Source: a candidate division KSB1 bacterium (lineage in GTDB: Bacteria; Zhuqueibacterota; JdFR-76; DREG01). Taken from it: a stretch of DNA of 49,499 nucleotides. Position 1 is the stretch's first letter. Each line of letters opens with the position of its first letter. Below are positions 1 to 49,499 of the stretch, piece by piece. The notes under the pieces are model-generated. The model did no database searches. It was not told the DNA's origin and was given only the letters and a program-made list of their open reading frames with translations. Both the position numbers and the translations under genes were made by a program. The DNA is taken from contig JADFJB010000017.1 of assembly GCA_022566355.1 (NCBI GenBank), positions 1-49,499 of the forward strand, written 5' to 3'.

Positions 1-1159
1 CTCCTCCCTGTTGATCCCACATTCCAATCGTTGGTCCGGCTGGGTGACGATGGAAACCAATCGGATGAGTGTAGATGGAAGGTTTGATTCCTTCCGCTTT
101 TGCTTGTTCCAGAGATTTGCTAAGAATTTCATTTCCCGTTCTACCCTTTTTGAAATTGGCTGTTAAAATATCTTGAAGACGGTTTCCGGTTTTTAACGCT
201 TTCCTTAATCCTGCCGGTGCTTCTTTTTCTCCCGGTTTTAAAACATAGGCATGTTGCTGTGTATCCGTATTGAGCCGCAGGTAGGTAATACCAAAATCGA
301 TATGGAGCAGATCGCCTGGCAAAATGATGTCCGAATCCGGTCTGGAGGCAAAAGAGCCTCTCTTCTCCGGTTCCCCGGCTCTTTGAATAGAAACACTGGG
401 ATGAAACCAGGTTTGCAGCTTTAATCCGGCAATACGTTCTCGATACCACCATTCGACATCGTCAGTACTGGTTACCCCGGGCTGAATAACACGCTCTGAC
501 AATCCCTCGACAATGATTTCATGGGCAATTTTACAAACCATCGGGTATACTTGCATTTCTTCCGGAGTGCGAGTCTCAAGCCATCCGATTGCCAGGTTTT
601 CTCCAGGTACTATGCGCTTTTTATATTTATCGGGAATAGCTCTTGTAAAACTTTCAAATTCTGCATGCGAAATCCCATCGGCTAAAGCAAAGGTGTTAGA
701 CCAATTGATCGCAATTTTTTTAGGATTTTTGTCTACGATGATTTCAGCCAATCTTTTCCACTGGTCAGGTTGTTTCTCTTTATCCCAGGCACGCTTAAAA
801 AATTCTCCGATATCATATCTTGCAACAGCCAAACGCTCTACGTCACCCTCTTTGCCGGAGTCATACATTAACAGGATCGTCCTGCGCCGTGCAGCCATCC
901 AATTCGCCGGCAGCATGGTTTTAATCACAGGATCTTCATTATATTCCCGGGCAATCACGATCCACATATCGATGCCTTCTCTGCGCATCAATTCCGGCAG
1001 TACTGTTTTCAATCGCACTTGCAGCCATCGATTGATTACCTTGGCTCGTTCTTTTAGAGGTAAAACCACCGGCATTTTAGGCTGAGCCAGGGAGGGGATT
1101 GTATTGGCTGAAATGAACAGAATGAATAATAAAAACCTGTTGAATTTTACGAATGACAT
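1..1159 (-). CDS. M24-family metallopeptidase (Xaa-Pro aminopeptidase-like), C-terminus off the left edge
   Basis: I translated this frame by hand. It is open from an ATG at 1159 to the window edge, about 386 codons. An AAAGGAT ribosome-binding site lies a few bases upstream of the ATG. The protein starts with a signal peptide (MSFVKFNRFLLFILFISANTI... ending SLAQ), followed by an N-terminal creatinase-like domain (WIVIARE, WMAARRRTILLMYD). The M24 pita-bread domain comes next, with HIDFGI and THPIGFHRHPAGPTIGMWD as recognisable metal-site surroundings. The family cleaves X-Pro or other dipeptide bonds using two metal ions. The signal peptide places this member in the periplasm or outside. 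The C-terminal metal ligands lie beyond the window, so activity cannot be judged. Family confidence is good; the exact substrate is unknown. Confidence 0.85.
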   Translation of the reverse strand, partial: MSFVKFNRFLLFILFISANTIPSLAQPKMPVVLPLKERAKVINRWLQVRLKTVLPELMRREGIDMWIVIAREYNEDPVIKTMLPANWMAARRRTILLMYDSGKEGDVERLAVARYDIGEFFKRAWDKEKQPDQWKRLAEIIVDKNPKKIAINWSNTFALADGISHAEFESFTRAIPDKYKKRIVPGENLAIGWLETRTPEEMQVYPMVCKIAHEIIVEGLSERVIQPGVTSTDDVEWWYRERIAGLKLQTWFHPSVSIQRAGEPEKRGSFASRPDSDIILPGDLLHIDFGITYLRLNTDTQQHAYVLKPGEKEAPAGLRKALKTGNRLQDILTANFKKGRTGNEILSKSLEQAKAEGIKPSIYTHPIGFHRHPAGPTIGMWDQQGG

Positions 1160-1476
1160 CGATTTATCCTTTTACGATATGAATGATCCTATTTTTTTAA
1201 AAAATTTCGCTTAAAGTTTGATAAGAATTCAAATCAAACCAGACAGGATTTACTTGATATACAAGATAAAAAAAGTTCATCCAGGTAATGTGTGAATTAT
1301 TTATCAAAAATTGGATCAACAAGATGAACAAATCTAAAATGAAGAGTTTTCTTTTGTAACCGTTGTAACGGCTGTCTTTAACCCTTTTTTCAACCACAAG
1401 CACATATATGAAACCTATGTGCTGCTTTGTGTTTTCCTCGCGACCTTCGCGGTTCAAATTTGATGGTCAAACAATC
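1160..1476. other. Intergenic region with relic-like repeat sequence
   Basis: No convincing gene. An 86-codon open frame at 1197-1457 (minus) starts inside a common intergenic-type phrase (aaccgcgaaggtcgcgagg, reading as NREGREEN). It has no domain, no clear ribosome-binding site and AT-biased filler, so I do not call it. Confidence 0.6.
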
Positions 1477-2499
1477 CTATTGAATAAACATCATTTTTGC
1501 AGCTTGGGAAAATTCATCGGCCTGGAGTCGATAGACATAAATTCCACTGGCTATTGGCTGACCTGACTGATTTGTGCCATCCCAGGTTACCGTGTGAACT
1601 CCGGCGTCACGAGGTCCTTCGACCAAAGATTTAATTCCCCGCCCGCTCAAATCAAAAATCTTCAAAGTAACCAAACCGCTCTTTGCTAATCTAAAGTTGA
1701 TGGTTGTAGATGGATTGAATGGATTGGGATAATTTTGGTGGAGCACAAAATCCGATGGCGCCAATATTTCATTGGAAACAGAAGTGGTTGGCGTGTAGAT
1801 AACAGTTAATTGTGGACGATTCCCTTCGGTGGAATTTTCACGAGAATCAAACCGTTTTGCAGTTCCACTGCTACTTTCATCACCTAATACAATCCAACCA
1901 AAATTATTCGCCGGGTTATCCAACCAATCCTGCACATCAGCCACCATTTCAGCAGTTGATTCCCAGGTATAATCGCCAATATTAATAACCGTCTGATTAC
2001 TGCTTTCAGTTGCAGAAAAATCACCACCTGGACTAACCCAATTAGTCGTATTAAAAAATGTATGTATCCAGGTAACATCTCCAGTAGACGGCGTGATACC
2101 TACACCCTCGCCACCACCCCCAACTCCAATTGCTATAGACGAACCTTCACCCCAGTCCGCCTCCACTCGACGCAAAGACACGGTTGTTCCACCCAATGCA
2201 TTGGTTTTCGACATATGTAATGTAAGCTTGACACTGTCGATATTTGAACCAGCCGGAATACTATCGCCAATTGCGAATGACACTAAACCACGTCTGATCA
2301 GGTTAGCACCTGAATTTCCCGCGAAAAAATGCATCCCGGCGCCATTGCTAAGATCACCTGATGCACTTTCGTAAAGAGTATTGTCTTTTGCAGGAAAAAG
2401 TGTTTTTTCATTTTGGGCGATAGCAGTTGAGTTTAAGATTAAAATAAAGGTTAAGAATAAAAATAAAGTTTGTGTCCAGAAAGTTTGTAACCATTTCAT
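1477..2499 (-). CDS. Secreted DNRLRE-domain protein with T9SS/FlgD-like C-terminal sorting domain
   Basis: A secreted surface or extracellular protein of about 340 aa. I chose the ATG at 2499 because GGAGGTGA sits just upstream of it; an open frame reaches 2529 but would swallow this ribosome-binding site. From the N-terminus: a signal peptide (MKWLQTFWTQTLFLFLTFIL... ending AIAQ); then a DNRLRE-type beta-sandwich of about 220 residues (LFPAKDNTLYES near the start, WLDNPANNFGW and RPQLTVIYTP near the end); then a C-terminal FlgD-Ig-like domain with NYPNPFNPSTTI, DLSGR, WDGTNQSGQPIASGIYVYRL. This last domain is the usual type IX secretion tail in KSB1/Ignavibacteria-like bacteria. The DNRLRE domain is known from secreted proteins often joined to enzymes. 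No catalytic domain is present here, so the role may be adhesion or matrix. It stands alone, divergent from the next gene. Confidence 0.85.
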   Translation of the reverse strand: MKWLQTFWTQTLFLFLTFILILNSTAIAQNEKTLFPAKDNTLYESASGDLSNGAGMHFFAGNSGANLIRRGLVSFAIGDSIPAGSNIDSVKLTLHMSKTNALGGTTVSLRRVEADWGEGSSIAIGVGGGGEGVGITPSTGDVTWIHTFFNTTNWVSPGGDFSATESSNQTVINIGDYTWESTAEMVADVQDWLDNPANNFGWIVLGDESSSGTAKRFDSRENSTEGNRPQLTVIYTPTTSVSNEILAPSDFVLHQNYPNPFNPSTTINFRLAKSGLVTLKIFDLSGRGIKSLVEGPRDAGVHTVTWDGTNQSGQPIASGIYVYRLQADEFSQAAKMMFIQ

Positions 2500-2643
2500 T
2501 TTCACCTCCATGGTAAATGAAAAAAACACAGTTTATGGTTTATATTGGATACTCATCATAATTTATTAAGATATTATTATCAAGCAATCGAAAAATCCGT
2601 ATTTTAAATCAAAATCTAATTAACCTATTTTATATCAAACCCT

Positions 2644-3540
2644 ATGAATGTAACAACGATCGGTAAAATTACACCTCATATCGATTTTTTAGGTTCAAGT
2701 AAAATTTGTAACTACCTGGTGAATGGAGATCAGGAATCAGCCCTTTTGGATACAGGAATGGCTTTAGACGCCGGGGATCTCTGCATGCAAATTCGCGAAC
2801 ATTTGCAAGATACTGACCGGCTTAGATGGATTTTACTATCGCATTCCCATTACGATCATTTGGGCGGAACGCCTTTTCTAATTAAACAATTTCCACAAAT
2901 AAAAACTGCTGCTCATCCCCATGTGGATGAAATATTAAGTAAACCCTCCGCTATCAAACTGATGCAAAGATTGAATGCCGAATATGAAACGCTCAGGAAA
3001 ATGAAATCTGACATTGAATTTTCAGCTTTTTCTATTGACCATTTCACAAAACATAACGAAATAATCGACCTGGGAAATGTATCCATTCAAGTGATGTACA
3101 CTCCGGGTCATACCAGAGGCTGTGTTTCATTTTACATTTTACCGGATAAAGCGCTATATGGCAGTGATGTTCTCGGAGCGCCCACACCGACCGGCTTTAT
3201 TCAGACAGCCTTTTTGTCCGATTACAACCAATACTTAAATTCTTTGTTGGAGCTGCAAAATCTGGAAATCGAATTTCTCTGCTTGCCGCATGGGGGTGTG
3301 ATCAAAGGTGCAACTGCTGCCCAGGAATTTCTACAAAAATCAATTGATCAAACAATTTCATTACGGGAAAGAATCACAAGCTATTTGTTAGATTTGGATT
3401 ATGCAGTCGACGCGGTAACACAAAAAATAATTGATGAAGATTATCAAAAATACCAGGTTGAACAACCGGTCGAGGCTTTCAGATTAAACACACTTGCAAT
3501 GGTGAATACAACAAAAAGAGATCTATTTAACCGGCAGTAA
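2644..3540 (+). CDS. MBL-fold metallohydrolase
   Basis: A 298-aa metallo-beta-lactamase-fold hydrolase and the only plus-strand gene in the window. The zinc signature HSHYDH is at residues 67-72, followed by the third His in PGHTRG (H156), the bridging Asp in GSDV (D175) and a late His in LPHGG (H216). The full metal site is therefore present. The lineage resembles glyoxalase-II-like and other small-molecule hydrolases, but the sequence alone does not give the substrate. No signal peptide, so probably cytoplasmic. No clear Shine-Dalgarno before the ATG. Its 3' end overlaps the 3' end of the convergent pncB by 14 bases, leaving no room for a separate terminator between them. Confidence 0.85.
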   Translation: MNVTTIGKITPHIDFLGSSKICNYLVNGDQESALLDTGMALDAGDLCMQIREHLQDTDRLRWILLSHSHYDHLGGTPFLIKQFPQIKTAAHPHVDEILSKPSAIKLMQRLNAEYETLRKMKSDIEFSAFSIDHFTKHNEIIDLGNVSIQVMYTPGHTRGCVSFYILPDKALYGSDVLGAPTPTGFIQTAFLSDYNQYLNSLLELQNLEIEFLCLPHGGVIKGATAAQEFLQKSIDQTISLRERITSYLLDLDYAVDAVTQKIIDEDYQKYQVEQPVEAFRLNTLAMVNTTKRDLFNRQ

Positions 3541-5083
3541 GATTATTTCTACCCGATTGAATCAAATTAGTCCTCAATTCATATAATTTATGGGAAAGCA
3601 AAACGGGGTAATGATCAGGTTTGATCAAATCTTTTATTCCGGCTTCCAGTCGAGCTAAATCCATTTGACGAACATCGCGCATTTCTTCAATGGTTGGCAA
3701 TTCATAAACCAATTTACCTTTTCTGATGATATCAACAAGAAGAGGTTCGATTTTACTTAACTCGGCGTGATTTATACTTTTCTTTTCAGCACTGTCAACT
3801 TCATAAAGATCAATCGATTGCTGTTCATTGGGATTTTCTTCATTCAGGCACAACATATCCGCCATTGCTTTGTTTTTTTGATCATACAATCGCCAAACAT
3901 TTTTTACACCCGGGTTGTGGATCTTTTGAGAAGATTCGGATATTTTGTATGAGGGCAACCATTGACCTTGCTTTTTAACAGCCGTTAACTTGTAAATTCC
4001 CCCCAAAGCAGACGCGCCCTGGGAAGTAATCAAATGAGTGCCAACCCCATAAGAAAGCCGTTTGATAATCTCATCTGCATCGAGACCGTTTCGTGGCGCC
4101 ACTTCGGTTATTTTTTCCAATATCTCAATAATTCTAAGTTCATCCAAATTGTCGGAAAGCACAATAATCGTTTCCGAAAAACCAGCTTGATTCAGCATTT
4201 TAATTGCCCGGACACTCAAAGCAGCAAAATCGCCGGAGTCCAGGCGAATTCCTACCGCTTGATGCCCTTTTTTTTGCAGCTCTTCGAAAACCGTGATAGC
4301 ATTGGGGATACCGCTGTTTATCGTATCGATTGTATCGACCAGAAGCAAGCAATCATCCGGATAGCAATCCGCATAAGCTCGAAATGCTTCCAACTCACCC
4401 ATTCCTATTGCCATAAAAGCCTGCACCATGGAATGGCCATGGGTTCCTTTTGGCGGGAAACCCAAAACGTGTGAAATACCCACATTTGAAGTAAAATCCG
4501 CACCACCGATTAATGCCGCCCTCGCCCCGGCATTCGCGCCGGTGCCATGTCCCCTGCGTAATCCGAATTCCAGCAACGGTTGTCCCTGTCCGCTTAAGCG
4601 AATCCGGGCAGCCTTGGTTGCTATCAAGATGGGATAATTAAGATGATTGAGCAAGGGAGTTTCAAGCAATTGGGCGATCGCCAACGGCCCTTCCACAACA
4701 GTTATGGGCTCATTAGGATGGATCACCCGACCCTCCGGAATTGCCTTTAAAGAAATACGGGCAAAATTCCCATTTTCTCGCAGCCATGCCAAAAAATCTT
4801 CCTGAAAAACCGGTTTACCCATGCGACCATTTTGGCTGCGGAGCAAATCAATATCCTCATCTCGGAAAGAAGATTCTGTCATCCAATCCAATAGCCATTC
4901 CAGACCTGCATTAATACAAAATCCGGCCTTGTGTTCGCCATAATCAGGATATTGTCGGAAAAAATGATCAAACTGAACGGTCTGCTCATGCATCCCCATA
5001 CGAAAATACAGCTGGGCCATGGTCAGTTGATATTGATCCGTGAACAGGATCCCTTCGGCTGTTTTGCGCTGGTTTTGTTTCAT
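3527..5083 (-). CDS. pncB: Nicotinate phosphoribosyltransferase
   Basis: Converts nicotinate plus PRPP (with ATP) to nicotinate mononucleotide in the Preiss-Handler branch of NAD salvage; cytoplasmic. The 518-aa length fits the longer bacterial/eukaryote-like class. Recognisable blocks are FTDQYQLTM near residue 15, EFGLRRGHGTGANAG near 172-186, the KGTHGHSMVQAF block at about 212-223 that carries the histidine region, and LLVDTIDT and VGIRLDSGD further on. It lies downstream of a nicotinamidase-like gene on the same strand (291-bp gap), so the pair would turn nicotinamide into NaMN in two steps. The start at 5083 has only a weak upstream AGGA. Confidence 0.93.
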   Translation of the reverse strand: MKQNQRKTAEGILFTDQYQLTMAQLYFRMGMHEQTVQFDHFFRQYPDYGEHKAGFCINAGLEWLLDWMTESSFRDEDIDLLRSQNGRMGKPVFQEDFLAWLRENGNFARISLKAIPEGRVIHPNEPITVVEGPLAIAQLLETPLLNHLNYPILIATKAARIRLSGQGQPLLEFGLRRGHGTGANAGARAALIGGADFTSNVGISHVLGFPPKGTHGHSMVQAFMAIGMGELEAFRAYADCYPDDCLLLVDTIDTINSGIPNAITVFEELQKKGHQAVGIRLDSGDFAALSVRAIKMLNQAGFSETIIVLSDNLDELRIIEILEKITEVAPRNGLDADEIIKRLSYGVGTHLITSQGASALGGIYKLTAVKKQGQWLPSYKISESSQKIHNPGVKNVWRLYDQKNKAMADMLCLNEENPNEQQSIDLYEVDSAEKKSINHAELSKIEPLLVDIIRKGKLVYELPTIEEMRDVRQMDLARLEAGIKDLIKPDHYPVLLSHKLYELRTNLIQSGRNNLTAG

Positions 5084-5095
5084 GGTTTTGAAAAT

Positions 5096-5124
5096 AGATT
5101 CCTGCTAAAAACATGCAGGAATGA
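5096..5124. repeat. Dispersed palindrome (ATTCCTGC...GCAGGAAT)
   Basis: An inverted repeat, gattcctgc / gcaggaatgac, around a short loop just upstream of pncB. A related partial copy, gtcattcctgccaaaccagg, occurs at about 22607-22632. This is the common dispersed intergenic palindrome type seen in many bacterial genomes. It could form a hairpin in the nicotinamidase-pncB transcript. Confidence 0.6.
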
Positions 5125-5374
5125 CAGATTAGTTGTGTATTTTTCTTTTTTCTTTTAAATCTTTATTTTTACATCTCTTTAATTTTTACCGTCTCACGTT
5201 TGCCGCCCTGTCCTGAACCTTTCGTCTCTGCTCAAGATAAACTCCGTCGAAGGGTTTCACATCTTACGTCTTTTCTTTGTGCCTTTGTGCCTTTGTCACT
5301 TTGCCCCTTTGCTCCTTTATATCTTCTTCCCAACTTTAGGCATTTTAGGCACTTTTTACTTTAGGCACTTTCTC
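5125..5374. repeat. Composite of degenerate intergenic repeats
   Basis: No gene. The stretch holds a phrase like the widespread gctcaagataaactccgtcg-type repeat (about 5218-5258), then T/C-rich near-repeats of gcctttgtgcctttg (about 5278-5315) and ttaggcactttt (about 5336-5370). Similar composites recur at 22.6-22.9 kb, 44.25-44.31 kb and 48.9 kb, each just downstream of or between minus-strand genes. Confidence 0.6.
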
Positions 5375-6403
5375 CTACATCCCCGGCCATTCATGCATCG
5401 CCTCAGTCGACTGCACTACATGCATGCCGGCTTCTTTGAATTTTTGAAAAGCTGCATTTGCATCATCTGTGTAATCGATAACACCGGGAATAACGACCGG
5501 GGATGAACAATCCTCCAGAAGATAAACTTTTTCAGCAAGTCTTCGATCTAGCACGGTAATGCTGTCCAACAAATCTGCAATGGTCCAGGCGACGCAGTGG
5601 CTCTTGGCCTGGCCTGCAACGATGATGGCGTCGTATTTAACCAATTTTTGAAACAGCGCTTCATTTTTATCAACCAAAGTTTTACCATCCGGACCCGTTG
5701 CTACTTCCGGACCAAAGACTGAATAATGTTCCGTTAAGGGATGGCTTCCTTTTATCTGGAAATCCGGTTGGCTGTAGCGACAAACCGTATGGAAAAAGAT
5801 CGCTTCTTCGATAGATGGCACCAGCGCATGGCCAATGCCACCAAGCATGGCATGGTAAGGCCAGATGGTTAATGCATACTTTCCGCTCTTGTTGAGTTGG
5901 TTCGTATAATGTTTAATATGTTGCTGCACAAATTCTTCGCCGTATTGTAGATTCTGCGCCAGAGACTCGTTGAAACCCCAACGACCTTGTGCTATGTCAT
6001 CCTCTGTTATCATTGTAAACGGAGCAGGGTGTTCGCCACTGTCATTGGTGAAAAAAATACTGTGAAAAATTTGCATCGCCTGGTGCGTGTCCATGGTTGG
6101 CACGATTTGCGTAATATTTGACAGATTGCGATAAATGAACTCGCACAATCGATTGTTGTCATCCACAGCGCCGGTACCCGAGCGTCCGCCAACATACAAT
6201 TCAAATTCAGGTAAACAAAATGTATTTTGCACATCGACAGCAACCAAACAGATCTTTTTGGTGTCTTTGGCAGCAGGCTGAATCTTAAAATCTTGTGCCC
6301 ATTTTAGCGCTTTTTCAGCAGTTTCTTCGTAAGATACTTTCCAAATCTTCCCTATTTTTCCGGGGTCAAAGTGAGAGGGAATTGGTAAGTTATTTGAAAT
6401 CAT
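5375..6403 (-). CDS. Isochorismatase-family cysteine hydrolase, probable nicotinamidase
   Basis: A 342-aa isochorismatase-fold amidohydrolase, probably the enzyme hydrolysing nicotinamide to nicotinate. Visible catalytic elements: Asp57 in VAVDVQNTF, a lysine in GKYALTIWPYH (about 174), and nucleophile Cys269 in GQAKSHCVAWTI. The MDTHQ block (D105, H107) with H114 matches nicotinamidase metal ligands. It is longer than E. coli or mycobacterial PncA (about 190-215 aa), with an N-terminal extension and an insertion. The ATG at 6403 has GGAG about 9 bases upstream. The neighbour pncB supports the NAD-salvage assignment. It ends in TAG, which shows that TAG is an ordinary stop in this genome. Another isochorismatase-type amide substrate is possible. 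Confidence 0.82.
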   Translation of the reverse strand: MISNNLPIPSHFDPGKIGKIWKVSYEETAEKALKWAQDFKIQPAAKDTKKICLVAVDVQNTFCLPEFELYVGGRSGTGAVDDNNRLCEFIYRNLSNITQIVPTMDTHQAMQIFHSIFFTNDSGEHPAPFTMITEDDIAQGRWGFNESLAQNLQYGEEFVQQHIKHYTNQLNKSGKYALTIWPYHAMLGGIGHALVPSIEEAIFFHTVCRYSQPDFQIKGSHPLTEHYSVFGPEVATGPDGKTLVDKNEALFQKLVKYDAIIVAGQAKSHCVAWTIADLLDSITVLDRRLAEKVYLLEDCSSPVVIPGVIDYTDDANAAFQKFKEAGMHVVQSTEAMHEWPGM

Positions 6404-6510
6404 TTTACAAACTCCGATGGAATTATGCCATTCAGGATAGTCAGCGTGTTTAGAAGAGATCTTCTAATCATTTTATTAGATGACTTAAACGAAGTGATTT
6501 CTTGCAGTAG

Positions 6511-6884
6511 TTATAACAATTGGATATCAATATCTTGGATATTTTTAAAATCTTGATCCAGTGTTACAATTGTTAAATCATTAGTTTTTGCGACTGAATA
6601 TTGGTAAGCATCATCAAAATCTAAATTTTGGTTTATTTTTGCTTCAATTAATTTTTTGTATTTTTCTTTTGGTAGAGTTTTTATATTGATTCGTGGTAAC
6701 ATATCTTCGATGAATTTTTGAAATATTTTTTCTTCCACTTGTCTAAATAATATGATGCCGATTGAATGGAGGCTAAAATCAGATATATTTAGTGATCCTA
6801 TATTATTTTCAAGGAATATTTTACATGTTTCACTTTTTTCTTGCTGAAGGAATATCTCAATATATTGGTGTCGATTAAATACAT
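6511..6884 (-). pseudogene. VapC-like PIN-domain toxin, frameshifted
   Basis: The ATG at 6884 overlaps the antitoxin stop (TAATG). The first nine residues, MYLIDTNIL, are the classic PIN start with the first catalytic Asp. The frame then hits a stop. One base lower, the reading continues as EIFLQQEKSETCKIF and stays open to 6511, ending in the PIN C-terminal pattern LDFDDAYQYSVAK...IVTLDQDF. Total length is 374 nt, one short of 125 codons, so a single-base deletion near 6856-6858 explains it (TTGGAG reduced to TTGAG would give L-E). Intact VapC toxins of this class are RNases of about 125-135 aa. This is either a dead toxin or a sequencing error; the rest of the domain looks undecayed, which favours a recent event or an error. 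Confidence 0.8.
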
Positions 6885-7096
6885 TATCGCCAATTCAAAG
6901 ATTTGTGTTGTAACTCGACGGAGGTATAATCCGATTTCAACTTACTTAATCCACCTTCCCAATCGAATTTAAACTTCCCTTTTTTATTTTTTGTTTTGCT
7001 ATATTTATTCAATAAGTTATCAATATAATCCATGACTTCCGGAATAATATAATCTGGTAATTTTTTTATTTTAGTTTCAATTTTCTTCGTATTCAT
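6884..7096 (-). CDS. DUF2281-type antitoxin
   Basis: A 70-aa protein of the DUF2281 kind, the usual partner of PIN toxins in this group. It has an N-terminal LPDYIIPEVMDYIDNLL helix that would dimerise or bind DNA, and a C-terminal FKFDWEGGLSKLK...VELQHKSLNWR segment typical of the toxin-wrapping tail. Its stop overlaps the start of the PIN toxin, so the two are translationally coupled. In known VapBC pairs the antitoxin neutralises the RNase and represses the operon. Since the toxin is frameshifted, this gene may be an orphan antitoxin in practice. Confidence 0.8.
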   Translation of the reverse strand: MNTKKIETKIKKLPDYIIPEVMDYIDNLLNKYSKTKNKKGKFKFDWEGGLSKLKSDYTSVELQHKSLNWR

Positions 7097-7364
7097 TTAA
7101 AAACTCCAAAATACTTATTTTATATCCTTATTCATTTTACACTATAAATTAAACATAGATTAACTTAAATCACAAGATTTTTATCTCTGAATGATATAAC
7201 TATAATCGGGATAAGGGGGTGCCTCACGACACCTCTTCTCCACAACACTGGCATCGCGACGATGAGAAATAATCTATTAGTGGCTACGTAATTATAAAGT
7301 TTTGAACCTAATTTATCCAATTCAACTTCTTGGTTTTGTTGGCTAATTTTTTTGGTTCATGGTA

Positions 7365-7661
7365 TTAAGCCGATTTTAATAACGCTTCCATAACAGCTTG
7401 AGGATTTTGAGAAACCACTTGAAGTAATGCTCTGGCAGGTCCTTCTGGTTTTCGTCGTCCTTGTTCCCAGTTCTGTAAGGTCGAGACACTCACACCGATC
7501 ATCATGGCAAATTCAGATTGAGATTGGTGCAATCTCTCACGAATTACTTTAATATCGACAGGATCAAACTCAAAACGACGGCTGGAAGCCATTTCCCCTT
7601 TTTTAATGGCGCCCGCTTGTTTGATACTTTTGACTAGTTTATCAAAATCTTCTTGTCTCAT
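7365..7661 (-). CDS. XRE-family HTH antitoxin (HigA/NadS-like)
   Basis: A 98-aa helix-turn-helix protein. The HTH spans about residues 38-75 (IRERLHQSQSEFAMMIGVSVSTLQNWEQGRRKP), the NadS/HigA type found with RelE-like toxins. It follows the toxin gene with a 4-base ATGA overlap, the inverted toxin-first order of HigBA-like modules. It should bind the toxin and autorepress the operon. The nearby second TA module at 6511-7096 is of an unrelated family. Confidence 0.88.
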   Translation of the reverse strand: MRQEDFDKLVKSIKQAGAIKKGEMASSRRFEFDPVDIKVIRERLHQSQSEFAMMIGVSVSTLQNWEQGRRKPEGPARALLQVVSQNPQAVMEALLKSA

Positions 7662-7975
7662 TCTAAATACTCCTTTACTAAATTAGCAAGAAACTTAACT
7701 TTCTTTTTGCTCAGATCCTCTTGAACACTCTTACGATAAGGTAAAAGCATATAAATTGTGTCATGAGGGACATCACAATAATAAATAATTCTCAATCCTC
7801 CACGCTTGCCAATTCCTTTAATTTTCCATCGCAGCTTTCTTAATCCATTGCTTCCTGGAATGATACTACCAGATTCAGGGTGAACTAACAGAATGCTTTG
7901 AAGCTCTTTATATTCTTCATCCGTTAAGTGCTGCAATATTTCTTCTGTGAATACTGGAGTTTCAATAAATATCAT
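7658..7975 (-). CDS. RelE/HigB-like toxin
   Basis: A 105-aa RelE-superfamily protein (HigB2-like), recognised by SNGLRKLRWKIKGIGKRGGLRIIYY and the end MLLPYRKSVQEDLS. Such toxins cleave mRNA on the ribosome or associate with it. It is first in a two-gene operon with the HTH antitoxin, overlapping by 4 bases. The frame is intact with normal family length, unlike the VapC next door. The catalytic Arg and Lys region (KRGGLRIIYY) is present. Confidence 0.88.
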   Translation of the reverse strand: MIFIETPVFTEEILQHLTDEEYKELQSILLVHPESGSIIPGSNGLRKLRWKIKGIGKRGGLRIIYYCDVPHDTIYMLLPYRKSVQEDLSKKKVKFLANLVKEYLE

Positions 7976-8200
7976 TTAACTTGTTCAACTTGGCAATTTC
8001 TCAAATCTGTTTCAATTACTAAACATACGCCAATGAACGATAGATATCAAGGAGATTATTGTTATCTACCAATCGAAATAGAGCTATTCGCTAAACATCT
8101 TGTGTAGGGATTTTCCTCCCTACTTGTTACGTAGCATACCCCTCACTCAAACATATGCTGGTTTGTAAGGAACGCCAATTAACCAAATCGCTATTTGCTT

Positions 8201-9046
8201 TCACCCCAACCTTCCCTCACAAATCGGTTTAATGATTTTGATGATCTTTTCGTAAATGGCCGGGTTGCCGGCAGCCAAATCACCACTTGATAAGTGGTTC
8301 TGCCCTCCCAGGGGATCGGAAACGATGCCGCCGGCTTCTTTAATCAGCAACAAGCCAGCCCCGATATCCCAGGGATTCAGTTTAAATTCCCAGAATCCGT
8401 CAAACCGGCCACAGGCAACATTGGCAAGGTCGACTGCTGCTGCTCCCGGACGCCGAATAGCGCTCACCTGCAAAAATAAATGCTTAAAGCAGTCAAGATA
8501 GACATCCAGGTATTGTTTTGCATCATGTGGAAAACCGGTCGCGAGCATGCATACGGCGAAGTCGTTGGTCGTGGAAACATGGATCGGCTCGTCATTGAGA
8601 AAAGCGCCACCCTCTTTTTTTGCCGTGAACAATTCCTGCCAGGGTGGAACATTAATCACACCGGTAATGATTTCATCCCGGTAACGCAAGGCAATGGAAA
8701 CACCGTAATTGGGAATGCAATGGATGTAATTTTTGGTGCCATCGAGGGGATCGATGAGCCATTGAAAATCAGATTCCGCCTGGTTTTTTCCGGACTCCTC
8801 CGCAAAGATGCGATGATCCGGGTAAAACTCCTGCAGATAATTGATTATTTCGAACTCTGCGGCTTTGTCGACTTCGGTAACAAAATCAAAGGCATGTTTC
8901 TTTTTGATATCCTCCGGCTTCAATTTCCCATAATTCTCTTGCAAGATCCGTGCGGCTCGTTTTACAGCTTCAACCGAATGCTGCAGAACTTCATCAAGAT
9001 CGATCGGGATCGTGGCACTATTTTCCTTATTCACTATCATTTTCAA
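8201..9046 (-). CDS. suhB: Inositol monophosphatase family protein (SuhB-like)
   Basis: A 281-aa Mg-dependent sugar-phosphate phosphatase. The lithium-sensitive phosphatase signature is complete: VTEVDKAAE (D60), AEESG (E83-E84), WLIDPLDGTKNY (D99, D102) and NPWDIGAG (D227). Substrates in the family include inositol-1-phosphate, other polyol phosphates, fructose-1,6-bisphosphate and PAP; the sequence does not decide among them. The start overlaps the 3' end of aspS by 20 bases, so the two are co-transcribed. A Met two codons downstream (9040) is an equally possible start. Confidence 0.9.
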   Translation of the reverse strand: MKMIVNKENSATIPIDLDEVLQHSVEAVKRAARILQENYGKLKPEDIKKKHAFDFVTEVDKAAEFEIINYLQEFYPDHRIFAEESGKNQAESDFQWLIDPLDGTKNYIHCIPNYGVSIALRYRDEIITGVINVPPWQELFTAKKEGGAFLNDEPIHVSTTNDFAVCMLATGFPHDAKQYLDVYLDCFKHLFLQVSAIRRPGAAAVDLANVACGRFDGFWEFKLNPWDIGAGLLLIKEAGGIVSDPLGGQNHLSSGDLAAGNPAIYEKIIKIIKPICEGRLG

Positions 9047-10817
9047 TAATTTTCAATCCTAGCTCATTTAACTGCTTTTCATCAACATGGCTTGGCGATC
9101 CGTCCATTAGGGACAAAGCGCTTGCGGTTTTCGGAAAGGCGATGACATCTCTGATAGAGTTGCCATTAACTAAGATCATAGCCAATCGATCGAAACCGAA
9201 AGCAATACCGCCATGCGGAGGTGCGCCATATTTGAAAGCTTCCAACAGGAATCCAAACTTGTCTTGTGCTTCTTCCGGACCGATACCTAGCAACCTGAAC
9301 ATTTTTTGTTGTAATTCAGGCCGGTGAATTCGAATACTGCCGCCGGCGATTTCTGTGCCATTCAAAACCAAATCATATGCCCGGGCTCGCACCTTGCCGG
9401 GATCACTTTCCATCAATTCAATATCCGCCTCTTTTGGTGACGTAAACGGATGATGCATCACATCGTAGCGCTGTTCATCTTCATCAAACTCCACCAGCGG
9501 AAAATCAACCACCCATAATAAATCATTGCGTGTTTTATCGATTAATTTCAGTTTTTCACCGAAATGAAGCCGAAGCGCTCCAAGAACTTTATAGGTTATA
9601 TTTGGCTGATCAGCCAGAAGGAGGATTAAATCGTTGTCTGAAGCCTGAAACTGTTGGATCAATTGATTTTGCTGTTCCGTAGAAAGAAATTTAGTACAAC
9701 CTCCTTGCAGAACGCCTTCCAATATTTTTTGAGCAAGCACACCTTTAGCGCCATAGCTTTGCACCAATTTATTCAATTCATCAATTTGAGAACGGGAATA
9801 GCTTGCTCCATCCGGAATGTTTATTCCGGCGATTACTCCATTTGCTGTAATGCTATCGTTGAAAACCCGGAAATCTGTTTCTCGGAGAAGATCCGTAACC
9901 GTTTGAATTTCCATCCCGAAGCGCATATCTGGCTTGTCAACGCCAAATCTTTCGATGCACTCCTGGTAACTAAGTCTCAGAAATGGAGTTTTGATTTCCT
10001 GACCCATCAATTCCCGGTATATCGAAACCATCAATTTCTCCATTACCGAGAATACATCTTCCTCATCAACAAATGACATTTCGACATCAATTTGTGTAAA
10101 TTCCGGCTGGCGGTCTGCACGTAAATCCTCATCCCTGAAACAGCGAACAATCTGGTAATAGCGGTCAAATCCGGACACCATAAGGATTTGTTTGTAGATC
10201 TGTGGTGACTGGGGCAGCGCAAAAAATTTACCATTGTATAACCTGCTGGGAACCAGGAAGTCACGTGCTCCTTCTGGTGTACTACGCATGAGAACCGGCG
10301 TTTCAATTTCAATAAAATTATTTTGATCAAAATACTTCCGCACTACCTGGGTTAATTGATGCCTCAAAATAATATTCTTTTGCATATCGGGATGGCGGAG
10401 ATCAAGGTATCGATATTTAAGGCGCAATTCTTCGGAGCCTTCCCTGGGATCTGTAATCAAGAATGGCGTTACCTCGGCTTCGTTGAGAATGCGAAGATCG
10501 GATATTTCTACTTCTATTTCGCCCGTTGTTAAATTCCGGTTAATCGCATCACTCGGTCGAGTGTTGACAACACCCTTAACGGCAATCACGAATTCAGATT
10601 TTAAAGCCTTGGCCTGTTCGTAGGTTTTGTCATTGTGCTGAGGATTAAAAACCAATTGGGTCTTACCATAGCGATCCCGAATATCGACAAAAATTAAGCT
10701 GCCATGATCTCGCCTGCGATCGACCCAACCCATTAAAGTTACCTGGTTTCCGGAAACCTTCGAATTCAGTTCGCCGCAAGTATGTGTTCTTTTCCAATCT
10801 CCCAAAGACTCACTCAT
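9027..10817 (-). CDS. aspS: Aspartyl-tRNA synthetase
   Basis: A 596-aa class IIb synthetase that charges tRNA-Asp. The N-terminal OB-fold anticodon domain is visible (VTLMGWVDRRRDHGSLIFVDIRD), then motif 2 (FRDEDLRADRQPEFTQIDVEMSF), the bacterial GAD insertion in the middle, and motif 3 near the end (GIAFGFDRLAMI). Length and GAD domain fit the bacterial type. I see no feature that decides between discriminating and non-discriminating action on tRNA-Asn. It leads the two-gene unit with the inositol monophosphatase. Confidence 0.97.
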   Translation of the reverse strand: MSESLGDWKRTHTCGELNSKVSGNQVTLMGWVDRRRDHGSLIFVDIRDRYGKTQLVFNPQHNDKTYEQAKALKSEFVIAVKGVVNTRPSDAINRNLTTGEIEVEISDLRILNEAEVTPFLITDPREGSEELRLKYRYLDLRHPDMQKNIILRHQLTQVVRKYFDQNNFIEIETPVLMRSTPEGARDFLVPSRLYNGKFFALPQSPQIYKQILMVSGFDRYYQIVRCFRDEDLRADRQPEFTQIDVEMSFVDEEDVFSVMEKLMVSIYRELMGQEIKTPFLRLSYQECIERFGVDKPDMRFGMEIQTVTDLLRETDFRVFNDSITANGVIAGINIPDGASYSRSQIDELNKLVQSYGAKGVLAQKILEGVLQGGCTKFLSTEQQNQLIQQFQASDNDLILLLADQPNITYKVLGALRLHFGEKLKLIDKTRNDLLWVVDFPLVEFDEDEQRYDVMHHPFTSPKEADIELMESDPGKVRARAYDLVLNGTEIAGGSIRIHRPELQQKMFRLLGIGPEEAQDKFGFLLEAFKYGAPPHGGIAFGFDRLAMILVNGNSIRDVIAFPKTASALSLMDGSPSHVDEKQLNELGLKIIENDSE

Positions 10818-11423
10818 TTAATGCCTCAAATATGATATTTTGTTTTGGGTTCAGTAAAATAGTCATTTTTTTCGATCCACTAGATTGGTTGACAAGAATC
10901 TGTTAAACTATTCGTTACGATGCCTTTATGATTTCTCATCAATCTAAGATTGTATTCTATCCATTCTGATTCTTCATAATCTAACCCGTTGTTCGCATTA
11001 TTTTAAAATATCTATCTAAAAACAGATTATCTACAACGATTTTTGACAGTTTGAAACTATTATTGCAATAGTGTTAACGTTTTGATCTTAATATAAAGGT
11101 ACGATTTTAGCCCAGCGATTCATCGTTGGAGTTTTTGAACCTCTTAAAATATCATAGTCCCCGTCGGGACGAATGATGAAAAAAGATCCAAAACTATTTG
11201 ACTATGACCAGAGAAATGACAGGATTTAATCATATGTTATTATTCATCCTTAGCAGGATTTATGGTTTTTTATTGATATCAAATCCCACTAATAAATTGG
11301 TGGGTTTTAGAAACTTACCATCCAAAAAAGCGAGCATTCTGAGTAGCGATAATAATCAGAGCTCCTAATTGGTTGCATTGTAAATTGCATATCGATGGGT
11401 GCGAGCATAAGTCTTTTGTACAT
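10818..11423. other. Gene-free AT-rich spacer
   Basis: About 600 bases with no supported gene on either strand. It should contain the aspS promoter at its low end. It holds one palindromic unit, GTCCCCGTCGGGAC at 11157-11170, related to the CCCGTAGGGA repeats at 47.3 kb. The rest shows no clear structure. Confidence 0.6.
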
Positions 11424-11464
11424 AAAAAAGCCTCTGAAACAAGCTAAATACTTGTTTCAGAGGC
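11424..11464 (-). terminator. Rho-independent terminator of the TPR/ExbBD/AgmX cluster
   Basis: A perfect 14-bp inverted repeat, GCCTCTGAAACAAG at 11430-11443 and CTTGTTTCAGAGGC at 11451-11464, with a 7-base loop. On the minus strand it is followed by six T (11429-11424). It lies about 30 bases after the last gene of the cluster. Confidence 0.92.
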
Positions 11465-11493
11465 CTTGAATGTATGACAAATTAATTAGATAA

Positions 11494-12597
11494 TCAATAA
11501 CCAAAGATGTAATCTTGTCGGAATACCGCGTCCCCTTTTGCTGGATCAATTGCGCCAAAATCTCGCCAGGATTTCATTTTGGTTTTTATACATCTTTCGA
11601 CAGACGGATCACCCAATGTTGACCCTAAAATTTTAATACTCACAACACTACCATTGGCTTGAATGATGAATCGAACGGAAACTTTACCCTTCAAGCTCGG
11701 ATTTTTTCTTAACGCTCTTTGGTAACAATATTCAATTGCGGATGCATGGGAATTCACAACCTTCATCACTTCTTCCGGACTACGGCCGGCAGATTTTCCC
11801 TGTTCGGCTTTTACTTCCGATTTGGAAACGACTAATTCACCACTCTTTTTGCCAAATTTGGAAGCACTCGCTTTGGTCCGGGCGCCGACATTGATGCCTC
11901 CGCCATGATCGGTAGCCCTGGAACCCCGTGCGCTTTTGTTTTTACCCGAAACAGTTCCGGAACTCTTAATTCCATCTAATCCGGAAATCACTTCATCCAG
12001 ATTATTTGAATTTCCATTTCCTATTTCGCCAAGTAAATCCACTACAGCTTCGCCTTGTGCATTTTCGCCACCACTGAGCAAAGCCAATAATCCCATACTA
12101 CTGGCTTGTTGGGCAATATCAGCTGTGGATCTTGTATTTGATTCCCGGCGTTCTCGAGCCGTGGTCTCTACGGGAGGAGCAGTTTCAGTGTTTGTTTCCT
12201 CATTCTGGGCAACTTCTTCTTCATTCTTAACCTCTTCAGGTTTCACTTCTTCAGGCTTTTCATCGGACGTTGATTCAACCTGCGGAGGAGGTTCCGGTTC
12301 GGGAACTCTTTCATAAATAAAATTTGCATAATGCTCTTGATATTTTCTGAACTCTCCTATTTTAATTTCATAAGGTATGTTTGACACCCAAAAAATTATA
12401 ATCGTATTGAAGAACAAACTCACCATGAATATGGATGCGAAGCGATGGTCAAATTTATCTGCGAACCGTCGCTTATATTTGGACGGATCGATGACAAATT
12501 TGAAGTTTTCTCCATATTTTTTGGCACTAGATGTTACATCTAAAGTGCCTGGATCTTTTGTGCTTTCTTCTTTTAATTGCATGTTTCTGTTATCCAT
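11494..12597 (-). CDS. TonB-like / AgmX-PglI C-terminal domain protein
   Basis: A 367-aa inner-membrane-anchored energy transducer. One TM helix is at about residues 53-72 (RFASIFMVSLFFNTIIIFWV), followed by a Pro/Glu-rich periplasmic linker (PEPEPPPQVES at about 99-110, then repeated PEEVK). The C-terminal 90 residues match the AgmX/PglI domain (VNSHASAIEYCYQRALRKNP, GKVSVRFIIQANGSV, VERCIKTKMKSW). In Myxococcus, AgmX/PglI proteins belong to the gliding and Tol-like transport complexes. Elsewhere they act as TonB analogues driven by ExbB/ExbD. It is the last gene of the cluster, after two ExbD genes. Which outer-membrane partner it contacts is unknown. Confidence 0.85.
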   Translation of the reverse strand: MDNRNMQLKEESTKDPGTLDVTSSAKKYGENFKFVIDPSKYKRRFADKFDHRFASIFMVSLFFNTIIIFWVSNIPYEIKIGEFRKYQEHYANFIYERVPEPEPPPQVESTSDEKPEEVKPEEVKNEEEVAQNEETNTETAPPVETTARERRESNTRSTADIAQQASSMGLLALLSGGENAQGEAVVDLLGEIGNGNSNNLDEVISGLDGIKSSGTVSGKNKSARGSRATDHGGGINVGARTKASASKFGKKSGELVVSKSEVKAEQGKSAGRSPEEVMKVVNSHASAIEYCYQRALRKNPSLKGKVSVRFIIQANGSVVSIKILGSTLGDPSVERCIKTKMKSWRDFGAIDPAKGDAVFRQDYIFGY

Positions 12598-12651
12598 TGA
12601 TAATTTCAGTTTTTCTTAACCATACACCTAGTCATTTGATAAATGCTACTA

Positions 12652-13146
12652 TTAAGTCTCTTTTTGATATACAAGAAATTTCATATTCGGATATTTGGAT
12701 TTACCACACGTTGCCATCACTTTAATGAGCGCTTTATAAGGTAATTGCTTATCCCCTTGAATCGTAATTGAACCTGAAAATTTTTGGCCATACTTTTCTT
12801 GCATGCGTTCCGCTTCCTTGGCATATCGCCTTAATTCTTTTTGAAGTTTCGGAATAATAATTTGTTCAGAAGACAGCAATTCCGACACCTTCATAATTGG
12901 CTTATCATTCAGTATCAGCCATTCCTTTGAAATTGCTAAATCTAAAGAAACGTTTGATAATTTTTCAACACTTGAATTTGGCAACGTAAGATCGTCCGAT
13001 GGGGTTATCATTTGGCCATCGGTAGCATATACTTTCAATAGGAATAAAAGAATAATGGTAAACATGTCCATCATGGAATTTAAATTCAATTTCATTTCAC
13101 CCGGATTTGTGGTATGTCTTTTAGCTCTTGACGGAATAAATGCCAT
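12652..13146 (-). CDS. ExbD/TolR-type protein, Asp-bearing
   Basis: A 164-aa biopolymer transport protein. One N-terminal TM helix (about 22-40, NLNSMMDMFTIILLFLLKVY) contains Asp27, aligned with the proton-carrying Asp of ExbD/TolR (D25/D23 in E. coli). The rest is a periplasmic domain ending in IQGDKQLPYKALIKVMATCGKSKYPNMKFLVY. It should form the rotor-like or plug dimer inside an ExbB pentamer and be driven by the proton motive force. GGAG lies 8 bases before the ATG at 13146. It is the second of two adjacent, clearly different ExbD paralogues. Confidence 0.9.
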   Translation of the reverse strand: MAFIPSRAKRHTTNPGEMKLNLNSMMDMFTIILLFLLKVYATDGQMITPSDDLTLPNSSVEKLSNVSLDLAISKEWLILNDKPIMKVSELLSSEQIIIPKLQKELRRYAKEAERMQEKYGQKFSGSITIQGDKQLPYKALIKVMATCGKSKYPNMKFLVYQKET

Positions 13147-13182
13147 AATTAATCTCCAATGATTACATCTGTTTCATTTTGT

Positions 13183-13704
13183 TTACAATACTGTTGCACT
13201 TAGAGACACCGCTGGAAAGAGCGGTAGAACCTCTCTGTCCGATTTATACATCCGAGCTGCATCCATAGTACTTACAACAGTTTGATAGTCAATATCCGGC
13301 TCTGCGACAATAATTATTCTATCCGAATCTTTATAAACTCCCGCCGCTTGTTTCTTGATTTCAACTAGGTTCTTGTTTAACTCTTCAAAATTATAGCCTC
13401 CATCTTGTAATATTGGAATGGTTGGCTCATCTCCGGTTCCGGTAAAGCTGCTGGCAAGATAAAACCCTTTGTCCGTGATGGTAACTGTCAGATCTAGTCT
13501 CTTATCTATTTCTTTCGGCCTATTTTGCATCTCACTCGCGCTAATGGCCGGTGGAAGATTGATCTCAATCATTCCAAGCTTTATGAATTGCGCCGATGTT
13601 AAAAGCAGTGGAATTAATACGACCATTAAGTTCATAATGGGTGTTAAATCCGGCTCTGTCTCAACTCTCGGCCGCAGACTGCGTTGAGAAGGTCTAAAAG
13701 CCAT
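13183..13704 (-). CDS. ExbD/TolR-type protein with Asn at the proton-site position
   Basis: A 173-aa ExbD/TolR paralogue. The TM start reads DLTPIMNLMVVLIPLLL. Aligned to the ExbD signature NVTPFIDVMLVLL, the normal proton-carrying Asp is Asn25 here, encoded by AAC. An Asp is found earlier at D19 but in the segment before the helix. The periplasmic half (IIIVAEPDIDYQTVVSTMDAARMYKSD) is typical of the family. The ATG overlaps the exbB stop (TAATGG). With the Asp-bearing paralogue next door, a hetero-oligomer with asymmetric proton sites is a reasonable inference. Confidence 0.88.
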   Translation of the reverse strand: MAFRPSQRSLRPRVETEPDLTPIMNLMVVLIPLLLTSAQFIKLGMIEINLPPAISASEMQNRPKEIDKRLDLTVTITDKGFYLASSFTGTGDEPTIPILQDGGYNFEELNKNLVEIKKQAAGVYKDSDRIIIVAEPDIDYQTVVSTMDAARMYKSDREVLPLFPAVSLSATVL

Positions 13705-14363
13705 TAGCTATTCCCGGTTAAAAAGTTGATTAATTTTACGGAATGCTCGTCAATCTCATCAATAATCTTCATAGTTTTACTATGAACATAATTGTAAACC
13801 AGGATCGCAGGAATAGCTACAGACAGACCAACCAGAGTTGTATTCATAGCTGTTGAAATACCGGCAGCAAGCAAGCGCGATTTTTCTGCTGCATCAATAC
13901 CCGGAGCAGAGACTGAATTAAAAGCTAAAATGAGACCGTAGATGGTTCCCATTAATCCCAACAACGTGGCAACATTACCAATCATTGCAAGATAATTGGT
14001 TCTTTCTTGCAATTTCGGGATGGTCTCCAAAGTACCTTCATCGACTGCATTCTGTGCAGTTCTGAAATCCACCTGACCTTTTTGTCCAAGTCTCGAAAGA
14101 CATGTATAAACAACATAAGGCAAGGCTTTGGTTTTGACACTTGCAGATAAGCCGAGAGCGTCTTTAAATTTACCGGCAGTTAGTAATCCACGAATATCCG
14201 CCATAAATTTAGACGCATTGATATTTGCACGAATAGCAATAAAATAAATCCTCTCTATTGATATTGCGATCATAAATACCGCAGATATCAATAACAACCA
14301 CATAAAAAACCATCCAGGGGCACCAATTTTAAATCCCTGAAATATTTGCAATATACTAGCCAT
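13704..14363 (-). CDS. MotA/TolQ/ExbB proton channel family protein
   Basis: A 219-aa inner-membrane protein, close in size to TolQ/ExbB. Three TM helices are visible: FFMWLLLISAVFMIAIS near residues 18-36, then NYLAMIGNVATLLGLMGTIYGLILAF and AMNTTLVGLSVAIPAILVYNYV in the second half. The GLMGT and TTLVGL motifs are family hallmarks; these helices line the channel where protons reach the ExbD Asp. GGAGG lies 7-8 bases before the ATG. It forms the motor with the two downstream ExbD proteins. Confidence 0.93.
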   Translation of the reverse strand: MASILQIFQGFKIGAPGWFFMWLLLISAVFMIAISIERIYFIAIRANINASKFMADIRGLLTAGKFKDALGLSASVKTKALPYVVYTCLSRLGQKGQVDFRTAQNAVDEGTLETIPKLQERTNYLAMIGNVATLLGLMGTIYGLILAFNSVSAPGIDAAEKSRLLAAGISTAMNTTLVGLSVAIPAILVYNYVHSKTMKIIDEIDEHSVKLINFLTGNS

Positions 14364-14565
14364 ATAAACCTCCTATTTCTGTCTTATTTTTTGTATTATA
14401 AATTACTATTACTTTCTCTATTATCGGCAATCACTTGTTTTAATTTAACGATAAATTGACCTTTTTTTAAACTTGCTAACTAGATGATAATATTATAATT
14501 ATATACTTCTTATTGGTCTCTTTTATCTAATGGAATACCAAACATTCTTTTTTTTATTGCCCAAA

Positions 14566-14925
14566 CTATTTACGCTCTTTGGCTAACAGTTTTTTTAGAT
14601 TCTCAATTTTTGTAAATTTTCGCCTGTCAGAATGAAATCCATAAATTTTATCCGAAACCATCTTCAATTCCTGATCAAAATAGCGAATAATATATTCCAC
14701 ATTCTCAAGTTGAGGTTCAAGGCGTGTGGGAAGTATTGAAACGCTGGGTTTTTCAATCTGGGCATCCAGGTGTAATTCATCAAGTTGAATTTCCTTAATA
14801 TCCGAAGCGGTTGATTGCTCAACAGATCTTTTGTTAGCTTTATTTTCATTTTTCTGGCTTTCCTGTGCAAACGCTGAAACAGTCATTAAAATAAAACAAA
14901 CTAAAAATATGGATATGGTTCTCAT
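14566..14925 (-). CDS. Small secreted protein of the TPR/ExbBD cluster
   Basis: A 119-aa protein I do not recognise. It has a clear signal peptide (MRTISIFLVCFILMTVSAFAQ), then a charged, mostly helical periplasmic segment with EYIIRYFDQELKMVSDKIYGF and a Lys-rich end. It lies 13 bases after the 1515-aa TPR gene and 202 bases before exbB, so it is within the cluster and may be an accessory subunit. That gap may hold a separate promoter for the exbB-exbD-exbD-agmX half. Confidence 0.65.
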   Translation of the reverse strand: MRTISIFLVCFILMTVSAFAQESQKNENKANKRSVEQSTASDIKEIQLDELHLDAQIEKPSVSILPTRLEPQLENVEYIIRYFDQELKMVSDKIYGFHSDRRKFTKIENLKKLLAKERK

Positions 14926-14938
14926 TACATTTTACCTC

Positions 14939-17900
14939 TTATTTTTCCGGGACAAAATTTCGAATATAAATCTGTTCATCCATTGTGGTTATTTTACCTG
15001 AATCTAACTGTGTATTGCTTTTTTGCTGTTCTTCAAATGCGGCTAGATTTAGGGTTTGTAATTCTATGATGGGTTGAACGCCATGGCCGCTACCGTCAGT
15101 GTCATCTAATTTAATGGCGATAAGATTTTTTCCGACTTTAAGGAATGGCGATAAATCGGTTTCGAAGACATTGCCCCAGCCGAGAGACTCATCTTGCTCT
15201 TCGAATACGCTAATCCCATTCACATAAACTTTTACATTGTCATCGGCATTTAACTTAAGTTTCGCAGATAAAGGTTTATTATCTAACTCAAACGCTTTCC
15301 GCAAATAGTAGGATTGTGGTGCCAAAACAATTTGCGTATCTTGAGTAGAATTGGTTGCGGAAGAGTCTAATTCAACAGGTTCCGGCAATCTGGACAACAA
15401 GATGGGTTCACCGCCATTTGAGAAATCTTCCAATACATCGGCAGGTTGCCAGGTTTCATCACTAAACTCAGGCATCATCCAAGTAGAGTCTTGGATTTCA
15501 GTGGTGTAAACCCAGGATTCATCAGGAGAAATCACTATGCCATCTGTTGGCACTTCAAACTCAGCCGCATAGGTTTGCGGATTTAAATTCACCAAAAGTA
15601 CTGTTAGCTTGTTTAAATTGGGAGAATTAAAACCATATTCCTTACTTAAAGCGTAAGTGTTCTCACCTAATTCAAGAGCATTGTCATGCAAATATGACTC
15701 TAAATCCGAAAATGTAAAAATTGCATCCTCGTAAGCCATCTTCGGGGTCTGTTGATTTTGAACTGTAAATTTATCCTTCATTGCTGCTGCATGCTTGGAG
15801 GATTCTTCCAGTTTTGCGGATAATTGGACCGTCGTTTGGATCAAATCTGAAAAAATGGAATTGGCAATAGTATTGCCAAAGGGCTGTTGGATAACATTGT
15901 CAATGGATAGTTTGTAACTGGTATTCATCGTTCCCGCGTAATTGTTACCAAGCTCGATCAGGTTCACCAGACTTCCCGCCAGATCCAACGTGTTCTCTTG
16001 TTCTTCTTCTGTGCCGTTATTCATAAGATTTACATATCGATCATATTTTTTCTCATAGGTGGCGAAAGCGTCCAGGAAAAGCTTCTTATATTGATTTGTG
16101 AGAACAGTCATTACGTTAAAAAGACCGGTTCTGGATTTTGCTACCCAGTTATTTTCTAACCCGTGTTGACCTGCCTCTTCCAAACCCCGAATATATGCTT
16201 TAGTAACTTCCTCAACTACCGGGTAGACAGCTTTGGCCAGAACCTGGTTGCGATATTCCAAAGAAGTCACTTCATCTAAACCTGTGGGAATTGGCGCGTT
16301 CAATAAAGGATCTATGGATCCTACGTTTAGTTCCGCCATATTAAAAAGCATGTGTGATACTTTTTCTCCCGAAACCTTGATCCATCGACCGGCAACTTGC
16401 AGGGTGCTATCCTCTTCCACGGCACGCCCTGTATTTTGCTTTTCTTCTTGCGGCTGATTAGAACTATAATTGTCAACGAGCTTTTGCAATGCCAGGAAAC
16501 TTGTTTTATAAGATTCGAAGGCTTTTTCATATAATTGCACTGAAGTTTTATTTTGTTTCTTGAGGTAAACCACCTTTTCCATCTCATTCATGTCAGGTAG
16601 TTCTTTCTCACTCCAGGTAACCGCAAAATCTTCATAGGCCTTCCCGACGTTGAAAGTGGCTTCGTACAAGCGGTTGGTTCCGTAAGCCGCAACCCGAGTA
16701 TATTGATTCACTAATTTCTTCAGGAGATCTCTCTTCTCTTTTTGGGCGGATTCTAAGTGCGCTAGATTAAATTGAATGCCATCGTAGTACTTGTACTGCT
16801 CTTCGGTTTTCAGGAACAGCGCTTCGGCAGCATAAAAATCGTTGGTTTCCAAACTCTTGCTTTTTAACTCATCGTTCCGCTTTACAGCCAAATCAAATTC
16901 TTGCAAAGCACTGTCAACCTGGTTTCTATTCAGGTAATATGCACCGCGCTTGAAATGTGTTTCCACACCCCGGGGAGAATCCGGAAAGCGCGAAGCAAAT
17001 TCTCCATAAACGGAATTGGCATTTTCAAAATCATCGAACTTGAGATATAGTTCTGCCAAATCGTAAAAAATATCTTCAGTATCTTCTGCATCCGGAAAAC
17101 GGTCTACATAAGCTCGATTAACACGAATGGCATCACTCCAGGCCGTTTGTTTGGTGTAGAAATAACTCGAATTATATAATGCATCCTTTGCCTTTTCCAG
17201 ATCAGGCTGGCTCGATGACAATTTTTCATATGTTGAAGCCGCCAATGTAAAATCTTCGATTTCACCATAGTCGATGGCCAGGTTGTTAACCGCATCCAAA
17301 TAATGATCAGAACTCTCAAAATTATCGATTAGCTCTTTGTATGCTTCAATTGCTTCGGGAAAGGCTTTTGCCAAATCGAATTGAACTCCTGCCTGAAATA
17401 TGGATTTATCGGCAAATTCGGCATCAGGAACTTCGACGTATAGCTCCCTGAATCGTTGGGCCGCTTCCAAATGTTTGTTTTCACCGACCAATGCTTCTGC
17501 ATCTAAGTAGATAGATTCAGCCAATCGAGTTTTTATTTTATCTCGTAGTTCCGGAGAAAGTCTTTCGTCATTTTGAATTTTCTTAGCGATGATCTCCGCA
17601 TTGTTAAAGTCTTTCATGCCGAAATAGCTTTCCAGTATCGAGAACTGAGCTTGGGAAGCAAACGGACTGGCCGGAAAGTTTTGTGCTAAAGTACTGAAAT
17701 AGCGTAACGATAAATCAAAATCGTCATTGTTATAATACATTGTGCCAACGTTGCGCAATACTTCGGCGGTTATTTCATCTTCCGGGTAGTGCATAATAAA
17801 ATTGTTGTAGGCCTCGATTAATTTTTCCGTTGAGGCAATTTGTGTTGAGGCCTGGCTAACCACTTGTTCGGAAGAATCTACCTGTGCGGCTATTTGCAGT

Positions 17901-19486
17901 GTTTCTAATTCATCTTGAACTTTATCTTGTTCGGAGAACTCTCGCGCCAAAACAATCGCATTTTCAGCAGCATTTCTCTTGTACTCATCGGATAAATAAT
18001 CATTACAGATTCTTAAGTACTCTTGATATGCTTCTTCCTTCTGGTTGAGCTTGGTATCCAAAATAAGCGCCATATTCCAATGAATTATATAGGCGCTTGT
18101 GTCAAATTGAAAGGTGGTCAAATATTTTTTTGCTTCCTCAACAACCAATTGATAGTAACCGGCATCCTTTTTTTTCTCACCCAGGCTTATCAACAAATTG
18201 ATGTTTGCCCGTTGTGCAAGTTCTGCTTTTTGCGAAGCATTCTGTAAGACTTTAAGCTTTTGATATGGATCAATATCTAATTGTTGAACTTGAATTTGCC
18301 ATTCGCTTTCCGGTCGATATACATCAAACAAGCGCTGCTGAGCTAAGAATACTTCGTCATCGTCCTCAATACCTTTGGCACACAGAACAATTTTTTCTTG
18401 AATTTTGGGCGATTCGAGGTAATAGGGATAGCGCTCCAACAATGCCATGTAAACAAATTTCGCTTGTATATACTTTTCTTCATTCTCGCGATAGATATCC
18501 CCTAATTTTTTAAGGACTTCAGCGCCATAACCGGGCCGACCCAGGGAGTCGACATAGGTAAGCACTTTATCCAAACCGCCAAAATAGCGGAAACAAACTC
18601 CGATGTATTCCAAAGCTTCATTTTTTAAAGTAGGATTAACGAACTTCTTGGATCCGGGCTCATGCTCATATTCTTCAATATCTTGCACCAGAACCGTAAA
18701 AGAATAGACTGCATCACTGTATCGTTCAATTAAATAATAAGACCAACCCAACTTATACAATGCTTCATTATACCTATGAGTATCACGATAGTCTAAGGCT
18801 TTAGTGTAGTATTCAATTGCCTTATCCAGATCACGATGAATCGGACTGAAATGGAATTCACCAAGCCGGATCAATGCTTCCGGAGCGTATCGGCTACTCG
18901 AATATTGATTCGTTAACTGCATATAATATGGAACAGCTTCTTCTGATCTGTAACTTTTCTCCAGGGCAAAAGCATAATGGTAAAGAGTGCCATCTGTCAG
19001 TTTGCTGTCGGGGCTTTTTTCAAGGATTATTTTATACATCTTAAGGGACGCGCTGTAATCCGGTTTAGGTTCTTCAGGGAGCTCTGTAGTCTTTCCTTCC
19101 TCAAATTGAGTGAATGCTTCTTCATACTTTTCCATTTCTTTGAAGAATTCGTCCTTTGTTTTTCTGAAATAGAAATCTCCCATTCGGTACAAAATACGAT
19201 CCATAAAATCATGATCAGGGTTTATTGAAAAGAGCTTCTCACCATCCTGCAAAATCTTCTCTTGTAACAAGTTACTTTCTTGAATTACATTTTGGATTTC
19301 ACCCTGGTAAAATTCACGAAATTTTGTCAACTCATCCAAAGAAAAGCCATTTAAAAGTGAATCAGCCGCGAGTTCTAAAATATGCTCTTCCAAATCGTCC
19401 TGGGCAATTAGATGAACAGGAAGAAACAGAGCTAATAATAGAGCCCAAAAAATCGTTTTAAATTTCTGTTTAATAATTTGTATCAT
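14939..19486 (-). CDS. Giant secreted TPR protein with C-terminal jelly-roll-like domain
   Basis: A 1515-aa periplasmic or outer-membrane-associated protein. Signal peptide at 1-29 (ALLLALFLPVHLIAQ), then TPR repeats over roughly residues 130-1000, many in the form A-x-Y...G-x-x-Y...D-A-x-x-F (for example YNEALYKLGWSYYLIERYSDAVYSF and ETHFKRGAYYLNRNQVDSALQEF). A helical central region follows. A C-terminal beta domain at about 1330-1490 contains SYYLRKAFEL, VKVYVNGISVFEEQ, DLSPFLKVGKNLIAIKLDD, which resembles galactose-binding-like jelly rolls of sialidases/glycosidases. Such a domain could bind glycan. TPR scaffolds of this size accompany TolQR-type motors in Myxococcus gliding (AglT/PglI). 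Its function here is inferred from context. Confidence 0.82.
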   Translation of the reverse strand: MIQIIKQKFKTIFWALLLALFLPVHLIAQDDLEEHILELAADSLLNGFSLDELTKFREFYQGEIQNVIQESNLLQEKILQDGEKLFSINPDHDFMDRILYRMGDFYFRKTKDEFFKEMEKYEEAFTQFEEGKTTELPEEPKPDYSASLKMYKIILEKSPDSKLTDGTLYHYAFALEKSYRSEEAVPYYMQLTNQYSSSRYAPEALIRLGEFHFSPIHRDLDKAIEYYTKALDYRDTHRYNEALYKLGWSYYLIERYSDAVYSFTVLVQDIEEYEHEPGSKKFVNPTLKNEALEYIGVCFRYFGGLDKVLTYVDSLGRPGYGAEVLKKLGDIYRENEEKYIQAKFVYMALLERYPYYLESPKIQEKIVLCAKGIEDDDEVFLAQQRLFDVYRPESEWQIQVQQLDIDPYQKLKVLQNASQKAELAQRANINLLISLGEKKKDAGYYQLVVEEAKKYLTTFQFDTSAYIIHWNMALILDTKLNQKEEAYQEYLRICNDYLSDEYKRNAAENAIVLAREFSEQDKVQDELETLQIAAQVDSSEQVVSQASTQIASTEKLIEAYNNFIMHYPEDEITAEVLRNVGTMYYNNDDFDLSLRYFSTLAQNFPASPFASQAQFSILESYFGMKDFNNAEIIAKKIQNDERLSPELRDKIKTRLAESIYLDAEALVGENKHLEAAQRFRELYVEVPDAEFADKSIFQAGVQFDLAKAFPEAIEAYKELIDNFESSDHYLDAVNNLAIDYGEIEDFTLAASTYEKLSSSQPDLEKAKDALYNSSYFYTKQTAWSDAIRVNRAYVDRFPDAEDTEDIFYDLAELYLKFDDFENANSVYGEFASRFPDSPRGVETHFKRGAYYLNRNQVDSALQEFDLAVKRNDELKSKSLETNDFYAAEALFLKTEEQYKYYDGIQFNLAHLESAQKEKRDLLKKLVNQYTRVAAYGTNRLYEATFNVGKAYEDFAVTWSEKELPDMNEMEKVVYLKKQNKTSVQLYEKAFESYKTSFLALQKLVDNYSSNQPQEEKQNTGRAVEEDSTLQVAGRWIKVSGEKVSHMLFNMAELNVGSIDPLLNAPIPTGLDEVTSLEYRNQVLAKAVYPVVEEVTKAYIRGLEEAGQHGLENNWVAKSRTGLFNVMTVLTNQYKKLFLDAFATYEKKYDRYVNLMNNGTEEEQENTLDLAGSLVNLIELGNNYAGTMNTSYKLSIDNVIQQPFGNTIANSIFSDLIQTTVQLSAKLEESSKHAAAMKDKFTVQNQQTPKMAYEDAIFTFSDLESYLHDNALELGENTYALSKEYGFNSPNLNKLTVLLVNLNPQTYAAEFEVPTDGIVISPDESWVYTTEIQDSTWMMPEFSDETWQPADVLEDFSNGGEPILLSRLPEPVELDSSATNSTQDTQIVLAPQSYYLRKAFELDNKPLSAKLKLNADDNVKVYVNGISVFEEQDESLGWGNVFETDLSPFLKVGKNLIAIKLDDTDGSGHGVQPIIELQTLNLAAFEEQQKSNTQLDSGKITTMDEQIYIRNFVPEK

Positions 19487-19574
19487 AATCCTACCATTAG
19501 TCTTTTTAAATAATACCAGACATATTTGCTGTTTATTATTTTTCCCCGGGTTTCTGGGTATTCAAAAGTTCTTC

Positions 19575-22403
19575 TTATTTTATTTGAGCTCCATTATCGC
19601 CCTGAACAATACTGTTGACAAAATAATCTTGGTCAAAATATCGTTTTCTTTCTTCATCCAGCTGGGCAATCTTGTCCTTAATTTCCTGGTTTTCCAATTC
19701 TCTGATTCGTTGATCCATCACAGCAATTTCATAGACCAGTTGACCTTGTTTGTTCCTGAATATTTTAGTAATGGCATTGACATTGTTGGTGTTTTCTTTC
19801 ACCTGGCTTCTTAAAATATTTCTGTGATCAAAATCTTTTTCGCTCATCCCCAAACCGGAGAAATCCGACCATCTTGAATAATCTGTTTCTACCTGTTTTG
19901 GCTGGTTTTCCACTAAAGAGATTTTTAAGGATTCCAGCCTTCTGGCATAATCATCGAACTCCATGGAATGGTAATCCAATTGACTCAATGCTTCAAGATT
20001 ATTGGATTGTTTGGCTTTTTCTTTTAAAATGTTGGCCTCACGGAAGTTCTTCTTTACCTTCTGTTCTTCGATTGCAATTTTATTTTGCATGGATTTGAAT
20101 CGATTTTTCTGATAACTAGTGCTGCTTTCCTTCAATGCCAGGGGATAATCGGATCTGATATCTACATTTCTTTCAGTTTGTAATTCCCACACCCTTAGCA
20201 AACTTACACCTAAATCATTGGCAATTTTATTCAAGGATTTACTGGTTCTCATCATCCCCATTTGCGAAGCTAATTGCTCACTTGAGCGAGCCTGTTGGAT
20301 TAACGCTCGTATTCTTGCTTCTTCAGAATTAATCTCTTCAACCAACTGCAATCCCGGTTTACCTTGATAGGAAAGGGACTTCACCCTGAAAGTGAGATCA
20401 TCTCTTAGATTCCTAATCCGTTCATAAACAACCAAATCTCCCTGTGCAATCGCATCTGGTTCCAATTCATCCAACTTAGATATTATTCGAATGATACGAT
20501 TACGTTCGGAGTTAAACTCATTGCTTAAGGACACTGAATTTCCTGCATTTTCGACATAACGCACTTTTCTCGCGGATGAATGATCATCACCAAGTAAACT
20601 ACTGCAATGTGCCGAAAGCATCATGGCTTCGTAAATATAATTTGAATCTATGTATCCCCAGAAAACCTGGTCCAATTCTTTTTGAGCTGACGCAAATTCA
20701 CCCAACCTAAATTTTGCCCAGGCTTTGGAAATTAAAACAACATCATAATTGGGAATGTCCTTTTCTATTTTTCCAAAATTGGCCAACGCGTTTTCAAAAT
20801 CCCCTTCGGTGTAAAGCAGCAAACCACTTTTTAGTAAGGAATGATTGATAATGCTATTTAACAATTTATCCGTTGGTGATTTGGACAAATTCCCCAGAGA
20901 ATAAAAAATGGGTTTGGCTTTTTCAACCTGATCCTTGCTAAGGTAGGCGGCTGCCTGTACATATTGGCCGGCAAAATAATATTTGGAATTTTGATTTATA
21001 CTCTCGACATACTGCCTGGTTTTGGCAATATCATTTGATTTGTAGGCAGAATAACCTGCGGTTAACATGGCTTTGGCCATCAGCTCATCTTCCGAAGAAG
21101 CGGGTAATTCCCGGAGTTTGTCCGCATATTGAAAAAGTCTTCGTTGGTTGTTCAGAAGATTGTTGATCAAAACCAAACGGTAATATGCTCGTTTTACATA
21201 ATCAACATCCGATCCCTTTTCTGCTACTTTTTGGTATTCTGCTTTCGCTCTCGAATATAGCCGCTGCATCCACAGGCTTTCGGCATAATAATACCTCATG
21301 TCAGCCATATTGCTATAAGGATAGTCATCCAATATCGTTTTAAACAGAATCTCAGATACTGCGAAATCTTCATTGTTATATTGGGCGACCGCTGAAAGAA
21401 CATCTTGATCAAACATGCGTTTCACTTGCTCCTGAGAACCGGAGCCAATCAATTTTTTCCGTAGCAATTCCAGATTAGTTTTATAGTTCTGAATCCGAAA
21501 GGACTGGTTGGCTAACCAGCGCTTAAAATTGCTATCCAATTTTTCACTATCATGGCGAAATTGAGCACCCTTATAACCAAACGCCAGGAGGGTTTCAAAC
21601 GGAACGACATCCAGAAGCCGTTGTTTAATCCTTCGAGTTTGCAAACGAAAATTTGTATCCTCAAAATCGATTTTTCTATCCAGAACATCTAATTTATTCA
21701 AGACAATAACAACTTGTGCGATCTCCCTTATGTAACTTCCCGTGAGAGGATCCTCAATTGATTTTCCGTCAAGAACATCAAAAATATTTTTTCGTAATCG
21801 ATCCGCTTTATCATTTAATTCAGAAGATTTGGATTTTGATCTTAGTTTTTGGGCCTCCTTGGCAACTTGTATTAAAGCATCGATTTCCCCGCTATAGCCT
21901 TCAACCAGTTGGTCGGCCGATCGTGATGTAGTAACGGTTTTTCCAACCATAGAACGAAATTGATCCTTTAGCTCGGCAATCCTCTTTTCCGTTGATTCGT
22001 CCGGATTTGATTTTGTAATCTGTTCAAGCCTTGTGATCTCGTCATAAAGCTTAACGGCATTTGCAATCACTTTATTAAAATCGGAATTTAAATAGCTGCT
22101 GAGATCTTTACTTTGTTTCAAATCATCTTTGAAAATATCAGCCCCTTCTTTCTCCCGGAATAATAATTCTCGTTGAACATTATTCGAAACAAGGGTAAGA
22201 TAAAATCTTTGTGTCGTGAGGTACTCGAGGAAAGGCCTGGTTTCGTCTTTTTTAATTTGTTCCAGGCGGGATTTCATTTCCTTTTCCAGGTGATTTTTCG
22301 ATTTTAATTGAGCATACCCTGAAGAAAAAAGAAACAACATCAACAATGGTAAAAACGTATATTTTGCCGTCAGTCTTGAACAGCAAATTAATTTAGTACT
22401 CAT
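19575..22403 (-). CDS. Large secreted TPR/coiled-coil protein
   Basis: A 942-aa secreted protein, first gene of the cluster. An N-terminal signal segment (TFLPLLMLFLFSSGYAQ, ending near residue 32) is followed by helical coiled-coil (about 40-330, LEKEMKSRLEQIKKDE, EITRLEQI). A TPR-like block spans about 345-610 (AVSEILFKTILDDYPYSNMADMRYYYAESL, YSRAKAEYQKVAEKG, DFENALANFGKIEKD, RLGEFASAQKELDQVF). A second coiled-coil reaches the C-terminus (IREL..., KIAQLDEERKRYF). I find no enzymatic motif. With the 1515-aa protein it likely makes the periplasmic stator or bridge of the ExbBD-driven machine. Confidence 0.78.
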   Translation of the reverse strand: MSTKLICCSRLTAKYTFLPLLMLFLFSSGYAQLKSKNHLEKEMKSRLEQIKKDETRPFLEYLTTQRFYLTLVSNNVQRELLFREKEGADIFKDDLKQSKDLSSYLNSDFNKVIANAVKLYDEITRLEQITKSNPDESTEKRIAELKDQFRSMVGKTVTTSRSADQLVEGYSGEIDALIQVAKEAQKLRSKSKSSELNDKADRLRKNIFDVLDGKSIEDPLTGSYIREIAQVVIVLNKLDVLDRKIDFEDTNFRLQTRRIKQRLLDVVPFETLLAFGYKGAQFRHDSEKLDSNFKRWLANQSFRIQNYKTNLELLRKKLIGSGSQEQVKRMFDQDVLSAVAQYNNEDFAVSEILFKTILDDYPYSNMADMRYYYAESLWMQRLYSRAKAEYQKVAEKGSDVDYVKRAYYRLVLINNLLNNQRRLFQYADKLRELPASSEDELMAKAMLTAGYSAYKSNDIAKTRQYVESINQNSKYYFAGQYVQAAAYLSKDQVEKAKPIFYSLGNLSKSPTDKLLNSIINHSLLKSGLLLYTEGDFENALANFGKIEKDIPNYDVVLISKAWAKFRLGEFASAQKELDQVFWGYIDSNYIYEAMMLSAHCSSLLGDDHSSARKVRYVENAGNSVSLSNEFNSERNRIIRIISKLDELEPDAIAQGDLVVYERIRNLRDDLTFRVKSLSYQGKPGLQLVEEINSEEARIRALIQQARSSEQLASQMGMMRTSKSLNKIANDLGVSLLRVWELQTERNVDIRSDYPLALKESSTSYQKNRFKSMQNKIAIEEQKVKKNFREANILKEKAKQSNNLEALSQLDYHSMEFDDYARRLESLKISLVENQPKQVETDYSRWSDFSGLGMSEKDFDHRNILRSQVKENTNNVNAITKIFRNKQGQLVYEIAVMDQRIRELENQEIKDKIAQLDEERKRYFDQDYFVNSIVQGDNGAQIK

Positions 22404-22858
22404 AAATCATTTCCATATTTTTATTTGTTCCGGGCTTTTTCATACTATTAGCCATAGACAATGGATTTATAACTGTTCATTTATCGGCGAATTAGAAATA
22501 ATTAATTAGCCCCCTTTTTGATTTAGGAAAACTTTTATTAAAAGGTTGGAAGGTAGGATCTAGGGAATGGAGGCTAGAGGTTAGACAACTACATCTCTAC
22601 ATATTGTCATTCCTGCCAAACCAGGAATCTTAGAACTAAAATCAGAAATCCGAATTTCCAGACAAATTCTAAATTCTAATTTTGAAATTTCAACCTTTCG
22701 GCTTTTGCTCAAGACAAGGTTAGAGGTTGATTTAAGTAATTTTGTGTATGCGCCTTTGTACTTTGTCTCTCCATCTCTTTCCCCCAGCCTTTTTCCATTT
22801 CACGTATGCCGTCTTACTTATTAGGCACTTTCAACTTGAGACGATTTATCTGCTTTTT
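22404..22858. repeat. Repeat-rich spacer between the ATP synthase operon and the TPR cluster
   Basis: No supported gene. It contains a partial copy of the tcattcctgc palindrome (22607-22632), a phrase like the gctcaagacaagg repeat (about 22693-22722), and T/C-rich gcctttgtactttg and ttaggcactttc tracts (about 22750-22830). The promoter for the 942-aa TPR gene presumably lies at its low end. Confidence 0.55.
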
Positions 22859-23275
22859 TCACTTCTTCCCCGCAATCTTAATCCTGTTTATCGCCCGATA
22901 CAAAGCGATACGGGCTCGGTCAATATCTGTCTTTTTATCTTCGGAGCTTAGTCTGTTTTCGGCACGTTCTTTTGACGTCACTGCTCTTTCCAAATCGATT
23001 ACATCCGCTTGTTCAGCCGTTTCAGCTAACACTCTAACCTGGTTTTTTAGTACTTCCATAAAGCCGCCACTGATGGCATAAAACTGCCGTTGATCTCCAT
23101 TTAATACTTCTAATTCACCGATTTTTAGCGCTGAAAGTAACGGCGCATGGTTGGTTAAAATCCCTAAGTATCCTTCTATCCCCGGAGCTTTAATATAATT
23201 CACCTCACCGCTAAATGCCTTCTTGTCCGGGGTTATGATATCCAGGGAAAATGTTCTACTATTCGCTTCTTCCAT
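22859..23275 (-). CDS. atpC: ATP synthase F1 epsilon subunit
   Basis: A 138-aa epsilon subunit, the regulatory part of the central stalk. The N-terminal beta-sandwich is clear (LDIITPDKKAFSGEVNYIKAPGIEGYLGILTNHAPLLSAL). The C-terminal helical pair includes RAENRLSSED and ARIALYRAINRIKIA. It is last in the atp operon, 12 bases after atpD, and runs into repeat-rich sequence. Confidence 0.95.
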   Translation of the reverse strand: MEEANSRTFSLDIITPDKKAFSGEVNYIKAPGIEGYLGILTNHAPLLSALKIGELEVLNGDQRQFYAISGGFMEVLKNQVRVLAETAEQADVIDLERAVTSKERAENRLSSEDKKTDIDRARIALYRAINRIKIAGKK

Positions 23276-23287
23276 CTTTTCTCTAGT

Positions 23288-24703
<1,416 letters not shown>

Positions 24704-25573
24704 TTACTGTGTCTTCAAGGCTTCGGCACCACCAATTATCTCAAGAATTTCTTTGGTAATGCTAGCCTGACGAACTCTATTATAATGAAGCGTTAAATCG
24801 GTGATCATTTCTTGCGCGTTTTCCGTGGCTACTTCCATAGCAGTCATTCGAGCGCCATGTTCAGCGGAACTGGTCTCGAGTAAAATCCGCCAGGTTTGTA
24901 TATTGATCTGCCTGGGTAGCAAAACATTAATTATTGTATCGGGTGAAGGCTCATAGATATAGTTAAATTTTAAAGTAGAGCCTTCAATTGATTTTGGTTC
25001 TATCGGTAATAATTGTTCAACAGTAAGATTTTGCTGAACGGCTGATTTAAATTCATTGTAAATAACAGATACAAGATCAACTTCACCCTGGGTATAAAAA
25101 CGCGTAATATCACCGGCAAGCGCCTGTGCATGTGAAAAGTCTAACTTGTTGAAAAGATCTATATGTTCGGCAATGATCTCGTAATCCCTGCGTCGAAAAT
25201 AATCTCGTGCTTTTTTACCCACCAAGATAAGCTTAGCGGATTTCCCTTCAGCTTGCGCAGCCTTAATTTGTTCTGTTGCCCGGCGAATGATGTTTATATT
25301 AAATGCTCCGCACAATCCGCGATCTGAGGTAACAACCACAAATCCAACTGATTGAACTTCTCGAACGGAAAGCAAAGGATGAGCATCATGATCTACAATA
25401 TTGGCAAGATGACCGATCACATTTCGCAATTCATAAGCATAGGGACGAGCTTTTAAGATTTTTTCTTGAGCCCGGCGCAACTTAGCTGCGGCAACCATCT
25501 TCATGGCTCTGGTAATTTGCTGTGTACTTTTTACACTGCTAATCCGCCGGCGTATGTCACGTAAAGTCGCCAT
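24704..25573 (-). CDS. atpG: ATP synthase F1 gamma subunit
   Basis: The 289-aa central-stalk subunit that couples Fo rotation to the catalytic sites. The conserved N-terminal helix is IRRRISSVKSTQQITRAMKMVAAAKLRRAQ. The DRGLCGAFN motif lies near residue 85-95. The conserved C-terminal helix contains RMTAMEVATENAQEMI and YNRVRQASITKEILEIIGGAEAL. Standard bacterial length, 6 bases after atpA. Confidence 0.97.
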   Translation of the reverse strand: MATLRDIRRRISSVKSTQQITRAMKMVAAAKLRRAQEKILKARPYAYELRNVIGHLANIVDHDAHPLLSVREVQSVGFVVVTSDRGLCGAFNINIIRRATEQIKAAQAEGKSAKLILVGKKARDYFRRRDYEIIAEHIDLFNKLDFSHAQALAGDITRFYTQGEVDLVSVIYNEFKSAVQQNLTVEQLLPIEPKSIEGSTLKFNYIYEPSPDTIINVLLPRQINIQTWRILLETSSAEHGARMTAMEVATENAQEMITDLTLHYNRVRQASITKEILEIIGGAEALKTQ

Positions 25574-25579
25574 AAATGA

Positions 25580-27091
25580 TTAACCTACAGAAACAGACTT
25601 CATGAATTCTTTACAGGCTTCAGCTAATTCATTATTCAAATCAACAGAAAGTTCTTTTTTATCCTTAATTTCTGACAATATAGCCGGATGATTTGATTCC
25701 ATATAGACATGAAACTGATTTTCAGTATCCGAGACTTTATCCAAAGGAACTTCGTCTAAATATCCTTTGGTCCCGAGAAAAATAACTGCAATCTGTTTTT
25801 CGATAGCCAAAGGTTCATATTGGCCTTGTTTCAGAATTCCTTCCATCCTCTGGCCCCTGGTCAACTGGCTTAGGGTCGCTTTATCGAGATCCGAACCAAA
25901 TTTGGCGAACGCCGCTAATTCGCGATACTGTGCCAAATCCAATCGCAGACTCCCTGCAATCTTTTTCATTCCTTTAATCTGGGCATTTCCACCAACACGG
26001 GAGACGGAAAGCCCTACATTAATTGCCGGTCGTTGACCCGCATAAAATAAATCCGGCTCAAGATAGATTTGGCCATCGGTAATCGAAATGACGTTAGTGG
26101 GAATGTATGCGGAAACATCGCCTGCCTGAGTTTCTATTATAGGCAAGGCTGTTAAAGAACCGCCGCCTAAATCATCATTTAATTTTGAGGCTCTTTCCAA
26201 TAGCCTGGAATGAAGATAGAAGACATCTCCCGGGTAAGCTTCGCGGCCCGGAGGACGGCGGAGCAACAACGAAATTTGTCTGTAGGCTACCGCATGTTTG
26301 GATAAATCGTCATAAACTATGAGCGCATGCTTTTTATTATCTCTAAAATATTCACCCATCGCGCAACCAGCGTAAGGTGCAATATAGTTTAATGGCGCCG
26401 GTTGATCTGCCGTTGCCGAAACGATAATAGTATGGTCCAATGCTCCATAGTCTTCCAAAATTTTTACAACCCTCACAACAGTTGAAGCTTTCTGGCCAAT
26501 AGCGACATAAATACAAAACACATCCGTATCTTTTTGATTAATGATTGTATCAATAGCGATTGCAGTTTTGCCTGTTTGACGGTCGCCAATGATTAACTCT
26601 CGCTGACCTCGACCGATGGGTATCATCGAATCTATGGCCTTAATTCCCGTTTGAAGTGGTTCTTTAACAGGTTGCCGGGCAAGCACACCCAATGCCTTCC
26701 GTTCTAAAAAGCTAAAATGCGTAGTGTTAATCGGGCCTTTACCATCGATGGGCTGACCTAATGGATTGACAACTCTACCTAGCAGTTCTTCACCAGTCGG
26801 CACTTCCATAATGCGTCCAGTCCTTTTTGCAGTATCACCTTCTTTGATCAAGGTATCACTACCAAAGAGGATACAGCCTACATTACCTTCTTCGAGATTA
26901 AGTGCCATACCAAAAACATCATTAGGAAATTCCACTAGCTCTCCGGCCATAACTTTTTCCAGACCATAAACCCTGGCTATGCCATCCCCAACATAAATAA
27001 TTTCACCAACCTCTTCAACTTCAAAGGGATGTTCAAAAGCTTCTATTTTCTGCCGTATAATCGATGTGATCTCTTCCGGCCTGATCTCCAT
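25580..27091 (-). CDS. atpA: ATP synthase F1 alpha subunit
   Basis: The 503-aa non-catalytic nucleotide-binding subunit. Walker [14 protein letters not shown] is near residue 170, followed by the CIYVAIGQK and [18 protein letters not shown] blocks and the [30 protein letters not shown] region, which includes the Arg finger zone. It lies 23 bases after atpH and is intact. Confidence 0.98.
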
Positions 27092-27114
27092 ATAACCCTA
27101 CCTCCAATATTAAT

Positions 27115-27675
27115 TTAGTTTAATATTTCTTCTGATTTTTCCATCAAAACGCTTCGCATTTTGTGAAGTTTACCTTTAATCGTCCCATCGATTATTTTAC
27201 CGTCTACATGAATGCAAATTCCGCCTAGAAGTGTTGAATCAACCTGAGAGATCAAATTGATTTCTTTATTCAATTGTTTTGACAATTGTTGACGAATCTC
27301 GGATTTTAACTCCGGCGTTAATTCTACCGCAGAAATAACATGTGCATTGGTACGATTGTAAAACAGGTCTACTTCTTTAAGGAATGCTTCTGATATATCT
27401 AAAATCAAATCCTGGCGTTTTTTGTTTAATAACACAATCAAAAAATTATAGAATACTTTCGAAAATAAGTCGCCAAACAATTCATCTAACTTAGCTTCTT
27501 TTTGCTTGCGACCTACTTCAGGAGATAAAAAGAAATGATGAAATTCCTGATTGTCTTTTAATACCGATATAAATACAGACATATCTTCCTGTATCTTGTT
27601 TAAGATGTCCCGTTCCCGGCCAACTAGAAACAATGCCTTGGCATATCGATGAGGTAAGACACCGGCATGTTTCAT
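27115..27675 (-). CDS. atpH: ATP synthase F1 delta subunit
   Basis: The 186-aa peripheral-stalk subunit joining alpha3beta3 to the b dimer. It starts with the family pattern HRYAKALFLVGRERD and ends with the conserved beta segment LLGGICIHVDGKIIDGTIKGKLHKM. It overlaps atpF by 4 bases. Confidence 0.93.
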   Translation of the reverse strand: MKHAGVLPHRYAKALFLVGRERDILNKIQEDMSVFISVLKDNQEFHHFFLSPEVGRKQKEAKLDELFGDLFSKVFYNFLIVLLNKKRQDLILDISEAFLKEVDLFYNRTNAHVISAVELTPELKSEIRQQLSKQLNKEINLISQVDSTLLGGICIHVDGKIIDGTIKGKLHKMRSVLMEKSEEILN

Positions 27676-28193
27676 GATACTTTCATCTCCTTAATATATG
27701 ACTCCACAATCTTTTCATGGTCTTTATCTTTTAGAGAACGCTCAACCAGCTTTGATGCAACTGAAATAGTTAGATCAACAGCCAGGTTTTTAATTTCATC
27801 CACTGCTTTTTCCTTTTCAAGGCCGATCTCTTTTTTAGCTCTATCAATCAATCGAGATGATTCTTCATTCGCTTTTGCTAGAAGCTCTTCACGCATTATT
27901 TTCGCTGTTTTCCTGCCATTCTCAATAATTTCCAGGCTTTCTTTTCTAGATTCTTCCATCATTTTTTCGTAGGATTTCAGGCTCTCGTCAGCCTTCTTTT
28001 GAGCATTTTCAGCACGCTCAAGCGACTCACGTATATGATTTTCTCTTTTCTCGAGCATAGCAAGTATCGGTTTCCAGGCAATTTTGCGGAGAACTAAAAA
28101 AAGAATCAAAAATGTCACAAATGACCAAAAAAACAGACCTGGCTCGACTGCTAATAGATTCGATTCCAATATTATAAATAACATAGAATTCAT
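27672..28193 (-). CDS. atpF: ATP synthase Fo b subunit
   Basis: The 173-aa peripheral-stalk subunit. A single N-terminal TM helix is at about residues 18-37 (GLFFWSFVTFLILFLVLRKIAW). A long charged helix to the C-terminus (RENHIRESLERAENAQKKADE) dimerises as the stator stalk. Only one b-type gene is present, so the stalk is a homodimer, not the b/b' pair of phototrophs. A Met at residue 4 is an alternative start. Confidence 0.93.
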   Translation of the reverse strand: MNSMLFIILESNLLAVEPGLFFWSFVTFLILFLVLRKIAWKPILAMLEKRENHIRESLERAENAQKKADESLKSYEKMMEESRKESLEIIENGRKTAKIMREELLAKANEESSRLIDRAKKEIGLEKEKAVDEIKNLAVDLTISVASKLVERSLKDKDHEKIVESYIKEMKVS

Positions 28194-28235
28194 TCCGAAG
28201 TTATGATATTAATTGGATTCTAAGCTGATCAACAA

Positions 28236-28487
28236 CTACGATCCGATCGTTTTAGTGGCAAAGATTAACAAGACGCATACGAGAACGGAGAACAGCGCAA
28301 CACCTTCGATCATCGCTGCAGTTAAGATCATCATACCGCGTATATCACCAACCGCTTCAGGTTGACGAGAAACACCTTCCATGGCTCCGCTTGCTAATTT
28401 GCCGATACCTATACCACAACCAATCGTTGCTCCGGCAACACCAATTCCTGCACCCAGGTACGCAAATGCTAGTGAAAAATCTATCAT
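28236..28487 (-). CDS. atpE: ATP synthase Fo c subunit (proton type)
   Basis: The 83-aa ring-forming subunit, a two-helix hairpin with the polar loop SRQPEA. The carboxylate that carries the ion is Glu in MIEGVALF. Compared with Na-type rings such as Ilyobacter tartaricus, the helix-1 Gln position is Ile and the residues after the Glu are Gly-Val, not Ser-Thr, so proton coupling is expected. It sits between atpB and atpF. Confidence 0.95.
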   Translation of the reverse strand: MIDFSLAFAYLGAGIGVAGATIGCGIGIGKLASGAMEGVSRQPEAVGDIRGMMILTAAMIEGVALFSVLVCVLLIFATKTIGS

Positions 28488-28545
28488 CCGTTAATCTCCT
28501 TATTTCTATTAGTGGTTTTATTTTATGAAAAAATCAGTTAATGTT

Positions 28546-29355
28546 TTAATGTTCTTCTGATAAGGCTATGCCAATAAACACTGCGGAGAGCATTGTGAAA
28601 ATATATGCCTGGATCAATGCAATCAAAACAGCCAATAATTCTAAAGCTACAGCGCCTGGAACTGCAAGCAGGGCAACCAAAAAGCTCTTAAAAATGATGA
28701 TGAGTCCCAGGAAAGTAAAAACAATCAAGTGATCCGCCATCATGTTGGCAAAAAGACGAATGGCCAAGGCAAAATGCTTGGTGAACACGCCGATAAATTC
28801 AATTAAAAACACCAAAGGCGCAACAAAGCCGGGTACACCAGGGGGTAAAAAGCTCTTCATATACCCGCCAAACCCCTTTTTCATTATTCCTGCTGATTGA
28901 CCGATGAAGAATGTCATAACAGCTAACGTAGAGGTAACCGCAAGATTTGAGGTGGCGGTCCCAGCTCCAGGTATTAATCCCAATAAATTACAAACCAGAA
29001 CGAAAAAAAATGCTGTTAGCAGGTATGGAGCGAACCGCATTCCATCCTTTCCCAGGTAAGGATCCAAGATATCCGTTTTGATAAAAAGGACAATTGCTTC
29101 TAGTAAATTACCCATCCCGCGGGGCACCATTCCCATCTGGCGCTTTGACAACGAAAATAGAAGGATCAAAAAGATAGAGGCAATCCACATCATCACCACA
29201 TGAAACGTGATGGATATATCAATCCCTAATATGGGTGGAATCTCAAAGATCACATAATCTTGAACATGCTCCAAGATAAAACCGGCGCCTTCCTCTTTAT
29301 GGCCTGTTTGTTCCGGGTCAAAAAGTGCGAGGCTTAAAAAATTATATAAAAACAT
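28546..29355 (-). CDS. atpB: ATP synthase Fo a subunit
   Basis: The 269-aa membrane subunit forming the proton half-channels. The essential Arg lies in the helix LAIRLFANMMADH. The conserved fourth-helix Asn/Leu region (VCNLLGLIPG) is also present. Five or six TM helices are visible. It begins 13 bases after the atpI-like gene. Confidence 0.96.
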   Translation of the reverse strand: MFLYNFLSLALFDPEQTGHKEEGAGFILEHVQDYVIFEIPPILGIDISITFHVVMMWIASIFLILLFSLSKRQMGMVPRGMGNLLEAIVLFIKTDILDPYLGKDGMRFAPYLLTAFFFVLVCNLLGLIPGAGTATSNLAVTSTLAVMTFFIGQSAGIMKKGFGGYMKSFLPPGVPGFVAPLVFLIEFIGVFTKHFALAIRLFANMMADHLIVFTFLGLIIIFKSFLVALLAVPGAVALELLAVLIALIQAYIFTMLSAVFIGIALSEEH

Positions 29356-29368
29356 TTATTTTTCAATC

Positions 29369-29773
29369 CTACCTAATTTTTTTGTCACTCAATTTAAGTT
29401 GTCGTTTGATAAGGAAAATTTCAACTGTTTGAAACAAAAAATAGTAGATCGTCAAAATTATTAAAAACGTTAACATGTGTAAATATTTTGCCTGGTATAT
29501 CCAAAAAATAACCCCAATAAAAATTATCATTCTCACAATCATCCCGCCCAATAAAACTGAGAGAAAAGCTTTATTGGATTTTGAAAAACCCCAATAATTT
29601 ACCAAATAGCCAAACAAAATTAAAATAAAACTTAAAATCCAGGAAACCAACACTTCTGCCGTTTTCTCTTGTTCTCCAAATAAAAAAAGGACCAACAAAC
29701 CTGCTAGTCCAAAAACAATACCTATCCCCAAAAATGGCAATAAAAAAGAGCGTCTAATAAATTCCTTAATCAC
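29369..29773 (-). CDS. Four-TM membrane protein, AtpI-like
   Basis: A 134-aa protein with four TM helices (FLGIGIVFGLAGLLVLFLF, LVSWILSFILILFGYLVNYW, AFLSVLLGGMIVRMIIFIGV, LTFLIILTIYYFLFQTV). By position and topology it is the AtpI-type protein that assists c-ring assembly in other bacteria. Sequence identity to AtpI is not obvious by eye. It overlaps the upstream AtpZ gene by 8 bases. Confidence 0.65.
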   Translation of the reverse strand: MIKEFIRRSFLLPFLGIGIVFGLAGLLVLFLFGEQEKTAEVLVSWILSFILILFGYLVNYWGFSKSNKAFLSVLLGGMIVRMIIFIGVIFWIYQAKYLHMLTFLIILTIYYFLFQTVEIFLIKRQLKLSDKKIR

Positions 29774-30014
29774 GCTTGTTATTTGTTTTATCGTTTAAAT
29801 AAACAGCTTTATAAATCGTCCAAAACCCGGCGATTGCGCCTAATAAAAAACCTGCCATTAAAAAAACAGGAATAGTGTTCAGTGTTTTATCTATCCAAAA
29901 GCCAAGCGCTGCAAAAATTACAATTGAAATTGCAAAACGCATCCCTAAATCGAAATATGGACCAATTTCCCGAATTGAATCTTTACTACTTGAATTTTTG
30001 TTTTTGTCATTCAT
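29766..30014 (-). CDS. atpZ: AtpZ/AtpI-family small membrane protein
   Basis: An 82-aa protein with two TM helices (FAISIVIFAALGFWIDKTL and VFLMAGFLLGAIAGFWTIYKAVY). The GFWIDK...GAIAGFWTIY layout is typical of AtpZ, which supports ATP-synthase assembly or acts as a Mg/Ca transporter in Bacillus. It is first of the atp genes, 56 bases after the bactofilin gene. Confidence 0.82.
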   Translation of the reverse strand: MNDKNKNSSSKDSIREIGPYFDLGMRFAISIVIFAALGFWIDKTLNTIPVFLMAGFLLGAIAGFWTIYKAVYLNDKTNNKRD

Positions 30015-30070
30015 TGCAATTCCAAAATCCGTGGAGCCATCCTTGAGATGAATACTCTTTCAAAGTTCCA

Positions 30071-30517
30071 TCATGGTTGCTTGTCTGCCTCCTGAACGGA
30101 ATTTTTAACTGGTTTGGCGCTTGCCTTCTCCGGGGTGAAATTCAAAGCCGGTTCCAACTTGGTTCCTTTCATTTGAGAGTGGCCATCAAACACCGCACCT
30201 TCGGCAATGACTAATCTAACCGCATTCAATTTTCCAACCAAAACTGCGGTGGACTCTAAAGTTACTTTTCCGGTGGCAGAGATTTTACCTTTTACAGTTC
30301 CACCAATGACAGCATTTTTGACTTCAATTTCTCCATGGATGACACCCTCTTTACCGAGAATAATAGAATCTGAAGATTTTAGATTCCCAACCAGTTTTCC
30401 GTCTATCCGAAGACTATGTTGAACTGTCATATTTCCTTCTATTATTGTGCCTTTTCCTATTAAAGTATTTAAATCACCCATCCTGTCATAACCATTGCTG
30501 TCTTTTTCTCTAAACAT
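30071..30517 (-). CDS. Bactofilin (polymer-forming cytoskeletal protein)
   Basis: A 148-aa bactofilin (DUF583). The core right-handed beta-helix spans about residues 18-115, with NTLIGKGTIIEGNMTVQHSLRIDGKLVGNL and the GEIEVKNAVIGGTVKGKI repeats. The unstructured N- and C-terminal tails are short. Bactofilins polymerise without nucleotide into filaments that place cell-wall enzymes or, in Myxococcus, ParAB. The direct neighbours here, an M23 peptidase (34-bp gap) and parB/parA, match these two roles. AGGAG precedes the ATG at 30517. Confidence 0.92.
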   Translation of the reverse strand: MFREKDSNGYDRMGDLNTLIGKGTIIEGNMTVQHSLRIDGKLVGNLKSSDSIILGKEGVIHGEIEVKNAVIGGTVKGKISATGKVTLESTAVLVGKLNAVRLVIAEGAVFDGHSQMKGTKLEPALNFTPEKASAKPVKNSVQEADKQP

Positions 30518-30551
30518 GTCTTTTCTCCTTTACGAACTTTTAAATCCATAT

Positions 30552-31463
30552 TTATAATTCCTGTTGTTGATCAGTCTGCAAAGAAAACAAGTATTCCTTC
30601 GGATCCACAGGTTTTGAATCACGCCAAATTTCAAAATGAAGATGGGGCCCTGAACTGGTTTCACCCGAATTCCCTAACAGTGCGATCGGGTCTCCTTTTC
30701 TTACCATCCCGACCGTCCTGAGCAGACGCATGTTGTGGGCATAGAATGTAAAAATATCGCTGCCATGATAAATAATAATGAGATTCCCCAAATCCGGCGT
30801 CCAATCGGCAAAAACAATCGTACCTTCTCCGGATGCTTTAATTACCGATCCTCGCTTTGCAACGATATCAATCCCAAAATGTTTGTCCCGGATTTGTGGT
30901 TCGGCTAAATTTATATCATCAAACCCAAGAGAGATCAATCCTTCCACCGGTAACAAAGTAGGAAGCCTTTCATACATCATGTGATAACTTGTTGTGATGG
31001 AACCCACTCGTCTAAGGATATTCTCAAAATTCCGCGCTGATACTTTTTGATCATTTTTGTTTTTAGATCCGTTGTTAAAGGAGATATTGGTTTCATTTGA
31101 AATCGATGCTCCCACTATACCTTCATCAAACTCCTGGGCTTCTTCTATTCCCAATGATATTTTCAATTTACTCGAAAATATTTTCAACTCCTCGAATTTA
31201 CCAGCAATCAAAGCTACCCGGCTGTTTTCACGTTCCAGTTTGGAATTTTCGACCTTCAGTGCAACATTTTCATTATTCACCTGGAGATATTTGACAAAGA
31301 AAACCGCTCCGGCTATCACACTTAGCAATAGTAAAACAGCAATCCCACCTAATATCCTCAAGGTAACCACTCTTAATTTAAATCCAAGCGGTTCAGATTG
31401 ATTGTCGGCAATAATTAAGAAAGAAATAAACTGCTTTTTTTTCTTTAATTTATTTTTCGCCAT
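30552..31463 (-). CDS. M23 peptidase, membrane-anchored
   Basis: A 303-aa peptidoglycan metallo-endopeptidase. It has a TM helix at about 36-58, then a short coiled-coil (about 60-95), then the M23 (LytM) domain. Metal and catalytic residues are visible: H195 and D199 in KHFGIDI, and H274/H276 in GPHLHFEIW. All four are present, so it should be active in cleaving cross-link peptides. It sits 3 bases after parB and next to a bactofilin, a pairing known to control cell shape in Helicobacter and others. Confidence 0.92.
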   Translation of the reverse strand: MAKNKLKKKKQFISFLIIADNQSEPLGFKLRVVTLRILGGIAVLLLLSVIAGAVFFVKYLQVNNENVALKVENSKLERENSRVALIAGKFEELKIFSSKLKISLGIEEAQEFDEGIVGASISNETNISFNNGSKNKNDQKVSARNFENILRRVGSITTSYHMMYERLPTLLPVEGLISLGFDDINLAEPQIRDKHFGIDIVAKRGSVIKASGEGTIVFADWTPDLGNLIIIYHGSDIFTFYAHNMRLLRTVGMVRKGDPIALLGNSGETSSGPHLHFEIWRDSKPVDPKEYLFSLQTDQQQEL

Positions 31464-31466
31464 TCT

Positions 31467-32342
31467 TTAATACGGATTCTCTTCTTGCTTTAAAATCCCG
31501 TGAATTCGATTTAAATCATCATCGGAATAATACTGAATTTCAATTTTTCCTCCCTCCGATTTTGGCGATATAAGGACTTGAGTACCTAATATCTCCCGCA
31601 ACTGGTCTTCCATGTCGATAATAAAAACCGACTTTTTAGGTACTGGCTTAGCCTGGATCTCTTTGCCGCCATTACTAAATGTTTTAACCAACTCTTCTAC
31701 TTTTCTGACCGAATAATTATTTTTTATGGTTTTCTTCCACAAAGAAATTTGGTCGCTGCGATCTTGAATAGCCAAAAGGGCTCGGGCATGTCCCATGGAA
31801 ATTTTGTTTTCCAATAAACTCTGTTGAATATCTTGTGGAAGCTTCAACAATCGTAAGAAATTTGTAACTGATGATCGATCTTTACCGATTTTCTGTGCCA
31901 CTTGCTCTTGAGTTAGATTGCAATCAGCTATGAGCCTATCAAAAGCTTTCGCAATATCGATTGGATTTAGATTTTCTCGTTGTATATTTTCTATCAATGC
32001 CAGTTGCAGCATTTCTTCATCAGACTCGATGTCTAACAAATATGCCGGAATCGTATCGTATCCAAGTTGTTTGACAGCACGAAAACGTCGTTCACCGGAA
32101 ATGAGTTGAAAACCACCTTCAAAAGAACGAACGGTAATGGGCTGAATGATACCGTTTTCCTTAATTGAATCTTTTAATTCATTTAAAGTAACACTATCGA
32201 AATTATCCCTGGGTTGAAATGGATTGGCTGAAATTCCCGACACTTCGATTTCAGCAAATTTAGCGGATTCATATTGTGCAGTTTCAGATAAATCCGGAAT
32301 TAATGCGGATAAACCACGTCCCAATCTATGCTTATTTGCCAT
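31467..32342 (-). CDS. parB: ParB-family chromosome partition protein
   Basis: A 291-aa ParB/Spo0J. The N-terminal CTPase/ParB domain has [13 protein letters not shown] and [13 protein letters not shown] (the GERRxRA motif). The central HTH contains [24 protein letters not shown], and the C-terminal dimerisation domain lies at about 240-290. It binds parS and spreads as a CTP-dependent clamp. It overlaps parA by 11 bases. I see no consensus parS (TGTTTCACGTGAAACA) in the window. Confidence 0.95.
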
Positions 32343-33096
32343 TCACCAAAACCTCCTCCGCAAGTTTTATATAATTCTCAGAACCACTCGATACAGCATC
32401 ATAGAGAATAATCGGTTTACCATAACTCGGCGCTTCACTTAGTCTCACATTTCGATAAACAATTGTTTTATAGACTTTATCACTAAAATATTTCCGAACT
32501 TCTTCCGCAACCTGTTTGGATAGATTCAGTCGGCTATCATACATTGTTAATACTACACCTTCAATTTCCAAACTAGGATTTAAATGCTTCTGAACCAATC
32601 GAATTGTGTTTAGCAATTGGCTCAATCCTTCCAAAGCATAATATTCACATTGAATTGGAATCAATACCGAATTGGCTGCCGTCAGGCTGTTGATAGTTAA
32701 GAGGCCAAGCGACGGCGGGCAATCGATGAAAACATACTCATACTCTTTTTTGATTTTTGCAGTACGATCCCGCATTATCTTTTCTCTGGCAATAGCGCTA
32801 ACGAGCTCAACCTCAGCGCCAACGAGCCGGATACTTGATGGCAAGATATCCAAATATTCAATTTGGCTGTCAATAATAGCTTCATTGATGTCCATTTCAT
32901 CAATCAATACATCATAAATTGTGTGATCAATTTCATTGGAATTAATCCCAAGTCCACTCGTAGCATTTGCTTGAGGATCGATGTCAATCAAAAGTGTTTC
33001 GATCTCCGCAACCGCAATACAACTGGCTAGATTGATAGCAGTTGTAGTTTTCCCTACACCACCTTTTTGATTCGCAATAGCAATAATTTTACCCAT
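32332..33096 (-). CDS. parA: ParA-family chromosome partition ATPase
   Basis: A 254-aa ParA/Soj. The deviant Walker A loop [10 protein letters not shown] lies at 11-20 with its signature Lys, the A' motif [16 protein letters not shown] near 36-50 and Walker [13 protein letters not shown] near 125. It dimerises on nucleoid DNA and moves ParB-bound origins. First gene in the parA-parB-M23-bactofilin-atp run. ParAB often lie near oriC, which fits the one-sided strand use, but no dnaA or mnmG is in the window. Confidence 0.96.
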
Positions 33097-33282
33097 TCTC
33101 TCCTCAAATCTGAATTAAATTGACTAACTAATATATAGGTGAAGCATCTGAAAAGCAACCCCAAAACAAAAAGCAAATGGGAGTGTAAAATCTTAAAAAA
33201 TTAAGGGAATATACTCTTTAGATTAAATACAGCGTATTATTTTTGTGAATTGAAACAAAATTTCTTCATCGTTTGGATTTCA

Positions 33283-34113
33283 TCAATCGGATTTAAGTAT
33301 CGAAATGCTGCCATTGACTGTTTTCAAAACAAGGCTTCCACCGCCGCCATTGATCTGACCTTTTAATCTTCTTCTGCTAAGTTTGCCCTTAACCCTTATG
33401 GACAATTCACTATTTATACTTCCATTTACTGTGCTGGCTTCCAGATTGGCCTTTATGTCTGCCGGAATTGCTAATCGAATCCCGCCGTTAACGGTTTTAA
33501 AAATCATTTCATCGAATCGATAAATTCCTTCCAGATTTACTGATATGCTGCCATTTACCGTTTTACAAGAAACTTCGCCGCTGCTTTGAGTAATTTTGAT
33601 TCTTCCATTGGTTGTATTCGTTTCAATTTTACCTGTGATGCCGGTTATATCGATCCCGCCATTCACATTATCAATATCCAAATTTACCTCTTTAGGAACG
33701 ACTAAATAAAAATTTACATTTACTGATGGCTTGCCTCTTCCGAACAACTATGAGAACAAAGATGAGATGCCGCCATTCGAGCTTCGTTTATGGGGATAAT
33801 CAACATCTATTTCCAAATAATCTCTTCCGTCATTAATATCCAAATGAACTTCTTCCATGTATTCATCCGCAATTCGCCGGTTACGATGTTTTACAGTGAT
33901 CACTGCTCTCAGTTTAACTTGCTCATTATCCCAGGAAGTAATTTCTATCCGACCTCTGGTATTTTTTAAAGAGATTTCACCGCCTTGCCGCAGGTCGAAA
34001 GTCTGATTGATTTCTTTTCTAGCAGTTCCGGCTATAACCTGGCTTATCAGCCAAAGCAAAGAAAGAAGCCCCAGTCCTGAACCTAGTAGTAATTGTTGCC
34101 GAAGCTTTTTCAT
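33283..34113 (-). pseudogene. DUF4097-type secreted protein with in-frame TAG
   Basis: A single frame of 277 codons is broken by a TAG at 33748-33750 (ISSLFS-stop-LFGRGKPS). The codons on both sides are in the same frame, and the two halves make one DUF4097-type beta-helix protein: signal peptide (LLLGSGLGLLSLLWLIS), then RGGEISLKNTRGRIEI, and after the stop NVNGGIDITGITGKIET with regular KTVNGSIS-type repeats. One base change (for example CAG to TAG) is enough. An internal TTG follows the stop directly, so a secondary start is conceivable, but it would lack a signal peptide. TAG is a normal stop elsewhere in the window. The gene is dead or the base is an error. Confidence 0.82.
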
Positions 34114-34198
34114 GATAAATATCCTCCATCTAAAGCTAAATTTAAGAAAATATTTCTAATTTTTTGTGTGTTATCTGCCATCGACCTCAACTATAATC

Positions 34199-34852
34199 TC
34201 AATCATTCTTGTTCATCATATTCACTGGCTCATATTCAACGAAAAACTCAACCGACCTTTTTACTAATATTTCTTCTAACGTGATATTCCAAATGGCCCG
34301 GTTTTTATCACCCAGAATATTTGCATTCGTATCCGTGATCAACCCGGGAACAATCCATTGAAAGCGGAACTTGATTTTAGAAAAAAGTGAACGAAGACCT
34401 GATTTTAGAAACATTTTGGTACGATCCAGTTTGTCTTCGTCAAGGTAGATGAATCGCTTTAGTGTAATATTGTTTTCGGTCCGTACGGTTTCAAACCGTT
34501 CGTTTTAAAAGCTTGGTGTGACATTTAACAAAGCCAGGCTATCAAACTCAAACTCCATATAAACATGCGTGAGATCCTCTTTTTGACGAATCTCATGAAA
34601 CTTTTCCGTCAAGCCTCCGGAAAGATAATTTCTCTTAATATTATCTTTCACATCGTAAAGGTCCGTTGGAAAGTATAAATTTTCAAACTTCATATCCTTT
34701 TCGGCTTGATAATGTATCATCAATTCGCCTGATCCATCAACCTTCATAAATATCATCTCATCATATTCAAAACAGCCGGCATTTAAAATAGGAAAAAGCA
34801 CTAAGATTATAGAACGCCAATTTAACAAACTTATCTTCGAAGGAAATCTCAT
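34199..34852 (-). pseudogene. Predicted lipoprotein with in-frame TAA
   Basis: A 218-codon frame with a TAA at 34505-34507. It begins with a lipoprotein signal (ILVLFPILNAGC, lipidated Cys at 26), then an alpha/beta segment (YDEMIFMKVDGSGELMIHYQ, FEFDSLALLNVTPSF). After the stop the same frame continues as NERFETVRTENNITLKRF and on to IVPGLITDTNANILGDKNRAIWNITLEE. The GLITDTNANI...NRAIWNI pattern recalls the LppM/DUF3153 lipoprotein fold, a tentative match. A single AAA or GAA to TAA change would explain the stop. The start lies directly after the stop of the upstream DUF4097 gene, so translation is coupled. Confidence 0.75.
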
Positions 34853-35869
34853 TTATTGCCATTTTCGTTGAATAAAAATATCACCTATATCCGAAAAGAA
34901 TTCGCAAACCTCATTGTTCTTTTTATTCCCATTATATTCTAAAATAGAAATTCCACCTGATTTTTTGATTTCCCATTGGTGCGCTGAACGAATCACACCT
35001 AATGCTGTTTCCGCAATTATTTTTGATTCCGGAAAATCAGGCAGGATTAAAAACATATCGCCCGAATCCGACCTCACTCGAATTTTTGCTTTTAGTTTCA
35101 AATTTGGATTGAAAAAGAAATCTCCGGATTTTGTTTCAATTTCGCCTGATCTAATTTCGTTGCCAACCAGATAAATATCTGCATCTTTTGATTTTATAAC
35201 CAAACGAATGAGTTTTGAATTATCCAGGACAATTTCGCCTTGTTTAATGGATATACTCAAGTGTGGATCAACCCCATTTTGTCCATTTAGATTGGATATT
35301 TTTGTCTGGACTTCATCCAGTTTTAGTTCCAGGTTTTGAGCCAAAATGTTTGTGATTTCCAGAATTCCTTTTTTTTGTTCAATCGTAATATTACCACGGA
35401 TTCCTTCAATTATAGCGCTCCCATCCTTCTTGTCAATTTTTAATCGAATCGATTTGGGGACAGTAAGTTCAAAATCAATTTTTGTTGATGGGGTTTTCTT
35501 TATCCCTGTGAATTTGAGAAGACTGGAAAACGGATTATTACTACCTCGGCTGAGCTGATGTACGAAGAGTTTATTATTGCCCAGCGTAAATTCAATTTTG
35601 AGTTCTTTAAGTTTAGACTCTGCTTTTTCACGATTATTAGCCTTTGCCCACTTCCTTACCAAAATCTGAATAGTTGGTTTTCCCCATGTGGCTATATTCA
35701 GATTTCCGGATCCTAACCTGAGTTCCAATAGAGTATTTGGAGAAATTTCAAAGTGGTGTGTTTCGGTTTCAGTAATTTCATAATCCGAAGCAAAAAGAAA
35801 ACAAGGCAGTAAAAAGAAAAGAATTATTGCCGCTTTAATTCCTATAAATAAACCATCATTTCTACGCAT
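34853..35869 (-). CDS. DUF4097-type secreted protein
   Basis: A 338-aa protein with signal peptide (KAAIILFFLLPCFLFAS) and a long beta-helix-like domain. Ladders of short G/N/D-rich strands are visible, such as LRLGSGNLNIATWGK, DGSAIIEGIRGNITIEQKKGILEI and GEIETKSGDFFFNP. This is the DUF4097 pattern, often annotated as putative adhesin; its true function is unknown. It is intact and in a chain with a toast-rack-like protein upstream and a lipoprotein directly downstream. The family often occurs near envelope-stress regulators; no sensor or sigma factor is visible here. Confidence 0.78.
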   Translation of the reverse strand: MRRNDGLFIGIKAAIILFFLLPCFLFASDYEITETETHHFEISPNTLLELRLGSGNLNIATWGKPTIQILVRKWAKANNREKAESKLKELKIEFTLGNNKLFVHQLSRGSNNPFSSLLKFTGIKKTPSTKIDFELTVPKSIRLKIDKKDGSAIIEGIRGNITIEQKKGILEITNILAQNLELKLDEVQTKISNLNGQNGVDPHLSISIKQGEIVLDNSKLIRLVIKSKDADIYLVGNEIRSGEIETKSGDFFFNPNLKLKAKIRVRSDSGDMFLILPDFPESKIIAETALGVIRSAHQWEIKKSGGISILEYNGNKKNNEVCEFFSDIGDIFIQRKWQ

Positions 35870-35928
35870 TAAAATTCCGGATGATTAGAAAAAAATATTT
35901 ACAATGTTTATAATCAGAAAACTCGAAC

Positions 35929-36786
35929 TCATCGAATACGGATATCAAGTGTGCCAATCCCTAGAGATATTGATAATTTGGTTTTATATTTGGAGTTATC
36001 GTAATTATCCGAATAATAATATTTTCCTCTCTTATAGAAATCAGATGGGATATCCAGTGAAGAGAAAAACAGAAATTTTGAGACAGAAAATCTAATCGCT
36101 TCATTTTCAGGGAGGTACAGGCGAGTCTCACCAATATTTAAGTCAATGTCAATTTCCCGATCATTCATAATATCCATGTCGGATGTCAAATCAACAATCA
36201 AAGAGCCCACCACACCATTAATATTCGCATACTTAAAATTTGCATTGCCTAATTTTTCGATTCTTATTTCACCTAATTTAATGTCAATTTCTAATTCCTC
36301 AATTTTGTCTCTGTTTGGCTGGGAAAAAGTAACTGAAGTTTCACCGGCAAGTACGTGGAGTTCAAATTCACGGATCTTCAGTCCGCCAAGCTCAATATCA
36401 CATTGACTTGCTTTGGTTTTGCATTCGATTAATATCGGAACTTCCGTTGGTAATTTCACAATAATCCTTGCAGACAAACCATCGCCATCATCATGATCCA
36501 TAAACCATTTATCCACATCAAAATAAACTCGCAAGTAATTATCATCTTCATCAAAATCCACGCTCAATTCATGTCTATCATCATCAAACCGAAAATTGAG
36601 TGAAATCTTCCTGGCATCCCTGCTGGGTTCAATTTCTAACTTACCTGCATCGATTTCAAGCCGGATACGCAAAGGCTTTCTTCTAGAAACATCAAAACTG
36701 TATTCCTTGCGGACGATATCATCTGCAATTAAACAAGAAGGCAACAACAAATAAAGTATCCAGAGTCCTGAAATTTTATATTTCAT
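35929..36786 (-). CDS. Toast-rack/LiaF-like secreted beta protein
   Basis: A 285-aa protein with a signal peptide (KISGLWILYLLLPSCLIAD). Its beta-strand ladder resembles the toast_rack N-terminal/LiaF-like fold (RIRLEIDAGKLEIEP, FELHVLAGETSVTF, DIDLNIGETRLYLPE). It ends in a short strand array (SISLGIGTLDIRIR). In Firmicutes the LiaF C-terminal domain senses cell-wall stress. Here the protein is free in the periplasm and only the fold resemblance can be claimed. It lies between the Omp85-type barrel and the DUF4097 gene. Confidence 0.68.
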   Translation of the reverse strand: MKYKISGLWILYLLLPSCLIADDIVRKEYSFDVSRRKPLRIRLEIDAGKLEIEPSRDARKISLNFRFDDDRHELSVDFDEDDNYLRVYFDVDKWFMDHDDGDGLSARIIVKLPTEVPILIECKTKASQCDIELGGLKIREFELHVLAGETSVTFSQPNRDKIEELEIDIKLGEIRIEKLGNANFKYANINGVVGSLIVDLTSDMDIMNDREIDIDLNIGETRLYLPENEAIRFSVSKFLFFSSLDIPSDFYKRGKYYYSDNYDNSKYKTKLSISLGIGTLDIRIR

Positions 36787-36830
36787 TTTTTTCTCAGCTT
36801 TTTTAATTGATTTCTATAGAAGCTAGCTTA

Positions 36831-38084
36831 TCAGAACGGTCGGGAAATACGAAAAGTGATTTTGACAGCATCTGTTGCGCGATCTGTTCGTTTTGCGATA
36901 TTCAATCGAAATGAGCCGTCATAGTTTGCAAACGCAATACCAATATCTGAAAAGAGATCATCGACTTTCAATTTACTAAAATCTTTTTCATCCTTATACC
37001 AGGCAAGGCCGGCATCGGCGAATAGTATTAAATTAAATTCACCCAAAATCGGGATATAAGGAACCCAGTCTAAGCGGTCCCAGTCAATCTGGTATTCGAT
37101 ATTTCCCAATAACATCCGATCCCCGGTGAATGCTTTGTAATCATATCCCCTGAGAGTACTAATTCCGCCCAGATCAAATAGTTTTTGTACGGGCACGATA
37201 CCAACTGTTTCTCCGGCTCGCAATCGAATATTAATATTTTCCCCTCTCGAAATAGGCTGATAACGTCTTATTTCAAATATATAACGCTGAAAATCGGTAT
37301 CCCCTTTATATTCCCTGGTAAAATATTCTGCGGAACCTGCAAACAACCAACCTCGGCGAGAACTATACTTGCGACCCCGTGTATCCAATTGGAATTCCCC
37401 ATAAAAGCCTTTCAACTCCAGGTTATCAACAACGGGATTATCTCTGAATCTTTTATTTCCTCCGAAAACAGACCAATTCGTCACGGAATCCAGGCTCCTG
37501 TGGTTCTCTTCCAGCCAACCTATTTTTAATTTTGCCCGGCGTGAAAAATTTTGAGAAATATAAACACCCGCGCCTTCTCGGCGATAAAAATCTTGAAAAT
37601 CCTCCCGAATCAAAATGGCTCCAAGGGTGTTTTCCCAGGAAGGAATAATCCATTCATCCTCGGTATAAGTAAGATCATAAATTTCTCCGCCAATAGAAAA
37701 TTGACTGCCTGCTGGAAAAAAACTTCGCTCTAAAGTAGCTTGAAATTGAAATCGTTCACTTTTTAAACCAATACCTGCACCACCATACAATTGCATTCCC
37801 CCACGTCTTCGAAAAGTTTCTCTCTTTTTTCTGAAGCCCAAAAACACACCATCCACCCGATTATAGCGAAACACAAACCAATCGTCGTCAAAACCATTAT
37901 TACCGTTGCTGAAATAGGTCGATCCCCACTGAGATATAGGAGAGAACCTTTCCCAGGATTTATGCAATAAAGTTTGATTATTTTTATTATGTTCTCCTGA
38001 AAACAAAACAGCCGGCAATATGAGAGTAAAAAATAGTCCAAAACTAATTTTCAACAAAGGGTGCTTTAGTTTATTAGTCATCAT
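36831..38084 (-). CDS. Omp85/BamA-TamA-type outer-membrane barrel
   Basis: A 417-aa protein with signal peptide (LKISFGLFFTLILPAVLFSG) and a C-terminal beta-barrel. The Omp85 signature GGISTLRGYDYKAFTGDRMLLGNIEYQ, including the RGY substrate-lock loop, is near residues 310-340. The end ...ITFRISRPF has the terminal aromatic residue used for insertion. No POTRA domain is visible, so it is shorter than BamA or TamA and resembles the stand-alone surface-antigen-D15 type. It may export or insert the secreted proteins encoded directly downstream. It is 53 bases after rluD. Confidence 0.82.
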   Translation of the reverse strand: MMTNKLKHPLLKISFGLFFTLILPAVLFSGEHNKNNQTLLHKSWERFSPISQWGSTYFSNGNNGFDDDWFVFRYNRVDGVFLGFRKKRETFRRRGGMQLYGGAGIGLKSERFQFQATLERSFFPAGSQFSIGGEIYDLTYTEDEWIIPSWENTLGAILIREDFQDFYRREGAGVYISQNFSRRAKLKIGWLEENHRSLDSVTNWSVFGGNKRFRDNPVVDNLELKGFYGEFQLDTRGRKYSSRRGWLFAGSAEYFTREYKGDTDFQRYIFEIRRYQPISRGENINIRLRAGETVGIVPVQKLFDLGGISTLRGYDYKAFTGDRMLLGNIEYQIDWDRLDWVPYIPILGEFNLILFADAGLAWYKDEKDFSKLKVDDLFSDIGIAFANYDGSFRLNIAKRTDRATDAVKITFRISRPF

Positions 38085-38137
38085 GAAATCTCCTGTTTAG
38101 GTCAGTAAATATATGGCCAAAATACGAGGTGGAGCCT

Positions 38138-39148
38138 TCAAAGTTTCGATGTCATCTGGGTTTCAGTAGAAATTTGTGGATCGGATACCTGGCGAGCAAG
38201 TGTTAACAATCCATCAATATCATTTGGAACCGGACTGGTATAATAAACCTTTTGTCCAGTTCTTGGATGTTCAAACCCCAAATTTTGGGCATGAAGCGCT
38301 TGTCTTCTTAAACAATTAAAATATTCTTCCGCTATTTTTCGATCGGATTTTGATAGGGCCTTAGCTCCGTTCTGTCTCCCACCATAATCATAATCTGAAA
38401 ATACAGGATGGCCAATATGTGTCATGTGCACCCTGATCTGGTGTGTTCTTCCTGTTTCTAATTTTAATTCTACAAAGCTAATTAAGGGTAACTGCTCTAA
38501 GACTTTATAGTTTGTGATCGCGGTTTTACCTTCCGACAAAACAGCCATTTTCTTACGACTATTCGGACTACGGCCAAACTTTGTTTCTATACGTCCTTCG
38601 CTTTTTTTAAACGCACCCCACAAAATGGAGATATAGCTTCTTTGTGCTGTTCTTTGTGAAAACTGTTCTGATAAATGACGGTGGGTGTAATCATCCTTAG
38701 CCACAACGAGAAGGCCAGAAGTATCCTTATCCAGGCGATGAACAATACCCGGCCGTAATTCCCCATTGATACCGGAAAGATTATCACAATGGTAGAGTAA
38801 GGCGTTCACCAAAGTTCCGTTTGAATGCCCAAACGCCGGATGCACAACCATTCCGGCTGGTTTGTTAATAATCAATAGTTGTTCATCTTCATACAAAATA
38901 TCCAAAGGAATATCTTCTTGTAGAATTTCTACTTTTCGCGGTTTGGGGATATGTATTTCAATTCGCTCCCCGGGAATGACGTTATGGCTTGGTTTGATTT
39001 TTTTGCCATTGACCAGGATTCTATTTTCTTCAAGCAATTGGTGGATTCGTGTGCGAGATATTTGATTGAATTGAGTAGCCAGAAACTTATCGATACGCTC
39101 CGGCATTACAGTTGATGATACGATGAGTTCGAGATGTTGACCAGACAT
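38138..39148 (-). CDS. rluD: 23S rRNA pseudouridine synthase, RluD-like
   Basis: A 336-aa enzyme isomerising uridine to pseudouridine in 23S rRNA (helix 69 for RluD). An N-terminal S4 RNA-binding domain (ERIDKFLATQFNQISRTRIHQLL) precedes the RluA-type catalytic domain. The motif HRLDKDTSGLLVVAK carries catalytic Asp140. LspA-RluD adjacency is a common bacterial arrangement. It starts 5 bases after lspA. Confidence 0.93.
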   Translation of the reverse strand: MSGQHLELIVSSTVMPERIDKFLATQFNQISRTRIHQLLEENRILVNGKKIKPSHNVIPGERIEIHIPKPRKVEILQEDIPLDILYEDEQLLIINKPAGMVVHPAFGHSNGTLVNALLYHCDNLSGINGELRPGIVHRLDKDTSGLLVVAKDDYTHRHLSEQFSQRTAQRSYISILWGAFKKSEGRIETKFGRSPNSRKKMAVLSEGKTAITNYKVLEQLPLISFVELKLETGRTHQIRVHMTHIGHPVFSDYDYGGRQNGAKALSKSDRKIAEEYFNCLRRQALHAQNLGFEHPRTGQKVYYTSPVPNDIDGLLTLARQVSDPQISTETQMTSKL

Positions 39149-39153
39149 GAATT

Positions 39154-39672
39154 TTATACAGAGGAATCAGGCTGGCTGGCTTCCTTTAATTCAGCTTGTT
39201 CTTTGGGTTCAAATAAAATAATTCCCACAAGAATAACCATTCCCACAGACACGGCAGAATCAGCGATATTAAACACTGGCCAGCGCATTTGACCAATGCC
39301 AACATCGATAAAATCCACTACCGCACCATAAAGTACTCTGTCGATTAAGTTGCCAATAGCACCGCCTAAAATCAAAGCAAGTGCCAATTTTACAAACACC
39401 TTGTCTCCCCTGGTACGAATTAAATAGACAAAAACTACAATACTTGCAAGAATCGAAAAAATAGTGAATAGGGTTTTATTTCCAATCTGAATACCAAATG
39501 CCATCCCCGGATTTTGAATATAGGTATAACGTAAGAAATCTCCCAGGATCTCTTCAGATTGACCAAGAAACATATTTTTTTTTGTAAGAATCTTAGTAAT
39601 TTGATCAATAGCGATTACAACAGTACTAATCATAAAATATTTCAGCGAAATGTTCTTAAGCATGTTTGCCAT
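39154..39672 (-). CDS. lspA: Signal peptidase II (lipoprotein)
   Basis: A 172-aa inner-membrane aspartyl protease that removes the signal peptide of prolipoproteins. Four TM helices are visible. Conserved motifs: NPGMAFG near 54-60, GNLIDR (D111), VVDFIDV and FNIADSA (D138). The 27-residue spacing of the GNLIDR and FNIAD aspartates matches the E. coli and B. subtilis enzymes. It would process the lipoprotein encoded at 34199-34852. Confidence 0.95.
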   Translation of the reverse strand: MANMLKNISLKYFMISTVVIAIDQITKILTKKNMFLGQSEEILGDFLRYTYIQNPGMAFGIQIGNKTLFTIFSILASIVVFVYLIRTRGDKVFVKLALALILGGAIGNLIDRVLYGAVVDFIDVGIGQMRWPVFNIADSAVSVGMVILVGIILFEPKEQAELKEASQPDSSV

Positions 39673-39681
39673 TCAATAATG

Positions 39682-40059
39682 TTAAACCTTACTGATTTCT
39701 TCTTTAGATTTACAAGTAATACATAGCCGGGCATGAGGAACCGCTTCCAATCTTGCATCAGATATGTCACCCTTGCATTCAATACATTTTCCATAATCTC
39801 CGTTGGCTATTCTGTCAAGTGCCTCTTCGATGTGGTAGATCAACCGGCCTTCCCTGTACTCCATCATGAACGCCTTTTCTCTTTCCTGGGCATCCGAACC
39901 CTGGTCTGCCATATGAGAAGAATAGGAGGAATTATCACCGCTTGCATCTTTCATTGTATCTTTGAAAGAATTCTCACGGATATATTCCATTTGATCCTCC
40001 ATCTCCTTTCGATTTATTAACAACAGTTTCTGGTATTGCTTTAACTTGTTCTTTTCCAT
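39682..40059 (-). CDS. TraR/DksA-type C4 zinc-finger protein
   Basis: A 125-aa protein with an N-terminal coiled-coil and a C-terminal C4 zinc finger (C92, C95, C113, C116 in YGKCIECKGDISDARLEAVPHARLCITCK). The family includes DksA, which works with ppGpp at RNA polymerase, and smaller TraR/YbiI-like factors. Its placement between ileS and lspA is common in Gram-negative and FCB genomes. I cannot tell by eye whether the DksA tip aspartates are conserved, so the exact role stays open. Confidence 0.88.
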   Translation of the reverse strand: MEKNKLKQYQKLLLINRKEMEDQMEYIRENSFKDTMKDASGDNSSYSSHMADQGSDAQEREKAFMMEYREGRLIYHIEEALDRIANGDYGKCIECKGDISDARLEAVPHARLCITCKSKEEISKV

Positions 40060-40076
40060 TTTTTCACTCCCGCTAT

Positions 40077-43000
40077 TTAACTGATCCCTTGGAATTTCAA
40101 ACCTGATATTGAAATCTTAATATCCTGGCCATCTATCTTCCAGTCTTTTGAATAATCCAGGTTTTGGATCTTGAAATCTAGGTTCTCAGCAAGTGTTTCG
40201 TTCTTAATATAACTTTCCCAATTGCTTAAAGCACCAATAAATTCTTCAGGAGCATCCACATTGATATTAATTCTATCTACAACTTCGAGTCCATGTTCTT
40301 TTCTCATATTCTGAACCCGGTTGACAAATTCACGGGCGAATCCTTCCTGTTTTAGTGATTCGCTAATTTTCAAATTCAACCCAACAGCCATGTTGTTTTG
40401 GATTTGAACGACCATATCAGGCGGATTTTCCGTTGAGATGATCACATCTTCTAAAGTGATATCGGCATTTCCATTACCCAATGAAAGATCGTACTCGTTA
40501 TTTTCTTGTAAGGCTAATATCTCGTGATGTTTTAACTTCTCTATTTGTCCAACTACTTTATTTACATCTTTTCCAAACTTTGGCCCCAGGGATTTGAAAT
40601 TCCCTTTTGCTTTCAGAATGGCCAGGTCGTCCGGGTTGTCCAAAAATTCAATGGTTTTGACATTAATCTCTTCTAAAATTAAGCCTTGCATTTTGCATAA
40701 GGCGTTTCTTTGTTTTTCTGATTGAACCGCAATCACAATTTTCTTTAGCGGTTGTCTAACCTTCATTCCCGCAGCGCTGCGTAAAGCCCTTGCGACACTT
40801 ACAACGTTTCGGGTTATCTCCATTCTACTTAACAATTCCTCATCGGAAGCTGAAAACTCACGTTGAGTTTGGTCGGGATAAAAAGCCAAATGAACGCTTT
40901 CATAAGGTTCGGTTTGGTTTGTATTTAGATTTCTATATAAAGCATCAGCGATGAAGGGAGCAAATGGCGCAATCAATTTCGACAAGGTGAGTAAAACTTC
41001 ATACAACGTCTTATATGCAGAGATTTTATCATCACCCATCTCATTTTTCCAAAACCTTCGACGTGACCTTCTCACATACCAGTTTGATAGCTCTTCAATC
41101 GTGAAATCGCTAATTGCACGCGCCGCTTTGGTTAAATCATAACGTTGTAAGAATTCATTGACTTCCCCAACCAACCGATTACGAGCAGACAAAATCCAAA
41201 GATCCATTTCCGGACGATTCTCGATTGCAGGTCCATCTTCCGTGTATTGGAATCCATCAATATTTGCATACATTACGAAGAATGAATAGGTGTTTATGAG
41301 CGTGCCAAAAAATTTACGCTGAACTTCTTTAATTCCTTCAGGATCGAATTTTGTGGGTGTCCACGGTGGGCTAACGGTAAAGAAATACCAGCGCAACGGA
41401 TCGACGCCAAACTGTTCGATGATCTCAAATGGATCAACCGTATTGCCTTTTGATTTGCTCATCTTTTGACCATTCTGATCCAAAATCAACTCGAGAGACA
41501 CACAAGCTTTATAAGCCGGTTCGTCAAACAGCAATGTCGAAATTGCCAATAAAGAATAAAACCAACCTCTTGTTTGGTCGATCCCTTCGGAAATGAAATC
41601 CGCTGGAAAATTTCGTTTGAAAATATCCTGGTTTTCAAAGGGATAGTGCCATTGGGCATATGGCATCGCGCCGGAATCAAACCAAACATCGATCACCTCA
41701 GGCACACGTTTCATTTTGGTTTGACATTTTTCACATGGTATTTCCACATCGTCAATATAAGGTTTATGCAAATCAGGAATCTCTTTTAGATTGGATTTTT
41801 GCGATAACTCTTCCATACTGCCAATCATCAATTGAAAATCACAATTAGTACATTTCCAAATATTCAGAGGCGTTCCCCAAAACCGGTCGCGGGAAAGGGT
41901 CCAGTCTACATTATTCCTAAGCCATTCGCCAAACCTGCCTTCTCCAACTTCTTTTGGAATCCATTGAATCTTCTTATTATTGGCCAGCAAGTTTTCTTTT
42001 AATTTTGTGGTTCGAATAAACCAGGATTCTTTAGCGTAATACAAAAGCGGTGAATCGCAGCGCCAACAAAAAGGGTAGCTATGATGACAAATCTCTGCAT
42101 GATATAATAACCCGCGCTGCTTTATATTTTTAATGATGTCTTTATCTGCATCTTTAACAAATTGTTGTTTAAAATCGGTGATCTCTTCAGTAAAACGACC
42201 AGATTTATCTACGGGCTGCAAAAACGGTAAATTATATTTTTGACCCATGCGGTAATCATCCTCACCAAATGCCGGTGCAGTATGTACAATCCCGGTTCCT
42301 TCTTCGGTAGTGACAAAATCACCTAAAATAACATACCAGGCTTTTTTATCCGGCTTTATAAAACTGAATAAAGGATCATACTCAATGTTTTCAAGCTTAC
42401 GGCCTTTTATTTCTTCAATGATCTCATAGTCGCCTTCAATTACCGAAAGTCTTTGCTTTACGAGGATGAGCTTTTCACCATTGAGGCGAATCTTAACATA
42501 GGTCTCATCGGGATGAACCGCCAAAGCCGCGTTTGAAATGAGAGTCCATGGCGTTGTGGTCCAGATCAGGAAATAGGTGTCGGGGGCTTCTTTCAATTTC
42601 ATTTTTACGAAGATCGAAGGATCAGGAACATCTTTATAGCCCAGGGAAACCTCATGGCTAGACAACGCGGTTTCACAACGAGGACAATACGGGAGGACCT
42701 TGTGGCCTTCGTACAACAAGCCTTTTTGCCAGAACTCTTTTAATATCCACCAAACTGATTCAATATATTCATTACTGTAAGTGATATACGGATCGTCCAA
42801 ATCAACCCAGAAAGCAATTCGCCGGGTGAGTTCGTCCCATTCTGCTTTATAGCGGAAAACATTCTCTTTACATTTTTCGTTGAATTTAGCGATTCCGTAC
42901 TCGATGATCTGCTCTTTCCCCTCGATACCCAATTCTTTTTCAACTTCAATTTCAACCGGGAGACCATGGGTATCCCAACCTGCTTTTCGTTCCACGCGGT

Positions 43001-43229
43001 ATCCCTGCATGGTTCGTAGCCGGCAGACAAAATCTTTTACTGCTCGAGAGATTACATGATGAATACCTGGTTTGCCATTGGCGGTAGGCGGCCCTTCGTA
43101 GAAGACAAAAAGTTTTTCCGGATCACGGGAATTCACACTTTTGTGGAAAATATCGTTCTTTTCCCAAAAAGCGAGAATTTCCAGTTCCAACTGCGGAAAT
43201 TCATGGGGTGATGGAAGTTCTTTAAACAC
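40077..43229 (-). CDS. ileS: Isoleucyl-tRNA synthetase, long (IleS2-like) type
   Basis: A 1050-aa class Ia synthetase charging tRNA-Ile with editing. The HIGH-type motif is GIHH in PPTANGKPGIHH (about 47-58), the second signature GWDTHGLPVEIEVEKELGI near 84-102, the CPRCETALSSHEVSLGYKDV region starts the CP/editing domain, and KMSKSKGN is intact. GWDTHGLPVE and the length match the IleS2/eukaryote-like group, not the ~930-aa IleS1 group (GWDCHGLPIE). In known cases IleS2 tolerates mupirocin; that is inference here. First in an ileS-dksA-lspA-rluD run. Confidence 0.96.
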   Translation of the reverse strand: MFKELPSPHEFPQLELEILAFWEKNDIFHKSVNSRDPEKLFVFYEGPPTANGKPGIHHVISRAVKDFVCRLRTMQGYRVERKAGWDTHGLPVEIEVEKELGIEGKEQIIEYGIAKFNEKCKENVFRYKAEWDELTRRIAFWVDLDDPYITYSNEYIESVWWILKEFWQKGLLYEGHKVLPYCPRCETALSSHEVSLGYKDVPDPSIFVKMKLKEAPDTYFLIWTTTPWTLISNAALAVHPDETYVKIRLNGEKLILVKQRLSVIEGDYEIIEEIKGRKLENIEYDPLFSFIKPDKKAWYVILGDFVTTEEGTGIVHTAPAFGEDDYRMGQKYNLPFLQPVDKSGRFTEEITDFKQQFVKDADKDIIKNIKQRGLLYHAEICHHSYPFCWRCDSPLLYYAKESWFIRTTKLKENLLANNKKIQWIPKEVGEGRFGEWLRNNVDWTLSRDRFWGTPLNIWKCTNCDFQLMIGSMEELSQKSNLKEIPDLHKPYIDDVEIPCEKCQTKMKRVPEVIDVWFDSGAMPYAQWHYPFENQDIFKRNFPADFISEGIDQTRGWFYSLLAISTLLFDEPAYKACVSLELILDQNGQKMSKSKGNTVDPFEIIEQFGVDPLRWYFFTVSPPWTPTKFDPEGIKEVQRKFFGTLINTYSFFVMYANIDGFQYTEDGPAIENRPEMDLWILSARNRLVGEVNEFLQRYDLTKAARAISDFTIEELSNWYVRRSRRRFWKNEMGDDKISAYKTLYEVLLTLSKLIAPFAPFIADALYRNLNTNQTEPYESVHLAFYPDQTQREFSASDEELLSRMEITRNVVSVARALRSAAGMKVRQPLKKIVIAVQSEKQRNALCKMQGLILEEINVKTIEFLDNPDDLAILKAKGNFKSLGPKFGKDVNKVVGQIEKLKHHEILALQENNEYDLSLGNGNADITLEDVIISTENPPDMVVQIQNNMAVGLNLKISESLKQEGFAREFVNRVQNMRKEHGLEVVDRININVDAPEEFIGALSNWESYIKNETLAENLDFKIQNLDYSKDWKIDGQDIKISISGLKFQGIS

Positions 43230-43339
43230 AGATCGCCTTATTTTTTCCGGTTAAAAAAAATTAAAAAGATGAATAATATAATATAATCACCCCTTAATTT
43301 CAATCGAAATGGATTTACAAAAGAAGATGTATGAATAAC

Positions 43340-44227
43340 TTATTTTTCTACTCGGCAAATGAACGAGAGCCATTCATTTTTACTTTTTCCCTGAATCACT
43401 AAAAGCCCATTCTGCTTTAAAATTCCAGTCACTTCTGTCTTTTCTTCAATAAGAAAACCCGATAGAATAAACCGGCCTCTATTGGGTTCTAGAAAAGGTA
43501 CTAATTGCGGAATTAATAACAGTAATTTGCTGGAAAGCATATTGGCAAGTATCAAATCGAACGTTTTCATTCCGATTTTAAAATTAGCCTGATCGCTCAC
43601 AAAAAATAGAATGCTTTTAACTTCATTCAGTACCGCATTGGTTTTTGCTGTTTGAACCGCAACCTCGTCAATGTCAAAACCTGTTGTGAATGAAGCGCCT
43701 AGTTTTGCAGCTGCGATAGCTAAAATGCCGGAACCTGTACCTGCATCCAAAACCCGCATGCCCGGCCTTAGGAACTCCAGCATTGCGTTCAGCATTAACC
43801 TGGTAGTCTCGTGACCGCCGGTACCAAAGGCTTGTTGAGGATCGATAGTGATGACGATCTGCCCTGGTTTCGGTTGAATGGTCTCCCAGGAAGGTGTGAT
43901 TACCATTCGTGAGCCAATAATGATGGACTTAAAAAATTCTTTCCAGTTTTCCTGCCAATCTTCCGGATACACTTTATCAATTTGAATGTTAAAACCTTCA
44001 TTGATTGCAAGAGCTTGATTGGCAAATTCCAGTTGCTTTTGACATTTTCTACGAATGTGCTCGATGTCTTTTTCTGTTGAGAAATATGCAATAATGACAT
44101 CAGATACTTCCTCGATGCCTTCAGCTCCAAATTCGAACAAAGTACTAGCAATGATTTCGGTGAGGGGTGGTTTGACTGCAATGGTGAGTTTATGCCAGAA
44201 TTTGGAGGTGGGTTGGGGGTTGTTCAT
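43340..44227 (-). CDS. prmA: Ribosomal protein L11 methyltransferase
   Basis: A class I AdoMet methyltransferase of 295 aa that trimethylates ribosomal protein L11. The AdoMet loop is VLDAGTGSGILAIAAAKLGA; DPQQAFGTGGHETTRLM and DLILANMLSSKLLLLIP are typical of PrmA. I use the ATG at 44227 (MNNPQPTSKFW). The frame runs back to 44302, but those 25 codons are charged filler (KRETEKRRTEKW) derived from the intergenic repeat tract, and PrmA normally has about 290 aa. It lies 110 bases before ileS. Confidence 0.92.
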   Translation of the reverse strand: MNNPQPTSKFWHKLTIAVKPPLTEIIASTLFEFGAEGIEEVSDVIIAYFSTEKDIEHIRRKCQKQLEFANQALAINEGFNIQIDKVYPEDWQENWKEFFKSIIIGSRMVITPSWETIQPKPGQIVITIDPQQAFGTGGHETTRLMLNAMLEFLRPGMRVLDAGTGSGILAIAAAKLGASFTTGFDIDEVAVQTAKTNAVLNEVKSILFFVSDQANFKIGMKTFDLILANMLSSKLLLLIPQLVPFLEPNRGRFILSGFLIEEKTEVTGILKQNGLLVIQGKSKNEWLSFICRVEK

Positions 44228-44315
44228 AACATATTGCCTATCTTCTCCGCTTCTCCTATTTGTCCATTTCTCGGTTCTTCTTTTTTCCGTCTCACGTTTC
44301 ACTAATAGGTGCTAA

Positions 44316-44468
44316 TCATTTTGCAGAATCATACTTAGAGAGGTTCTCCGTATCACTGACTGAAAAACTTGTTATCTCAATTAGTTTTTTCTCTTGTGCA
44401 AATCCTTTCATCGGAAAAATAAAAACAAGAAGCAAAATAGTGATTTGTAAATACTTGAATGATTTCAT
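44316..44468 (-). CDS. Small secreted peptide (50 aa)
   Basis: A short frame, found by hand, from ATG at 44468 to TGA at 44316. It encodes a textbook signal peptide, MKSFKYLQITILLLVFIF and PMKGFAQ, then only about 25 mature residues (EKKLIEITSFSVSDTENLSK). The GAGAG-containing stretch before the ATG is a plausible ribosome-binding site. It is either a true small secreted peptide or the 5' end of a longer gene truncated by the repeat tract that follows at 44.25-44.31 kb. I find no continuation in the other frames downstream. Confidence 0.55.
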   Translation of the reverse strand: MKSFKYLQITILLLVFIFPMKGFAQEKKLIEITSFSVSDTENLSKYDSAK

Positions 44469-44583
44469 GATCCACTCTCTTTTGGATTAAAGTTTAAGGC
44501 TTTCACTTATTTTGAAATAGCCCTGTTTGCGATGGAGTTCAACTCCTCGACGAGCTAATATTAATTTTTTCACTCGTTCATAT

Positions 44584-45966
44584 TTATATTTTCAAACTGA
44601 AGATTAAGCTTTTCCTGAAACTATTTATTTTAAGATGGTCGTTTTTGTATTCAGTTTTAGGCAGATCACGGCTGCTAGTATCATTCGGTAAAACCTTTTC
44701 GAATACAATTTTTCCATTTAAGTCATAAACCTGGAATTTAGTACTTTTAAAACTGTACAAAGTAATGATTAATTTATTCTGGCTAAGTGGTCTGTTTCAT
44801 AAATTCGGTGACGTATTTTTAAACGGAGCTATAAGCTGTAGTAATTTGTTTATCTCAATTACCCCTCCTAACCTTCCCTTATCAAGGGGAGGAATTTCCC
44901 CTCCTTGTTTAAGGAGGGGGTAGGGGAGGTTTAATAATATTGATAAGTACAATTTTAATACGTTACAGTAATTATGTTTTTATATACTAAGTAATATGTT
45001 TCTTGGCCTGTGAATCGTCCTTACATCTCCTTTTCCAACGTGGATGGGCCAATTCGGCATAATAACACCATTTTCATCATCAAATAAATAAATATAGCTT
45101 GATTTATCTCTTGCACTTTTATTGACCGATACAGCAGCCAAATACTTTCCATCCGCACTGTATGTAACCCGAAGGTCACCTTTAAATTCTGTAGGATACT
45201 CTCGCAATGGATTTCCATTACGGTCAAAAACATAGACTATACCCGCCCTTTCACCGATAGCCACTTTGTCGTTGCTAATTGCTAATTGTAAGGTACTGAG
45301 CATATTATTTTTCCGCCAGAGTTCTTTCCCTTGCGCATCTATTGCTATTAAGCCATTTTTGCTCCCAGAATAATCCTCAACCATACTATTTATTATTAAA
45401 AATCTTTTATCAGGTGATACATATGCATTTATCCCATGAACAGTGTAAGAATTGGAAAATGTATTAATAAGTTGACCCGATTTGCTATGAAGAGAAATTG
45501 GCTTATGAGAAGCTACCCTAAAAAAATAGCCCATTTCGGTTGGTATGAGGAAAAAATCTCTATCGTTGTTTTGTGAGAAAAGAAATTCGCCTTCATGATC
45601 ATAAACTCGTTTAATAAAGTTTGAACCATGCCTTGGCCTGTCCATCTCTCTTATGATCACATAATCCTTGGTGATTAGATTTACTGATTCAAGATCCTTT
45701 TTTAAATTTAGCTGGGTTCCATTGCTGAAAATAATTTTAGAGCCGGATGTTCTTTTTTCAAGAAAAGAAACTTTAGAAAACCCCAGCCGTTCGGCTTTGG
45801 CATTAAACTGTATAATTTGCTCAGGAGTTGTTTCTTCATTCACATCTAAACGTGCAATTTCCTGGAAAGACTTAGCGCTTTCCTGCTTTTGAAATCCCAG
45901 TACAACATTCAATTTTAAACTTAGCGCCATAAACAACATTACTGTCGAATTGACTTTCAAATTCAT
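44584..45966 (-). pseudogene. Beta-propeller-like secreted protein, copy 1, split by a MITE-like insertion
   Basis: The 5' part (ATG 45966) is a secreted propeller-like protein (signal region LMFTMALSLKLNVVLG-like, then EIARLDVNEETTPEQIIQF). It closely follows copy 2 to NWPIHVGKGDVRTIHRPR, then hits a stop at 44980. After a ~170-base palindromic insert, the same frame resumes at about 44790 as LSQNKLIITLYSFKSTKFQVYDLNGKIVFEK and ends at 44584, matching the C-terminus of copy 2 (ENKLIVTISNVLNRKYRVYDLTG). Insert length keeps the frame, but the insert itself contains stops. The product would lack the last ~65 residues. The repeats in the protein (AIGERAGIVYVFDRNGNPL, YSADGKYLAAVS) are WD40/PQQ-like blades. 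Confidence 0.8.
44802..44973. mobile_element. MITE-like palindromic element inside copy 1
   Basis: About 170 bases with imperfect inverted ends: aaattcggtgacgtatt at 44802-44818 and, read on the other strand, aattactgtaacgtatt from 44973. The core at about 44861-44930 is a long inverted repeat of cccctcctaaccttccctt / aaggagggggtaggggagg type, a motif common in intergenic elements of many bacteria. No coding capacity. Exact ends and any target-site duplication are not resolved by eye; ACTTAG occurs near both sides in the minus-strand reading. Confidence 0.7.
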
Positions 45967-45985
45967 GTTAGACTCATTTTATATT

Positions 45986-47170
45986 TCATTTTTTTAAATT
46001 AAAAATCCTACCTACACCAAGCTGATTTATAAACAGGTGATTGTTTTTATAGTCAATTTCAGTGACATTAGAATTGTCTAGATATCTTTTGCGAAATTTG
46101 GTTTCAAAAATAACTGACCCTGTTAGATCATAAACTCTATATTTTCTATTTAGAACATTCGATATGGTTACAATTAATTTGTTTTCTAAAATCGCAAGTC
46201 GGATTGGAGTGTAAGGATTGCTTGAATTTTCGTCATGGATATGGACAGGCCAGTTTTGTATCACAGTTCCTTGCTCATCATCAATTAGATATAAATAGCT
46301 AGACTTATCTTCTAAGCTTCTATTAGTCGATGCAGCTGCCAGGTATTTTCCATTTGAACTAAAAGTAACTGCCACATCCCCTTTAAATTTTGTCGGATAT
46401 TCTCTCAATTGATTTCCCTCACGATCAAAAACATAAACAATGCCACTTTCATGTCCTATTGCGACTTTTTTATTACTGATTGCCAATTGTCGCGTGCTTC
46501 GCAAATCGGGCTTTCGCCAGAGTTCTTTTCCAACTGAATTTATAGCAATTAATGCAGTTTGTTGACCAGAAAGATCATTAATTACGCTATTAATTATCAT
46601 ATAACTCTTGTCGGGTGAAGCATGAACCATTCGCCAATCGTTAATACTATAAGTGTTTGAAAAAGTATTGATGAGGCTGCCAAATTTATCGTAAAGAGTG
46701 ATTGGCTTACGGGAAGCCATCCTAAAAACGAAACCCAGTTCGGTTAGGACAAGACTAAAATTGCTATCATTTTGTTGAGAGAACAGGAACGTACCATTCC
46801 TGTCATATACCCTCTTGATAAATCTTGTTGGGTATTCAGGGCGATCGCGCTCGTTAACGATAACAAAATCTTTTGTTATCCTCGCGACTCTTTCGAGAGG
46901 CCAATTTAAATTTAACTGAACATCGTTACTGAAAATAATTTTGGAACTTGAAGCGTTTTTTTCAAAGTACGTGGGTTTGGCGAAGCCAAGTTCTTCGGCT
47001 TTGGCATTAAACTGCATGATTTGCTCAGGAGTTGTATTTTCATTCACATCTATGCGTGCAATTTCCTGGAAAGACTTAGCGCTTTCTTGGTTTTGAAAGC
47101 CGAATGCTACATGAAATTCAAGACACGCTATCATTAGAAAGATTAATGTCGAATTGACTTTCAAATTCAT
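45986..47170 (-). CDS. Beta-propeller-like secreted protein, copy 2 (intact)
   Basis: A 394-aa protein and the only intact member of the local family. Signal peptide (STLIFLMIACLEFHVAFGFQ), a short conserved helix segment (SAKSFQEIARIDVNENTTPEQIMQFNAKAE), then propeller-type repeats such as IGHESGIVYVFDREGNQL, VTFSSNGKYLAAAS and LYLIDDEQGTVIQNWPVHI. The last blade ends NVTEIDYKNNHLFINQLGVGRIF. It resembles WD40/PQQ-like proteins that act as binding platforms; no catalytic motif is visible. The first ~30 codons and the leader tgagtctaa before the ATG are almost identical to copy 1, so the duplication is recent. Function unknown. Confidence 0.78.
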   Translation of the reverse strand: MNLKVNSTLIFLMIACLEFHVAFGFQNQESAKSFQEIARIDVNENTTPEQIMQFNAKAEELGFAKPTYFEKNASSSKIIFSNDVQLNLNWPLERVARITKDFVIVNERDRPEYPTRFIKRVYDRNGTFLFSQQNDSNFSLVLTELGFVFRMASRKPITLYDKFGSLINTFSNTYSINDWRMVHASPDKSYMIINSVINDLSGQQTALIAINSVGKELWRKPDLRSTRQLAISNKKVAIGHESGIVYVFDREGNQLREYPTKFKGDVAVTFSSNGKYLAAASTNRSLEDKSSYLYLIDDEQGTVIQNWPVHIHDENSSNPYTPIRLAILENKLIVTISNVLNRKYRVYDLTGSVIFETKFRKRYLDNSNVTEIDYKNNHLFINQLGVGRIFNLKK

Positions 47171-47177
47171 ATTAGAC

Positions 47178-47291
47178 TCATTTCGTATTTATATTTTTTA
47201 GATGAAAAATACCACCTACACCAAGCTGATTAATAAACAGGTGATTGTTTTTGTAATCAATTTCAGTGACATTGTAATTATCAATTACATC
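47178..47291 (-). pseudogene. C-terminal stub of a further propeller copy
   Basis: This reads DVIDNYNVTEIDYKNNHL then FINQLGVGGIFHLKN and a stop. It matches the end of copy 2 (NVTEIDYKNNHLFINQLGVG) nearly residue for residue, and the DNA is also nearly identical. Nothing upstream continues the protein: similarity stops where the CCCGTAGGGA repeat cluster begins. It shows that at least four tandem copies once existed. Confidence 0.85.
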
Positions 47292-47296
47292 TTTCT

Positions 47297-47460
47297 ATCC
47301 CGTAGGGATCCAATATTTGTAGCAATTCTATTCTTTTAGTCCATTAAAGTCCCGTAGGAACGAGATATAAGATGGCAAGTGTTTTCTATTCCGTCCCTAC
47401 GGGACTTGCTATTTTTACTTGTTAGAATGGTTGCTATAAATATTTTATCCCTAATGGGAC
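47297..47460. repeat. Cluster of CCCGTAGGGA-type palindromes
   Basis: Four variants in ~165 bases: ATCCCGTAGGGAT (47297-47309), AGTCCCGTAGGAAC (47348-47361), CCGTCCCTACGGGAC (47391-47405) and ATCCCTAATGGGAC (47447-47460). Spacers share phrases such as tttgtagcaattct / gttgctataaatatt. A single related unit lies at 11157-11170. Irregular spacing and sequence divergence rule out a CRISPR array. The cluster abuts the broken end of the propeller stub. Confidence 0.75.
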
Positions 47461-47567
47461 TGTTAACTGAATTCTGTTAATTCTTTAAACTATCTGCTTC
47501 CTTTCAATTTTAACTATCAAGCCAAGAAACGATAGAAATACTTATACATTTTTGCGATGAACCATTA

Positions 47568-48729
47568 TTAATTCTTTTCTTTTATACTTTTGGGAAATTT
47601 ATACAACAGCCCATTACTAACGCCCAGAACTTGAAAAGAGACACCCTTGATGTATATATTCTCAACATTCACATGATCATATGAATTTATTGACATTGGA
47701 AGTTCCAAAAGCAGTTTCCCTGAAAAATTATATACTCTATAAATTCTAGTTGATATAAAATCAAAAGTTACACATACCAAATTGTTGATAATAGATATTT
47801 CCACTGGCGTCCCCTTCTTGCTTTTTCGGCTATCAAAGAAGATAGGCCAATTTTCCATCAATTTTACTTTAGCATCATCAAATAGATATACATAACTTTC
47901 TCTATATGGTCGTTCACTTGTTTTTAATGAGGTTGAAATTACTGCAAGGTATCTTCCATCCTCGCTAAATGTCACTGCCCCATATCCGGAAAAACTAACC
48001 GGATAGGATCTGAGTTCTTCACCTGAACGATTGAAAACAAAAACACTACTCCCCCACGGATTAATTGCCACTTTATCATTACTAATACCAAGTTGTCTTT
48101 GACTTCCTAATCCAGCAATGCGTCAAAGCTCATTTCCGTGTGCTCCAAAAGCAATTAGTGCACGATTTCTATTACGGTTATGACCATTTCTTGAAACAGC
48201 TTCTTTTACCCTTGCACTAATCACAAAAAAACTTCTATCAGGGGAGGTATCGACTTTACTAAAGTTATAGAGACCATGAGGACCGTCTCTAAAAATTTGC
48301 TTTATAAAAAGTCCCGCTTCGGTTGGATAAAGATATTTTGCTTTCGTTGAAAACAACTTTTCACCCTTTATATTATAGACTTGTTGTTCAATTAAAGTTG
48401 GGTAACGCGGATGGTTTGTATCTCGTATAACTATGTAATCTTGAGAAAATTTATGTACTCCTTGCAATTTGTTTTTTCAAAAACAATTCTTTACCATTAG
48501 CAAAAATTATCTTCTCACATTCTTCACTGCGCAGTAGAAATTGTCCTTTCGGAGCGCCAAGTTCGCCAGCCGGTTTGTTGAATTTTATAATATCTGCTGT
48601 GGTAGAATTTTGATCTACTTTCACAACAATGTATTCCTTGTGTGTTTGGAGGAGATTTTGTGCGAGACTGGGTCTTGGTATTAAAAAAAGAAATGATAGA
48701 ATTAAAAAAGATTTGATGTTTTTATTCAT
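47568..48729 (-). pseudogene. Beta-propeller-like secreted protein, copy 3, frameshifted and with TGG-to-TGA
   Basis: The ATG at 48729 starts a signal peptide (KSFLILSFLFLIPRPSLAQ) and the family N-terminus to KELFLKKQ. One extra base near 48468-48475 (A-rich run) then shifts the frame; dropping it gives LQGVHKFSQDYIVIRD, which aligns with LERVARITKDFVIVNE of copy 2. At 48123 an in-frame TGA replaces the conserved Trp of KELWRK (here NEL-stop-RIAGLGSQRQLGISNDK). The last third (47568-48071) is open and ends with the family C-terminus. About 20 residues are also missing near TEAGLFIKQ. It is more diverged than copies 1 and 2, so it decayed earlier or came from an older duplication. Confidence 0.82.
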
Positions 48730-48970
48730 ATTAATTCCTTTGGATTTAAAACCGTTGAAACGGTTCTAATTTATTGTTTTTTATCATTAGTTCAATATCC
48801 ATTCTTCATTTACTGCGAAAATGTTAATGAGACACAAAACAGAGTAAATATTCTTAATTTCATTTTACAAACATCTACTCGCCGATCTTTGGCGCTTTGA
48901 TATTTCTCCATAACGGCGCAAAGCTCGCTCTTATTTCTCCTTTTATCCGTCTTACGGCCTAATATTCATT
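48730..48970. other. Intergenic spacer with repeat-like tract
   Basis: No gene. The low end may hold the copy 3 promoter. At about 48890-48965 lies another T/C-rich tract (tttggcgctttgatatttctcc, ttatccgtcttacggcctaa) like those at 5.2, 22.8 and 44.3 kb. Confidence 0.5.
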
Positions 48971-49234
48971 TCATTCTTTCTTTTTATTCTTTTCTCTTTC
49001 TAACATTTTTTTGCGGAATTTCTCACGCCCTTTCAATAATAATTCTTCTTGACGCTTGTATTTTTCTAATAGAGCAATTTCTTCTTCGCTTAATTCGTCT
49101 TTGTTTAATAGTTCAATCTTTGGATGAATAATGTAAATACTAATCAAACGACGTACCGGATCTTTTATCTGTTTAAAAATATGTGTTGCCCACAAATCTC
49201 TTCGTTCAACATAGTTTTTAGAGGTCAAATGCAA
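48971..49234 (-). CDS. Hypothetical protein, Lys/Glu-rich C-terminus
   Basis: An 87-codon frame from a TTG at 49234, not recognised. The N-terminal half reads HLTSKNYVERRDLWATHIFKQ and KDPVRRLISIYIIHPKIELL; the end is a charged helix (KYKRQEELLLKGREKFRKK). It overlaps the stop of the right-edge frame by 10 bases and opens only shortly before its TTG. It could be a translationally coupled gene or, equally, the shifted C-terminal half of the upstream gene. Confidence 0.4.
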   Translation of the reverse strand: MHLTSKNYVERRDLWATHIFKQIKDPVRRLISIYIIHPKIELLNKDELSEEEIALLEKYKRQEELLLKGREKFRKKMLEREKNKKKE

Positions 49235-49499
49235 GATGAAAGTGCACCGGTTAGTTTAAGTTTATTTTTCGTAGTTTTGTTAATAAGAAAAGATTTTTCA
49301 TAAAGGATTTTCTGTTGTTTATCTTGTTCTTTGAATACAGTTAACGTTTCATTTTTAAGATTCCATTTAGCGACAACAAAGAAGTTAATCCATTCAGCTG
49401 GCAAGGGTATTTCTTCATTGAGTAAATTAATGCAGCCTTGTCCAGGTTTGGATTCACTTTCTTTAATTTGTCTTAGGAAATAGAGATTCGGAACAATTT
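49225..49499 (-). CDS. Hypothetical protein, N-terminus off the right edge
   Basis: Open from the window edge to TGA at 49225 (91 codons): IVPNLYFLRQIKESESKPGQ, LPAEWINFFVVAKWNLKNET, KQQKILYEKSFLINKTTKNK. Not recognised; it reads like a small beta-rich domain (a strand pattern in FFVVAKWNLKNETLTVF). The N-terminus and any signal peptide are outside the window. Confidence 0.5.
   Translation of the reverse strand, partial: IVPNLYFLRQIKESESKPGQGCINLLNEEIPLPAEWINFFVVAKWNLKNETLTVFKEQDKQQKILYEKSFLINKTTKNKLKLTGALSSCI

What the first reader, a model, noticed from the sequence alone, without database searches (positions are those of the whole stretch)
33283..38084. Omp85-type barrel with toast-rack, two DUF4097 proteins and a lipoprotein
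Five consecutive same-strand genes, closely spaced, encode a POTRA-less Omp85 barrel and four exported beta-ladder or lipoprotein products. DUF4097 and LiaF/toast-rack folds recur together in envelope-stress loci, but the combination with an Omp85 barrel suggests a surface assembly or export unit with no described function.
Basis: partly seen in the sequence, partly recalled or inferred. Interest (0 to 1): 0.58.

Follow-up and report, generated by a model that had tools for sequence, protein, structure and literature searches.

The report
Outer-membrane barrel with exported toast-rack partners
A small outer-membrane barrel protein is encoded next to three exported ladder-shaped proteins and a lipid-anchored protein, and this grouping is kept across a whole bacterial phylum, so it is very probably a working cell-envelope unit, although what it does is not yet known.

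Summary
The window carries, on the minus strand, a 417-aa Omp85 barrel without POTRA domains, an exported LiaF_C/toast-rack protein, an exported DUF4097 protein, a lipoprotein and a second exported DUF4097 protein. The last two are each interrupted by one in-frame stop; close relatives have undivided copies. The arrangement is not chance: of 60 relatives whose barrel locus I read, 48 had at least 3 kb downstream, and 41 of those 48 carry a same-strand toast-rack gene within 8 kb; 0 of 20 loci of a paralogous barrel do. Upstream neighbours differ between lineages; some lineages split the unit or lost the barrel. The barrel model has 16 strands and matches BamA and TamA. The lipoprotein model matches LppM of Mycobacterium, reported to bind a phospholipid. 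Many relatives have a bactofilin-like solenoid where POTRA domains would sit. Best reading: an Omp85 machine whose periplasmic arm is made of separate beta-solenoid proteins, for outer-membrane assembly or lipid upkeep. The unit is well supported; the mechanism is inference. An envelope-stress sensor is the main rival. Surface export is not supported.

The parts
36831..38084 (-). 417-aa outer-membrane 16-stranded Omp85 barrel, signal peptide, disordered 29-66, no POTRA
   Evidence: Pfam Omp85 2e-11; AF2 pLDDT 83.2 with 16 strands; Foldseek best BamA 4c4v 5.9e-13
35929..36786 (-). 285-aa exported toast-rack protein, LiaF-like_C
   Evidence: PF09922 5.6e-10; N-terminal hydrophobic stretch in 50 of 53 family members, no further TM-like stretch in 53 of 53
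34853..35869 (-). 338-aa exported DUF4097 toast-rack protein (type a)
   Evidence: PF13349 2.3e-13
34199..34852 (-). lipoprotein gene with LppM-like fold, interrupted by an in-frame TAA at 34505-34507
   Evidence: relatives undivided; fold match of the L078 homologue to LppM
33283..34113 (-). exported DUF4097 toast-rack gene (type b), interrupted by an in-frame TAG at 33748-33750
   Evidence: relatives undivided
38138..39148 (-). rluD-type pseudouridine synthase, upstream neighbour (housekeeping context, not part of the unit)
   Evidence: PF00849 1.6e-32; directly upstream of the barrel in 39 of 139 barrel loci held, duplicates included

Best explanation
It is a conserved cell-envelope unit built round a POTRA-less Omp85 barrel. 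The barrel sits in the outer membrane; three exported toast-rack proteins and a lipoprotein of LppM-like fold work on its periplasmic side. I think it most likely that the toast-rack solenoids do what POTRA domains do in BamA and TamA: they form the periplasmic arm that offers edge strands or a surface to clients or partners, and the lipoprotein contributes lipid binding. The whole would then assemble or maintain outer-membrane components through the barrel's seam. Shown: the parts, their conservation as a unit, the predicted folds and the export-type N termini. Inferred: physical contact between the parts, replacement of POTRA domains, and any insertase or lipid-handling activity.
For: 41 of 48 relatives with enough downstream sequence have a same-strand toast-rack gene within 8 kb of the barrel, against 0 of 20 paralogous-barrel loci, 14 of which had 3 kb downstream. 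By independent Pfam positions, long-frame LiaF_C genes lie within 8 kb of a barrel in 29 of 49 cases, and the short-frame type in 2 of 51. Upstream context changes by lineage: ileS-dksA-lspA-rluD in some, NtrC regulator-HflX-BatA in others (HflX and BatA named by eye). The 16-strand model is closest to BamA and TamA; D357, G359 and F417 are invariant in 36 sequences. In relatives the POTRA position holds a bactofilin-like solenoid, over Pfam's cut-off in 2 of 8 scanned (L083, L111) and below it in 5 more. In L070 a separate 224-aa bactofilin-like exported protein lies between barrel and toast-rack. The lipoprotein model matches LppM (E 8.4e-9, Z 10.3).
Against: No contact or activity was tested. 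In family f16 the quartet LIAF-D4097a-LIPO-D4097b stays together away from the barrel (L184; partly L180, L185), and in L181, L182 and L195 rluD is followed directly by LIAF with the barrel gone, so the toast-racks do something without a linked barrel. The window's own lipoprotein and second DUF4097 gene carry stops. No protein fuses barrel and toast-rack. Barrels of Ignavibacteria-labelled loci lack toast-rack neighbours. DUF4097-type genes elsewhere in this genome follow ECF sigma factors, which favours the sensor rival.
Confidence: 0.4

Rival explanations
1. Envelope-stress sensing unit, a Gram-negative counterpart of Lia/PSP: the barrel reports the state of the outer membrane and exported toast-racks pass it inward to a membrane partner (LiaF-TM-like or GPDPase_memb-like) and a regulator.
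For: In this genome two other DUF4097-type loci start with an ECF sigma gene (L219, L220; in L220 the next gene has zf-HC2, in L219 the 208-aa second gene had no Pfam match). Among the 80 named loci, ECF plus anti-sigma homologues co-occur in 8, Ignavibacteria-type barrel loci. LiaF-TM-like (4) and GPDPase_memb-like (16) membrane proteins recur among the 48 usable loci.
Against: No sigma factor or two-component pair is in the window's unit; the NtrC regulator upstream in some lineages sits among unrelated genes; the 8 ECF loci lack toast-racks.
Confidence: 0.28
2. Passive envelope scaffold: the barrel is only an outer-membrane anchor and the solenoids (toast-rack or bactofilin) form a periplasmic lattice that supports the outer membrane.
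For: Fused bactofilin-like domains, a family named for polymer formation; toast-racks proposed as interaction surfaces (PMC11237479, passages).
Against: A 16-strand Omp85 barrel with its conserved inward loop and FxDxG positions is more than an anchor needs.
Confidence: 0.15
3. Surface display or export unit: the barrel moves the toast-rack proteins to the cell surface, as adhesins.
For: FhaC-type Omp85 proteins secrete solenoid proteins (recalled); a DUF2807 protein acts as an adhesin in P. gingivalis (PMC10949514, passages).
Against: FhaC-type secretion uses POTRA domains and large clients (recalled); here there is no POTRA and the toast-racks are mostly 260-390 aa. The ShlB Pfam model scores below its cut-off in relatives.
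Confidence: 0.12
4. Chance arrangement of unrelated genes.
For: The unit is split or partial in some lineages.
Against: 41 of 48 against 0 of 20; 29 of 49 against 2 of 51.
Confidence: 0.02

Closest known systems
BamA / TamA (Omp85 superfamily)
   Same: 16-strand barrel; BamA and TamA are the best fold matches; C-terminal Phe and FxDxG region
   Different: No POTRA; BamA equivalog score 32.7 against a cut-off of 297; the linked partners are toast-racks, not BamB-E or TamB
'noNterm' Omp85 subfamily (Heinz and Lithgow 2014, PMC4104836, passages seen)
   Same: Barrel without N-terminal domain, function unknown, proposed membrane-protein biogenesis
   Different: In relatives this barrel class mostly has a bactofilin-like N terminus; the word bactofilin does not occur in that paper; toast-rack partners were not in the passages seen
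LiaF/LiaG and the PSP/Lia toast-rack systems (Ravi et al. 2024, PMC11237479, passages seen)
   Same: Same toast-rack domain (PF09922, PF13349)
   Different: That paper predicts Toastrack to be intracellular; here the three proteins have export-type N termini and almost no further TM-like segment and are linked to an outer-membrane barrel
LppM (Rv2171) lipoprotein domain, PDB 2nc8
   Same: Fold of the lipoprotein homologue, Foldseek E 8.4e-9, Z 10.3
   Different: 11% identity; no Pfam match at E<=1 for P0004; lipid binding is reported for LppM (PMC6151718, passage), not tested here

Membership tests
Omp85 superfamily | Omp85 barrel domain above curated cut-off | tested here: met
   44.4 bits against 24
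Omp85 superfamily | 16-stranded barrel with inward loop | tested here: met
   16 long strands counted in the DSSP string of the model, loop 303-321; predicted, not solved
Omp85 superfamily | C-terminal aromatic residue; FxDxG region (motifs recalled) | tested here: met
   F417, D357, G359 invariant in 36 rows; C-terminal F in 117 of 130. The loop Arg R312 is at 90% or more in 20 rows but is not in that list for the 36-row set
BamA/TamA orthologue | POTRA domains | tested here: not met
   none by Pfam or in the model
BamA orthologue | NCBIfam equivalog cut-off | tested here: not met
   TIGR03303 32.7 against 297
Toast-rack (DUF4097 / LiaF_C) | Pfam cut-off | tested here: met
   P0003 50.6, P0005 33.0 against 22.9; P0002 39.6 against 29
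LiaF/LiaG proper | NCBIfam cut-offs; TM segments before the toast-rack (TM feature and recall) | tested here: not met
   LiaF_C_term 38.9 against 57, LiaG at most 33.3 against 285; no TM-like stretch after residue 75 in 53 of 53 LIAF
PSP system | PspA linked or present | not tested
   no PspA search was run
LppM family | LppM fold | tested here: met
   on the intact L078 homologue; predicted model
LppM family | sequence-level membership | tested here: inconclusive
   no Pfam match for P0004 at E<=1; PDB sequence search gave no LppM at E<=1

The most novel reading that the evidence does not exclude
Another way of building an Omp85 machine: the POTRA arm is replaced by beta-solenoids, fused as a bactofilin-like domain in most relatives and supplied as separate exported toast-rack proteins (plus a lipid-binding lipoprotein) in this one, giving an outer-membrane assembly or lipid-upkeep complex of the Calditrichota/KSB1 radiation and its neighbours.
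Probability: 0.3. Interest if true: 0.75.

Novelty: new variant of a known kind. Interest (0 to 1): 0.5.

Why it matters
POTRA domains are the textbook working arm of Omp85 proteins. A phylum-wide unit that keeps the barrel but pairs it with beta-solenoids would show another way to run such a barrel. It would also put toast-rack proteins, predicted in print to be intracellular (PMC11237479, passage), in the periplasm of Gram-negative bacteria. The unit is defined clearly enough to be tested directly by deletion or pull-down in a cultivable relative.

Tried and rejected
Chance arrangement: rejected by the counts. Recoding (stop codons read as sense): not favoured, because two different stops (TAA, TAG) are involved and the unit's other genes use normal stops; I did not search for suppressor tRNAs. 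Old pseudogenes: not favoured. The window branch is not long for the lipoprotein (0.18 against 0.32 for L077) and is moderately longer for DUF4097b (0.34 against 0.26), less than the excess seen for the intact rluD (0.28 against 0.18); in both genes most differences fall at codon position 3. So the stops are recent mutations or assembly errors; I cannot tell which without reads.

A first genome-contig scan with the single barrel found nothing; the alignment scan worked. PDB sequence searches with the lipoprotein and DUF4097b alignments gave nothing useful. Promoter and terminator scans were at the shuffled expectation and are not used. A greedy gene caller hid some genes on loci such as L085 and L196 behind overlapping ORFs; the first count (39 of 48) was replaced by a six-frame count (41 of 48). 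The profiles used were built from 41 loci (the window and 40 relatives), most of them counted again there, so that count is partly circular; one search uses Pfam positions and is independent of those profiles. I did not test co-evolution of the barrel with its partners. VIA-align was run for the lipoprotein model only.

Full report
What is there. On the minus strand, downstream of ileS-dksA/traR-lspA-rluD and upstream of parA, lie five gene frames (ileS and parA named by eye): barrel 36831-38084, LiaF_C/toast-rack 35929-36786, DUF4097a 34853-35869, lipoprotein 34199-34852 and DUF4097b 33283-34113. Pfam supports four of them. The lipoprotein has no Pfam match; NCBIfam gives a sub-threshold match to LIC11874_lipo (20.1 against 250). 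The Cys after its signal peptide is invariant in 5 of 5 intact relatives, although the window's own lipobox is weak at position -3.

A correction. The lipoprotein and DUF4097b frames each contain one in-frame stop. In the two relatives of the same family read here (L037, L038) both genes are undivided, and at each stop the other three aligned rows have a sense residue. L037 and L038 also have a 153-aa lipoprotein gene between the two that the window lacks. Codon-position patterns and branch lengths show no long-standing loss of constraint. I read this as either recent decay of the distal half of the unit or assembly error. The barrel, LIAF and DUF4097a frames are intact.

Is the arrangement real? 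The barrel class is found at phylum scale: 92 of the 99 genomes searched (own genome included) have some match, 68 a close one by my hand list. I read loci for 60 of these 68. Of the 60, 48 had at least 3 kb downstream; of those 48, LIAF is linked in 39, DUF4097a in 21, DUF4097b in 13, the lipoprotein in 8, GPDPase_memb-like in 16, c11 in 12, and any toast-rack in 41. Twenty loci of a paralogous barrel of about 400 aa, 14 of them with at least 3 kb downstream, gave 0 of 20. Using Pfam LiaF_C positions alone, 29 of 49 long-frame genes lie within 8 kb of a barrel, against 2 of 51 short-frame ones. Among the 80 named loci, 63 had at least 3 kb downstream and 31 of those 63 have a toast-rack; the rest are mostly Ignavibacteria- or Bacteroidetes-labelled records. 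One Gemmatimonadota record (L131) has DUF4097a directly upstream of the barrel. These names place the window near KSB1/Calditrichota; its own record is not named.

Exceptions, told in full. In family f16 the barrel has no linked toast-rack downstream in the loci read, but LIAF, DUF4097a, lipoprotein and DUF4097b form their own cluster elsewhere (L184), with partial versions in L177, L179 and L180, and about 10 kb from the barrel in G035 (L185). In G062, G052 and G038 rluD is followed directly by LIAF, as if the barrel had been removed (L181, L182, L195). Some unlinked cases lie at contig edges (L199, L200). Ignavibacteria-type loci carry an M14 peptidase and, in 8 of the 80 named loci, ECF sigma plus anti-sigma homologues instead.

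Folds. The barrel model (36 sequences, mean pLDDT 83.2, pTM 0.77) has 16 strands and a loop at 303-321; residues 29-66 are below pLDDT 50. The best PDB matches are BamA (5.9e-13) with TamA close behind (6.0e-12). By profile the best PDB sequence match is 9ccg (2.2e-9), which Foldseek lists as Fusobacterium nucleatum BamA. Most relatives are longer: of 130 distinct barrels, 78 have 480-620 aa and 13 more than 620 (this set includes paralogue loci). Their N-terminal part is bactofilin-like: over cut-off in 2 of 8 scanned, sub-threshold in 5, not reported in 1. The lipoprotein model (L078 homologue, 5 sequences, pLDDT 82.1) matches LppM; a review passage says LppM can bind phosphatidyl-myo-inositol mannoside (PMC6151718).

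Export. A simple hydrophobicity rule, not SignalP, finds an N-terminal hydrophobic stretch in 50 of 53 LIAF, 29 of 29 DUF4097b (1 short dropped), 25 of 27 DUF4097a and 10 of 10 lipoproteins (1 short dropped). It finds no further TM-like stretch in LIAF, DUF4097b or the lipoprotein, and one in 2 of 27 DUF4097a. Ravi et al. [quoted passage not shown] this group is at odds with that.

How it may work. Omp85 proteins act through a barrel seam helped by a periplasmic arm (established for BamA and TamA; recalled). Here the arm is not POTRA. In relatives a solenoid occupies that place in the same chain; in the window's clade solenoids are encoded beside the barrel. I therefore favour partner-supplied solenoid arms serving outer-membrane assembly or lipid upkeep. 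No contact, client or activity was shown. The sensor reading is kept as a strong rival because DUF4097-type genes elsewhere in this genome follow ECF sigma factors (L219, L220).

Novelty. Searches for toastrack/DUF4097/LiaF with Omp85, Omp85 with POTRA-less/noNterm/bactofilin, bactofilin with Omp85, DUF families with BamA and DUF4097 with outer membrane protein gave no description of this combination in the held open-access library, which lacks most subscription papers. The components are known kinds; the combination is, as far as these searches go, new.

Noticed in passing
window 44500-49000: A family of mutually similar ORFs (328, 394, 167, 114 and 92 aa), some undivided and some broken; looks like tandem paralogues in decay.
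   Followed up: partly
L045:7775-10066, L083:5825-8116, L111:5681-8095: Omp85 barrel fused to an N-terminal bactofilin-like solenoid, over the Pfam cut-off; no paper holding both words was found.
   Followed up: partly
L045:5017-6753, L154:8183-9967: Exported repeat protein of about 570 aa (c11) without any Pfam match, recurring beside the barrel (12 of 48 loci).
   Followed up: no
L157-L176: A paralogous barrel of about 400 aa lies next to a second, weaker Omp85-like barrel gene in 19 of 20 loci (my reading; L171 lacks it).
   Followed up: no
L219:1772-4637, L220:382-3493: Other DUF4097-type genes of the same genome lie behind ECF sigma genes; a further one lies among ABC/MacB export genes (L217).
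   Followed up: partly
L103, L114, L116, L117, L118, L125, L136, L140: Ignavibacteria-type barrel loci carry M14 peptidase, ECF sigma and anti-sigma homologues.
   Followed up: partly
L181, L182, L195: rluD followed directly by LIAF with the barrel absent, as after a clean loss.
   Followed up: partly
window 33735-33760: Type-b DUF4097 proteins share a hydrophobic SWLFG-like loop (pattern found in 17 of 30); possibly membrane-contacting. The window's stop falls in it.
   Followed up: no
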